From an uncultured Erysipelotrichaceae bacterium (GTDB lineage: Bacteria; Bacillota_I; Bacilli_A; Erysipelotrichales; Erysipelotrichaceae): 51,238 nt of DNA. Shown here piece by piece: positions 1 through 51,238 of this stretch; the stretch's first letter is position 1, and each line of letters opens with the position of its first letter. Location: the NCBI GenBank assembly GCA_945877405.1, contig CAMCSA010000014.1, forward strand, positions 1 to 51,238, given 5' to 3'. The notes below the pieces were generated by a model. It searched no databases, was not told where the DNA came from, and saw nothing but the letters and a program-made list of their open reading frames with translations. The translations under genes were made by a program, and so were the position numbers.

Positions 1-1
1 G

Positions 2-64
2 AAGGCCACTTAGCACCCCTGGAAGAACCAACCATAAGGATCTGGGTTCCAAGGGTCAGACCTT
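2..64. other. Hairpin-forming sequence at the left edge
   Basis: Positions 16-29 can pair with 45-55 (CCC..TGGAA..CC against GG.TTCCA.GGG), and AAGG at 2-5 can pair with CCTT at 61-64. This gives a stem of some length with a bulge. It may be the end of a structured RNA or an inverted repeat cut by the window edge. Frame 1 is open from the edge to about 114, but I do not recognise the peptide. A weak CGAG-AAA-CTCG hairpin followed by T residues at 82-102 could end a transcript from the left. Confidence 0.3.
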
Positions 65-109
65 ATATACTTTTACATATTCGAGAAACTCGCTCTTTTT
101 TGTGCTTTG

Positions 110-129
110 GTTGAAAATCCCTTTTCAAC
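110..129. repeat. Perfect 8-bp hairpin GTTGAAAA-TCCC-TTTTCAAC
   Basis: GTTGAAAA at 110-117 and TTTTCAAC at 122-129 are perfect complements around a 4-base loop. The same GGTTGAA word recurs at 154 and 208 in the left inverted repeat and, inverted, at its partner near 2161-2226. Confidence 0.5.
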
Positions 130-151
130 GATTTTTACTCAAAAATTTCCT

Positions 152-215
152 TTGGTTGAATTTCTACGATTCATCAGACAGTCAGCAATGTGTTGGTCGC
201 AATCCATGGTTGAAA
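152..215 (+). repeat. Left arm of 65-bp imperfect inverted repeat
   Basis: This arm matches the reverse complement of 2161-2226. The outer 14 bases (GGTTGAATTTCTAC) and the inner 22 or so bases (TGGTCGCAATCC, one mismatch, TGGTTGAAAA) are conserved, with a divergent middle. The two arms enclose the dUTPase-like membrane gene and the broken transposase, as transposon ends would. No clear target-site duplication was found outside them. Confidence 0.6.
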
Positions 216-249
216 AAAGAACATTTACACAAAAATGCTTCTTTGTGTG

Positions 250-255
250 TATAAT
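250..255 (+). promoter_or_regulatory. Candidate -10 box TATAAT
   Basis: A consensus TATAAT lies 26 bases before the ATG at 282. The best -35 match, TTTACA at 224-229, is 20 bases away, which is longer than ideal. A Shine-Dalgarno-like AGAAGG follows at about 269-274. Confidence 0.45.
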
Positions 256-281
256 ACATCTATCGAAAGAAGGCGATTTAC

Positions 282-1097
282 ATGCTAGTAGATAAACAAA
301 TCAAAGAAAGATGCAAGGACGAGGACGAGAAATTGATTTCTCCATTTGATGAAAATCATGTAAAGAGTATATCGTATGACTTAGACATTGAAGGGTACAT
401 CAATAAAGACGGAAGTCTCTCAAAAGAAAGAGTGCGTCTTCAACCAGGTGAATCTGTGATGATAAAAACAATACAGAGTCTTAAAATGCCTAATGATCTG
501 GTTGGTATCATAGGCGAACGCAATTCAAAGATACGGCAGGGCCTGGAGGTAGTTGGTCCGCATTATTTTCCAGGACATACTACGGCTATTTATTTACGAG
601 TAACAAACGTGTCTCCAGTTGATATAGAACTGAACCACGGTGACGGAATCGCACAGATCTTTTTTGAGAAGTTATCTGAAGAACCAGAAGTATCCTATGC
701 CGATCAAGAAGGTGCATCGTTTAACAATGAAACAGCCTACCTCGGCTACGGAAAGTACCAGGCTGCATACGAGAAACAAATGCATAACATAGCAAACGCT
801 ACAGATAAGTTGGAAAATTTGGAAAGCACCATGTATGGAAATATCCTCACTCTGATGGGAATATTTGTATCGGTATTTTCGTTAATCATGGTGAATTTTT
901 CAAACATCAAGGACATAGAGCCATCAATGCTGATAAAAATAAATGCATCTCTTGCTTGCATAATTTGTCTATTCATGGGGCTGATATTGTTTTTCCTAAA
1001 TACCAATAAAAAAGAATCCAAAAGGATGAAGTTGATTTTTATTGCAGTCATGGTTGCCGTACTGGTCACAATGGTTTTAACAGCTATTTTTTTGTAA
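282..1097 (+). CDS. dUTPase/dCTP-deaminase-like membrane protein
   Basis: The 271-residue protein has an N-terminal dUTPase/dCTP-deaminase-type fold (about residues 1-140). It shows ISYDL near 30, ERNSKIRQG at 79-87, FPGH at 96-99, YLRVTN at 104-109 and HGDGIAQIFFE at 119-129. After a polar linker, three hydrophobic segments follow at about 186-204, 220-239 and 250-271. The family catalytic residues look lost: the deaminase Glu in the LExxN segment is Arg here, and the dUTPase Asp of IDxDYxG is not present. The domain may therefore bind nucleotides or act as a sensor rather than as an enzyme (inference). It sits alone between inverted repeats with a transposase remnant. A phage-sensing or pore-forming role is possible but unproven. 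Confidence 0.7.
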   Translation: MLVDKQIKERCKDEDEKLISPFDENHVKSISYDLDIEGYINKDGSLSKERVRLQPGESVMIKTIQSLKMPNDLVGIIGERNSKIRQGLEVVGPHYFPGHTTAIYLRVTNVSPVDIELNHGDGIAQIFFEKLSEEPEVSYADQEGASFNNETAYLGYGKYQAAYEKQMHNIANATDKLENLESTMYGNILTLMGIFVSVFSLIMVNFSNIKDIEPSMLIKINASLACIICLFMGLILFFLNTNKKESKRMKLIFIAVMVAVLVTMVLTAIFL

Positions 1098-1387
1098 ACA
1101 TCATAAAAAAGGACTCTCAGATATAATTAATGCCAGTAAATCAGGCAAGTTGACAAACTGAGAAAAAGTGATAACGCTCTGGAGCAATCAGGTAGTGTAC
1201 CTGGAATACCCTGGAGCGTTTTCGTATCTGTTAGCCTGCTATGTTTTAGGCGCAATGAAAACATCTCCGAAACTGAGATTTTTTTAAAATCTACCGCTCA
1301 GGGTTGTAGATACTTAGAATGATTGACGATATGACATGGCTGATTTGTTCACGGGCTTCTTTCTTTTGCACTGCCGTTTATCTATCT
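1098..1387. other. Intergenic region with a large hairpin
   Basis: This stretch holds no recognisable gene. AACGCTCTGG at 1173-1182 and CCTGGAGCGTT at 1210-1220 form an imperfect inverted repeat with smaller nested pairings (CAGGT/ACCTG) and TTTTC after it, so it may end the preceding gene. The remainder, up to the transposase remnant, may be old insertion-sequence DNA. Confidence 0.4.
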
Positions 1388-2023
1388 TTACGTATGTAAT
1401 AGACGTGCGATAGAGTCATCCATGTATTTCAGCAGTTCCTGTTTTCTTATCTCATCTGTTGTGACCAAATACTCCATGAGTGTATTCTTAATGGCACCGA
1501 TTACCTTATTGAAGTTATCCTTGATAATGTATTTACCATTTTTACTCTGTCTGCTTGATTGAATCTTCTCGTTTTTCTCAATAATCTTCAGGCCAAACAT
1601 ATTGTAAGCCCACATAAATGCATAAATATCCTGTTTGATCAGTACTGGTCTGTAGCCACTGAATTCCTCTGATTTCATTCTGTTCTTCTGTCTGTTACAG
1701 GAGGTTTCAATGTTCCATCTGCACCAGTACAGGTCTTTGAGCTGTTCTGGGGAACATACTACTTCAGGCTGATTGGTTATCAGTGTCTCTACAACATCAT
1801 TGCGCTCTTCATCTTTTCTTATTGCCACTTTTGCAAATCTAAGTTCATACTCAGTATTCAGAAGGTTATTTCGGAAATGACGATCTTCTCTATAATCATT
1901 TGTACTGGCTCTGTCAAAGGTCAGTTTCAGTGTTTTACACTCATTGATGCATACCTGATCAAACATTCTGATATAGTCAGTTGATTTTGCTCTCATCAGG
2001 AAATAATGAGTTTTCTTGATCAA
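1388..2023 (-). pseudogene. IS4-type transposase, C-terminal remnant
   Basis: The readable part (about 211 residues) is the C-terminal half of an IS4-type DDE transposase. It includes the segment YWCRWNIETSCNRQKNRMKSE, which resembles the YxxRWxIE signature holding the catalytic Glu. The N-terminal half with the two catalytic Asp residues is missing. The open frame begins at a TTG preceded directly by an in-frame TGA, and the DNA upstream does not restore the protein. It lies in the block bounded by the 65-bp inverted repeats, so it is probably the decayed mobilising enzyme of that block. It is not closely similar to the intact transposase at the right end of the window. Confidence 0.75.
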
Positions 2024-2302
2024 TCAATTATCAAGCAGTTTTCATTTACCGCTAAATCATTATCCAATTTTACATTCCTCTGGATCAATGACCCAGTTAT
2101 TATGCCTGATTTTATGATCATGCGTAATAACTGGACATGAGTGTTTTTCAACACATGACATTTTCAACCAAGGATTGCGACCAAACCCCTTATTGGCTGG
2201 CTGAAAAGCTGTAGAAATTCAACCAGATATTTCGGTTAGCCAACTTTTATTACAACCGCACATCAGATAATACAACGGATCCGTTCCAGATTTTAAAATT
2301 AT
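2024..2302. other. Remnant DNA between transposase fragment and MarR operon
   Basis: No intact gene is visible. The stretch contains several in-frame stops on the minus strand where the transposase N-terminus would be, and the right arm of the 65-bp inverted repeat (2161-2226). Confidence 0.5.
2161..2226 (-). repeat. Right arm of 65-bp imperfect inverted repeat
   Basis: The reverse complement matches 152-215 with both ends conserved (14 and about 22 bases) and a variable centre. See the left arm. Confidence 0.6.
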
Positions 2303-2314
2303 ATAGGTACCTAT
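2303..2314. promoter_or_regulatory. Palindromic operator ATAGGTACCTAT
   Basis: A perfect 12-bp palindrome occupies the place of the -35 box, with TATAAT at 2326-2331. MarR-family repressors bind such short palindromes. Its position directly before the MarR gene suggests autoregulation of the operon. Confidence 0.7.
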
Positions 2315-2325
2315 GTATTTTGGTG

Positions 2326-2331
2326 TATAAT
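2326..2331 (+). promoter_or_regulatory. -10 box TATAAT of the MarR-ABC operon
   Basis: A consensus -10 box lies 22 bases before the ATG at 2353. No good -35 box is present because that position is taken up by the palindrome at 2303-2314. Confidence 0.65.
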
Positions 2332-2352
2332 GCAGTTCATAGGAGAGTCATT

Positions 2353-2787
2353 ATGGAAGAACTGGATCAAAATATGAGAATCATGCGTCTGTTCCGCAGA
2401 TGTCATGCCATTGTCCATTCAAAGATGTGTGGTGGTAAAAGCTCACAGTCGGAAATACTGCGCACACTGCACAGAAACGGACCGCAGACACAGAAGGAAT
2501 TACTGGAAAAGATGAATATCCGACAGGCAACACTCAGTGAAACGCTGACAAAGATGGAAGAAAACGGACTGATCATCAAATCACGCCCGGAAAACGATAG
2601 AAGAGTCACTGTCATTGATCTGAGTGAACAAGGACTACAGCTGACACTTGCAAACAGAGAGAAACATCACAGGCAAAGAGATGCTTTATTGGAATGCTTT
2701 ACAGATGAGGAAAAGCAGACATTGGAAAAGCTGTTATCCAAATGGTATGAACACATGAATGAAAGTGAGGGGAAAACATGCAGCTGA
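2353..2787 (+). CDS. MarR-family transcriptional regulator
   Basis: The 144-residue protein has a winged helix-turn-helix (about residues 33-95) with the recognition-helix segment RQATLSETLTKMEENGLI and a wing RPENDRRVTVIDLS. Long helices at both ends would form the dimer interface. The ATG at 2353 is preferred because AGGAG lies just upstream; the frame is open further upstream but overlaps the -10 box. The gene overlaps the ABC exporter gene by 10 bases, so it very likely represses that operon through the palindrome at 2303-2314. The arrangement of a MarR gene with two ABC exporter genes resembles rcrRPQ of streptococci. The inducing ligand is unknown. Confidence 0.9.
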   Translation: MEELDQNMRIMRLFRRCHAIVHSKMCGGKSSQSEILRTLHRNGPQTQKELLEKMNIRQATLSETLTKMEENGLIIKSRPENDRRVTVIDLSEQGLQLTLANREKHHRQRDALLECFTDEEKQTLEKLLSKWYEHMNESEGKTCS

Positions 2788-4514
2788 TTTTCAGATATAT
2801 GAAAACCTTTGCTTCAGCCATCTGCCTTTCGATGTTTCTGAAGCTGATTGCGACATTCTTTGAGCTTGCATTGCCGTATATCCTGGAACATATGATCGAT
2901 CATGTTGTCCCTTCCGGGAATCTCAATCTTGTGATCTTCTGGGGTATCGCAATGATCTTTACAGCACTGTTATGCTGGATGTTCAATATCCTTGCCAACA
3001 GGAAGGCTGTCAACAATGCACATCATATTTCCTACAATGTCAGAAAAGATCTGTTTGATAAGACAATCAACCTTTCCGGAAGTCAGTTTGATGCATTCGG
3101 CCTGCCAAGTCTTACAAGCCGTATGACAAGTGACAGTTATAACGTTCAATCCTTTGCCCAGGCATTTCAGACAATCTGTGTGCGTGCACCGATCATGCTT
3201 GTTGGTGGAATCATTGTCACTCTGACAATCGATCCTGTATTAAGCAGTATTCTCTGTATTATGGTTCCAATTCTACTTGTTGTCGTACTTTCCGTATCCA
3301 GACGTGGTATCCCTCTTTACAACAAAGTACAGACACGACTGGATGACGTAACAAGAGTATTACGGGAAAACATCACCGGTATCCGTGTCATTAAGGCTTT
3401 ATCCAAAACAGAGTATGAAACGGAACGCTTCCGTGATATTAACCAGAAGATGACAGACCAGGACATGCAGGCAAATACATTCATGGCAATACCCGGTCCA
3501 TCCATGCAGCTGAGTCTGAATATCGGTCTGACTTTAGTTGTACTGATCGGTGCATACAGAGTCAATGCCGGCCTGATGAAACCAGGTGTCATTCTGGCAT
3601 TTTTGACCTACTTCAATCTGATCATGATGAGCGTCATGGCACTCAACCGTATTTTCATGATGACATCCAAAGCATCCGCCTCTGCAGATCGAATCGCACT
3701 TGTACTTGCTGCAGAAAATGAGCCAAAGGTCATCATTGATACGGAACCAGATTCATCTGATGCCTACATTCACTTTGATCACGTCAGCTTTTCCTATCGG
3801 AAACAGAAGTCCAATACGGAAATGGAAAACTGCCTGAGTGATATCGACTTTACGATGCCAAAAGGTGGAACCCTTGGTATCATCGGTCCTACCGGTTGTG
3901 GTAAAACCACGATCATCAATCTTCTGATGCGTTTCTATGATGCAGATGAAGGAGCTGTATACATCAATGGAAAAGATGTACGCAGTTATGAAAAGGATGA
4001 ACTGCACAGCCTGTTCGGTTCCGTGTTTCAGAACGATATTGTTTTCAACGACACACTGAAAGAAAACATTCTGTTTGGAAGAGACTTGAGTGATGAACAG
4101 CTTTCCACAGCAATCCAGGATGCCCAGGCTTATGAATACATATCACAGTTAAAAGAAGGTCTGAACTATAAGGCTGATATCAAAGGTGCAAACCTTTCCG
4201 GTGGACAGAAGCAGCGACTTCTGATTTCAAGAGCCCTTGCGGGTAATCCGGATATTCTGATTCTGGATGATTCCAGCAGTGCGCTGGATTATAAGACAGA
4301 TGCACTGTTAAGAAGAGCCATCGCAGAACACCATAATAATTCCACACTGATCATGATTGCACAGCGTGTCAGTTCCATCCAGAATGCAGATCAGATTCTT
4401 GTGCTGGAAGATGGCAGGTGCATTGGTCATGGCACACATGCTCAGCTGCTTGAAAGTTGTGACTACTATCGAAACATCTACGAAAGTCAGATGGGCGAAT
4501 TGAGTGAGGGGTAA
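2778..4514 (+). CDS. ABC exporter subunit, degenerate NBD
   Basis: The 578-residue half-transporter has six predicted membrane helices (about 1-310) followed by a nucleotide-binding domain. The Walker A is GPTGCGKTT (about 370) and the signature is LSGGQKQR (about 472). The Walker B ILILDDSSSALD has Asp where the catalytic Glu normally is, and the H-loop has Gln (IAQRVSS) instead of His. These are features of the degenerate half of heterodimeric exporters. The partner gene begins 6 bases downstream. The pair probably exports a drug, lipid or peptide; the substrate cannot be read from the sequence. Confidence 0.92.
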   Translation: MQLIFRYMKTFASAICLSMFLKLIATFFELALPYILEHMIDHVVPSGNLNLVIFWGIAMIFTALLCWMFNILANRKAVNNAHHISYNVRKDLFDKTINLSGSQFDAFGLPSLTSRMTSDSYNVQSFAQAFQTICVRAPIMLVGGIIVTLTIDPVLSSILCIMVPILLVVVLSVSRRGIPLYNKVQTRLDDVTRVLRENITGIRVIKALSKTEYETERFRDINQKMTDQDMQANTFMAIPGPSMQLSLNIGLTLVVLIGAYRVNAGLMKPGVILAFLTYFNLIMMSVMALNRIFMMTSKASASADRIALVLAAENEPKVIIDTEPDSSDAYIHFDHVSFSYRKQKSNTEMENCLSDIDFTMPKGGTLGIIGPTGCGKTTIINLLMRFYDADEGAVYINGKDVRSYEKDELHSLFGSVFQNDIVFNDTLKENILFGRDLSDEQLSTAIQDAQAYEYISQLKEGLNYKADIKGANLSGGQKQRLLISRALAGNPDILILDDSSSALDYKTDALLRRAIAEHHNNSTLIMIAQRVSSIQNADQILVLEDGRCIGHGTHAQLLESCDYYRNIYESQMGELSEG

Positions 4515-4519
4515 GAAGC

Positions 4520-6292
4520 ATGCACAGAGATAATGGAAAAAAGAAAGAAAAACCGAAGAATACGAAACAGGCACTTGCCCGCATCTTTCACTACACCAGT
4601 GATTTCAGACTACTGATTCTTGTATGTATCGTATTTGCAATCTGCTCCAATATCGGAAATCTGCTCGGTCCTAAGTTTGCAGGTAAAGCGATTACCGCTG
4701 TGGAAGCAGGGGCTGATAAAGTTGATTTCCCGACTGTATATCATTACGTAAAGCTGATGCTTGCTGTATACATCTTCAGCAACATTCTCAATTTCATTGT
4801 CAACATATCCATGATCCGTATTTCCAGGAAGATCGGATTTCAGATGAGACAGGACATCTTTGAAAAGCTGATGAAACTGCCTGTCCGTTACTTTGATCAG
4901 AATCAGGCAGGTGACATCATCAGCCGTGTCAGCTATGACATTGATGTTGTTACGACATGTATTGCGACAGATGTTGTACAGGTTATGACAAGCCTGGTTA
5001 CAGTCATCGGTTCATTTATCATGATGTGCTCCATCTCATTGCAGCTTGTCGTATGCATGCTGATTACGATACCTGCAGCGATTATATTCACACGTACAAT
5101 CGGCAGATATACAAGGCCACGGTATGCAAGAAGAAGTCATGCCTATGGTGTGATGAACGGATTTGTAGAAGAGATGTTCTCTGGCCAGAAATCCATTCTT
5201 GCCTATGCCTATGAAGATGGTGTCAGTAAAAAATTTGATGAAATCAATCATAAAGCAGCGGATGCCTATTACAAAGCAGATGGTCTTGGTATGATTACCG
5301 GTCCAACAGTAGGTCTGATCAACAATATCGGTCTTGCCTTAATCGGCCTGTGGGGTTCTATTCTCTATTTCAATGGAACAGTCGGTCTTGGCAGTATTTC
5401 CAGTTTCGTTTTGTACTCACGTAAATTCTCGGGTCCAATCAATGAAATTGCAAATATCTTCAATGAAATCTATTCTGCTCTTGCGGCAAGCGAAAGAATC
5501 TTCCGTCTTTTGGATGAAGAAGAGGAAACAGCTGATATCGAAAATGCATACAGCCTTGATGAAGTCAGAGGCGATGTACGCATGGAAAATGTATCCTTTG
5601 GATATCTCAAGGACAGAATCGTTCTGCACAATCTGAATCTGAAAGCAGATGCTGGGAAGACCATTGCGATTGTAGGCCCAACTGGTGCAGGAAAGACTAC
5701 CATCATCAATCTGCTCATGCGCTTCTATGATGTCAACGATGGTAACATCTACGTGGATGATCATGAAACACGTACTTTAACACGTAAGAGTCTGCGCAGA
5801 AGCTATGCCATGGTATTACAGGATACATGGCTGTTTGAAGGAACCATATACGATAACATTGCCTATGGTAAACAGGGTGCAACAAGAGATGAAGTCATTT
5901 CCGCTGCCAAAGCAGCTCACATTCATAGCTTTATCATGCAGCTGCCGGATGGTTATGACACCATCATTCATGAAGATGGCGGTAACATTTCAAAAGGTCA
6001 GAAACAGCTTCTGACAATCGCAAGAGCCATGTTATATGATACAAACATGCTGATTCTTGATGAAGCCACAAGTAACGTGGATACCAATACGGAAAAAGAA
6101 GTTCAGAAAGCCATGCGCAACCTGATGAAAAATAAAACATGCTTTGTCATTGCACATCGACTTTCAACAATACGGAATGCGGACCTGATTCTGGTTCTGG
6201 AACATGGTGATGTTGTAGAACAGGGAACACATGATTCTTTAATGAAAGCACATAAAAACTATTACAGGCTGTACGCAAGCCAGTTCGAGTAA
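4520..6292 (+). CDS. ABC exporter subunit, catalytic NBD
   Basis: The 590-residue half-transporter has membrane helices in residues 1-320 and a nucleotide-binding domain with Walker A GPTGAGKTT (about 385), a Walker B with canonical Glu (LILDEATSNVD, about 512) and an intact H-loop (VIAHRLSTI). Its signature motif is ISKGQ rather than LSGGQ. In heterodimers, the signature of one subunit faces the Walker motifs of the other. The altered signature here and the altered Walker B of the upstream subunit would therefore form one inactive site, leaving the other site active. The operon ends in the terminator just downstream. Confidence 0.92.
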   Translation: MHRDNGKKKEKPKNTKQALARIFHYTSDFRLLILVCIVFAICSNIGNLLGPKFAGKAITAVEAGADKVDFPTVYHYVKLMLAVYIFSNILNFIVNISMIRISRKIGFQMRQDIFEKLMKLPVRYFDQNQAGDIISRVSYDIDVVTTCIATDVVQVMTSLVTVIGSFIMMCSISLQLVVCMLITIPAAIIFTRTIGRYTRPRYARRSHAYGVMNGFVEEMFSGQKSILAYAYEDGVSKKFDEINHKAADAYYKADGLGMITGPTVGLINNIGLALIGLWGSILYFNGTVGLGSISSFVLYSRKFSGPINEIANIFNEIYSALAASERIFRLLDEEEETADIENAYSLDEVRGDVRMENVSFGYLKDRIVLHNLNLKADAGKTIAIVGPTGAGKTTIINLLMRFYDVNDGNIYVDDHETRTLTRKSLRRSYAMVLQDTWLFEGTIYDNIAYGKQGATRDEVISAAKAAHIHSFIMQLPDGYDTIIHEDGGNISKGQKQLLTIARAMLYDTNMLILDEATSNVDTNTEKEVQKAMRNLMKNKTCFVIAHRLSTIRNADLILVLEHGDVVEQGTHDSLMKAHKNYYRLYASQFE

Positions 6293-6294
6293 AC

Positions 6295-6323
6295 TAAAAC
6301 TGCAGATCACTGAGTCTGCAGTT
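6295..6323 (+). terminator. Terminator of the ABC exporter operon
   Basis: AAACTGCAGA, a short loop, then TCTGCAGTTT form a strong hairpin followed by TTTTCTG. Most of it lies inside direct repeat copy A; the near-identical hairpin at 8041-8064 lies beyond the ATPase gene. Confidence 0.75.
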
Positions 6324-6383
6324 TTCTGATATCTCTTCATTGAATAAATCGCAGAAGGAAATCAGTAATTCCAATGATTGTAA
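6302..6383. repeat. 82-bp direct repeat, copy A
   Basis: This is nearly identical to 8041-8121 (a few substitutions and one 1-base indel). On the minus strand it encodes the last residues of the ATPase at 8075-9382 (IIGITDFLLRFIQ-stop), so it is a detached copy of that gene's 3' end. The Fic region lies between the two copies. Confidence 0.85.
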
Positions 6384-6401
6384 TGCTAGTATCGGAATAA
6401 C

Positions 6402-6465
6402 GGAACGGCAGTTCCGCTTTAGTGGAACATCGGTTCGCCTTGATGGAACGATAGGACTTCTATGA
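6402..6465. repeat. Three imperfect 21-22 bp tandem repeats
   Basis: Units begin with GGAAC at 6402, 6424 and 6445. The first two share GGAAC, then GTTC and a GCYTT segment; the third is more divergent. The first unit also forms the hairpin CGGAAC-GGCA-GTTCCG (6401-6416). The arrangement is iteron-like. Confidence 0.5.
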
Positions 6466-6766
6466 GTTGTATAGGAGACTATACAGCATATTGTAGTCGA
6501 GCTTATGCCGCGAAAGCCGCTTGATAGTTGGGTGTTCTCCCTGCTACACTTGTGTGCTCCGGTGTTGCCAAAGGGCAATATTTTCACCAACGGCGTATTC
6601 TTCTTATTGCTTATAGAAGATTAACAACCAAAAACAAGGCTGGTTATTACTTCGAAAGAGGTAGTATACGGCCTTTTAATTTGCGCTTGGATCATTTATC
6701 ACATTATATCTGATTATTATGTGTTAGCGTGAATACTTGTTGTGTGGAACGTAGCAAAACTTCCTG

Positions 6767-6819
6767 TATCGGCAAAATTTGGATTGCTAGAATAAATGAT
6801 ATTTATTTTATTGCCGATA
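6767..6819. promoter_or_regulatory. Nested inverted repeats before the Fic gene
   Basis: TATCGGCAA at 6767-6775 is the exact inverse of TTGCCGATA at 6811-6819. Between them AATAAAT-GAT-ATTTATT (6791-6807) is a second perfect inverted repeat. The right outer arm lies within the promoter just before the -10 box at 6826, so a bound protein could block transcription. Confidence 0.6.
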
Positions 6820-6825
6820 AGGTGA

Positions 6826-6831
6826 TATACT
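6826..6831 (+). promoter_or_regulatory. Extended -10 box of the Fic gene
   Basis: TGATATACT (6823-6831) is an extended -10 element about 50 bases before the ATG. The ribosome binding site GGAGG lies at about 6872-6876. Confidence 0.55.
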
Positions 6832-6883
6832 ATATAAGTAGATTAGTGTATTCTTTTATTTGATTTATAACGGAGGATAGCAG

Positions 6884-7774
6884 ATGCGATACCTTTCGGT
6901 TACTGAGATGGCAAAAAAATGGAATGTGTCAGAGCGTAGTGTTAGAAACTATTGCGCTCAAGGACGTGTGAATGGAGCGTTTCTTACCGGCAAGACTTGG
7001 AATATTCCCGAAAATGCAGAAAAACCAGAGCGTGCCAACAAGAGAAAAGAGGAACCGATTACTCTGTTGGATATTCTGAAAGAGCAGAAAGCAAGCAAAT
7101 ACTCCGGAGGCATTTACCATAAGACGCAGATTGATTTGACATACAACTCAAACCACATCGAAGGTAGTCGTCTGACTCACGATCAGACCAGATATATTTT
7201 TGAAACCAACACGATTGGCGTAGAAAATGAAGTTCTCAATGTTGATGATGTGATTGAAACAGCAAATCATTTCCGTTGCATTGATATGATTATTGATAAT
7301 GCGAAAGCTGCTTTGACAGAGAAGTTTATCAAAGAGCTTCATCTATTTTTAAAGAACGGAACCAGCGATTCCAGAAAATATTGGTTCGCTGTTGGTAACT
7401 ACAAAAAACTTCCAAACGAGGTAGGTGGTATGGATACTGCCCTTCCGGAAGAAGTTGCCGATCAGATGAAAGCATTGCTGGCAGAATACAATGCCAAGGA
7501 AGTAAAGACCTTTGAAGATATTCTTGACTTCCATGTGAAATTTGAACGAATCCATCCGTTCCAGGACGGAAACGGACGTGTGGGCAGACTGATTATGTTC
7601 AAGGAGTGCCTGAAGTATAATATTGTTCCTTTTATCATCGAGGACAATCTGAAAATGTTTTATTATCGTGGATTGAAAGAATGGAACAATGAGAAAGACT
7701 ACCTGACGGATACCTGTTTGACCGCACAGGATAAATATAAAGCATATTTGGATTATTTTCGAATTTCGTATTAA
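6884..7774 (+). CDS. HTH-Fic protein, putative AMP-transferase
   Basis: The 296-residue protein starts with a helix-turn-helix of MerR/excisionase type (about residues 1-50) and continues with a Fic domain. The Fic motif HPFQDGNGRVGR (about 223-234) has all key residues: catalytic His, the phosphate-binding DGNGR and the second Arg. An inhibitory-helix motif SNHIEG (about 89-94) matches (S/T)xxxE(G/N), which in class II Fic proteins blocks ATP binding in cis. Fic enzymes usually transfer AMP to a hydroxyl group of a protein; the target here is unknown. The N-terminal HTH may bind the palindromes upstream (inference). A truncated Fic/VbhA-like fragment follows 20 bases downstream. Confidence 0.9.
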   Translation: MRYLSVTEMAKKWNVSERSVRNYCAQGRVNGAFLTGKTWNIPENAEKPERANKRKEEPITLLDILKEQKASKYSGGIYHKTQIDLTYNSNHIEGSRLTHDQTRYIFETNTIGVENEVLNVDDVIETANHFRCIDMIIDNAKAALTEKFIKELHLFLKNGTSDSRKYWFAVGNYKKLPNEVGGMDTALPEEVADQMKALLAEYNAKEVKTFEDILDFHVKFERIHPFQDGNGRVGRLIMFKECLKYNIVPFIIEDNLKMFYYRGLKEWNNEKDYLTDTCLTAQDKYKAYLDYFRISY

Positions 7775-7794
7775 GTAAGAAACGCAGTGCAGCT

Positions 7795-7995
7795 ATGTCA
7801 GCAGAAAAGAACTTGCAATTTGAGCTTGAAGAATATATCAAACAAGGCAAACCTGGTCAAATTGAAAAGAGTGAAGCATGGCAGACTGCAATCGGTTTGC
7901 AGGCAGAAGATGGTTTGAAAACCTCTGCTTATCTGTTAACACTACATGATACTTACAATTCCATTTCGTGTGTGATAGATTATGTAAGTCATTAG
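7795..7995 (+). pseudogene. Truncated Fic/VbhA-like N-terminal fragment
   Basis: The first 47 or so residues (for example NLQFELEEYIKQG and EAWQTAIGLQ) resemble, from memory, the VbhA-like antitoxin segment found at the N-terminus of many Clostridia Fic proteins. The similarity stops after GLKTSAYLL. The remaining residues (TLHDTYNSISC and onward) do not fit and the frame ends before any Fic domain. No strong ribosome binding site is visible. It may be a decayed second Fic gene or a small antitoxin-like remnant. The break lies just before direct repeat copy B, so the rearrangement that placed the repeat probably truncated it. Confidence 0.5.
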
Positions 7996-8040
7996 TATAC
8001 TGTGACATTTTAAAACCTTCCTTGTATTTCGTTGTAGTTT

Positions 8041-8064
8041 GCAGAACACTGAGTCTGCAGTTTT
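8041..8064 (-). terminator. Hairpin after the ATPase gene
   Basis: AGTTTGCAGA/TCTGCAGTTTT-type pairing matches the terminator after the ABC operon. On the minus strand the T-tract is short, so it is a weak terminator for the ATPase gene. Confidence 0.4.
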
Positions 8065-8121
8065 CTGCATTTCTTCATTGAATAAATCGCAGAAGGAAAT
8101 CAGTAATTCCGATGATTGTAA
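8041..8121. repeat. 82-bp direct repeat, copy B
   Basis: This is the functional copy: it contains the stop codon (8075-8077) and last codons of the ATPase gene plus the hairpin GCAGA-ACACTGAG-TCTGC. Copy A lies at 6302-6383. Confidence 0.85.
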
Positions 8122-9382
8122 ACCCGTTTTCATCAAGTGTCTCATTGACAGGTTTGTTTATGACAACAATCTTTCGGATCTGATCATGTAACATCAGATA
8201 TGGTCTGAATTCTCTGGCTTTCGTCTGTGCGCTTGAAATATCTGCACTCACCTGAATATAGTATTGACGGGTACCTTTTCTGGCGTAAAAATCTACTTCA
8301 TTCGTATTTCTGACAGATTTCCCATTTACGTTTTTTTCAATTGTATCAAACGTTCCAACATTAACAGTGTATCCATGATAAAGCAGTTCATTATATACAA
8401 TGTTTTCCAGCATCTGTCCTTCATCAGGAAATGCAAAATTCAGACATGCATTCCTTAGCCCCGCATCAACAAAATAATACTTTCGAAGTGCACCGATCTC
8501 TGTCCTGCCTCTTAGATCAAAGCGCCGTGCTTCCCTGATCAGGAATGAATCCACAAAATATCCGATGAATTTTTCAACCGATGCCTTGTCTATTTTTTCG
8601 CGCGACACACTGACGTATGTATTAGCAATCTTTTCTGAATTCAGTAACGAACCGGTTCCTTCGCTGATGATACTGCATAGAGCATCCAAAGATTCGCCTT
8701 TCCTTAATCTGTTCCGCTCAATAATATCCTTGAAATATGTGGTTTGAAACAGCCTTTTCAGATAGTCTTTTCGATCATCTTCTTCTTTTATGACAGCTAA
8801 TGGCATACCACCATACTGCATGTATACATACAATGCCTCGGTTTTGGAACCACCTTTATATTCGTAGAATTCTTCAAATGACAGAGGATTGACATGAATG
8901 ATGACTGCTTTATCCCTTAACTGTGTCACGATATCAGACGAAAGCATCTTTGAATTCGATCCCGAAACATAAAGATCAATGTTTTTTTCCCTGGACAATC
9001 CGAGAATCACATCCGTAAATGAAATAATCTCTGTGTCATCTTTCTTTGCCAGAACATGTTTTCCATCTGTCAGATTAGGATTTATGATCGAATAAACCAT
9101 CTGTATTTCATCCAGAAATACAAAACATCTGTTCTTCCCCTTACAGTATTCCCGAACATAATCCCCAAGATAAAGTGGATCACGATAACGGATACTTCTG
9201 TCATCGTCAAGTTCTACAATTAATATCTCATCTTCAGCCACTCCGTGATGAAGCAGATAGTCACGGTACATTTCTTTCATCAGAAACGATTTTCCCACAC
9301 GCCGAAGTCCCGTTATGATTTTCGGGAAACCATTATCTCTGTTTTCAATCAGTTTATGAAGATATTTGTCACGCTTAATCAT
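8075..9382 (-). CDS. AAA ATPase with DUF4143-type C-terminus
   Basis: The 435-residue protein has a P-loop ATPase domain with Walker A ITGLRRVGKSFLM (about 23-35), a Walker B segment FVFLDEIQ (about 92-99) and a sensor-like segment YVSGSNSKML (about 148). A C-terminal region with DUF4143/restriction-like traits follows (NEVDFYARKG around residue 370). Proteins of this family are common in gut and oral bacteria and often stand alone; their role is unknown. The ribosome binding site AAGGAG lies 5 bases before the ATG. The upstream region has two copies of a palindrome flanking the likely promoter. Its 3' end was duplicated next to the ABC operon. Confidence 0.85.
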   Translation of the reverse strand: MIKRDKYLHKLIENRDNGFPKIITGLRRVGKSFLMKEMYRDYLLHHGVAEDEILIVELDDDRSIRYRDPLYLGDYVREYCKGKNRCFVFLDEIQMVYSIINPNLTDGKHVLAKKDDTEIISFTDVILGLSREKNIDLYVSGSNSKMLSSDIVTQLRDKAVIIHVNPLSFEEFYEYKGGSKTEALYVYMQYGGMPLAVIKEEDDRKDYLKRLFQTTYFKDIIERNRLRKGESLDALCSIISEGTGSLLNSEKIANTYVSVSREKIDKASVEKFIGYFVDSFLIREARRFDLRGRTEIGALRKYYFVDAGLRNACLNFAFPDEGQMLENIVYNELLYHGYTVNVGTFDTIEKNVNGKSVRNTNEVDFYARKGTRQYYIQVSADISSAQTKAREFRPYLMLHDQIRKIVVINKPVNETLDENGFTIIGITDFLLRFIQ

Positions 9383-9389
9383 ATAATCT

Positions 9390-9420
9390 CCTTTTTTGTA
9401 GAATTCTACAGTTTTTATGA
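9390..9420. repeat. Operator-like palindrome, proximal copy
   Basis: TGTAGAATTCTACA at 9397-9410 is a perfect 14-bp palindrome directly before the ribosome binding site of the ATPase gene. A longer unit continuing with AGTTTTTATGATTA is repeated 62 bases further upstream. Confidence 0.7.
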
Positions 9421-9451
9421 TTATTCACTTCTATATCTTATATTTTATTCA

Positions 9452-9485
9452 TTTATTTTGTAGATTTCTACAGTTTTTTTGATTA
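9452..9485. repeat. Operator-like palindrome, distal copy
   Basis: TGTAGATTTCTACA at 9459-9472 differs by one base from the proximal palindrome, and the following bases (GTTTTTTTGATTA) match it too. The two copies flank the AT-rich stretch where the ATPase promoter should lie. Confidence 0.7.
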
Positions 9486-9790
9486 GACAATAACAAAGGG
9501 TTAGGTGAGTGACTATCTGGTACAGATTAAATAATTGTTCATTTTCATCGTTCCTGTACGGGCATTTCATGCTCATCAGTCTGCAATATCTCCGTCAAGG
9601 ACAATATTGATTATGACACGTTTCAAGCCTGAGAAAGATTCACTTTTCGAGCTCAGGCAGAAATACGGGTTTTACTCTAAGGGGATCCATTACCACATAC
9701 TACTCCTACAATACATTGTCCACTGCAATTACACCCGATGGATGACAATATCACCTGTTGTAAACGTACATGCCTGAAGGCATTCACATA
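9486..9790. other. Intergenic region between ATPase and rpoC
   Basis: I see no supportable gene. There are short open frames, an inverted repeat CCTGAG/CTCAGG around 9630-9658 and a small palindrome ATGCCTGAAGGCAT near 9768. The DNA may be gene debris, but no family is recognisable. Confidence 0.45.
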
Positions 9791-9792
9791 CG

Positions 9793-9820
9793 AAAAAAGG
9801 CCTCGAAATAACGAGACCTT
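9793..9820 (-). terminator. rpoC terminator
   Basis: On the minus strand AAGGTCTCG, a short loop and CGAGGCCTT are followed by TTTT, a standard intrinsic terminator 14 bases after the rpoC stop codon. Confidence 0.9.
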
Positions 9821-9833
9821 CGTGTGTTATGGA

Positions 9834-12800
9834 TTATTCCACTGTATCAGCTTCACGTCCATCAATGTCACCAAGGACATCATCTGGAAGACGTGTTGCT
9901 TCTTCTTTTGCTTCTTCAAGAGCTCTGTTGGCTTCTCTTCTGATTTCAACCAGCTCATCAGCGACTTCTCTGATCATTCTGGAAGATTCACGATCGAAGT
10001 CTCTTCCTGTACCTGCAGGAATGAGCTTACCGATAATGACATTTTCCTTCAGACCTTCCAAATGGTCTACCTTGCCATGGATTGCAGCTTCTGTCAGGAC
10101 ACGTGTTGTTTCCTGGAAGGATGCTGCAGACAGGAAGGAGTCAGTTTCAACCGCCGCCTTGGAAATACCAAGCATGATTGGTGTGAACTTGGCTGGAGCC
10201 TTACCTTCATCCAGAGCTTCTTCATTGATCTGGTTCATGCGGATCAGAGATAATGTCTGACCTGCTGTCAGTCCTGTTTCGCCACTTTCAATGACGATTA
10301 CCTTCTTGAGCATCTGCTTGATCATTACTTCAAGATGCTTATCGGAGATATCGATGGACTGAGTAGCGTAAACCTTCTTGACTTCCTTCAGGATGTATTC
10401 CTGAACAGCTCTGACACCAGCTACTTCCAGCAGTTCCTTTGGTGCAATCTGACCTTCTGTCAGCTTTTCACCAGCGTGAACCTTTGTGCCGACCTTCATC
10501 CATGCGCGGATATTCTGGTTCTTATCACACTTATGCTCAACGGATTCTGTTTCATTTGTAACAGTGACAATACGACCAGTATTTGTATCGTTATCACGGA
10601 TATCTGTAATTTCACCGTCAATCTTGGAGATGACTGCGACACCCTTTGGTGTACGTGCTTCAAACAGTTCTTCGACACGAGGCAGACCCTGTGTGATATC
10701 ACCGCCTGCAGTTACCGCACCACCAGCGTGGAAGGATCTCATTGTCAGCTGTGTACCAGGTTCACCGATTGCCTGTGCGGCCATGATACCAACAGCTTCA
10801 CCTTCTTCTACCAGGTTGCCTGTAGCCATGTTACGGCCATAGCACTTACGGCAGATACCCTTTTCTGCTTCACATGTGAAGACATTACGGATATATACAA
10901 GAGCGTGAGCATCAGCACACTTTCTTGCCAGTTCATCTGTCAGATATGTATCAGCTTCAACAAGCAATTCACCTGTTTCCGGATGCATGACATCACTTGC
11001 TGTATAGTAACCTGCGAGTCGATCAAACATGGATTCAATGATGGAACCGTTCTTGTTGTCGAAGATTGCACCATATGTATCCTGCTTGATGTTGCCAAGC
11101 TGGTCAGTATATGCAGCAGATCCGTCAATCAGATAGCCACGTTCTGTTCCACAGTCTTCTTCTGTGATAACGACTTCCTGAGCGACATCGACAAGTCTTC
11201 TTGTCAGATAACCGGATTCAGCAGTCTTCAGAGCGGTATCGGTCAGACCCTTACGTACACCATGAGATGCGTTGAAGAATTCAGACACTGTCATACCTTC
11301 ACGGAAAGAAGAATAAATCGGGACTTCGATAATAGATGGCTGGTATGTCTTGGACTTGGACTGAGTAGGACGTGCCATCAGACCACGCATACCTGCAAGC
11401 TGAGTAAAGTGGTTCTTGTTACCACGGGCACCAGAAACTGCCATCATGTTGATTGGTGACATTCTTGGTAAGGAAGCCATCAGTGTATCACCGACATGTT
11501 CCTTGATATCATACCAGAGCTTGGAGAACTGAGCTTCCCATTCCTGAGGAGTCAGAAGACCTCTGTCTCTGAGTCTGTTAAGTACTTCAGCCTGCTTCTT
11601 ACCTTCTTCTACCATGTCGTCCTTATGTGGAGCAACCTTGATATCAGAAAGTGCTACTGTCATACCTGCTACTGTAGAGTACAGATAACCCATGTCCTTG
11701 AGGTTATCGAGAACATCGGATGTTCTTGTAATGTGGGAATCCACAAAACCGTCGCCGTTCTTGTACTTGTCAAATACTGCCGCAATCAGATTACCGAGAT
11801 CCTTCTTCTTGAATTCTGCATGTAATGGACGTTCCGCGATTTCCTTACGGATATCGGCACCCATCGGCAGGAATTCAGAATCCGGTGTTGCAACAAGTGC
11901 TTTTGCACTGGCTTCATTGACATATGGGAAGTCAGCCGGTAATGCCTGGTTGAAAATGATCTTACCGACAGTCGTAACAAGATACTTGCCGTTCTGTTCT
12001 TCCGTAAAGCATGTCTTACCAACTGCATTTGCAGGTACAGCGATTCTGGAGTGCAGATGAACAACATGTGTATCATAAGCCATCAGGATTTCATTGATAT
12101 CCTTGAAGACATGACCTTCGTTGTCACCATATCTTCTCCACTTTTCAGCTTCTACCTTTTCTCCCAGTGCTTCCAGACGGTCAGCCTTGGCATAGAACTC
12201 TTCAGCCTTTTCTTCCATGTTCAGATAGAAGTTACCAAGAACCAGGTCCTGACCTGGAGTAACGATCGGCTTACCATCCTTAGGGCCAAGGATGTTATTG
12301 GCACCAAGCATCAGTACTTCTGTCTCGGCTCTTGCCATTTCTCCAAGTGGGAGATGGACAGCCATCTGGTCACCGTCGAAGTCAGCGTTGAAGGCTGGAC
12401 ATACTAACGGATGGACACGGATTGCACGTCCTTCAACAAGACGAGGGAAGAATGCCTGAATACCAAGTCTGTGCAGAGTAGGTGCACGGTTCAGGAATAC
12501 CGGATGTCCTTCAATAACTGTTTCCACACAGTCCCAAACGCGTGGATCCTGACGGTTGATCAGTCTTTCCGCTGTCTTAGGGTTTGTGGCAATCTGCTGA
12601 TTGACAAGTTCATTGATGACAAACGGCTTATACAGAGATAATGCCATTTCCTTTGGCAGACCACACTGCCACATCTTCAGATATGGACCGATCGCGATAA
12701 CGGAACGGCCGGAGAAGTCGACACGCTTACCTAACAGGTTCTGACGGAAACGACCCTGCTTACCCTTCAGGGAATGAGACAAAGACTTGAGCGCACGTCC

Positions 12801-13727
12801 ACCTGCACCTGTAATCGGCTTGGAACGACGTCCGTTATCAATCAGAGCGTCTACTGCTTCCTGCAGCATTCTCTTTTCATTCTGAACGATGATTGCCGGA
12901 GTACCAAGTTCCAGCAGTTTCTTCAGACGGTTGTTACGTGTAATGACTCTGCGGTACAGGTCATTCAGATCGGATGTGGCGAAACGGCCACCATCCAGCT
13001 GTAACATCGGTCTTAAATCCGGTGGAATGACAGGAAGGACTGTCATGACCATCCATTCCGGCTTGTTATCGGAATGCAGGAATGCTTCAACTGTATCCAA
13101 ACGCTTGATCAGCTTCTTACGCTTTTCACCAGTTGTGCCTTCCAGTTCCTTCATAATGCCGTCATACTCTGCCTGAACATCAACCTGTTCGAGCAGTGTT
13201 CTGACAGCTTCTGCACCAGTCTGTGCCACAAATGAGCCAGGACCGTATTCAGCCGTCAGATGACGGAGTTCGTTTTCACGCAGAATCTGCTTATAAGCAA
13301 GACCTGTATCACCTGGATCCGTAACAACCCAGCAGACGAAGTATACAACTTCTTCCAGCTGCTTTGGCGGGATGTTGAGCAGTAGAGACATTCTGGATGG
13401 AATACCTCTTAAATACCAGATGTGCGCAACCGGAGCTGCCAGTTCAATGTGACCCATTCTTTCTCTTCTGACGGAAGACTTTGTGATTTCAACACCACAA
13501 CGGTCACATACAACACCCTGGTAGCGGATCTTCTTATATTTTCCACATGCACATTCCCAGTCCTTCTGAGGACCGAAAATGCGCTCGCAGAACAGACCGT
13601 CCTTTTCAGGTTTCTGAGAACGGTAATTGATTGTTTCAGGCTTCTTTACTTCGCCATAGGACCATTCACGGATTTTTTCAGGTGAGGCGAGTCCGATTTT
13701 CATCGCCGTAAAGTTGTTGATATTCAT
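9834..13727 (-). CDS. rpoC: RNA polymerase beta' subunit
   Basis: The 1297-residue beta' subunit is of normal length for Firmicutes. It has the N-terminal zinc site (CACGK...CDRCG), the catalytic magnesium loop NADFDGDQM with three Asp residues, the trigger-loop area [16 protein letters not shown] and the second zinc site ([13 protein letters not shown]). The start follows rpoB by 12 bases and has a good AGGAGG, so the two genes form one operon with the terminator at 9793-9820. It forms the active-site cleft of RNA polymerase with RpoB. Nothing in the sequence looks broken. Confidence 0.98.
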
Positions 13728-13739
13728 CTGACTTCCTCC

Positions 13740-16700
13740 TTATTCTTCACCATAGTCCATGTCGTCGACACCGACAACAGCAGCTTCTTCAGGCAGGTCT
13801 TCTTCCAGACCGTCCTTGATTGTCAGAGCATCGAGATCTTCAGCTGCGCTGACATAGTTCTGACGGGAAATATCAAGGGTTGTTTCTTCCTTGAGTTCTT
13901 CCTGTTCCATCTGCTTGAGATCCATTTCGTTGCCATCGTCATCCATCATACGTACATCCAGAGCAAGTGCCTGAAGTTCGTGAACCATGACACGGAAGGA
14001 TTCCGGAATACCTGGTTCTGGCAGATCCTTACCCTTGACGATTGCTTCGTATGTCTTGGTTCTGCCCATGATATCATCTGACTTGACTGTCAGGATTTCC
14101 TGTAATGTGTATGCAGCACCATAGCCTTCCAGAGCCCAGACTTCCATTTCACCGAATCTCTGACCACCATTCTGTGCCTTACCACCTAATGGCTGCTGAG
14201 TAACAAGTGAGTATGGACCTGTTGCACGTGCGTGCAGCTTGTCGTCGACCATGTGCGCCAGCTTGATCATATACATGACACCGACAGAGATACGTTCATC
14301 GTAAGCTTCACCAGTCATACCATCATGCAGTACATACTTACCATCGGCAGATACACCTGCTTCAGCCATGATGTCTCTGAGGTCTTCATTGGATACACCA
14401 TCGAATACCGGTGTGGCAAACTTGACGCCAAGAGCCTTTGCTGCCATACCAAGATGGAGTTCAAGCACCTGACCGATGTTCATACGGGAAGGAACGCCGA
14501 ATGGGTTCAGCATGATATCGATTGGTGTACCATCTTCCATATATGGCATGTCTTCTACAGGGTTGATCTTGGAGATGACACCCTTGTTACCATGACGGCC
14601 GGCCATCTTATCACCTTCAGAGATCTTTCTCTTCTGAACGATATAGACCTTGACGACTTCATTGACACCAGGTGCCAGTTCTGTATCCTTGTCCTTTCTG
14701 TTGAAGACACGGACGGAGTGAACTGTACCGGCACCACCATGAGGTACCTTTAATGAGTTATCACGTACTTCTCTGGACTTTTCACCGAAGATTGCAAGCA
14801 GCAGCTTTTCTTCCGGTGTAGCTTCAGACTGTCCCTTTGGAGTTACCTTTCCGACAAGGATATCACCTTCGCGGACTTCAGCACCGACCATGACAATACC
14901 ACGGGAGTCCAGATTGCGGCATGCACTTTCGGATACGTTTGGAATATCACGTGTGATTTCTTCATCACCAAGTTTTGTGCTGCGGCATTCAATGTCATAT
15001 TCTTCAATATGCACGGATGTATAGAAGTCTTCAGACTGCATTCTTTCAGACATGATGACAGCATCTTCATAGTTGTAACCATGCCATGTCATAAAGGCAA
15101 CAGTAACGTTCTGACCAAGCGCCAGTTCACCGTTTTCCATGGATGGACCATCTGCAAGGATGTCTCCTGGCTTTACCTTTTCTCCCTGCCATACAATCGG
15201 CTTCTGATTCAAACAGGTAGAAGAGTTGGAGCGGTCATACTTTGTCAGCTGATAAACGGTTTCCTTACCATTTTCATCTTCTGTAACGATTGTCTTTGCA
15301 TCAACGTAAGTGACTGTACCTTCTGCAGTAGCAACGCATGCTGCACCAGAATAACGTCCTACAGCATATTCCATACCTGTTCCGACATATGGAGAATGCG
15401 GATTGAGAAGCGGTACGGCCTGACGCTGCATGTTGGCACCCATCAGAGCTCTGTGTCCGTCATCGTTTTCCAGGAAAGGAACGCATGCGGTAGCGACAGA
15501 AACTGTCTGACGCGGAGATACGTCTGCGTAGTCAACTTCATCTGTTGATACCATGACTGTTTCACCCGCAATACGGGCAACTACCTGATCACCGACCAGC
15601 TTGCCGTCGACGATTTCATCGACCTGGGCAATAACGTGATCATATTCCTCAGCTGCATCCATATAACGGATTTCATTTGTCAATGTGCCATCCTTTTCAA
15701 CCTTACGATAAGGTGTTTCCAGGAAGCCGTATTCATTGACCTTTGCATATGTTGTCAGGTAGTTGATCAGACCGATGTTTGGACCTTCTGGTGTTTCAAT
15801 CGGACAGATTCTACCATAGTGAGAGTTGTGAATATCACGTACTTCAAAGCTTGCTCTTTCACGTGTCAGACCACCAGGACCAAGCGCGGAGATACGTCTT
15901 TTGTTGGAAAGTTCAGCCAGAGGGTTTTCCTGATCCATGAACTGTGACAGCTGGGAAGAGGAGAAGAACTCCTTGATGGCTGCAGTGAGTGGACGTGTAT
16001 TTGTCAGCTGCTTTGGTGTCAGGCTTGCAACTTCAGAAATGGACATTCTTTCCTTGACGACTCTTTCCATACGGGAAAGACCGATACGGAACTGGTTCTG
16101 AATCAGTTCACCAACAGTACGGATACGTCTGTTTGCCAGCATATCGATATCATCCTGGTTACCAACGCCATCCAGCATTGTCAGTTCATAGTCATACAGT
16201 GCATACATGTCACTCATTGTGATTGTATGCTTGTCATTGAGCGGATCAATACCGATCAGCTTTACACGTGCGCCATCAATCGTATCCACATGGATTTCCT
16301 GAACGGCTGCACCAACCAGCCAGAGTGTAACGCCTTCATCCTTTGTCGCAGCTGCTGTAATTGCTTCCTTACCTGCAACAGTCAGAACATCCAGTTCCAT
16401 ATCCGGGATGTAGCGGGAAACAAGCAGTTCACCTTCTTCATCAACCAGATCCAGATCATCCTTTGTTGCACGTCCGATAACATACAGACGGTTGCCGTAG
16501 TTCAGGACAGCATTGACATTATTGTTGTTGACTGTAACAGGCTGTGCATAGATGCCTGTATAGATGTCAACTGTTTCAAATTCCTCAGCAATAGCTCTGA
16601 CATCTTCTTCTGTCAGAATTGTACCAAGTTCGCTGTTTGCACGATCAGATTCACCTTCCAGATCTTCCGCAAGAACACGACCTACCAGGCAGCTTTCATT

Positions 16701-17912
16701 GCCCTTGACTGTAACTGTAGCAACAGTCGGATGGGAGAATCTGTGAACAAACGGCAGTGCACGCATATTGATGCCTCTGTTGATTTCATCTCTGAGGCGG
16801 TTACGTACTTCCTTTGTTACTTCAGTGCCCTTCTTTGCCAGAACTCTGCCATTGGCACCGATCAGATCTTCTGCCAGAATGTTGCCTTCCATACGATCCA
16901 GAATGTTCAGCTTCTTTCTGACCTTATAACGACCTGCCTTTGTCAGGTCATATCTTCGATAATCGAAGAACTTGGCGTCCATCAGGTTAAGAGCACCATC
17001 AACAGTTGCAATTTCATCTGCTCTCTGGTTCTCATAAACACTTAATAACGCTTCCTGTGTTGTATTTGTCTTGTCTGCCGCAAGAGTATTCTTCACTTCT
17101 TCATAGTTTCCGAATACAGATGTATACAGAAGCATGTAGTCGTTCTGATATTCACGTGTCTCTTCCGGTACAACAACATCTTCATATACCTCATGACCAA
17201 GAGCCTTGAGGAACTTCTTCATGCCTGTTGTATCAAACGCATCGTCACCCTTTTCATGATTGAAGGACATGCCGATCGCCTTGAAAAGAATAGAGGAAAG
17301 AATCTTTCTTCTACGGTCGATTGATACATTGAGAATACGACCAAGCGCTGCCTTTTTGTCGTCGCTCATGAATTCCAGCCATGTACCACGGCTTGGGATC
17401 AGTTCACATGTGTATGTATCCTTACCTGTTCTTTCTTCGTTGACAATATCGAAGTAAGCGCCAGGAGAACGTACGATCTGTGAAACAATTACACGTTCCG
17501 CACCGTTGATAATGAATGTACCGGTTGGTGTCATCAAAGGGAAGTCACCGAGGAACACTTCTTCCCACTTTGTCAGGACTTCACCTGTTTCCGGATCTAC
17601 TACTTCGAGTTCCATGCGCGCCTTTAAAGGAGCACAATAGTTGATCTCTTTGTACTTGCATTCATTGATTGAGTACTTTGGTTCACCGAATTCATAATCC
17701 AGAAACTTCAGACGGATATTTCCGTTATAGTTGGAAATCGGGTAGATATCTTCAAATACCTCACGGATTCCCTCCCTGAGAAACCAGTCAAAAGAGTCTG
17801 TCTGAATTTCAGTCAGATCCGGCATTTCAAGACCGGAAGATACTTTGGAATAATCTCTGCGAACAGCTTTGTTGCCGTAATGCACAACGTGGTATGTCTG
17901 CTTTGTGTCCAT
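13740..17912 (-). CDS. rpoB: RNA polymerase beta subunit
   Basis: The start chosen gives 1390 residues; AAAGGA lies 9 bases before this ATG, and an ATG 24 bases further upstream lacks such a site. Conserved segments include [30 protein letters not shown] and [20 protein letters not shown]. Two points stand out. First, the protein is about 200 residues longer than B. subtilis RpoB; most of the excess lies between roughly residues 385 and 575, just before the conserved [15 protein letters not shown]. Second, the rifampicin pocket is [21 protein letters not shown], where Asn670 replaces the His that is residue 526 in E. coli; Asp516 and Ser531 equivalents are kept. Confidence 0.98.
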
Positions 17913-18013
17913 ATTTCGCCATCCTTTCGCCTGCATTGCTTAACGCCGAAAAAGGGCAGTTTACCCTTATTAATTCGACTTTTTTACAATTTAATATATT
18001 AACACGGTTTCAT
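17913..18013 (-). other. Leader between rsmC-like gene and rpoB
   Basis: On the minus strand AAGGG-TAAACTG-CCCTTTTT forms a short hairpin with a T-tract at about 17951-17970, a possible weak attenuator before rpoB. The rest is AT-rich with no clear -35 box. Confidence 0.35.
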
Positions 18014-18652
18014 TCAATCCGTCAATTTTTGCCCCTGGATTACCCAGAAACCACGATCTCTTTCAAGAATCGTACAATTGCCGAAGATTTCCTGAAACTT
18101 CTTCACAGCACTTTCTGCGCCCTGTTTTCTTCGGATTACCGCTATGAGCTCTCCATTCTCACAAAGATGTTCATAGGCAGCCTCAAACATTCCATAGATG
18201 TTCTTTTTACCTGTCCGGATTGGAGGATTGGTAATCACATAATCGAATGTGTCATGGATCATTTCAAATCCATCAGAAATCAGACAGTCGCATGGAGCGC
18301 TGTTCTGCGCACAGTTGATCCGTGCAAGTTCTACTGCACGGGGATTGATATCTGCCATTGTGACAGATGTGTCTGGAAACTGTGTCTTAAGCGTAATGCC
18401 GATGACACCATATCCGCATCCAAGGTCCAGAACATTCCCGTGGACGCCTCTTTCACAGACGACAGAAAGAAGAATTTCACTTCCTTCATCAATTTCTGTT
18501 TTCGAGAAAACTCCATTGTCTGTCGTAAAAGTGAACAGATGCCCCGAAAACCGGAAAGAATGATCCTTCCGGTTTTTGATCAGATTTCGGTTGTCGGTAT
18601 AATAGTGTGCCGTATAACCTGGTTCCTTTCTAGGGCTGAAAAGCCGAATCAA
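18014..18652 (-). CDS. RsmC/YbxB-like class I methyltransferase
   Basis: The 212-residue protein resembles the YbxB/RsmC family, which methylates guanine in 16S rRNA in E. coli (G1207). It has the SAM-binding segment VLDLGCGYGVIGI (about 88-100) and the catalytic NPPIRTGKK motif (about 150-158), typical of guanine N2 methyltransferases. The family normally begins near HYY (residue 16 here), but no ATG, GTG or TTG occurs at that point even though AGAAAGGA lies just before it. The TTG at 18652 with AAAGG upstream is the usable start. It lies between rplL and rpoB, as ybxB does in Bacillus. Confidence 0.85.
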   Translation of the reverse strand: MIRLFSPRKEPGYTAHYYTDNRNLIKNRKDHSFRFSGHLFTFTTDNGVFSKTEIDEGSEILLSVVCERGVHGNVLDLGCGYGVIGITLKTQFPDTSVTMADINPRAVELARINCAQNSAPCDCLISDGFEMIHDTFDYVITNPPIRTGKKNIYGMFEAAYEHLCENGELIAVIRRKQGAESAVKKFQEIFGNCTILERDRGFWVIQGQKLTD

Positions 18653-18698
18653 TCATCCGGCCTTTCATCATTGTTTTTAATAAGATTTCTTAAGTGAA

Positions 18699-19067
18699 TT
18701 ATTTGAATTCAACTGTAGCACCAGCGTCTGTGAGCTGCTTCTTGATGTCTTCAGCTTCATCAACGGAGATGTCCTTCTTGATTTCTGCTGGAGCGCCGTC
18801 AACAAGCTTCTTAGCGTCAACCAGACCAAGACCTGTGATACCACGAACAACCTTGATTACGCCAACCTTGGAAGCACCAACTTCCTTCAGTACTACTGTA
18901 ACTGTGGAAGGAGCAGCTTCTTCAGCTGGAGCAGCAGCTGCAACTGCAACTGGAGCAGCAGCGGATACGCCATACTTGTCTTCGATTGCTTTTACGAGTT
19001 CGTTGAGTTCGAGAATTGTAGCTTCATCTAAATAAGCAAGAATTTCTTCCTGTGTTAACTTTGCCAT
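18699..19067 (-). CDS. rplL: Ribosomal protein L7/L12
   Basis: The 122-residue stalk protein has the N-terminal dimerisation helix, an Ala-rich hinge and the C-terminal factor-binding domain with [21 protein letters not shown]. The start has a good AGGAGG-type site. It follows rplJ by 14 bases and shares its L10-controlled leader. It recruits translation factors to the ribosome. Confidence 0.98.
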
Positions 19068-19081
19068 TTTAATTTTCCTCC

Positions 19082-19636
19082 TTAGGCAGCTGCTTCCTTT
19101 GCAGCTTTTTCTTCTTCTTTTGGTTCTTCAGCCGGTGTTCCTTCACCGTTAGCTCTTGCTTCAGCAACAGCATTGACAGCACGTGCGAATGCGGATACTG
19201 GAGCGTTCAGTACAGATAACAGCATAGAGAGCATGCCTTCTCTGTTTGGCAGTGCAGCGAGTTCATTGATTGTAGCGCAATCTACAACCTTTCCTTCAAC
19301 AATACCGCCCTTGAGTTTGAGTGCCTCGTGCTTCTTGGCAAAATTTGCCATGACACGTGCAGCTCCTGTTTCATCTCCACCAAATGCGATGGCATTAGGA
19401 CCTGTAAGGACATCCTTCAGTTCTCCAAAGCCTGCAGCGTCAGCAGCCTTGGAAGCCAGAGTGTTCTTATAGACCTTCATCTCTGCCCCTTCAGCTCTGA
19501 GTGCTCTACGGAGTTCAGTAACTTCAGCTACGCTGAGGCCACGATACTCTGCGACAACGGTGGAAGAAGAATTCGTGAACTTTTCTGAAATTTCAGAAAC
19601 GACACTCTTTTTTGACTCTAAAACAGTCTGATTCAT
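19082..19636 (-). CDS. rplJ: Ribosomal protein L10
   Basis: The 184-residue protein has the RNA-binding N-terminal domain ([20 protein letters not shown]) and the C-terminal helix that carries L7/L12 dimers, ending in a short acidic/Ala tail. It has AGGAAGG before the ATG. It anchors the ribosomal stalk and represses its own operon by binding the leader upstream. Confidence 0.98.
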
Positions 19637-19783
19637 TTCTTCACCTTCCTATCTTGTTATCGCATACACATAAGATAAACCCTCGCGGAATTCACGAGGG
19701 CGCAAAAGTCAACTATTCAACTTCTCCTACCTCGGTAACATGATTAAGCTTCCGCCGTTACTGTCTATGGTACTTGATAACGT
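19637..19783 (-). ncRNA. L10 leader of rplJL
   Basis: The 147-base leader contains the conserved kink-turn segment GTTACCGAGGTAGGAG (minus strand, about 19723-19738), the L10-binding element known in Firmicutes. A hairpin CCCTCG-TGAATTC-CGAGGG-like at 19680-19700 is followed by a T-rich stretch and may act as an attenuator. Confidence 0.85.
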
Positions 19784-19788
19784 CCATT

Positions 19789-19817
19789 ATCTTAACAGTG
19801 CACCACCGTCATGTCAA
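19789..19817 (-). promoter_or_regulatory. Promoter of rplJL
   Basis: TTGACA (19812-19817) and TAAGAT (19789-19794) are separated by 17 bases on the minus strand. This is the strongest promoter match in the window and fits the leader length. Confidence 0.85.
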
Positions 19818-19944
19818 CTCCATTCCTTCAAATACATTGATTTTTACTGTTTTTTCAAGCCACGGAAATCGCATCGGCTCATATTGAATCGTGCCTGCCT
19901 GTTTTTTTACCATATCGTAACGATTTTCAGGTTCATTTCTGTGA

Positions 19945-19950
19945 TATTCT
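19945..19950 (+). promoter_or_regulatory. Extended -10 box abutting the pip start
   Basis: TGATATTCT ends only 6 bases before the ATG at 19957. The expected transcription start falls on or next to the A of the ATG and no Shine-Dalgarno sequence is present. Confidence 0.6.
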
Positions 19951-19956
19951 AAACAT

Positions 19957-20832
19957 ATGAAAAAAGTAATTGAAGGCTACATGCCGTTTAAAGAGTACAG
20001 AACGTACTACCGGATTGTAAAAGGTGGAGACTTAACTCCAATCGTGTTATTACATGGAGGTCCTGGCTCCACGCATAACTATTTCGAACTGTTGGATGAC
20101 ATTGCAGATACAGGCAGAGATGTGATCATGTACGATCAGCTTGGCTGTGGTAACAGCTATGTGGAAAACAGACCCGATTTATGGAATGCTGATACGTGGA
20201 TGGATGAACTGGAGGCATTACGGGAGCACCTGAATCTGAAAGAAGTCATCCTTCTTGGACAGTCATGGGGAGGTATGCTTGCAATCATGTACATGATTGA
20301 TCGTAAAGCTGTCGGCGTCAGGGGACTTGTTCTTTCCAGTACCCTGTCTTCTGCATCCTTATGGTCCAAGCAGCAGCACCGCAATATCGCTCTGATGTCC
20401 CAGGAAGATCAGCATGCAATTGCATGTGCGGAAGCTGATGGAAACTGGAATACACCGGAAGTGATTGCCGCAGTGGACCGGTTCATGAAACGACACTGTG
20501 CAGATATCAAAGACAGTGATCCGGAGTGTCTGCGTCGAAACAAGAAATCCGGAACAGAATCATATCTGATCGGTTGGGGTCCAAACGAATTCACACCATC
20601 AGGAACGCTGAAAGATTATGAGTATACAGACCGTCTGAAACAAATCCATGTGCCGACACTGATTGTTTCCGGTACATATGATCTGTGTACGCCACTTGTT
20701 GCCAAAACAATGCATGATCAGATTGATGGCAGCAGGTGGGAACTGTTTGATGGTGCACGACACATGTGCTTTGCAGAGCAGAATGAACGTTATGTTTCCA
20801 TGCTGTCTGATTTTCTGAAATCCATTGACTGA
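19957..20832 (+). CDS. pip: Proline iminopeptidase, alpha/beta hydrolase
   Basis: The 291-residue enzyme belongs to the S33 peptidase family. It has the oxyanion HGGPG segment (about 34-38), the nucleophile elbow GQSWGG (about 104-109), a likely acid Asp in SGTYDLCTP and the catalytic His in GARHMCF. It releases N-terminal proline from peptides in the cytoplasm; no signal peptide is seen. It is the only plus-strand gene in the ribosomal cluster, divergent from rplJ and convergent with an M24 peptidase gene that also acts on proline bonds. It probably starts transcription at the start codon. Confidence 0.9.
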   Translation: MKKVIEGYMPFKEYRTYYRIVKGGDLTPIVLLHGGPGSTHNYFELLDDIADTGRDVIMYDQLGCGNSYVENRPDLWNADTWMDELEALREHLNLKEVILLGQSWGGMLAIMYMIDRKAVGVRGLVLSSTLSSASLWSKQQHRNIALMSQEDQHAIACAEADGNWNTPEVIAAVDRFMKRHCADIKDSDPECLRRNKKSGTESYLIGWGPNEFTPSGTLKDYEYTDRLKQIHVPTLIVSGTYDLCTPLVAKTMHDQIDGSRWELFDGARHMCFAEQNERYVSMLSDFLKSID

Positions 20833-20861
20833 GCATTACTTTCATTGCTGAAAGATACAGA

Positions 20862-20908
20862 AAGAAAGGAAGATCTGTTGCATCCATATGCAGTGATCTT
20901 CCTTTTAT
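20862..20908. terminator. Bidirectional terminator between pip and the M24 gene
   Basis: AAAGGAAGATC (20865-20875) and GATCTTCCTTT (20895-20905) with TTGCAT/ATGCA pairing inside form one long hairpin. T-tracts on both strands can end both convergent genes. Confidence 0.85.
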
Positions 20909-20909
20909 A

Positions 20910-21983
20910 TCAGCCGATGATTTCAATTTCTCTTGGATAATGATTCAATACCTCATGTCCATCAGCAGTAACAAGGATGAGATCCTCAATTCTGCAGCCA
21001 AGAATGGATGGATGATAGATACCGGGTTCAATGGAAAAGATATTTCCCGGGACAACCTCATCCTTGAATCCTTGTGATACATCCCCATATTCATGATCTT
21101 CCTGACCGATGAAATGTCCAAGACGATGGGTGAAATCAGGACCATAACCTCCATCTGCGATGATATTTCTTGCTACGGAATCAATATCGCAGAGTCTTCT
21201 GCCAGGCTGTACATATTCTTCTGCACTTTCACAGGCATTTTTCACAAGGTTATAGATTTTTTCCTGTTCTGCAGTCGGACCTTTTTTATAGAAGAAAGTA
21301 CGCGTCATATCAGAGCAGTAACCATGATATACGCATCCGACATCAAACAGGACTGCATCTCCTTCTTTCACCACAGTATCATCCGGCATGTGATGCGGAT
21401 CTGCCGCATTGACACCAAATGCTACAATTGCAGGGAAGGAAAGATCTTCCGCACCCAAAGAGCGGTAAATATCCAACACCTGTGCTGCAACTTCCTTTTC
21501 ACTGACACCTTCATGAATCAGTCCCTTGAACTGTTCCATTGCCGCATCATTTATCCGTGAGGATTCGCGCATCAGTTCAATTTCTGATGCCTCTTTGATG
21601 GCTCTTGTATGGTCTACTGCCAGTGAGCCGTTGATGAATCCGGATGCAATTCCATGTTCCATAAACGGAAGCAGAAAGCGGGCTGGAAGAATCTTATCCA
21701 CGCCAAGGATGGCATGATGATCCGTATCTTTTCCAACAATTGCAGCAACATCATCGATGTCGCTGTAATATTTCTTTTCCACACCCAGATCTTCTTCAAA
21801 GCGGAACAGTTCATTGACATACAGTATAGGAGTACTGTTTCTTCTTAACAGAAGCCCAAGAAACCTTTCCCCTGGATGAATCATCTTTTCGCACAGATAA
21901 TATATGGAAAGCGGATCACTGACAAGCAGCTGGTCACACGACAGTTTATCCATGACATTGTTTACTCTTTCATTTCTCAACAT
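20910..21983 (-). CDS. M24-family Xaa-Pro peptidase
   Basis: The 357-residue protein has the creatinase-like N-terminal domain (about 1-125) and the pita-bread metallopeptidase domain. The metal ligands are seen in order: Asp in FDVGC, Asp in SDMTRTF, His in HRLGHFIG, Glu in SIEPGIY and Glu in CRIEDL. It cleaves peptides at proline (aminopeptidase P or prolidase type); which of the two cannot be decided. GAGGTAG precedes the ATG. It lies downstream of the rplKA operon terminator and shares its terminator with pip. Confidence 0.92.
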   Translation of the reverse strand: MLRNERVNNVMDKLSCDQLLVSDPLSIYYLCEKMIHPGERFLGLLLRRNSTPILYVNELFRFEEDLGVEKKYYSDIDDVAAIVGKDTDHHAILGVDKILPARFLLPFMEHGIASGFINGSLAVDHTRAIKEASEIELMRESSRINDAAMEQFKGLIHEGVSEKEVAAQVLDIYRSLGAEDLSFPAIVAFGVNAADPHHMPDDTVVKEGDAVLFDVGCVYHGYCSDMTRTFFYKKGPTAEQEKIYNLVKNACESAEEYVQPGRRLCDIDSVARNIIADGGYGPDFTHRLGHFIGQEDHEYGDVSQGFKDEVVPGNIFSIEPGIYHPSILGCRIEDLILVTADGHEVLNHYPREIEIIG

Positions 21984-22018
21984 TGTTTTCTACCTCGATT
22001 CAACAATCATCATAGCAT

Positions 22019-22046
22019 AAAAAAGAATCCGTATGACCGGACTCTT
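22019..22046 (-). terminator. rplA terminator
   Basis: On the minus strand AGAGTCCG, a loop and CGGATTCT are followed by TTTTT. It lies 12 bases beyond the rplA stop codon. Confidence 0.85.
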
Positions 22047-22057
22047 CATGCATACAA

Positions 22058-22735
22058 TTATTCAACTGTAACGCGGATACCAGGACCCATTGTTGTGGAA
22101 ACAGTGATGCCCTTGACATATGCACCCTTGACTGTAGCAGGCTTAACCTTCAGCAGCTGGTTGTACAGTGCCTTGAAGTTTTCAGCCAGAGCTTCATCAG
22201 TGAAAGAGCACTTACCGATCAGAACATTGATGTTGCCATCTCTGTCAACACGGTATTCAATCTTACCCTTCTTGATCTGATCTACAGCATCAGCTACGTT
22301 CATTGTAACTGTACCTGTCTTAGGGTTTGGCATCAGTCCCTTAGGACCCAGAACTCTACCAAGCTTACCAAGCTGACCCATCATGTCTGGTGTAGCTACG
22401 ATAACATCGAAGTCAAACCAGCCCTTCTGGATCTTTTCGATCATGTCAGCACCGCCGACAAAATCAGCTCCTGCCTTCTTTGCTTCTTCTTCCTTTTCAC
22501 CCTGTGTGATGACCAGTACTCTCTGTGTACGGCCTGTTCCGTGAGGAAGTACCATAGCACCACGGATGTTCTGTTCAGCCTGTCTTGGGTCAACGTTGAG
22601 GAAGAAAGATACTTCAACAGAAGAATCAAACTTTGTAACAGATGTCTTCTTAGCCAGAGCTACAGCTTCTGTATAGCTGTATGTCTTGTTGCGATCGACC
22701 AGAGCGAGCGCTGCGTTATACTTCTTTCCTGCCAT
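22058..22735 (-). CDS. rplA: Ribosomal protein L1
   Basis: The 225-residue protein has the family segments [17 protein letters not shown] and the C-terminal [18 protein letters not shown]. It binds 23S rRNA at the mobile stalk and is a translational repressor. It follows rplK by two bases. The leader before rplK carries a likely L1 target, so the pair is probably autoregulated. Confidence 0.98.
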
Positions 22736-22737
22736 GC

Positions 22738-23157
22738 TTACTCACCCTCCACTGCGATACCCATATTACGGGCAGTTCCTTCAATGATTCTCATTGCTGC
22801 TTCAACGTCATTTGCGTTGAGGTCAGGCATCTTGTACTCAGCGATTTCTCTTACCTGAGCCTTTGTAACCTTACCTGCCTTAACAGTGTTAGGTGTTCCG
22901 GAAGCCTTTGTAATACCTGCAGCCTTCTTTAACAGAACAGCAGCTGGTGTTGTCTTCAGAACGAAATCGAAGCTCTTGTCTTCATAAGCTGTGATGATAA
23001 CAGGAACGATATCACCCTTACGATCCTTTGTCTTGTCGTTGAAGTCAGAGCAGAATGCTGGCATGTTGATACCTGCAGCTGCTAAAGCCGGACCTGGTTT
23101 AGCGCCGCCGGCAGGGAACTGCAACTTGGAAATCTTTGTAATTCTTTTCTTTGCCAT
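22738..23157 (-). CDS. rplK: Ribosomal protein L11
   Basis: The 139-residue protein is full length, with the N-terminal segment [19 protein letters not shown] and the RNA-binding C-terminal domain. AAGGAGG precedes the ATG. It forms the GTPase-associated centre of the large subunit and heads the rplKA operon. Confidence 0.98.
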
Positions 23158-23192
23158 GTGGCTTTCCTCCTTATTTCAGAAAATCACATGCA

Positions 23193-23223
23193 GTGGTTAA
23201 GCAGATGGTTCACATCCTCCCAC
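23193..23223 (-). promoter_or_regulatory. L1-binding site mimic in rplK leader
   Basis: On the minus strand GTGGGAGG begins and TTAACCAC ends a small hairpin with a GATG/CATC inner stem. This resembles the L1 site in 23S rRNA (GUGGGAGG...ACCAC), the known basis of L1 feedback control. Confidence 0.75.
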
Positions 23224-23257
23224 GCATGAATAAAGTCACGTTTTCACGTGCGTAATG

Positions 23258-23286
23258 ATTGTATAATCAATCAGAAGCATCGTCAA
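23258..23286 (-). promoter_or_regulatory. Promoter of rplKA
   Basis: TTGACG (23281-23286) and TACAAT (23258-23263) are 17 bases apart on the minus strand. The transcript would begin about 95 bases before rplK. Confidence 0.75.
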
Positions 23287-23312
23287 TCAAAAAAAGCAGT
23301 TTCCTGCTTTTT
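23287..23312 (-). terminator. Terminator after nusG and DUF5684-like gene
   Basis: AAAAAAGCAG-TTTC-CTGCTTTTTT is a small symmetrical hairpin with T-tracts on both strands. It ends the rpmG-secE-nusG transcript just before the rplK promoter. Confidence 0.8.
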
Positions 23313-23750
23313 TTACATCTTTCCTTTGTATTCTGACACGCCTTTTCCGATAATCAGGTTTCCAAGCGGATCAAACAATGTCAGGATGACTGCTGTACCA
23401 GCGCCTCTGCCAAATGCCTTAGCTTCCTTGAAGTTGCGGTAAACTGCAAGAACAACTGCCATAATCACAGCAACAAAGCCAACCCATGCAAGAATCTGAA
23501 TGCTCATGAAGCATCCAGCCACAAAGCACACAAGACCTGCCACAGCCAGTCCCAGCCATACAAGCCCTGCCTTGGCATTGTTCATAGAAACATCAAACAG
23601 CGCCTTTTCACGAAGCAGTGGAATGAACGCTGTTGCCTTGGATGTACCTGTCTTTTTGAACAGGAACATGCAGCCAACCGTCTGTACAACATACCATACG
23701 ACAGCGACAATCGCATAGGTCATCAGAATTTTTGTCTGTTCTTCACTCAT
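23313..23750 (-). CDS. Small membrane protein, DUF5684-like
   Basis: The 145-residue protein has three or four hydrophobic segments and the pattern FKKTG...AFIPLLREKALFD near the N-terminus and LTLFDPLGNLIIGKG near the C-terminus, as in DUF5684 proteins. The function of this family is unknown. Its ATG overlaps the nusG stop codon by 4 bases, so it is translated with nusG. An integral membrane gene is unusual at this place in the cluster. Confidence 0.75.
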   Translation of the reverse strand: MSEEQTKILMTYAIVAVVWYVVQTVGCMFLFKKTGTSKATAFIPLLREKALFDVSMNNAKAGLVWLGLAVAGLVCFVAGCFMSIQILAWVGFVAVIMAVVLAVYRNFKEAKAFGRGAGTAVILTLFDPLGNLIIGKGVSEYKGKM

Positions 23751-24319
23751 TCTTCCACCTTCTTCAGATCCTTATAATTCATGTCAGTTGGTGTTTCACG
23801 ACCGAACAGCATTGTCAGAACATTGGCAACCTGTGTCTGATCGTTCATGGAACTGACTGTACCTTCCATGCCAGAGAATGGACCGGAAAGAATCTTGACT
23901 GTATCGCCAACCTGGAAGTCAACAACTACTTTCTGATCCTTCTGCACGATTCTTCTCAGAATGGACTCCATTTCATCCGGTGCGACCGGGAATGGTTTAG
24001 CACCACCACCGGAAGAACCGATGAATCCTGTAACACCTGGTGTGTTACGGACAACATACCACGCTTCATCTGTCATCTTCATTTCAACAAAGACATAACC
24101 AGGGAACAGATTGTGCATCTTTTCTATCTGCTTGCCGTTTTTGATTTCGATTTCAGGTTCTTCAGCTACAACAATGCGGAACAGGCAATCCTGAATTCCC
24201 ATTGTTTCTACTCTTTTCTCAAGATTTTCCTTGACTCTGTTTTCATGTCCGGAATATGTATTGACTACATACCAGAGCTTTTCATCCTGATCATTTGTCA
24301 TTTTCTTTGTCTCACTCAT
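23747..24319 (-). CDS. nusG: Transcription factor NusG
   Basis: The start chosen gives 190 residues; GGAG lies 9 bases upstream of this ATG, while the longer frame needs a TTG inside the secE end. The NGN domain (WYVVNTYSGHENRVKENL onward) is followed by a KOW domain (GDTVKILSGPFSGMEGTV). NusG binds RNA polymerase and affects pausing, termination and coupling to ribosomes. The start codon follows the secE stop by four bases. Confidence 0.97.
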   Translation of the reverse strand: MSETKKMTNDQDEKLWYVVNTYSGHENRVKENLEKRVETMGIQDCLFRIVVAEEPEIEIKNGKQIEKMHNLFPGYVFVEMKMTDEAWYVVRNTPGVTGFIGSSGGGAKPFPVAPDEMESILRRIVQKDQKVVVDFQVGDTVKILSGPFSGMEGTVSSMNDQTQVANVLTMLFGRETPTDMNYKDLKKVEE

Positions 24320-24323
24320 AGGT

Positions 24324-24575
24324 TTACGCTCCGATTCCAATAAACTTCAGCAGATATGTAATAACGAATTCGCATAACACGAAGAACAGTGCAAATGAAG
24401 CTGTAAAGACAACAACTTCAGCTGTGTTCTGAAGAATGCCTGGCTTGGAAGCGCCTTCGCTTTTCCAATGTGGCCATCTGACACGCTTTGCTTCCTTACG
24501 AATACCACTCAAAGAAAACCAGTGATCCTTAGGAGCTTTAGCTTTCTTCTCTTTTTCTTTCTTGTTTTCACTCAT
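24324..24575 (-). CDS. secE: Preprotein translocase subunit SecE
   Basis: The 83-residue protein has a charged, Lys-rich N-terminus, the conserved amphipathic segment IRKEAKRVRWPHW and one membrane helix (about 53-78), the standard single-span form. It is part of the SecYEG channel. The position between rpmG and nusG is conserved. Confidence 0.95.
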   Translation of the reverse strand: MSENKKEKEKKAKAPKDHWFSLSGIRKEAKRVRWPHWKSEGASKPGILQNTAEVVVFTASFALFFVLCEFVITYLLKFIGIGA

Positions 24576-24587
24576 CAGGAAATCCTC

Positions 24588-24743
24588 CTATTTCGTTTCT
24601 TTATGGAGTGTCATCTTTCCGCAGTGCGGGCAGAACTTTCTTAACTCCAGTCTTTCTCTGTTGTTCTTCCTGGAACGATGGGTCGTGTAATTACGAGCGA
24701 GGCATTCCTCACATGCGAGGATCGCCTTATCATCTTTTGCCAT
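24588..24743 (-). CDS. rpmG: Ribosomal protein L33
   Basis: This 51-residue gene was found by direct translation: [19 protein letters not shown] and onward to ...LHKETK. It carries two CxxC pairs (CEEC and CPHC), the zinc-binding form of L33. The ATG has GAAGGAG upstream. It lies directly before secE, as in other Firmicutes. Confidence 0.93.
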
Positions 24744-24772
24744 TACGAAAAAACTCCTTCAAACGCCTATAT

Positions 24773-24802
24773 ACTCTATCATATAACGGTTTCCATCGTC
24801 AA
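24773..24802 (-). promoter_or_regulatory. Promoter of rpmG-secE-nusG
   Basis: TTGACG (24797-24802) and TAGAGT (24773-24778) are 18 bases apart on the minus strand, about 30 bases before rpmG. Confidence 0.6.
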
Positions 24803-24828
24803 TTATGCGAATGTGAACAAATGCAGGA

Positions 24829-25443
24829 TTACTCGTGTAAATCTGCATTCAGTTCACTCAGAATCATCTTCCTGACTCTGGTGATCATTGCACTGTTTCT
24901 TCTGTATTCTTTCGTGTTGGAATCCCCCTCAGCAGATCTGCGTACGTGAGCCGCCCACTGAAATACTGCTTCTCTTTGCCTTTCCGTCATATCCGATAAC
25001 GTATCCAGCAGAAGACGGTATGCCTCATTCATCGCAAGCACATATTCAGGCTCAGCCAGATGATCTTTCTGGGGAATTGATTCAATGATTTCCGTATTGC
25101 GACCAAACATGATGTCATTCAGATAATATACATTCATATTCGTATACTCCTTGTTCGTCGTACTGTGGCGACAGATATTTCGTAATCTGTTATCAAAAAT
25201 CAGATAGGCGTACATCCTAAAAGATGCTTTCTGATCATAGCGATAATATGCAACAGCGTTGTACAGACAGATCATTCCTTCCTGAATGAGATCATCCTGG
25301 TCATAGTTCATAAACGGATTTTTATGACAGAACTTTCTGACATGATGGATCACATCCTCTCTGAATGCATCCATTAACAGCTCAAGTGCATTTGGATCTC
25401 CCATTCTGACCATGTAGATAATTTCGTTAATGTTTTCTTCCAT
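24829..25443 (-). CDS. sigH: SigH-like sigma factor with divergent region 4
   Basis: The 204-residue protein has a clear sigma-70 region 2 (DDLIQEGMICLYNAVAYYRYDQKASFRMYAYLIFDNRLRNICR, about residues 50-93). Region 4 begins with TLSDMTERQREAVFQWA, but the expected helix-turn-helix core (GxSYxEIA..L) is replaced by AAHVRRSAEGDSNTKEY and a basic end. The place before rpmG-secE-nusG is that of sigH in Bacillus. It may recognise an unusual -35 element or act mainly through region 2. AGAGG precedes the ATG. Confidence 0.75.
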   Translation of the reverse strand: MEENINEIIYMVRMGDPNALELLMDAFREDVIHHVRKFCHKNPFMNYDQDDLIQEGMICLYNAVAYYRYDQKASFRMYAYLIFDNRLRNICRHSTTNKEYTNMNVYYLNDIMFGRNTEIIESIPQKDHLAEPEYVLAMNEAYRLLLDTLSDMTERQREAVFQWAAHVRRSAEGDSNTKEYRRNSAMITRVRKMILSELNADLHE

Positions 25444-25532
25444 AGGTATTCCTCTTTTTACAGGAACATCATCCCACAGGAATACATGATTTCATGCCCG
25501 TTGTTACACTCATGTTTTCTCATTTTCTACAC

Positions 25533-25568
25533 GAAAAAAGCACGTTTCCCACTGTGGAAAACATGCCT
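25533..25568 (-). terminator. Terminator of cysS-mrnC-rlmB
   Basis: On the minus strand GCATGTTTTCCAC and GTGGGAAACGTGC form a long stem, followed by TTTTTT. It lies 20 or so bases after the rlmB stop codon. Confidence 0.85.
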
Positions 25569-25589
25569 TTTGAACCATTCAACTGTGGA

Positions 25590-26309
25590 TTATCCGATCG
25601 GATGACGTGCAGAATAGATCTGATACATGAGAATGCCTGCAGATACGGATGCATTCAATGATTCAATCTTTCCGATCATCGGAAGAGAAATGACATAATC
25701 GCACTTTTCTCTGATCAGCCGGGAGATACCATCTCCTTCATTACCAATCACAAGGACAGTATTGAAGTCATAGTTCAATGTACGATAATCCTGTCCATCC
25801 ATATCCGTGCCGACTGCCCACCATCCGTTTTTCTGCAGCGTTTCAAGTGCACGTGACAGATTTGTTACTGCACAGCACTTTACTGTATCAATTGCACCTG
25901 CAGATACCTTTGCCACAGTTGGCGTCAGTCCGACTGCATGTGTCTTTTTGAAAATCACACCATCTGCTCCAACCGCATCAGCTGTACGCAGAATCGCACC
26001 AAGATTATGCGGATCTTCCAGCTGATCCAGAAGGATGAACAATCCGTTTTTTCCAGATGGAACACTGTTTATCAACTCTTCCAGTGTATATGTCTTATAG
26101 TCAGGCATTTCTGCCGCTACACCCTGATGTCTGTCACTGCCTGTCAGTTTTGTCATGTATTTCTTATCCGTTCTGCGGATCTTCACATGATTTCTTTCGC
26201 ACATGGCTTCAATCTGACGGTCATCTACCGCAAGCCATACCATTCTGACATCCGCATGATCTTCCAGCAGCTGCCTGACAACATTTTTTCCATAGAAATA
26301 CTGTGCCAT
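25590..26309 (-). CDS. rlmB: 23S rRNA 2'-O-methyltransferase RlmB
   Basis: The 239-residue SPOUT methyltransferase has the N-terminal substrate-binding domain and the knotted SAM site with VLVIGNEGDGISRLIRE and IPM-like SLPMIGKIESLNASVSAGI. In E. coli the family methylates G2251 in the peptidyl-transferase P loop. Its start follows the mrnC stop by two bases. Confidence 0.93.
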   Translation of the reverse strand: MAQYFYGKNVVRQLLEDHADVRMVWLAVDDRQIEAMCERNHVKIRRTDKKYMTKLTGSDRHQGVAAEMPDYKTYTLEELINSVPSGKNGLFILLDQLEDPHNLGAILRTADAVGADGVIFKKTHAVGLTPTVAKVSAGAIDTVKCCAVTNLSRALETLQKNGWWAVGTDMDGQDYRTLNYDFNTVLVIGNEGDGISRLIREKCDYVISLPMIGKIESLNASVSAGILMYQIYSARHPIG

Positions 26310-26311
26310 GA

Positions 26312-26695
26312 TTAATCTCCCATGATTTCCTGTGCCTTCTCGAACAGCTGGCGAATTCTTTCCTGCTTCCCTTCCAGCTCCAGAGCACCAAGAACTGCTT
26401 CAAATCCAGTCGAAGCACGATATGTCAGTACATCGGTATTTTTTGGTACCGCTCCACTGTTTCCGTTTCTTCCCCGATGAAAGATGGCTTCCTCCTCTTC
26501 ACTCAGGAAGTGCTCCTCATGCATGATCTGATAGAAATGAGCCTGGGCCTTTGCGGATACATAGGCAATGGACTGTTTCTGCAGCTGTTTTCCTTTGCCT
26601 TCTCCTTTTTCCAGAAGATATTTTCTGACCGCAAGCGACCACACGGCATCTCCTAAAAATGCCAGTGTTCTTCCAGAACATTCATTTACATTCAT
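26312..26695 (-). CDS. mrnC: Mini-ribonuclease III
   Basis: The 127-residue protein is an RNase III catalytic domain without a double-stranded RNA binding domain (LAFLGDAVWSLAVRKYLLEKG at the N-terminus). In Bacillus it matures 23S rRNA. The ATG overlaps the cysS stop codon, so the genes are translationally coupled. Confidence 0.93.
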   Translation of the reverse strand: MNVNECSGRTLAFLGDAVWSLAVRKYLLEKGEGKGKQLQKQSIAYVSAKAQAHFYQIMHEEHFLSEEEEAIFHRGRNGNSGAVPKNTDVLTYRASTGFEAVLGALELEGKQERIRQLFEKAQEIMGD

Positions 26696-28032
26696 TACAG
26701 AAGTCCTTTCTGACTTAATGCATTACGGTATGTATCAGCCTTGTCCCAGTCTTTTTCCTTCTTTGCCGCATTCCATCCTTCAAACAACTGGCGGTCTTCT
26801 TCTGTTAACTCAATTCTGTCAACAGTAATGCCAAGGATATCAAGCATTGCCACAATGGAATTTCTGATTCTGTTGAGTGCATCAAAATCAATTTCACGTA
26901 CACGCATTGCCTGGTTGAGTTTCTTGACCGTTTCAAAGATGACTGTATAGGCATTTGGTGTATTCAGATCATCATCCAGCTGATCCAGGAAACTGCGGAA
27001 AGATTCTTCATCCTTTTCTTCTGTAACACATACACCAGCCAATGCTGTTTTAATATCCGCCTGCTTTAAAGGATTCAGCACCTTATCTAGCTCCTTACGT
27101 GCTGTTTCAACAGTTTCTTCAGAGAAGTTGAGTTCTTTTCTGTAATGAACAGAACTCATCAGCCATCTTGTAAGCCCGGTTCCAAGCTGATCGATGATAT
27201 CCTTAGCCCATAATGTATTGCCAAGAGACTTGGACATCTTCTGTCCATCAATATTGATCATCGCATTATGAATCCAGTAATTGGCAAGAGAATTGTGATG
27301 TGTGCACTCCTGCTGCGCTGCTTCATTTTCGTGATGTGGGAATTTCAGGTCCATTCCGCCACCATGGATATCGATGATTTCTCCAAGATTCTTATTGATC
27401 ATGACAACACATTCCGTATGCCATCCTGGTCTTCCTTTTCCCCATGGAGAATCCCATTGAATTCCCTTATCTGTCTTTTTCCATAATGCAAAGTCATATG
27501 GGTTTTTCTTACCCTGGTTGACATCGATGCGGGCACCTGCTTCCAACATGTCCAGATTCTGATGAGATATTTCACCATAATGGCCATCTGCCTCGACAGA
27601 AAAATATACATCTCCGTTTTCAGATACATAGGCACTGCCGTTATCGACCATTTCCTGAATAAAGGCAATGATATCATCCATAGTTTCCGTAACCCTTGGT
27701 GTAATATCCGGAAGCTGCGTATTCAGCTGTGTACGCAGATCCTGATAGGCATCAATATAACGTTGTGCAATGACTGCCTCTGTCGTATTTTCCTCAATTG
27801 CCTTATTGATGATCTTATCATCAACATCGGTAAAATTGGATACATAGGTTACCTGGTATCCTTCTGCTTCAAACAGTCTTTTCAGCACATCAAAGACGAC
27901 CATCGGTCTGGCATTGCCGATATGTGCATAGTTATACACAGTAGGTCCACATACATACATGCTGACATGGCCTTCCCTAACCGGTGTAAACGGTTCAATT
28001 TGTAATGTTTTTGAGTTATAAAGTCTGATCAT
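26695..28032 (-). CDS. cysS: Cysteinyl-tRNA synthetase
   Basis: The 445-residue class I enzyme has the zinc-binding Cys in YVCGPTVYNYAHIGNARP with the HIGH-type motif, the second zinc site (DLKFPHHENEAAQQEC) and KMSKSLGN. It charges tRNA-Cys. The gene is first in cysS-mrnC-rlmB and is controlled by the T-box upstream. A good AGGAGG lies before the ATG. Confidence 0.98.
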   Translation of the reverse strand: MIRLYNSKTLQIEPFTPVREGHVSMYVCGPTVYNYAHIGNARPMVVFDVLKRLFEAEGYQVTYVSNFTDVDDKIINKAIEENTTEAVIAQRYIDAYQDLRTQLNTQLPDITPRVTETMDDIIAFIQEMVDNGSAYVSENGDVYFSVEADGHYGEISHQNLDMLEAGARIDVNQGKKNPYDFALWKKTDKGIQWDSPWGKGRPGWHTECVVMINKNLGEIIDIHGGGMDLKFPHHENEAAQQECTHHNSLANYWIHNAMINIDGQKMSKSLGNTLWAKDIIDQLGTGLTRWLMSSVHYRKELNFSEETVETARKELDKVLNPLKQADIKTALAGVCVTEEKDEESFRSFLDQLDDDLNTPNAYTVIFETVKKLNQAMRVREIDFDALNRIRNSIVAMLDILGITVDRIELTEEDRQLFEGWNAAKKEKDWDKADTYRNALSQKGLL

Positions 28033-28047
28033 TTTTCTTCCTCCAGT

Positions 28048-28265
28048 AAAAATAAAAGACGCCCTGTCAAAAAGACGTCTTGCGCGGTTCCACTTTTCTG
28101 TTATGCTCTTGATCCTTAACGCGGATACACGTTCCCGATTAAGGGACCCTCACGGGTGCAGTTGGCAGATCATACATAAAACGGTCTCAGCCTGTCCGTT
28201 TTTCTCTGTATATGCTGGGTTCTGTTACTTCTTCCGATCAGCGGTTTCTACTCATCAAGTATAAT
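28048..28265 (-). ncRNA. Cysteine T-box leader of cysS
   Basis: The T-box sequence AAGTGGAACCGCG lies at 28083-28095 and a terminator hairpin with AAGACG..CGTCTTTT follows at 28054-28083. Stem I shows the distal element AGAGA...GGCTGAGACCGTTTT. On its 3' side the specifier loop reads AAC-TGC-ACCC, so the specifier codon is UGC (28158-28160), a cysteine codon. Uncharged tRNA-Cys would favour read-through into cysS. Confidence 0.92.
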
Positions 28266-28336
28266 GTGCAAACCTCTTCCCGTCAAACAGACTACACACG
28301 AAAAAGAGGGAACCTGTCCCTCCTGATCAACATCTT

Positions 28337-28531
28337 TCATTCCTGTTCTGCCTGTGGCATATAGAAGGAATAGATGGAATTTCTGATCTTCAGCCATCCA
28401 GACATATCCGGCATCCAGATGTAATCATCGCCATCCAGTATTTCCTGTCGGATCAGTGCCGCAAGTTCACTATCGGAATACGGTCCGTATTTGGACTTGT
28501 CCGGTTTCATGTAATACCATACTTTTTCCAT
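28337..28531 (-). CDS. GYF_2-domain small protein
   Basis: The 64-residue protein is a single GYF_2 (DUF4339)-type domain with WYY...YGPYSDSELAALIRQEIL and W.PDMSGWLKI. This domain is often found on membrane or peptide-binding proteins; the function is not known. The gene follows the RCC1 gene by six bases with a ribosome binding site overlapping its stop codon, so the two are probably an operon. Confidence 0.8.
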   Translation of the reverse strand: MEKVWYYMKPDKSKYGPYSDSELAALIRQEILDGDDYIWMPDMSGWLKIRNSIYSFYMPQAEQE

Positions 28532-28537
28532 AAAGAC

Positions 28538-30700
28538 TTAAGACTCCTGTTCAATGGTTTCGGCATCTTCATTCAGATAGATCTGAATGGATGTTGTCGA
28601 ATCATAAATATGAACTGTTCCTGTCGGATCTTTCAGCGTACGCTTTGCAGCTGTTGCAAATCCACCAGCCATGCTGTCAAGATCCTGATATGTATAATCC
28701 ATTCCGACATATACATCTACAGTCGGATTACCGGAATCCACATATGTGGATTCACCCTGAATATACATGACAGGAATCGTCTTGAGCTGTGGTTCATACT
28801 GAACAACCCCACTGCCTTCTTCCGATTCGGTATATGTGCTGTTGACACTGAATGCCTTGATTGTAATCGTATGATTTCCAACAGAAATGATCTGAGAAGA
28901 ATCATACACATAAGAATTCGTATTGGCACGCTGTGGCTGTGAACCATCCAGACTGATTTCATAATAATCCGCATGATCTACTGCACCCCACTGGATTGTC
29001 CATCCCTTGGCATCCGTTGATGCAGTAATGCCAGATGGAGTGGTCAGCTGAACCTTCTTAGCTTCATATGTATATGTCATTGTCGTCGAGGATTCCTTTG
29101 TTTTGGAACTGCTCTTCGGCTTGGCAGTAATCGTGATGGAATATGTTTCTCCATCCGTAAAGCTACTTGCAGAAAGAGAAGTCTGATTGTTTTTGGATTC
29201 CGGAAGTTCCCCGATATTGGATATGGATACAACATAGGAATCGGCATTTTCGACTGTATCCCACTTGATGACAACATTGGCTGTTGATTCAGTGATTGTT
29301 ATGTTCTTTGGTGCTTCCAGCTGTTCTTCTTCCTTGTTTTCATCTCCGGTACTCTGATTCTGATTGACGTACTGGTTATAAGAATTATCCCCAGCACCAT
29401 ACATGTTTCCGGAACGGTCAATCGCAACAGCTGTACCGTTTCCAGCAGCAATATAACGGATATTCTTCCATCCTGTTACCTGTGTCTTGAATTCCTCATC
29501 ACTAGACTCGCACAGAATTGATCCATCGCTCGTCAGACCCAAAACAAAATCTGATCCGACTGCCGTATTTCTGACATCCACCCAGGATGATGTATCTACA
29601 ACCGTACCGGAAGACAGCATGGAAACAGAGACCGTACCGTCTGATTTGACCCATGCAGCAAAAGAATCACCAAGGGCAAGATCATTGGTGCTTGATAAAG
29701 AAGAGAGAGCATCTCCATTACCTGCAACCTTCACCTGTCCATCATTTGTAATACCGACTGTGACTTCATTTCCGGCATACACCTTTTCAATGTTGGTCCA
29801 GCTTTCTACCTTACATGCAGCCTCACTGCCTGCACAAAGTACATTGCCTTCATCCGTTACCGCAACAACGTGATTTTTACCCGCTGCAATATAATCGACT
29901 TTCTTCCACGAAGAAACTTCTGAGGAATACATGTTATCCACAACCTTACCTGTGGATGTCAATGCTGCAGCATGACTGCCATAACCACTGACCTGAACCC
30001 CTTCCGTAAAGGACAAAGAACCTTCCAGTTCTCCACGAACATTGATCTTGCCACTCTGTTCAACATACATCGTCCATGTATCTCCTGCAGCAAGTCTGTT
30101 TTCCTTGGATAAAGCAACCGAATGAGAACCACCCAGCAGAAGTAATGCACCTGCGATCGCAACAATCAGCACTGCAACCACACCAAGGATGATCAGCGTA
30201 TTCTTCTTTTTCTTTCCACCATTCTCAGTTGGTTCCGCTTTTCTGTGGGATACAGGTCTTTCTTCCTGTTCCTCTTCCTCAACCGTTTCTTCTTCCTGTG
30301 GCTGTTTTTCCGTAATGGAAGATAGCGGTTGCTGACTGATGATCTTTGTTTCCTGCGTTGCTTCCTCTTTTACTGTATCCATCTGAATCGTACCAGCTTC
30401 CGCCAGTGTCGTCATCTGCTGTGTCTTTTCTGATGCAGCAGATGAAAAGGATGGAATCTGAGCACTTTTCATCAGTTCCTCTTCCGGAATTACGATCGTC
30501 TTGCTGTTATCCACAAGAGCATCTACGGAAACGCCAAACATCTCGGCAAGGATTTTCAACTGGTCAATCCTGCATATGCAGTTTCCGTTTTCCCAGTTCA
30601 TATATTCTGTTACCGGCACATTAAGTGTCTGGGCAACATCAGTCTGTGAAAACTGATTGTATTTTCTTAATAACGTCAATTTTTCAGGCAGCTTATTCAT
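28538..30700 (-). CDS. HTH, membrane helix, RCC1 and FN3 protein
   Basis: The start chosen gives 720 residues; GAGGAGG lies 7 bases before this ATG. An XRE-type helix-turn-helix (about 5-60) is followed by an acidic low-complexity stretch (about 80-165), a Lys-rich stop and one membrane helix (about 168-191). Outside the membrane there is a regulator-of-chromosome-condensation type beta-propeller region (repeats with AAALTSTGKV and VAVTDEGNV-like sequences, about 200-450) and two fibronectin type III-like domains (about 475-660). The predicted topology puts the DNA-binding part inside and the propeller outside. It may be a transmembrane sensor or an envelope protein that reuses an HTH; its function is unknown. 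Confidence 0.75.
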   Translation of the reverse strand: MNKLPEKLTLLRKYNQFSQTDVAQTLNVPVTEYMNWENGNCICRIDQLKILAEMFGVSVDALVDNSKTIVIPEEELMKSAQIPSFSSAASEKTQQMTTLAEAGTIQMDTVKEEATQETKIISQQPLSSITEKQPQEEETVEEEEQEERPVSHRKAEPTENGGKKKKNTLIILGVVAVLIVAIAGALLLLGGSHSVALSKENRLAAGDTWTMYVEQSGKINVRGELEGSLSFTEGVQVSGYGSHAAALTSTGKVVDNMYSSEVSSWKKVDYIAAGKNHVVAVTDEGNVLCAGSEAACKVESWTNIEKVYAGNEVTVGITNDGQVKVAGNGDALSSLSSTNDLALGDSFAAWVKSDGTVSVSMLSSGTVVDTSSWVDVRNTAVGSDFVLGLTSDGSILCESSDEEFKTQVTGWKNIRYIAAGNGTAVAIDRSGNMYGAGDNSYNQYVNQNQSTGDENKEEEQLEAPKNITITESTANVVIKWDTVENADSYVVSISNIGELPESKNNQTSLSASSFTDGETYSITITAKPKSSSKTKESSTTMTYTYEAKKVQLTTPSGITASTDAKGWTIQWGAVDHADYYEISLDGSQPQRANTNSYVYDSSQIISVGNHTITIKAFSVNSTYTESEEGSGVVQYEPQLKTIPVMYIQGESTYVDSGNPTVDVYVGMDYTYQDLDSMAGGFATAAKRTLKDPTGTVHIYDSTTSIQIYLNEDAETIEQES

Positions 30701-30756
30701 GGCACACCTCCTCAATACTATATTCTATTGGGAAACCATGCGTTTTTCAAACATAA

Positions 30757-30786
30757 AAAAAGACAGTTACAAAAGAACTGTCTTTT
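30757..30786 (-). terminator. gap terminator
   Basis: AAAAGACAGTT, a loop and AACTGTCTTTT form a strong hairpin with a T-tract on either strand, 18 bases beyond the gap stop codon. Confidence 0.85.
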
Positions 30787-30803
30787 CGTGTACAAATGAA
30801 CAA

Positions 30804-31835
30804 TTACTTAACGTTAGCGAAGTACTTGATTGTACGAACCATCTGAGATGTGTAGGAGTTTTCGTTGTCGTACCAGGAAACAACTTCAACCTGTGTCTTG
30901 CCATCAGCTAATGGGGAAACCATTGTCTGAGTAGCATCGAACAGAGAACCGTATGTCATACCAACGATGTCGGAGGATACGATTTCTTCTTCGTTGTAAC
31001 CGAAGGATTCTGTAGCAGCAGCCTTCATAGCAGCGTTGATTTCATCCTTTGTTACAGCCTTGTCAACAACTGCGAATAACAGTGTTGTGGATCCTGTAGG
31101 AGTTGGAACACGCTGAGCAGCACCGATCAGCTTACCGTTCAGTTCAGGAATTACAAGACCGATAGCCTTAGCAGCACCTGTGGAGTTAGGAACGATGTTG
31201 ACAGCACCAGCTCTGGATCTTCTCAGATCGCCCTTTCTCTGTGGTCCGTCGAGGATCATCTGGTCGCCTGTGTAAGCGTGAATTGTGCACATGATACCGG
31301 ATTCGATTGGAGCAAGGTCGTTCAGAGCCTTTGCCATTGGAGCCAGGCAGTTTGTTGTGCAGGATGCAGCAGAGATGATCTTGTCATCAGCTGTCAGTGT
31401 TTCGTGGTTTACATTGTAAACGATTGTTGGTAAGTCATTTCCTGCAGGAGCGGAGATAACAACCTTCTTAGCACCAGCATTGATGTGAGCCTGTGCCTTT
31501 GCCTTGGATGTGTAGAAACCGGAGCATTCCAGAACTACGTCTACATTCAGGTCACCCCATGGGCAGTTGTTTGCATCTGGTTCCTTGTAGATCTTGATTG
31601 TCTTGCCCTTAACTGTGATTGTTCCAGCTTCGTCATCAGCTGTTACATCGCTTTCATGTCCGATTCCAACGTAACGGCCCTGGGAGGAGTCGTACTTCAG
31701 AAGGTGAGCAAGCATGTGTGGGGATGTGAGGTCGTTGATTGCAACAACTTCATATCCTTCAGCTTCAAACATCTGTCTGAAAGCAAGACGGCCAATACGG
31801 CCAAAACCATTAATAGCAACTCTTACATCTGTCAT
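30804..31835 (-). CDS. gap: Glyceraldehyde-3-phosphate dehydrogenase
   Basis: The 343-residue glycolytic enzyme has the NAD site [15 protein letters not shown], the active-site SCTTNCLAP with the catalytic Cys, and the C-terminal [16 protein letters not shown]. It oxidises glyceraldehyde 3-phosphate to 1,3-bisphosphoglycerate. The gene has its own promoter and terminator, so it is monocistronic. AGGAGG lies about 16 bases before the ATG, rather far. Confidence 0.97.
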
Positions 31836-31871
31836 ATTGTCTTTTTATAGACCTCCTTATGTTGCATGTTA

Positions 31872-31900
31872 ATTATAGAATTTCCCTGAACCATCGTCAA
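31872..31900 (-). promoter_or_regulatory. Promoter of gap
   Basis: TTGACG (31895-31900) and TATAAT (31872-31877) are separated by exactly 17 bases on the minus strand, about 35 bases upstream of the gap ATG. Confidence 0.85.
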
Positions 31901-31986
31901 TTCACAATCTTTCATTTATTTGTTTTTTCACAAATAATTCCGGAAACCTTACAGACAGTTCAAAGAATCAGGATTTCTTCTGTTTT

Positions 31987-32901
31987 TCATTCCCACTCAT
32001 TGAGATTAAGCGGTCTTTTTGTCAGTGCAAATGCAGCTTCAACATCACTTACATTCGAATGGAAAACCTTGGAAAACAAAGATGCATCATTCAGTCTTAC
32101 CATCGTTGAAGGGAATGTGATCTTCTGCGCTCTTGGGAAGGCAACAGACAGATCTTCCGCTGCAGAAACAAACAGATTGACTGTTTTTCTTTCCTGCAAT
32201 GCCGCATTACACAGCTTCAGCAAAGCCACAGAATCCAGATAGACAATTTCTTCTGCCATAATTTCTTCCCCTGATGGAATCATCACAATATAGCCCTGAA
32301 TCTGATCCCTGCCGTTATAGTAAGCTACAATCTTCCCTCCACGGGCATTGACTTCTTTTTTCAGATTGATGAAATAATCCAGATCTCTTGGATAGAATCC
32401 GTTGAATCTTCTGATGAAGGCACTGTATACCTTCATCAGATCCAGTGATCCAGGTTCATAGGAACAGCCGAAATTCGTTACTCGATGCACATCGGATCGC
32501 TGAAGCCTGTATTGTGTTCGATAATATATGTAACGGAATCCATATGGTTCATACAAAGAAGGATTCTCTGTTTTGATCAGTGTTACAAGTTCAGTATGTT
32601 CACATGCATCCATGATGATGTTGAGAATATCATGCATGTATCCATGATGTCTGTATTCTGGAAGTGTTGCCACACCAAGAATCATGCTCGTACGCAAAAC
32701 TCTGCCATTGAACATGATGGCGTGTGGTGCACGGATTGCCATGGAAATGATCTTTCCTTCGCGTACCATGACATAACAGTTTTCCGGTCTGAAACAGTTT
32801 TTAAAATAGAAATCCACATAACCGGTATCTTCATCCGGAAAACATGTCTTCCACACCTGTCTGATTTCTGTCATCTGTTCAGCAGTTGCCTTTACGATCA
32901 T
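31987..32901 (-). CDS. GNAT acetyltransferase, Eis-like
   Basis: The 304-residue protein has a GNAT domain in its first half, with the acetyl-CoA loop GVATLPEYRHHGYMHDIL (about 75-92), and a second half similar to Eis-type acetyltransferases. The substrate is unknown. Its start overlaps the whiA stop codon by 4 bases, so it is the last gene of the rapZ-yvcK-whiA operon. Confidence 0.85.
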   Translation of the reverse strand: MIVKATAEQMTEIRQVWKTCFPDEDTGYVDFYFKNCFRPENCYVMVREGKIISMAIRAPHAIMFNGRVLRTSMILGVATLPEYRHHGYMHDILNIIMDACEHTELVTLIKTENPSLYEPYGFRYIYYRTQYRLQRSDVHRVTNFGCSYEPGSLDLMKVYSAFIRRFNGFYPRDLDYFINLKKEVNARGGKIVAYYNGRDQIQGYIVMIPSGEEIMAEEIVYLDSVALLKLCNAALQERKTVNLFVSAAEDLSVAFPRAQKITFPSTMVRLNDASLFSKVFHSNVSDVEAAFALTKRPLNLNEWE

Positions 32902-33857
32902 CTGGTTTCACTTCCTTTCTTTCCTTCTTTCAGTTTCTCAACGTATTCATGCAGACGCATGTATTTATGTCTGATCCCGGATTTCCCTGTCGATTTACCT
33001 GTTCTCTGATTATAAATGACAGCCAGTTCCGAATAGGAGCAGTCCGGAAATTCCTTACGCAATTCCACCGCTTCCTTTAAAGAACGGGTCAGCAGGTCCA
33101 CCTGACCCGTTTCTTCCAGATACCGGATATCTTCCAGCTGTTCTGCAGCTGCTGCATGCACCCTCATCTCATTGGCAATATCCACGTTATTCAATCTTGT
33201 AATGCTGTTTGTAAAGTCACGTGAAATACGGATGTTTTCAAAGTTCATCACAGCTTCAGAAGCTTCTATGATACGCATGAAATCTGCAATCTTTTCAGCA
33301 GACTTGACATAGACAACCGATTTTCCACGCCTTTGTGTCACTTTGGCATGGATATCAAATCTCTCCATCAGTTCTATCATGAATTCTGCCTGTTCCTGAC
33401 CGGCAGCAGTGATTTCCAGGTGATAGTTTGTTGTTTCCGGTGGATTGACTGATCCCGCCGCAAGAAAAGCACCAGCAAGGTATGCTCTGGCATTGGAATC
33501 CGTTTCGATGATTCTGCGCAATGGTTTTTCCAGAAGTCCTCTGCTGGAATACAGACCAAGATCCGTAAGAATCACCGGTGCACCTGAAAGAATACGGAGT
33601 CCATAGATTCTGTTTTTTTTCAGGTTCATCTTTCGTTTGACAAAAAGAGAAATCTCTCCCCCATATCTTTCCTTTACAAGACGGTATATCGTTCTTGCAA
33701 CTGCAGCATTTTCCACAGTCACAAGAATCGTCATGCCCTGGTTGGAAAAAGAAAGGGAGGAGTTCATCTGAATCAGAGCTGACAGTTCAGCTCTGGCATC
33801 GTTGCCTTCCATGATTTTGGATGCAACTTCCTGTTTTACTTCAGCGGAAAATGACAA
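32898..33857 (-). CDS. whiA: WhiA-family regulator
   Basis: The 319-residue protein has the WhiA N-terminal segment, the LAGLIDADG-like homing-endonuclease fold (RAYLAGAFLAAGSVNPPE) and the C-terminal helix-turn-helix with VDLLTRSLKEAVELRKEFPDCSYSELA. It starts at TTG, with AAGGAG seven bases upstream overlapping the yvcK end. WhiA affects cell division and chromosome segregation in Firmicutes. Confidence 0.94.
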   Translation of the reverse strand: MSFSAEVKQEVASKIMEGNDARAELSALIQMNSSLSFSNQGMTILVTVENAAVARTIYRLVKERYGGEISLFVKRKMNLKKNRIYGLRILSGAPVILTDLGLYSSRGLLEKPLRRIIETDSNARAYLAGAFLAAGSVNPPETTNYHLEITAAGQEQAEFMIELMERFDIHAKVTQRRGKSVVYVKSAEKIADFMRIIEASEAVMNFENIRISRDFTNSITRLNNVDIANEMRVHAAAAEQLEDIRYLEETGQVDLLTRSLKEAVELRKEFPDCSYSELAVIYNQRTGKSTGKSGIRHKYMRLHEYVEKLKEGKKGSETR

Positions 33858-33858
33858 A

Positions 33859-34809
33859 TTACAACTCCTTTACCAGGTCTTCTATTACGTTGCGGATCTG
33901 CTGTGGATCATGACGGATCAGACCATCTTTGAACACAAGCAGAGATCTGCGGATAATTTCATAATCGTGTTGACCATCACGAATATACACAGGCGTACTT
34001 CCTTCTCTGTAATAATTCAGAAGGATATCCTGTGGAATGATTTCTGTTGATGTAATCACCGCATCAACAGGTACGCCATGACTGGTTAATGCATTTACAT
34101 GGTCTTCCAGACAATAGCCATCTGTTTCACCAGGCTGCGTCATGGCATTGCAGAAATACACCTTGCGTGCCTTTGCTTTCATCAGCTCTTCCTGCATTTC
34201 CGGAATGATGACATTCGGCAGAATGCTTGTATAGACAGAGCCGATTCCATAGATGATCAGATCTGCATTCTGAATTGCTTCAATCGCTTCAGGCTCAGCT
34301 GTTACCGGCTGATCATAAAAGACACGTGAAATACGGTTGGCACGTGTTGGGATGTTAGCTTCCCCTTTGACAACAACACCATCTTCCATTTCCGCAAGCA
34401 GCGTAATGACCTGACTTGTTGCAGGGATGATCTTACCTCTGACATTCAGTACCTTCTGAATCTTACTGACTGCTTCCATAAAGGAGCCAGTCTGTTGGGT
34501 TAACGCAGTCAGAATCAGATTACCCAGATTATGTCCGGAAATATCCGTCTCCGTTCCATCGGGATCATCAAATCTGTAATTCATGATATCTGTCATCAGA
34601 GTTTCACTTTCCGCAAGTGAAATCATGACATTTCGAATATCTCCCATGGCAGGAATATGAAAGCGACGCCTGAGTCTTCCGGTAGAACCACCATCATCCG
34701 CAACCGTCACAATAGCAGATATTTCCACATCAGGAATATTCTTGATACCACGACATATGGCAGACTGACCATGTCCTCCGCCAATGACAACTATGTTTTT
34801 ATGCTTCAT
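33859..34809 (-). CDS. yvcK: YvcK/GlmR family protein
   Basis: The 316-residue CofD-like protein has the nucleotide-binding GGGHGQSAICRGIK and TVADDGGSTGRLRR segments. In Bacillus, YvcK (GlmR) binds UDP-GlcNAc and affects carbon allocation to the cell wall. It overlaps the rapZ end by 11 bases. Confidence 0.94.
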   Translation of the reverse strand: MKHKNIVVIGGGHGQSAICRGIKNIPDVEISAIVTVADDGGSTGRLRRRFHIPAMGDIRNVMISLAESETLMTDIMNYRFDDPDGTETDISGHNLGNLILTALTQQTGSFMEAVSKIQKVLNVRGKIIPATSQVITLLAEMEDGVVVKGEANIPTRANRISRVFYDQPVTAEPEAIEAIQNADLIIYGIGSVYTSILPNVIIPEMQEELMKAKARKVYFCNAMTQPGETDGYCLEDHVNALTSHGVPVDAVITSTEIIPQDILLNYYREGSTPVYIRDGQHDYEIIRRSLLVFKDGLIRHDPQQIRNVIEDLVKEL

Positions 34810-35677
34810 CTCTTATCCACATCTTTTCTTCTCTATGCTGTTTATAACAGTTATAACTGTTTTTATAGTGGTCATACAGCCAGTTGGCAATGGAGACGGA
34901 TCGATGCTGACCACCCGTGCATCCGATCGCTACAGTAAAATGGTTCTTGCCTTCATTGGCGTACTGCTCAAAAGCATAATCCAGAAAAGAAGACAGACGG
35001 GTCAGGAATTCCTTCGTTTCAGGCTTTTCCATGACGTAATCGTACACACAGGCATCATTTCCATTGAAAGGACGCAGTGTAATATCCCAAAACGGGTTAG
35101 GCAGGAATCTGACATCTACCATCAGATCTGCATCCATTGGCACACCATATTTATATCCGAATGACTCAAAGGAAATGGAAAAGGAAGGAATGGAATTCCT
35201 TGAGAACATCTGTTCAATTTTTTTCTTGAATTCCTTTTCACTCAGGAATGAAGTATCAATGGTAATAAAGGAACTGTTGATGGCAGATGTGAACATCTGT
35301 CTTTCAACAGAAATTGCCTCATCCAGTGTATTGCATGTATTGCTTAACAGAAGAGGATGGGTTCTTCTTGTGCTTTTATAACGATGCAGAAGAACGGAAT
35401 CTGCAGCATCCAGGAACATGACCGATACAGAAATATTCTGTCCTTTCAGTCCTCTTAAAAACTCAGGGAAATCCTGTGCAGAAGTAGATAATGCAATAAA
35501 GGAATATCTTGGATCCGTGCTTGTCTCAATCATATCAACAAGCAGTGATACAAGCTGAACCGGATAATTATCAATGACATGGTATCCCATGTCTTCCAGA
35601 ATTCTGGCAGCAGTACTCTTTCCTGCTCCACTCATGCCTGTTACAAGTATTACACGCTTCATATTTTCCATTTTCAT
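34799..35677 (-). CDS. rapZ: RapZ-family nucleotide-binding protein
   Basis: The 292-residue protein has the P-loop GMSGAGKST near the N-terminus and the C-terminal RNA-binding-type segment GCTGGQHRSV. ATG at 35677 with AGGGG six bases upstream is preferred; GTG just before it and ATGs 6 and 15 bases later are alternatives. It heads the rapZ-yvcK-whiA-GNAT operon. In E. coli the protein controls glmS through a small RNA, but the Gram-positive role is less clear. Confidence 0.92.
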   Translation of the reverse strand: MKMENMKRVILVTGMSGAGKSTAARILEDMGYHVIDNYPVQLVSLLVDMIETSTDPRYSFIALSTSAQDFPEFLRGLKGQNISVSVMFLDAADSVLLHRYKSTRRTHPLLLSNTCNTLDEAISVERQMFTSAINSSFITIDTSFLSEKEFKKKIEQMFSRNSIPSFSISFESFGYKYGVPMDADLMVDVRFLPNPFWDITLRPFNGNDACVYDYVMEKPETKEFLTRLSSFLDYAFEQYANEGKNHFTVAIGCTGGQHRSVSIANWLYDHYKNSYNCYKQHREEKMWIRDEA

Positions 35678-35796
35678 CACCCGCCCCTATTTTACCTTTC
35701 TTCACAGAATAAGGAAACAGCTTTTCCGTTTCGTCATGAAAAGATACGTCATATCCAAATTATTTTTCTTCCACAACAACTCCATGTAATACAGAA

Positions 35797-35822
35797 AAGA
35801 CCCCGAGGCCTCGGAGTCATCC
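35797..35822 (-). terminator. Terminator of hprK-lgt/ppaX operon
   Basis: On the minus strand GACTCCGAGG and CCTCGGGGTC form a GC-rich stem followed by TTTTC. Confidence 0.85.
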
Positions 35823-35839
35823 TTCGAACAATTCAGTTT

Positions 35840-37186
35840 TCAGAACAGATCTGCACTCCATGCATTCTGCCTGGAAAGGATCTCCGGCAGCTCATCAAAC
35901 GAATTCATGATTGCGTTTGGAGATGCTTTTTCAAGTGCCTTTCTCTTATCTTCATTTGTCACAAAGGCAATTGTATATACACCAGCATTTCTGCCTGCCT
36001 GTACATCCTTGACACCATCCCCTATATATACAACAGAATCGTGTCCGATCTTCAGCATTTCACATGTATGCAGAATACCATCCGGAGACGGTTTTGTATG
36101 ACGGTATGTTTCAGTACCTGCCACGATATCGAAGTACTGGTCAATCTGCAGATCTTCCAGCCACATCATACAGGAATCCGTATATCTACCTGTGACTACA
36201 CCAAGCACATATCCAGTATCCTTCAACTGTTTCAGAGTTTCTCTGACATGTGGCAGTGTTTCCACAAGATGTCTGCCCTGAATCCCTTTCATATAACTTC
36301 TGTATTCACGCGCAAGCACTTCCGTATTCTCTTCCGGAAACAGCTTTGCCAGCTCTTCCTTTAAAGGATGAAGGAATACTTCTCGTTGAATCGGACGGGT
36401 AAATTCTTCCAGTGTTCTGTGCTTTTTGAACAGATATGCGAACCCGTTGATCACAAGATATTCACTGTCCATTAATGTTCCGTCAAAGTCAAACAGAACA
36501 ACCGGTTTTACAATCGGCAGAGAATGTGTGGCCAGGTACATGCCAAGCCCCGCCAGCATGGTAAAACTTGGTGCGATGACACTGGAATTGGTTGCCGGGT
36601 CAAGATGGAATGTGCAGTTGATCAGCTGAACAATACCAGCAAGCATCAAAGATACGGAAGTCATATCCCCTCTTCGTCTTCCTTCTTTAAATGGACGGAT
36701 TCCATAATACAGAATCAGCAGTACCACAGCGTCCATAGCCACAATCATCCACATGTTTTCCGCTTCCGGAATCTTTCCGATACGGGAGAATGCAATGGCA
36801 GTAATTGCTCCTGGCATGACTGCATCACATGTTCTGCGATAGGACATCCGATGTGGGAATGCATAACAGCCGATTGCCACAAGAATTCCAAGCAGGATGC
36901 CGGCATAATCAAATCCGCCATCGCTGAATTCAAGAATTCCCCATGCATATAAAGAATAACTGTGCCAGTTTTCAATTACCCATACAGCTCTTCCACCGAT
37001 AATACAGCCTGCACCGCTAAGAAGCAGAAGGTCATCTGTTGTTGTCTGTCTGTATCCGTTTTTACGGAAGTTTCTTGATATTATCAGAAATCCGAGAATA
37101 CAGCCTAGTACCGTTGTCAGTAATGACCATTTCAGGGACACACCCCCGATATTTACAATCGTTGATGGATCTGGAAAAAAACTCAT
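35840..37186 (-). CDS. Degenerate Lgt domain fused to PpaX-type HAD phosphatase
   Basis: The 448-residue protein joins two genes that are separate neighbours in Bacillus (hprK-lgt-ppaX). Residues 1-220 are a membrane domain with Lgt traits (GGRAVWVIENW, VMPGAITAIAFSRIGK). Two Lgt key residues are altered: the essential His of the GGLxxHGG motif is Tyr94 (GGFDYAG), and the Asn of RIGN is Lys138. Residues 227-448 are an HAD phosphatase with DFDGTLMDSE (Asp233, Asp235), VVTGRY, KPSPDG and IGDGVKDVQAG, matching PpaX, which hydrolyses the pyrophosphate made by HprK. The Lgt part is probably inactive in lipoprotein acylation and may anchor the phosphatase to the membrane (inference). Confidence 0.88.
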   Translation of the reverse strand: MSFFPDPSTIVNIGGVSLKWSLLTTVLGCILGFLIISRNFRKNGYRQTTTDDLLLLSGAGCIIGGRAVWVIENWHSYSLYAWGILEFSDGGFDYAGILLGILVAIGCYAFPHRMSYRRTCDAVMPGAITAIAFSRIGKIPEAENMWMIVAMDAVVLLILYYGIRPFKEGRRRGDMTSVSLMLAGIVQLINCTFHLDPATNSSVIAPSFTMLAGLGMYLATHSLPIVKPVVLFDFDGTLMDSEYLVINGFAYLFKKHRTLEEFTRPIQREVFLHPLKEELAKLFPEENTEVLAREYRSYMKGIQGRHLVETLPHVRETLKQLKDTGYVLGVVTGRYTDSCMMWLEDLQIDQYFDIVAGTETYRHTKPSPDGILHTCEMLKIGHDSVVYIGDGVKDVQAGRNAGVYTIAFVTNEDKRKALEKASPNAIMNSFDELPEILSRQNAWSADLF

Positions 37187-38154
37187 TGAGCATCTCCTTT
37201 ATTCATTTCAGTCTGTTTCTTTGTATATTCATAGAAACGGCGTCTGATTTCCTCTGCACTGTTGAATCCGGCTGATTTCAGCTTGAATTCCGATACGGCA
37301 CTTTCAATGAGTGCAGCAGTATTTCTGCCTGCAGATACAGGCAGGACCAGCGTCGGGATCAGAACATCCAGTATTCTTGTATAACGGACGGTTTCATCAC
37401 CGATTCTGTTATATTCAGCATCCGGTTCAAATGGTACAAGGTGGATGACAAGCTTCAGTTCTTCCTGCCTTGCACTGGCCATGGCACCAAACATTTTTTC
37501 CACATCAATGATACCGATGCCTCTGATTTCCAGAAGTCCATACAGGATTTCCGGAGCTTTGCCGATGATGCTGTTGTGTACACGCATGACATCGACACGG
37601 TCATCAGAAATAATGACATTGCCATTGCGGATCAGTTCCATCGCAGCTTCTGACTTACCCATGCCGCTTTCCCCCGTCAGCATGACACCGACACCATGAA
37701 TGGACATCAGTACACCACTCATTGTATCTTCCGGTGCAAGCTTTTCATCCAGGAATGTGATCAGGTCTGTCATACAGCGGTATGTTTCCAGTTGTGTACG
37801 CAGAATCGGGAAGTTTGACTGCTGTGCTACTTCCTTGAGAATCGGTGGAACATCATTTCCTTTTGTGATGATGGCACATGGTGTCAGGCCATCCGTAATC
37901 ATCGGAAAGCGTTCCCTCTGTTCCTGTTCTGTCATGTTATTCAGAATGAATTCCGATTCCTTGTTTCCGATGATGACAATTCTTCTAGGTTCCGTAATCT
38001 TATTAAAACCGCAAAGTTCAAAACCAGGACGGTTGACATCAGATACAACGGTCCAACGATCCAATGCACGATCATCTCCGGTTACCTGTTCAAATTTGAA
38101 AAATTCAACAATCTCGCGGATTGTACATTTCTTTGTGTAGTGTTTATCTTCCAT
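37183..38154 (-). CDS. hprK: HPr kinase/phosphorylase
   Basis: The 323-residue protein has the P-loop GESGMGKSEAA (about 158-168) and the HprK signature LLEIRGIGIIDVEKMFG. It phosphorylates HPr at the regulatory serine and reverses the reaction, making pyrophosphate. The start overlaps by 4 bases with the downstream Lgt-PpaX gene, which can remove that pyrophosphate. It has an extended -10 box only 9 bases before the ATG and no ribosome binding site. Confidence 0.96.
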   Translation of the reverse strand: MEDKHYTKKCTIREIVEFFKFEQVTGDDRALDRWTVVSDVNRPGFELCGFNKITEPRRIVIIGNKESEFILNNMTEQEQRERFPMITDGLTPCAIITKGNDVPPILKEVAQQSNFPILRTQLETYRCMTDLITFLDEKLAPEDTMSGVLMSIHGVGVMLTGESGMGKSEAAMELIRNGNVIISDDRVDVMRVHNSIIGKAPEILYGLLEIRGIGIIDVEKMFGAMASARQEELKLVIHLVPFEPDAEYNRIGDETVRYTRILDVLIPTLVLPVSAGRNTAALIESAVSEFKLKSAGFNSAEEIRRRFYEYTKKQTEMNKGDAQ

Positions 38155-38163
38155 AGTGGCACA

Positions 38164-38172
38164 ATTATATCA
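38164..38172 (-). promoter_or_regulatory. Extended -10 box of hprK
   Basis: TGATATAAT lies on the minus strand at 38164-38172, 9 bases before the hprK ATG. The predicted transcript start is 2-4 bases from the start codon. Confidence 0.65.
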
Positions 38173-38233
38173 CGCAACATGGATTCCTTCACGCATGTTC
38201 TTGTAAATCCCAAAACATCACATGATTCCTGCA

Positions 38234-38268
38234 ACAAAACGGATACCCCCACTGCAAGAATATCCGTT
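38234..38268 (-). terminator. uvrA terminator
   Basis: On the minus strand AACGGATA and TATCCGTT form a stem followed by TTG and a T-rich stretch, just after the uvrA stop codon. Confidence 0.75.
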
Positions 38269-38274
38269 CTGATT

Positions 38275-41118
38275 TTATCTCATTCTTTCTTTGGTCCAGG
38301 CAAGTGTCTTTTTCAGATATTGCCCAGTCCAGGATTCCTTTACTTCTGCAATCTTTTCCGGTGTTCCAACAGCGACTATCGTACCACCTTCATCGCCACC
38401 TTCCGGACCTAAATCAATAATCCAGTCAGCACACTTGATGACATCCAGATTATGCTCAATGACAACAACCGTATCACCATTATCAACGATTCTCTGCAGC
38501 ACATCAATCAGTCTGCTGACATCATCCGTGTGCAGACCTGTTGTAGGTTCATCCAGGATGTAAACCGTTTTGCCTGTTGCCCTTTTCTGCAGTTCACTTG
38601 CCAGTTTGACACGCTGTGCTTCTCCACCAGAAAGAGTTGTGGAAGACTGGCCAAGTTTCATATATCCTAAACCGACATCATACAGTGTCTGCAGTTTATT
38701 GCGGATCTTCGGATGTGAAGAGAAGAACTGAAGTGCTTCCTCGACTGACATTTCAAGTACATCATAGATGGTTTTACCTTTATAGGTACATGCCAGTGTT
38801 TCATCGTTATATCTTCTTCCATGACATGTTTCACATGGTACATAGACATCCGGTAGGAAGTTCATACGGATGACTTTGACGCCATCCCCCTGGCATGCTT
38901 CACATCTGCCGCCTTTTGTATTGAATGAGAATCTGCCCTTGTCATACCCTCTCATGCGTGCTTCCGGTGTTTTGGCATATACATCGCGGATATCATCAAA
39001 TACACCTGTGTAGGTTGCAGGATTGGAACGTGGTGTTCTTCCGATCGGCTGCTGGTCAATCTGAACAAGTTTATCAATGTTTTCCAGTCCGGTAATGGAT
39101 CTGAACTTTCCAGGATAAACCCTGACTCTGCCAAGCTTCTGCTGTACAGCCTTCATGAATACATCATTGACAAGAGTGGACTTACCGCTTCCGGATACCC
39201 CTGTCACAACAATAAACTTGCCAAGGGGAATCTTTACGTTGATATTTTTCAGGTTATGCTCTGCAGCACCCTTTATCTCAATCAGATTACCATTGCCGTC
39301 TCTTCTTTTTTCCGGTAATGGAATGATCTTCCTTCCAGACAGATATGCTCCTGTAATTGAGTTTTCCGACTGCATGATTTCCTGTGGTGTGCCCTGTGCC
39401 ATGATCTGACCGCCATGTACACCAGCCCCTGGTCCCACGTCAATAATCCAGTCACTCTCCAGCATTGTTTCCTCATCATGTTCCACGACAATCAGGGAGT
39501 TACCGAGATCTCTCATATCCTTCATGGTTGCGATCAGTTTGGAATTATCCCTCTGATGCAGACCGATGGATGGTTCATCCATGACATAAAGTACACCGGA
39601 CAGTCTTGATCCGATCTGTGTTGCAAGACGGATTCTCTGTGCTTCACCACCAGACAGAGTACCTGCCAGTCGATCCAGTGTCAGATAATCCAGACCTACG
39701 TTATGCAGAAAAGACAGACGGCTATCAATTTCCTTTATGACAAGATCTGCAATCTTTGCCTTTTCCGTATCCAATGTGAGATCCTGAATGAACTGCTTTG
39801 CGTTTACAACAGATAATGATGTGAATTCAGAAATATTTCTTTCCCCAACACGCACAGAAAGTGCCTGTGGATTCAGACGTTTCCCTTTACATACCGGGCA
39901 CTGTGTTTCTTTCATAAAGGAATGCAGCCAGTCCTTGACCATGCTGGAAGAGGTATCTCTGTATCTGCGTTCAATCAGATCCTTAATCCCTTCAATATAA
40001 TCATTCCGTTTATATTCATTACCGGATGAAGATTTCAGTTGATAGGAGATCGGACGGTCTGAGCCATGCAGAATGATTTCCATCTGCTTTTCCGTAAGGG
40101 ATGAAATCGGAACATCGAGTGAAATATCATAATGACGGCACAGTATTTCAAATGTCTGCCATTCGATATTCTCCGTATCAACAATGTTCTTATTATACCG
40201 GATTGCTCCCTGCCGGATCGTCTTTTCCCGATCCGGGATCAGCTCATCAATATCCACTTCTTCCGTAAATCCAAGTCCTTTACAGTTTTCACATGCTCCT
40301 AACGGGGCATTGAAGGAAAACAGTCTTGGTTCCAGGTTCGGCACGGAAAAGCCACATTCCGGACACGCATAGGAAGAGGAGAACATCGTTTCGTTTTCAC
40401 CATCGGATACAATGACTCTTCCTTCCCCGACTTTTAATGCTGTTTCCAGTGAATCATTGATACGACTGCGGGAATCTTCTGTTTTGATAATACGGTCGAT
40501 TACCACTTCAATATCATGTCGGATGTTCTTTTCCAATACGATATCCTCTTCCAGCATCCGCATCTGCCCATCACATCTGACTCTGATATAGCCTTCCTTC
40601 AACAGCTTTGCAAATGTATCCTTAAACGTTCCTTTTCTGTTTTTCACAATCGGAGCCAGGATGGTCAGCCTGGATCGATCCGGCATCTCCATGATTGCCT
40701 GACTCATTTCCGGAATTGTCTGTCCTGTAATCGGCACATGGTGTTTCGGACAGTACGGTACACCGACTCTTGCATACAGAAGACGCAGATAATCATAGAT
40801 TTCTGTTACTGTACCAACAGTTGATCTCGGGTTATTGGAAGTTGTCTTCTGATCAATGGAAATTGCTGGGGAAAGCCCTTCAATGGATTCAACATTCGGC
40901 TTTTCCACACCGCCAAGAAACTGCCTTGCATAAGCAGAAAGTGATTCCACATATCTTCTCTGTCCTTCTGCATAAATCGTATCAAATGCCAAAGAGGTCT
41001 TACCGCTGCCGGATAACCCTGTCATGACAACAAGTCTGTTTCTTGGAATTTCCAGAGATACATTTTTCAGATTGTTTTCCTTTGCACCGCGAATAACGAT
41101 CTTATCATGATCAGCCAT
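38275..41118 (-). CDS. uvrA: Excinuclease ABC subunit A
   Basis: The 947-residue protein is full length with two ABC ATPase modules (Walker A GLSGSGKTSLA and GVSGSGKSTLV), two signature LSGGEAQR motifs and two zinc modules (CPECGF...CENCKG and CEACQGDG...CETCHGRR). It finds DNA damage for nucleotide excision repair with UvrB. It overlaps the mutS end by 8 bases, so the two repair genes are one transcript; uvrB is not in the window. Confidence 0.97.
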   Translation of the reverse strand: MADHDKIVIRGAKENNLKNVSLEIPRNRLVVMTGLSGSGKTSLAFDTIYAEGQRRYVESLSAYARQFLGGVEKPNVESIEGLSPAISIDQKTTSNNPRSTVGTVTEIYDYLRLLYARVGVPYCPKHHVPITGQTIPEMSQAIMEMPDRSRLTILAPIVKNRKGTFKDTFAKLLKEGYIRVRCDGQMRMLEEDIVLEKNIRHDIEVVIDRIIKTEDSRSRINDSLETALKVGEGRVIVSDGENETMFSSSYACPECGFSVPNLEPRLFSFNAPLGACENCKGLGFTEEVDIDELIPDREKTIRQGAIRYNKNIVDTENIEWQTFEILCRHYDISLDVPISSLTEKQMEIILHGSDRPISYQLKSSSGNEYKRNDYIEGIKDLIERRYRDTSSSMVKDWLHSFMKETQCPVCKGKRLNPQALSVRVGERNISEFTSLSVVNAKQFIQDLTLDTEKAKIADLVIKEIDSRLSFLHNVGLDYLTLDRLAGTLSGGEAQRIRLATQIGSRLSGVLYVMDEPSIGLHQRDNSKLIATMKDMRDLGNSLIVVEHDEETMLESDWIIDVGPGAGVHGGQIMAQGTPQEIMQSENSITGAYLSGRKIIPLPEKRRDGNGNLIEIKGAAEHNLKNINVKIPLGKFIVVTGVSGSGKSTLVNDVFMKAVQQKLGRVRVYPGKFRSITGLENIDKLVQIDQQPIGRTPRSNPATYTGVFDDIRDVYAKTPEARMRGYDKGRFSFNTKGGRCEACQGDGVKVIRMNFLPDVYVPCETCHGRRYNDETLACTYKGKTIYDVLEMSVEEALQFFSSHPKIRNKLQTLYDVGLGYMKLGQSSTTLSGGEAQRVKLASELQKRATGKTVYILDEPTTGLHTDDVSRLIDVLQRIVDNGDTVVVIEHNLDVIKCADWIIDLGPEGGDEGGTIVAVGTPEKIAEVKESWTGQYLKKTLAWTKERMR

Positions 41119-43642
41119 GCTTCTTTACCTCCTCATACAAATCATTCAACATGTTCCATGCTTCTCGTGGGGAAAGATCATCGATTGATACAGAACGGAT
41201 CTGTTCGATGATTCCATCCTTGAAAGGATCTTCCTTCTTCATTTCCACAAGCTGAAATGACTGCTGAACAACTCTTTTCTTGGATTCCAGTTCCTTCTGG
41301 ATGTCCGCTGCTCTTTCCAGTACGGAACCTGGCAGTCCGGCAAGTCTGGCAACATTGATACCATAGGACTGGCCAGCAGGTCCTTTCTTGATCTTATACA
41401 GGAATGTCACCTGATTGTCTTCTTCTTTGACTCCGGCATGGACATTTCTGACACAGCCAACCGAATCACTTAACACTGTCAGTTCATGATAATGTGTGCT
41501 GAACAGAGTCTTGGCATGAATGACAGAAGCAATATATTCAATCATTGCCTGTGCAAGAGACATACCATCGTATGTACTGGTACCTCTTCCGATTTCATCA
41601 AACAGAATCAGAGAATGTTCCGTTGCCTCCTGGAGAGCTCTGTTTGCCTCATTCATTTCTACCATGAACGTAGACTGGCCGGAAAGAATATCATCATTTG
41701 CACCGATACGCGTAAAGATCTTATCAAATAAAGGAATCTGACAGGAAGATGCCGGTACATAGCAGCCGATCTGGGCCATGATGACAATCAGTGCAGTCTG
41801 CCTCATGTATGTGGATTTACCACCCATGTTCGGACCGGTGATCAGAAGAATGTTTTCACGATCATCCAGATACAGATTGTTGGAAACATACTTCGGATCT
41901 TTCATGAGTTCATCCAGAATCGGATGTCTGCCATTTTTAATGTCCACTGTACCATCTGTAAATACCGGCCGTACATAGCCGTATTTTGCGCTGTCTTCCG
42001 CCAGGGCACAGTAAACATCTGCTAATGCAATTCCTGTGGCGATTTTCTGCAGTTTCGGTAAGGATGCACGGATGGTATCCATCAGCTGTGCAAACAGCTG
42101 CTTTTCAATCGCAATGGCACGCTCATTGGCATGCAGAATCATATCTTCCTTTTCTTTCAGCTCTGGAGAAATGAAACGTTCATTGTTTGTCAGTGTCTGC
42201 TTGCGGATATATCCCCATTCCTCTTTGACATCCTTTGCCTGAAGCTTAGAAATCTCAATGTAATAGCCATACACCTTGTTGTAACCGATCTTCAGTGTTC
42301 GAAAACCGGTCTTTTCTCGTTCCGTAGCTTCTAATGATGCGATGAATTCCTTTCCATGTCGCTGAATGGAACGCACTTCATCCAGTTCAGCATCATATCC
42401 ATCACGGAACATGCCTCCTTCTGTGGTTGTGACAGCCGGTTCGTCATAGAATGCATCTTTGATCTTTCCATATAAATCCTGTAGAGGATCAATGTTCACA
42501 ATTTCCGCAAACAGATTCTGATCCAGTTTTGCCTGAATGAGAGGAACCTGCTCCAGTGTTTTTGTCAGTCTTTGTATATCTGTTGCATTTGCTGTATTCA
42601 GGGCACATCTGGCAATGAGTCTTTGTAGATCATAAACATTGGATAAAGCTTCCCGTACAGTATTTCTGACCATGAAACTGCGCATCAGCCATGAAACCCG
42701 ATCCAGTCTAGCTTCTATTTTCTTCTGGGAGATCAGAGGTTTTTCAATCCATTTGCGAAGAAGTCTTGATCCCATGGCACTCTTACAGCAGTCCAGAAAA
42801 GACCACAGTGTGATCTGTCTGCCGGTATCATGCATTGGTACAGTCAGTTCCAGATTTGCCTGTGTGGAATAGTCCATGTACAGGACTTCGTTCTCTTCTT
42901 CCACATGGCATGTCTGCAGATGTGATAGTGCATGTTTCTGTGTTGCTTCAAGGTAGTTAAGGAGAAGACCATAACATGTCTTTTCGTATTCCTTATCCAG
43001 TTCACCTGTTAACGGTTCATATTCTGGATGAATGGTATCTGTATCACAATAGGAAATCACAACCTGCATCTCACGCAGGCGACGTATGATTCTTTCATTG
43101 AATCCTTTGCGGACTACAGTTTCTCTTGCGTTGTTTTTCAGAATCAGCTGCAGCAGTGCTGTATCTTTATGACTGCATGTTTCAACAAAATTTTCCCCTG
43201 TGCTGACTTCACAGAATGCCACAGCATATCCATATTTATAGTCTTCCACTGCCGCCAGATAAACAGACTGTTTTTCATCGGTGATTTCATCCATGACAGT
43301 TCCTGGTGTAATCACACGAATCACATCTCTTTCCACAAGACCCGTTGCTTCTTTTGGATCCTGTACCTGTTCTACAATGGCAACCTTGAATCCTCTTGCG
43401 GCAAGACGTGTCAGATACGATCTGACTGCATGATGTGGTACACCACACATCGGAATCTTTTCATCAAGTCCTGCATTCTTGCCCGTCAAAACAAGATCCA
43501 GTTCTTTTGATGCGGTAACCGCATCATCCATGAACATCTCATAAAAATCCCCAACACGATAAAATAGCAATGTATCCGGATATTTTTCCTTAATGGAAAC
43601 ATAGTGCTGCATCATTGGTGAAAGTGTTTTTTCCTTAGCCAT
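41111..43642 (-). CDS. mutS: DNA mismatch repair protein MutS
   Basis: The start chosen gives 843 residues; GAGG lies 7 bases before this ATG, and 14 extra codons upstream overlap the promoter. The mismatch-binding Phe and Glu are in the segment VGDFYEMF. The ATPase has GPNMGGKSTYMRQ, LILFDEIGRGTSTYDG and STHYHEL. It recognises mispairs. mutL is not next to it; uvrA follows. Confidence 0.97.
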   Translation of the reverse strand: MAKEKTLSPMMQHYVSIKEKYPDTLLFYRVGDFYEMFMDDAVTASKELDLVLTGKNAGLDEKIPMCGVPHHAVRSYLTRLAARGFKVAIVEQVQDPKEATGLVERDVIRVITPGTVMDEITDEKQSVYLAAVEDYKYGYAVAFCEVSTGENFVETCSHKDTALLQLILKNNARETVVRKGFNERIIRRLREMQVVISYCDTDTIHPEYEPLTGELDKEYEKTCYGLLLNYLEATQKHALSHLQTCHVEEENEVLYMDYSTQANLELTVPMHDTGRQITLWSFLDCCKSAMGSRLLRKWIEKPLISQKKIEARLDRVSWLMRSFMVRNTVREALSNVYDLQRLIARCALNTANATDIQRLTKTLEQVPLIQAKLDQNLFAEIVNIDPLQDLYGKIKDAFYDEPAVTTTEGGMFRDGYDAELDEVRSIQRHGKEFIASLEATEREKTGFRTLKIGYNKVYGYYIEISKLQAKDVKEEWGYIRKQTLTNNERFISPELKEKEDMILHANERAIAIEKQLFAQLMDTIRASLPKLQKIATGIALADVYCALAEDSAKYGYVRPVFTDGTVDIKNGRHPILDELMKDPKYVSNNLYLDDRENILLITGPNMGGKSTYMRQTALIVIMAQIGCYVPASSCQIPLFDKIFTRIGANDDILSGQSTFMVEMNEANRALQEATEHSLILFDEIGRGTSTYDGMSLAQAMIEYIASVIHAKTLFSTHYHELTVLSDSVGCVRNVHAGVKEEDNQVTFLYKIKKGPAGQSYGINVARLAGLPGSVLERAADIQKELESKKRVVQQSFQLVEMKKEDPFKDGIIEQIRSVSIDDLSPREAWNMLNDLYEEVKKHG

Positions 43643-43664
43643 AAAAGAACCTCGTAACCTGCAC

Positions 43665-43673
43665 ATTATAGCA
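43665..43673 (-). promoter_or_regulatory. Extended -10 box of mutS-uvrA
   Basis: TGCTATAAT on the minus strand lies 22 bases before the chosen mutS ATG. Confidence 0.6.
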
Positions 43674-43697
43674 CAACCACACACTTCTTCTGCATAT

Positions 43698-43718
43698 AAA
43701 AAGACCCGTTGCGGTCAC
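43698..43718 (-). terminator. Terminator of nadK/EIICB-like operon
   Basis: On the minus strand GACC-GCAAC-GGGTC is followed by TTTTT. It overlaps the end of the EIICB-like gene. Confidence 0.65.
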
Positions 43719-45259
43719 TAACGGACAGTGGAACGGATCTGCTTTTCAATTTCATTTTTTACCATGATGGAACCGGCACCAAGGTTGATTCTGAATCCGG
43801 ATCTGGTGTCGTAAATCCGGAATACACCAAGACTTCTGAATCTGGCTGGACGGAGTCTGGTCGGATCATACAAAGAAATTGTCAGAGAATCAAAGGTAGC
43901 TTCCGTGACACGGATATTGTCCAGGCCGCCTACACCTTTAATGACTGCAGCTACACATCTTTCAAGGTCGCCCGTACGGAACAGATCAACGGAAAGTTTC
44001 GTAAAGTAAAGCCTTGTTACAAGGAAATAAATGACTGCAGTGATGACACCGGCAATCAGTATCATCAGTAATGCCGGACGTAAAGAAGGATTGCCGATAT
44101 AGGAAACAAATTCAGGTAATGTTCCTGGTAAAGCTGAAAGAATCAGTGTTGAAGAACAGTTATAGCCCAGGTAGATATGCAGACTCTGCAATACCGCAAA
44201 CAGAATCCCTGTCAATCCAAGATGGATCAGAAGCAGTACAGGGCACAACAGCAAAAGCATCATTTCCAGTGGAAGTAATGTTCCACATAACAGTGATACA
44301 AGTGTGCCTGCAATTAAGGCTCCGGTATATCTGTGTTTTGTGGCCGGTTCTGTACACAAGGAATACATTGCCAGCAGCATGGCTGGAACCGCAAATATAT
44401 TCAGAATATAGTATGGTGTAATGAACCTTCCGGAAAGAGAATTCACACTGGAGGAAGCAATCTGACTTGTCCAGATATTGACATCACCAACGACCGATGC
44501 ACCAGTTAACGACATCCAGCTGCCACCCTGGGATGTATACCAGAACGGCTGGCGGATCAGAGCACTCAGGTTCAGCATGTTCATAATACGATCCGTAATT
44601 CCATACAGTGCCATGTTGACAGGATTTGTCGTATCAGCCGCAATGAAATTCACAATTCTCTGAATAAAGCCGATAAAAGAAGGCCAGATCAGAGTCGTGA
44701 GTGCGCCGGCAATCATTGAAAGTACAACCGTACCAATCACACAGAACATTTCTCTGGAAATAAATGAGAAAAAGCCGTATTCATTTTTCTTCTTGGAAAT
44801 ACCGAACATGAACAGCGTAATAAACATAACAATCAGAACACCGATCAGACCTGTCTGGAGCGGGTATTTCGTTACACTGGAAGAAAACGCATAGTTTGTC
44901 GTAAAAGAAAGTCCAAAGATGGAACTGTATGCATTGGAAGTCAGATTGGATGGTGATAGAACCATTGTTGTAACAAGAAAAGCCACATATCCAAATAAGG
45001 AAGAGATGACGGTAATTCCACTGGAGCCTTTTTTGATCACAGCATTGATCAGAAAGACAAGCGGACAGTTGGAAATCAGAAACGTACCTCCCCTTTGCAT
45101 GATCTGTCCTGTCATTTTCAGAATATCATGACTGACAAACGCACAGATTCCATAAGAAGGATTGACGATGATATTACCGATTCCACACAGAATCAGTGCC
45201 AGCATGACCATCTGGAGCGGGAATTTCAGAATTTCATATAAAGAATGCCAGTTTCGCAT
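43718..45259 (-). CDS. PTS EIICB-like protein without the phospho-cysteine
   Basis: The 513-residue protein has an EIIC membrane domain of the glucose/maltose class (about 1-425) with a segment YGITDRIMNMLNL and PFWYTSQGGSW where the family has YGFIERLLIPxGLHH and PFWYT. A C-terminal EIIB-like domain follows (about 425-513). Aligned with EIIB segments such as VDACATRLRVTL, it has TEATFDSLTISL, so the phosphorylated Cys is Thr455. The earlier Cys near 431 is in another helix. It probably cannot accept phosphate in the normal way and may be a regulator or a facilitator (inference). It ends the operon with nadK, from which it is 9 bases away. Confidence 0.78.
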   Translation of the reverse strand: MRNWHSLYEILKFPLQMVMLALILCGIGNIIVNPSYGICAFVSHDILKMTGQIMQRGGTFLISNCPLVFLINAVIKKGSSGITVISSLFGYVAFLVTTMVLSPSNLTSNAYSSIFGLSFTTNYAFSSSVTKYPLQTGLIGVLIVMFITLFMFGISKKKNEYGFFSFISREMFCVIGTVVLSMIAGALTTLIWPSFIGFIQRIVNFIAADTTNPVNMALYGITDRIMNMLNLSALIRQPFWYTSQGGSWMSLTGASVVGDVNIWTSQIASSSVNSLSGRFITPYYILNIFAVPAMLLAMYSLCTEPATKHRYTGALIAGTLVSLLCGTLLPLEMMLLLLCPVLLLIHLGLTGILFAVLQSLHIYLGYNCSSTLILSALPGTLPEFVSYIGNPSLRPALLMILIAGVITAVIYFLVTRLYFTKLSVDLFRTGDLERCVAAVIKGVGGLDNIRVTEATFDSLTISLYDPTRLRPARFRSLGVFRIYDTRSGFRINLGAGSIMVKNEIEKQIRSTVR

Positions 45260-45268
45260 AGTTACCTC

Positions 45269-46042
45269 TTAAAACAAACTCTTCAAACGATCAAAGTAGG
45301 AAATATCCCGACCTCTTAGAACACGGATCTGTCTGTCTTTACAGACAGAAATCTCAACATTTGTTTCCCCATCCAGTTCAAACACTTCTGCATCACTTCC
45401 TAACAGTGCTCCTGTAAATGATACTGATGATAGATCAATCACACTTTCTGCTTTCAATACAATCGGTGCATCCAAACTGCGATAACGGGAGTGATGAATA
45501 CCTGATATCTCAGCAAGTTCAATCAGATCCAGACCTTCCTGAATGACAGCTCCGCCAAGTGACCTGTTATAGGCAGTGCTGCCGAGCTGTGTGCATACAC
45601 ACATCCCTGTCCCACGGAAAGTTTCAAACAGTTTTTTATCCACATATACATCCAGTACCTGTGTTCTTGCTGCATTTTCTATTCTGATTTCATTAATTGC
45701 ATAATAGACATTTTTTGATGTTTTCGCCTGCAGTACCTGGAACCTTTTTTCCTGCCCTGTTCCATCTGTCAGCACATGCAGAAACTCAGATATATCCTTG
45801 TCCAGATAATCAGAATAAAACCCAAGTGTACCTGTATGAATTCCAAAGAAACAGACATCATTGAGACAATGTATGTATCTGTGAACTGCAAGAATGAATG
45901 TACCATCTCCACCGATGACCACAACCGTATCCGGATTCTTTTCATCACGGATAAAACCGTTGCATTTCAGATAGTGATCTGCCTTTCCTTCCAGTTTTTC
46001 CGACACTTCATCCGGACGTGCTACGATTGCGTATTTCTTCAT
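45269..46042 (-). CDS. nadK: NAD kinase
   Basis: The start chosen gives 257 residues; AAAGGAAAC lies just upstream of this ATG. The protein has the GGDGTF motif (about 45-50) and the NE motif in YAINEIRIE. It makes NADP from NAD. The upstream frame is open for 30 more codons, but that part overlaps the promoter. A TATACT -10 candidate lies at 46062-46067. Confidence 0.93.
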   Translation of the reverse strand: MKKYAIVARPDEVSEKLEGKADHYLKCNGFIRDEKNPDTVVVIGGDGTFILAVHRYIHCLNDVCFFGIHTGTLGFYSDYLDKDISEFLHVLTDGTGQEKRFQVLQAKTSKNVYYAINEIRIENAARTQVLDVYVDKKLFETFRGTGMCVCTQLGSTAYNRSLGGAVIQEGLDLIELAEISGIHHSRYRSLDAPIVLKAESVIDLSSVSFTGALLGSDAEVFELDGETNVEISVCKDRQIRVLRGRDISYFDRLKSLF

Positions 46043-46347
46043 CTTCTGTTTCCTTTTGTCTAGTATACACCATTTATCATAATCTTTCCTGTCTGTATCT
46101 GTGTGGAGTAAACGATGACGGCTCAATGTCATCTTTCATGATGCAGAATATGCTCCAAAAGTAGCGAATAACATTTCAATAATGAATTCAAGACGATCTG
46201 TGAGCATCATGATTTGAATACTTCTTAGCGATCCGTTTTTAACATTCTTTCAGAAAATCCAGCCTCTACCATACATGACATCATTCTTTCAACAGCCTTT
46301 CAGAATATTCTGACAGGCTGTTGTATCATCCGGATCAAACTGGAATC
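46043..46347. other. Intergenic region with a 34-bp palindrome
   Basis: Apart from the nadK promoter and the metG terminator, no gene is seen. The marked feature is the near-perfect palindrome at 46290-46323. Confidence 0.6.
46290..46323. repeat. 34-bp near-perfect palindrome
   Basis: CAACAGCCT (46290-46298) pairs with AGGCTGTTG (46315-46323), and TCAGAATATTCTGA (46300-46313) is a perfect palindrome between them. Only one base pair is mismatched. No T-tract follows on either strand, so it is not a typical intrinsic terminator. Confidence 0.8.
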
Positions 46348-46382
46348 AAAAAAGGAACCGGATGATACATTATCCGATTCCC
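46348..46382 (-). terminator. metG terminator
   Basis: On the minus strand GGAATCGGAT and ATCCGGTTCC form a stem with a G-T pair and short loop, followed by TTTTTTG. Confidence 0.8.
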
Positions 46383-46389
46383 TAAACGA

Positions 46390-48333
46390 TCAGGAGATTT
46401 TACATCCTGGTTCAAGTCCATTGACTTCAACCAGTTCGATATCCTTACCCTGCTTACCAGCAAGAAGCATACCATTGGATTCCACACCTCTGAGCGTAGT
46501 GCTATTGAGATTGGCAATCACAACAACATTCTTACCGATGACCTGACCTGGTGTATAGCACTGTGCCAGTCCTGATACGATCTGACGTGGCTTTTCTTCA
46601 CCAAGATCAACCTGCAGTACAAGCAGTTTATCTGCGGATGGATGTTTCTCACAGGATACAACCTTACCTACTCTCAGGTCCAGTTTTTCAAAATCACTAA
46701 TTTCTACAACAGGTTTTGTTTCCTGTGCTTTCTTTGCAGCCTTCTTCTGCTCATCCTGAATTGCATTGACCTTTTCCATAACTTCCTTTTCATTCAGTCT
46801 TGCGAAAAGGATTTCCGGCTTTTCAGTAATACGGTTACCCTCTTCCAGAAGTCCGAATGTGAATACAGAATCATAGGATGTATGTTCTGTATTCAAAGAA
46901 GCAAGAATCTTAGCACTTGTTTCTGTCAGATATGGTCTTAACAGAACAGCCGCAATACGTACGGATTCCAGCAGGTTATACAGCACAGTAGCAAGTCTGC
47001 CGCTTTGATCCGGATCCTTTGCCAGTTTCCATGGTTCTGTTTCATCGATATACTTGTTGCAGCGGGAGAACAGATCCAGAATATTCTGAACTGCATCTGC
47101 TACATGCAGTGTATCCATGTTCTCATCAACCTTTCTGACTGTTTCGGATACGACACGCTTGAGATCTTCATCAACCGGTGCATCTACATGCGGATTTGCC
47201 AGCAGGCCATTGAAGTACTTGTTCTGCATGGACAGTGTACGGTTGACAAGGTTGCCAAGATTGTTTGCCAGATCAGAATTGATTCTTTCGATAATCAGAT
47301 CATATGTAATATGGCCATCCTGTGCAAATGGCATTTCATGAATCATGATATAACGCACTGCATCCACACCAAACAGAGAAACAAGATCATCCGCATAGAT
47401 GACATTGCCCTTTGACTTGGACATCTTGGAATCACCTGTCAGCAACCATGGATGACCGAAGATCTGCTTTGGCAGAGGTACATCCAGTGCCATCAGCATG
47501 ATCGGCCAGTAGATGGTATGGAATCTGACGATATCCTTACCGATCAGATGCAGATCCGCAGGCCAATACTTTTCAAATAATGGATCATGATTTCCATCAC
47601 AGTCATAACCAAGACCTGTAATATAGTTTGTCAGAGCATCAATCCATACATATACAACATGCTTTGGATCGAAGTCTACCGGAATACCCCACTTGAAGGA
47701 TGTACGGGATACACAAAGATCCTGTAATCCAGGCTTGAGGAAGTTATTGATCATTTCATTCTTACGGCTTTCCGGCTGGATGAAATGAGGATGTTCCTCA
47801 ATATACTGCATCAGACGGTCTGCATACTTGGACATTCTGAAGAAGTATGCTTCTTCCTGCATCGGCTTCAGCTCTCCGCCACATACAGGGCACTTTCCAT
47901 CTTCTGTAATCTGCGATGGTGTATAGAATGCTTCACATTCCTGACAATACAGCCCATCATAGTGTCCCTTATAGATATCACCCTGGTCATACAGCTTCTT
48001 AAAGATCTTCTGAACTTGCTTTTCATGATATTCATCAGTTGTTCTGATGAACTTGTCATATTCAATGTTCATGCAGTCAAACTGTCCTTTGATGACATCA
48101 GATACTTCATCAACAAACTGCTTTGGTGTCTTACCTGCTGCCTTTGCCTTTTCTTCTACCTTTTGACCATGTTCATCCGTACCTGTCTGGAAACGGACAT
48201 CGTAACCGACCAGTCTTTTATAACGGGCAATGCTGTCTGCCAGAACAATCTCATATACGTTGCCGATATGAGGCTTTCCGGATGTGTATGCAATTGCCGT
48301 TGTAATATAATACGGTCCCTTGTTTTCACTCAT
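46390..48333 (-). CDS. metG: Methionyl-tRNA synthetase
   Basis: The 647-residue enzyme has the HIGH-type motif YTSGKPHIGN, one zinc knuckle (CQECEAFY...CPVCGG), KMSKSKGN and a C-terminal tRNA-binding domain (EISDFEKLDLRVGKV onward), as in Bacillus. It charges initiator and elongator tRNA-Met. AGGAGG precedes the ATG. It has its own terminator. Confidence 0.97.
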   Translation of the reverse strand: MSENKGPYYITTAIAYTSGKPHIGNVYEIVLADSIARYKRLVGYDVRFQTGTDEHGQKVEEKAKAAGKTPKQFVDEVSDVIKGQFDCMNIEYDKFIRTTDEYHEKQVQKIFKKLYDQGDIYKGHYDGLYCQECEAFYTPSQITEDGKCPVCGGELKPMQEEAYFFRMSKYADRLMQYIEEHPHFIQPESRKNEMINNFLKPGLQDLCVSRTSFKWGIPVDFDPKHVVYVWIDALTNYITGLGYDCDGNHDPLFEKYWPADLHLIGKDIVRFHTIYWPIMLMALDVPLPKQIFGHPWLLTGDSKMSKSKGNVIYADDLVSLFGVDAVRYIMIHEMPFAQDGHITYDLIIERINSDLANNLGNLVNRTLSMQNKYFNGLLANPHVDAPVDEDLKRVVSETVRKVDENMDTLHVADAVQNILDLFSRCNKYIDETEPWKLAKDPDQSGRLATVLYNLLESVRIAAVLLRPYLTETSAKILASLNTEHTSYDSVFTFGLLEEGNRITEKPEILFARLNEKEVMEKVNAIQDEQKKAAKKAQETKPVVEISDFEKLDLRVGKVVSCEKHPSADKLLVLQVDLGEEKPRQIVSGLAQCYTPGQVIGKNVVVIANLNSTTLRGVESNGMLLAGKQGKDIELVEVNGLEPGCKIS

Positions 48334-48673
48334 ATGGTGCCTCCTGTTCTGTTTTCCTTATAGTCATATAGGAAAAACTCTTTTATACGCTGTTAACATT
48401 ATACGGATGAATCACATCTTTGAAAACATTAAAATATCTCATAACGCATAAAATACAACGATTCCATCCTTATTTTCTCATTCATCAGATTCGAGTACAT
48501 CTTCCATCATTGAACAATTCTATTGCCTTATCAGAAAACGAGCATAATTATATGACATTTCATTACATTTCCCTTGTATTTTTATATCCATCCGAATATT
48601 ATAATTGTGTATACATATTAAAGTCCCCATTGTTTTAATTGTGGATACAGCTTAGAAAAAGGAGAACATCATA
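48334..48673. other. Divergent regulatory region of metG and csp
   Basis: This AT-rich stretch has no gene. For csp, a consensus TATAAT lies at 48600-48605, about 70 bases before the ATG, with a poor -35 box. The long 5' leader fits cold-shock mRNAs. The metG promoter is not clear; TATAAA-like boxes lie around 48380. Confidence 0.45.
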
Positions 48674-48895
48674 ATGGCAACAGGCAAGGTTAAGTGGTTT
48701 AACGCCGAAAAGGGCTATGGGTTCATCACTACAGAAGAAGGAAAAGATGTATTCGTACATTATTCCGCAATTCAGTGTGAAGGATTCAGAACTCTGGAAG
48801 AAGGGGATTCAGTAACATTCGATGTACAGGAATCCAATCGTGGTCCACAGGCTTCGAAAGTTACAAAAATCGAAACATTTACTGAAGAATTCTAA
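48674..48895 (+). CDS. csp: Cold-shock protein
   Basis: The 73-residue protein has the cold-shock domain with RNP1 KGYGFIT and RNP2 VFVHYS, and the N-terminal [10 protein letters not shown]. It binds single-stranded RNA and DNA and prevents structure in mRNA. AAAAAGGAG precedes the ATG. Its terminator was split by an insertion sequence. Confidence 0.97.
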
Positions 48896-48902
48896 CCACT
48901 CA

Positions 48903-48929
48903 GCACCCTTGAAAGGGTGTTGTTTTTTT
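48903..48929 (+). terminator. csp terminator, T-tract at the IS edge
   Basis: CACCCTT-GAAA-GGGTG forms a hairpin followed by TTG and seven T residues. The insertion sequence begins directly after the T-tract. Confidence 0.85.
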
Positions 48930-49006
48930 CTTAACTTCCAATCATTTAGACCCTATGTAATATTCAAGGCATCGAAATATACCGGTGCCTTGTCTGTTGT
49001 ATGGGG

Positions 49007-50707
49007 TTATCTTGTTCTATAACCAAGTCTCATGCTCAGATCATTGATCTTTGCTTTGACATCGTTGCAGCCAATATCAAATGTCTTCAGAATTGCCTTC
49101 TGAGTCTTTGTAATGGAATGATCCAGTCTGTATACATCATTACCATATCGGATCATCTCAATCTTCTCCAGTTCTCTGATTGCTGCAGGTACTGTCATAT
49201 AGTTTCTCTTATGATCTGTTCTTTCCATTTCATCACACAGCGCTGTGTAGATTCTGTTTCTTACAATCAGTGCTACAAACTCAATAAAGATCTTGGCTCT
49301 TGTGGATTCTGTTGAATGTACTCTTGCAGCCTTATCTCCAAGATATGACTTGTCTCCTCTGAACAGCTTTTCGGATGCATCTCTGCTCTTGTACAGAAAC
49401 AGTGCTTCCTTAGCTGTCATCTTCTGTGATGTGATGATTGTAAAGTATCCGCATAGACGAACAGCCTCATCAATAACGGATGTTCTTGGTACTACAGCCT
49501 GCAGTACCTGATCGTCCTGTCCTTCATGCCAATACACAAGATCAAAGTACTTCTGTACATCTGTACCATAGAATACCTGCTCTCCAATGTGCTTCTTCAG
49601 CTGTTTTTCCATTGTATCAATCTTTTCTTCAAATTCTGCTCTTTCGGCAGCTGCCTTGAAGTCATTGTAGTATACATGAATATATCTGTTCTTCTTATCT
49701 TGAGGAAGGAATGTGCTTTCAATGGTTGTACCACTGACACCATAGGTATAGATTCTGTTACTGTAGTCTTTCTCAAATGTGCCTTCAACAGATTTGACAA
49801 ACCTACTAACAGTACTCTTCATTCCTTTGACCATCATGACAAAGTCATATCCGTTGTTATCCATGTAGTGGATGTTTTCCTTACTGAAGTATCCTCGATC
49901 CAATATGAAACCTGCATGTTCATAACCGAAAGACTTCATCTTCTGAAGCATGCACTGTAGCTGTGTCACATCTGTGATACTTCCTGGATATTCTTCGTAT
50001 AACAAAGGTTCTCTGTTGTTTACATCGTATACAACAGAACAGTTGAAGATTGTATCTGTCATACCTGATTTACTGTGTCCCGGTTCTACAAGCTCAATAT
50101 CACCAGCCTGGCACTTCTTATTGGTTGAGTCATAGGAGATATACACCTTGTCCTTTGCGGGCTGAATACTGTTCCAGATATTGAAGAAAGCTATTTTCTG
50201 ATCACATGTCAAAGAGTGAATGAAGTCACTGACAGTGGAATCACTGTAGATCTTCATTCCTTCCGTAAACAGAGGGTGGTTGTAAGCATAGTCAGGATAG
50301 TATTGTCCTGCATTGTTTTCACAGATGATGCTGTAAGCACAAAGATCAAGGAAAAGACCAGGCTTATCATCGATGATGTCATAGATGATGTTCTTAAGAC
50401 CTGATTCCTTTAATATCTTTTCAATGACAAGGTATGTACCAACCTTCAGGCAACCACTTCTATCACATTCTTCAACTTCTGGAAACTCTTCAGCAGGGAA
50501 GAACTTATAGTAATTGTCATTTGGATACATCAGAGTTTCATCATCCTCGCATACCTTACCGATAGTAGTTCGTTTAGGTTCAGCGTATTTCTTTTCCTTG
50601 TTGTATGAGTTTGCGTACTGATAATGAATGTAATGAAATCCTCTGTATTTCTTATGGAAAACCTTGCCTTTAACAGCAGGAATTTTGACTGTGTGCTCGT
50701 AGAACAT
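49007..50707 (-). CDS. IS1634-family DDE transposase
   Basis: The start chosen gives 566 residues; AGGAGG lies 5 bases before this ATG, and a GTG two codons earlier would overlap it. The DDE residues are probably Asp in VYISYDSTNK, Asp in FILDRGYFSKENI and Glu in SRDASEKLFRGDKS. The frame is complete without stops, so the element may be active. It is a different family from the remnant at 1388-2023. A few bases of non-coding DNA follow the stop codon before the left terminal repeat. Confidence 0.9.
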   Translation of the reverse strand: MFYEHTVKIPAVKGKVFHKKYRGFHYIHYQYANSYNKEKKYAEPKRTTIGKVCEDDETLMYPNDNYYKFFPAEEFPEVEECDRSGCLKVGTYLVIEKILKESGLKNIIYDIIDDKPGLFLDLCAYSIICENNAGQYYPDYAYNHPLFTEGMKIYSDSTVSDFIHSLTCDQKIAFFNIWNSIQPAKDKVYISYDSTNKKCQAGDIELVEPGHSKSGMTDTIFNCSVVYDVNNREPLLYEEYPGSITDVTQLQCMLQKMKSFGYEHAGFILDRGYFSKENIHYMDNNGYDFVMMVKGMKSTVSRFVKSVEGTFEKDYSNRIYTYGVSGTTIESTFLPQDKKNRYIHVYYNDFKAAAERAEFEEKIDTMEKQLKKHIGEQVFYGTDVQKYFDLVYWHEGQDDQVLQAVVPRTSVIDEAVRLCGYFTIITSQKMTAKEALFLYKSRDASEKLFRGDKSYLGDKAARVHSTESTRAKIFIEFVALIVRNRIYTALCDEMERTDHKRNYMTVPAAIRELEKIEMIRYGNDVYRLDHSITKTQKAILKTFDIGCNDVKAKINDLSMRLGYRTR

Positions 50708-50778
50708 AGGCACCTCCTAACGTGTATATAGTCCCTAGTTATAGTATACAACATTCACGTCATAAAAGCAACAAAAAT

Positions 50779-50794
50779 GCTGATAAATATCAGC
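50779..50794. repeat. Hairpin GCTGATA-AA-TATCAGC inside the IS
   Basis: A perfect 7-bp inverted repeat with a 2-base loop lies between the transposase promoter region and the right terminal repeat. Its position fits a transposase binding or regulatory site. Confidence 0.4.
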
Positions 50795-50894
50795 AAATTT
50801 AAACTTTTTTAATGATCAGATATCAATGCATAGGGAGTTTACTGTTGGAAGTTAAGATTTTTTATGCATACACCACCTTATATATAATAAGGAA

Positions 50895-50929
50895 GAAAAA
50901 AGCCATGCATGAAGCAATCATACATGGCT
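50895..50929 (-). terminator. cstA terminator
   Basis: On the minus strand AGCCATGTATGA and TCATGCATGGCT form a long stem followed by TTTTTTC. Confidence 0.85.
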
Positions 50930-50939
50930 GAATCTGTTT

Positions 50940-51238
50940 TCAGGCTGTTGCCTTGACTGTTTCCGTATCCTTCTGGAAAAAAAGCTGTCTGCATGCCGTA
51001 ATGATCAGAGATACAGCAAGTACGATCAGCAAAGCTGCAATCATAATCAGAATGACATAGGATACCACAGGATTACCTGCTGCTTGTGCAGCGAGCATAC
51101 CGAAAACATAGGATTTAATGGATAATCCAAGTGCGGATAATGTTACCGCAAACATGAACACAGTAGGAACGCCTGTGTATAAAGCACACTTCTTATCAAC
51201 AGAAGTCTTTACAAGCCAGCTTGTTACTGCAAGTAATG
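50940..51238 (-). CDS. cstA: CstA carbon-starvation transporter, C-terminal part
   Basis: The frame is open to the window edge, so only the last 99 or so residues are present. The segment LLAVTSWLVK...VPTVFMFAVTLSALGLSI followed by two membrane helices matches the C-terminal end of CstA-type peptide/pyruvate transporters (typical pattern NQLLAxxxLxxxTxWL...PxxFM). The start lies outside the window. The short internal ATG or GTG starts near 51161 should not be used. It has its own terminator. Confidence 0.75.
   Translation of the reverse strand, partial: LLAVTSWLVKTSVDKKCALYTGVPTVFMFAVTLSALGLSIKSYVFGMLAAQAAGNPVVSYVILIMIAALLIVLAVSLIITACRQLFFQKDTETVKATA

Follow-up and report, generated by a model that had tools for sequence, protein, structure and literature searches.

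A phage-associated protein family joining a Dcd/dUTPase fold with lost catalytic residues to three predicted membrane helices

Near the start of the window (the whole 51,238-nucleotide stretch of DNA analysed here) we identified a gene whose product combines a Dcd/dUTPase fold, from which the catalytic residues have been lost, with three predicted membrane helices at the C-terminus. The protein belongs to a family that forms one clade, and members of this family are carried by gut bacteria and by phages, in several cases close to an integrase. Such proteins may serve prophages as nucleotide sensors coupled to a membrane effector.

Fold, membrane part and catalytic positions

The gene (positions 282-1097, forward strand) was delimited by its open reading frame, Pfam DCD and dUTPase matches, the AlphaFold (AF2) model and the family alignment A7. 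The reading frame is intact, with an ATG start and 271 codons for a protein of 271 amino acids. By reading the sequence we found a Shine-Dalgarno-like AAAGAAGG at 266-273, eight bases 5' of the ATG. A promoter-like TACACA-18-TATAAT lies 5' of the gene at 226-255 on the same strand, a kind of site that is here no commoner than chance. The protein scored above the curated cut-off of Pfam DCD (PF22769, E = 2e-16) and above that of Pfam dUTPase (PF00692, E = 7e-7, 29.6 bits against a cut-off of 22), and it fell below the cut-off of the dCTP deaminase equivalog TIGR02274 (70.5 bits against 92.8). PADLOC 2.0.0 had no model covering the protein and gave weak CorA-like matches only (E 0.005-0.013, residues 135-258); tRNA and Rfam scans returned no match.

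The initial annotation had proposed a Dcd/dUTPase fold, and structure prediction followed by structural comparison bore this out. The AlphaFold model was confident for residues 1-130 (pLDDT about 90), which cover nearly all of a Dcd/dUTPase-like beta domain assigned to residues 1-135 (282-686, forward strand). Foldseek matched Dcd structures at 1e-9 to 1e-12, among them 4dhk at 2.6e-12. By VIA the domain aligned with Mtb Dcd-Dut (2qxx) at Z 19.0 and 2.1 Å over 146 residues, and with trimeric dUTPases at Z about 12-13. As modelled, the domain matches the Dcd fold unambiguously. It is followed by a polar linker and a helix running into the membrane helices (687-839, forward strand; alignment A7 and model helix 160-207), a region that opens with a Dcd-type Y-x-G...E...G tail in the alignment. 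Three transmembrane helices were then predicted at residues 188-206, 220-238 and 251-269 (843-1088, forward strand). These hydrophobic segments, found by hydropathy, coincide with the three long helices of the AF2 models (160-207, 214-239 and 246-270), so that two predictions agree on the three membrane segments proposed earlier. A structure search of the PDB with the three-helix module gave a best match of E 1.9.

We established residue equivalences by aligning the window protein to E. coli Dcd. The position of the catalytic Glu138 is occupied by Arg106 (codon 597-599, forward strand, as for all codons given here), and in A7 this residue is Arg in 16 members and Lys in the remaining one. Phe96 (567-569) stands at Dcd D128, the Asp of dUTPase motif III, a position that is F, N, Q or H in the family and never Asp. 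His99 (576-578), which is invariant, replaces W131, the aromatic of the Dcd PG(W/F) motif, and Asn81 replaces S111. Both losses suspected earlier, that of the deaminase Glu and that of the dUTPase Asp, extend to the homologues: the initial annotation had named enzymatically active relatives with an intact active site as counter-evidence, and the number of aligned members keeping either the Glu or the Asp is 0 of 17. Judged by these defining residues, the window protein would be neither a Dcd nor a Dut enzyme. Phosphate-binding elements are retained in the form of Ser82, Arg85 and Gly87; the first two correspond to S112 and R115 of E. coli Dcd, the invariant Arg85 (534-536) being Arg115 of its RSSxxR motif. 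Loss of the Glu need not abolish ligand binding, since E. coli Dcd E138A was crystallised with dCTP (1xs4) and with dTTP (2j4q), according to PDB titles among the Foldseek matches.

Homologues and their genomic settings

Family members were gathered from genome and viral-contig searches, and 17 diverged members were aligned (A7); half of the members came from viral contigs, which makes the phage share a biased estimate. They are 25-49% identical to the window protein and come from Eubacterium pyruvativorans, Faecalibacillus intestinalis, Pseudoflavonifractor, Sharpea, several MAGs and uncultivated phage contigs. The search for homologues with the same fusion was successful: the complete fusion of Dcd domain and three TM helices is present in 13 of the 17. 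The same 13 members carry all family features, namely PxYxPGHxT, absence of the catalytic Asp and Glu, and three C-terminal TM helices. The signature PxYxPGHxT itself is common to 17/17, and the invariant residues are R85, G87, P93, Y95, P97, G98, H99, T101, N109 and S111. Among the other aligned members, L016 has one TM helix and L003, L014 and L071 have none; an eighteenth member, L087, also lacks the membrane part. In a phylogenetic tree a branch with support 87/97 separates the family from canonical Dcd, Dut and other Dcd-like fusions. Because the same replacements occur in diverged members that form one clade, the alignment indicates a conserved, living family in which the catalytic changes have been retained, and not decay. 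The family is under purifying selection, with dN/dS of 0.14-0.45 (Nei-Gojobori) in the four pairs for which dS could be computed.

The TM-less members L003, L014, L071-L074 and L087 end at the linker and keep the signature, and several are on phage contigs. We looked for a frame-shifted TM part 3' of L003, L014 and L071 and saw none. No match to the family was found in 59 genomes of the same genus, which suggests recent acquisition. Among 295 Bacilli genomes PF22769 had 52 matches, and since these were mostly of single-domain length, the TM fusion is rare. Plasmid and phage collections queried with the whole protein yielded ordinary Dcd/dUTPase-type matches only, plus the distant L041 in phages, while the TM part alone as a query gave no match in the same collections.

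The window gene begins 281 bp into its contig, so its upstream neighbour lies beyond the contig edge. Downstream are the C-terminal remnant of an IS4-family transposase (1388-2023, reverse strand; its match to NF033592 is confined to profile positions 197-328 of 332) and, after it, a MarR/ABC-transporter operon. The gene had been described as standing in an inverted-repeat-bounded block. The arms detected by repeat search are real (153-216, forward strand, and 2161-2225, reverse strand), and chance alone would give their 24-nt core 0 times; the block is nevertheless made up of IS debris and repeats that are dispersed in the genome, and it adds little to the interpretation. Both arms are copies of one dispersed repeat, roughly 65-120 bp long in this genome, of which a third copy stands isolated at G000:C43:11683-11800, and other parts of 1098-2330, among them 1129-1232 and 2038-2132, have further copies in the genome as well. 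A reading of the block as a transposon was weakened by the isolated third copy and the other dispersed pieces. The locus of the gene is mobile-element debris. We note that positions 2093-2134 form a near-perfect hairpin with 18-nt arms, inside a stretch that has another copy at G000:C65. Within positions 1-7774 of the window we recognised no defence gene, and a separate dUTPase is encoded by the same genome on contig C27.

In relatives the surroundings are those of phages. The gene order in an E. pyruvativorans prophage is HTH repressor, ImmA-type peptidase, NYN-domain protein, Dcd-TM gene and tyrosine integrase. On L065 the Dcd-TM gene has an HTH regulator on one side and an integrase on the other, and on L066 it adjoins an integrase, on whose far side are a SIR2 protein and an HTH regulator; in all, three phage-contig copies are no more than a few genes away from an integrase. 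Structural genes are near others: on L054 one small gene separates the Dcd-TM gene from the terminase and portal genes downstream, and on L064 it is preceded by portal and minor head genes. On L063 a direct repeat of 127 bp flanks it, the two copies being 960 bp apart with 91% identity, a pattern expected of cargo. The TM-less L071 and L074 are near antirepressor genes, and the TM-less L087 is just before a terminase-like ORF. Such positions are typical of phage accessory genes. A defence-like setting was found in relatives, which are integrase-proximal and in one case accompanied by the SIR2 protein, but not in the window itself, with its transposase remnant and MarR/ABC operon. The SIR2-domain protein (L066:2115-3707) matched PDC-S25, a candidate defence gene of PADLOC, with 477 bits; with the integrase next to it and the Dcd-TM gene nearby, the place is a phage accessory-defence spot.

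The two halves of the protein also occur in other combinations. L029 (1234-1878) encodes a 214-aa protein in which an N-terminal helical or coiled-coil part precedes the same three-TM module, with no Dcd domain. L030 (1147-2049) and L032 (1300-2142) are Dcd-like, have lost the catalytic Glu and end in two TM helices, L032 lying beside phage packaging-type genes. On L041 (6001-7267, fecal phage MT835477), in a lysogeny region, an altered Dcd-like gene stands immediately before a two-TM gene, with a DUF1653 gene coming next, and in L026-L028 a Dcd-like domain is fused to DUF1653. The Dcd-like proteins of L026-L028, L030, L032 and L041 all fall outside the family clade. A dead Dcd domain seems to have been paired with membrane helices more than once, the number of origins being uncertain on account of long branches. 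The Dcd-like domain and the membrane part are thus both modular.

Candidate functions

The position and company of the genes in phages make protection of the lysogen the most likely use. We give about an even chance to the interpretation that the protein is a prophage-borne single-gene nucleotide sensor and membrane effector, which would protect the lysogen through superinfection immunity or abortive infection. The Dcd/dUTPase-fold domain would assemble into the trimer that is usual in the family, and this trimer would bind a nucleotide but not convert it, the residues required for deamination and pyrophosphate hydrolysis having been lost. The helical linker would pass the state of the ligand to the nine membrane helices of the trimer, which would respond to a ligand change by altering the membrane and would halt an incoming or competing phage. 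Since L003, L014, L071 and L087 are without a membrane part and L016 has one helix, the Dcd-like domain may also play a separate role.

A scaffold reading would keep the lysogen protected and dispense with the nucleotide. If the Dcd fold served solely to trimerise a superinfection-exclusion membrane protein, the helices would block DNA entry or receptor function, and the prophage position near integrase and repressor, the small multi-helix membrane part and the lost catalytic residues would all fit. A mere scaffold, however, needs neither an invariant PxYxPGHxT nor Arg85 and Arg106 at 25-49% identity, and TM-less members keep the same signature; we regard this reading as unlikely. The TM-less phage members, with antirepressor genes near L071 and L074 and the terminase-like ORF after L087, would suit a phage nucleotide sponge or host-takeover factor that captures either a dNTP or a signal of the host's defences; its helices would localise it, and TM-less forms would be soluble sponges. 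For a sponge, though, the three-TM module conserved in 13 of the 17 aligned members would be needless, and several members lie in lysogeny modules, where they are likely to be expressed from the prophage, and not in early lytic clusters, which leaves the sponge quite improbable.

Invariant or nearly invariant new residues, His99, Thr101 and Arg106, stand in place of the old catalytic set, and might have equipped the pocket to catalyse a different nucleotide reaction at the membrane. Against this, both catalytic positions are without a carboxylate, and no case of a Dcd/dUTPase fold that catalyses a reaction without one is known to us; an enzyme of altered chemistry is in our view very unlikely. 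The idea that a degenerate dcd copy drifted and gained a membrane tail by chance draws on the place of the window copy amid IS and repeat debris. It is contradicted by the family alignment, in which the same fusion recurs in 13 diverged members with conserved replacements, and by dN/dS well below 1 where measurable, and we consider it hardly credible.

Returning to the sensor-effector interpretation, we tentatively extend it to a class of stand-alone, phage-carried immune receptors, an extension that we think has perhaps one chance in its favour for every two against. In such receptors a dead Dcd/dUTPase-fold trimer would read a nucleotide directly, without a cyclase, and gate the membrane module, the parts being shuffled independently. 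The ligand sensed directly might be dTTP or dUTP, a dNTP modified by the phage, or some other nucleotide. Most of the known prokaryotic membrane effectors that sense nucleotides await a signal from a partner enzyme. If direct sensing is true, a one-gene receptor made from a retired nucleotide-pool enzyme would sense the pool itself, which many phages disturb, and would show that phages reuse metabolic enzymes as sensors. The pocket formed by Arg85, His99 and Arg106 is defined and testable.

Comparison with known systems

Literature searches returned no description of the protein family, its architecture, its lost catalysis or the PxYxPGHxT signature, in agreement with the earlier statement that no described system has exactly this architecture. 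The window protein is like Dcd (2qxx, 1xs1, 8y1w) in its fold (Z 17-19), its N-terminal helix and SYDL-like motif, its RSSxxR-like phosphate motif with Arg115 kept, the Asn after the catalytic strand and the Y-x-G tail. It is unlike Dcd in having Arg for E138, Phe for D128 and an invariant His for the aromatic at 131, in a shorter N-terminal loop region, in the added linker and three TM helices, and in its score below the TIGR02274 cut-off. It is established for the superfamily that Dcd and Dut work as trimers that have nucleotide pockets, and that Dcd is subject to regulation by dTTP (PMC4827122). With trimeric dUTPases the protein shares the superfamily fold, and a dUTPase-fold protein as a signal has precedent, since phage dUTPases can act as signals to the Stl repressor (PMC5593958); it differs from them in lacking the motif III Asp, in its membrane part and in that no Stl partner was seen. 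DefensePredictor places a dUTPase domain among predicted, unvalidated defence domains (PMC13092281, Fig. 6F); its main text gives no architecture, lost catalysis or three-TM fusion for that domain.

L030, L032 and L041 resemble the family in joining a catalytically altered Dcd domain to membrane helices or placing it beside them, and L032 and L041 also in their phage-like surroundings; unlike the family, they lie outside the clade, have two TM helices and carry other residue replacements. Cap15, PycTM and OptE are membrane effectors that sense nucleotides in CBASS, Pycsar and Panoptes, and the window protein would work in the manner of Cap15 or OptE. No nucleotide cyclase was recognised beside the window gene or the relatives read, where part of the neighbours was scanned and the window's contig edge lies 281 bp upstream. 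With these effectors the window protein would share the layout of a small nucleotide-binding domain with TM helices, and it differs from them in having another sensor fold, in being encoded by a solitary gene and in being phage-borne.
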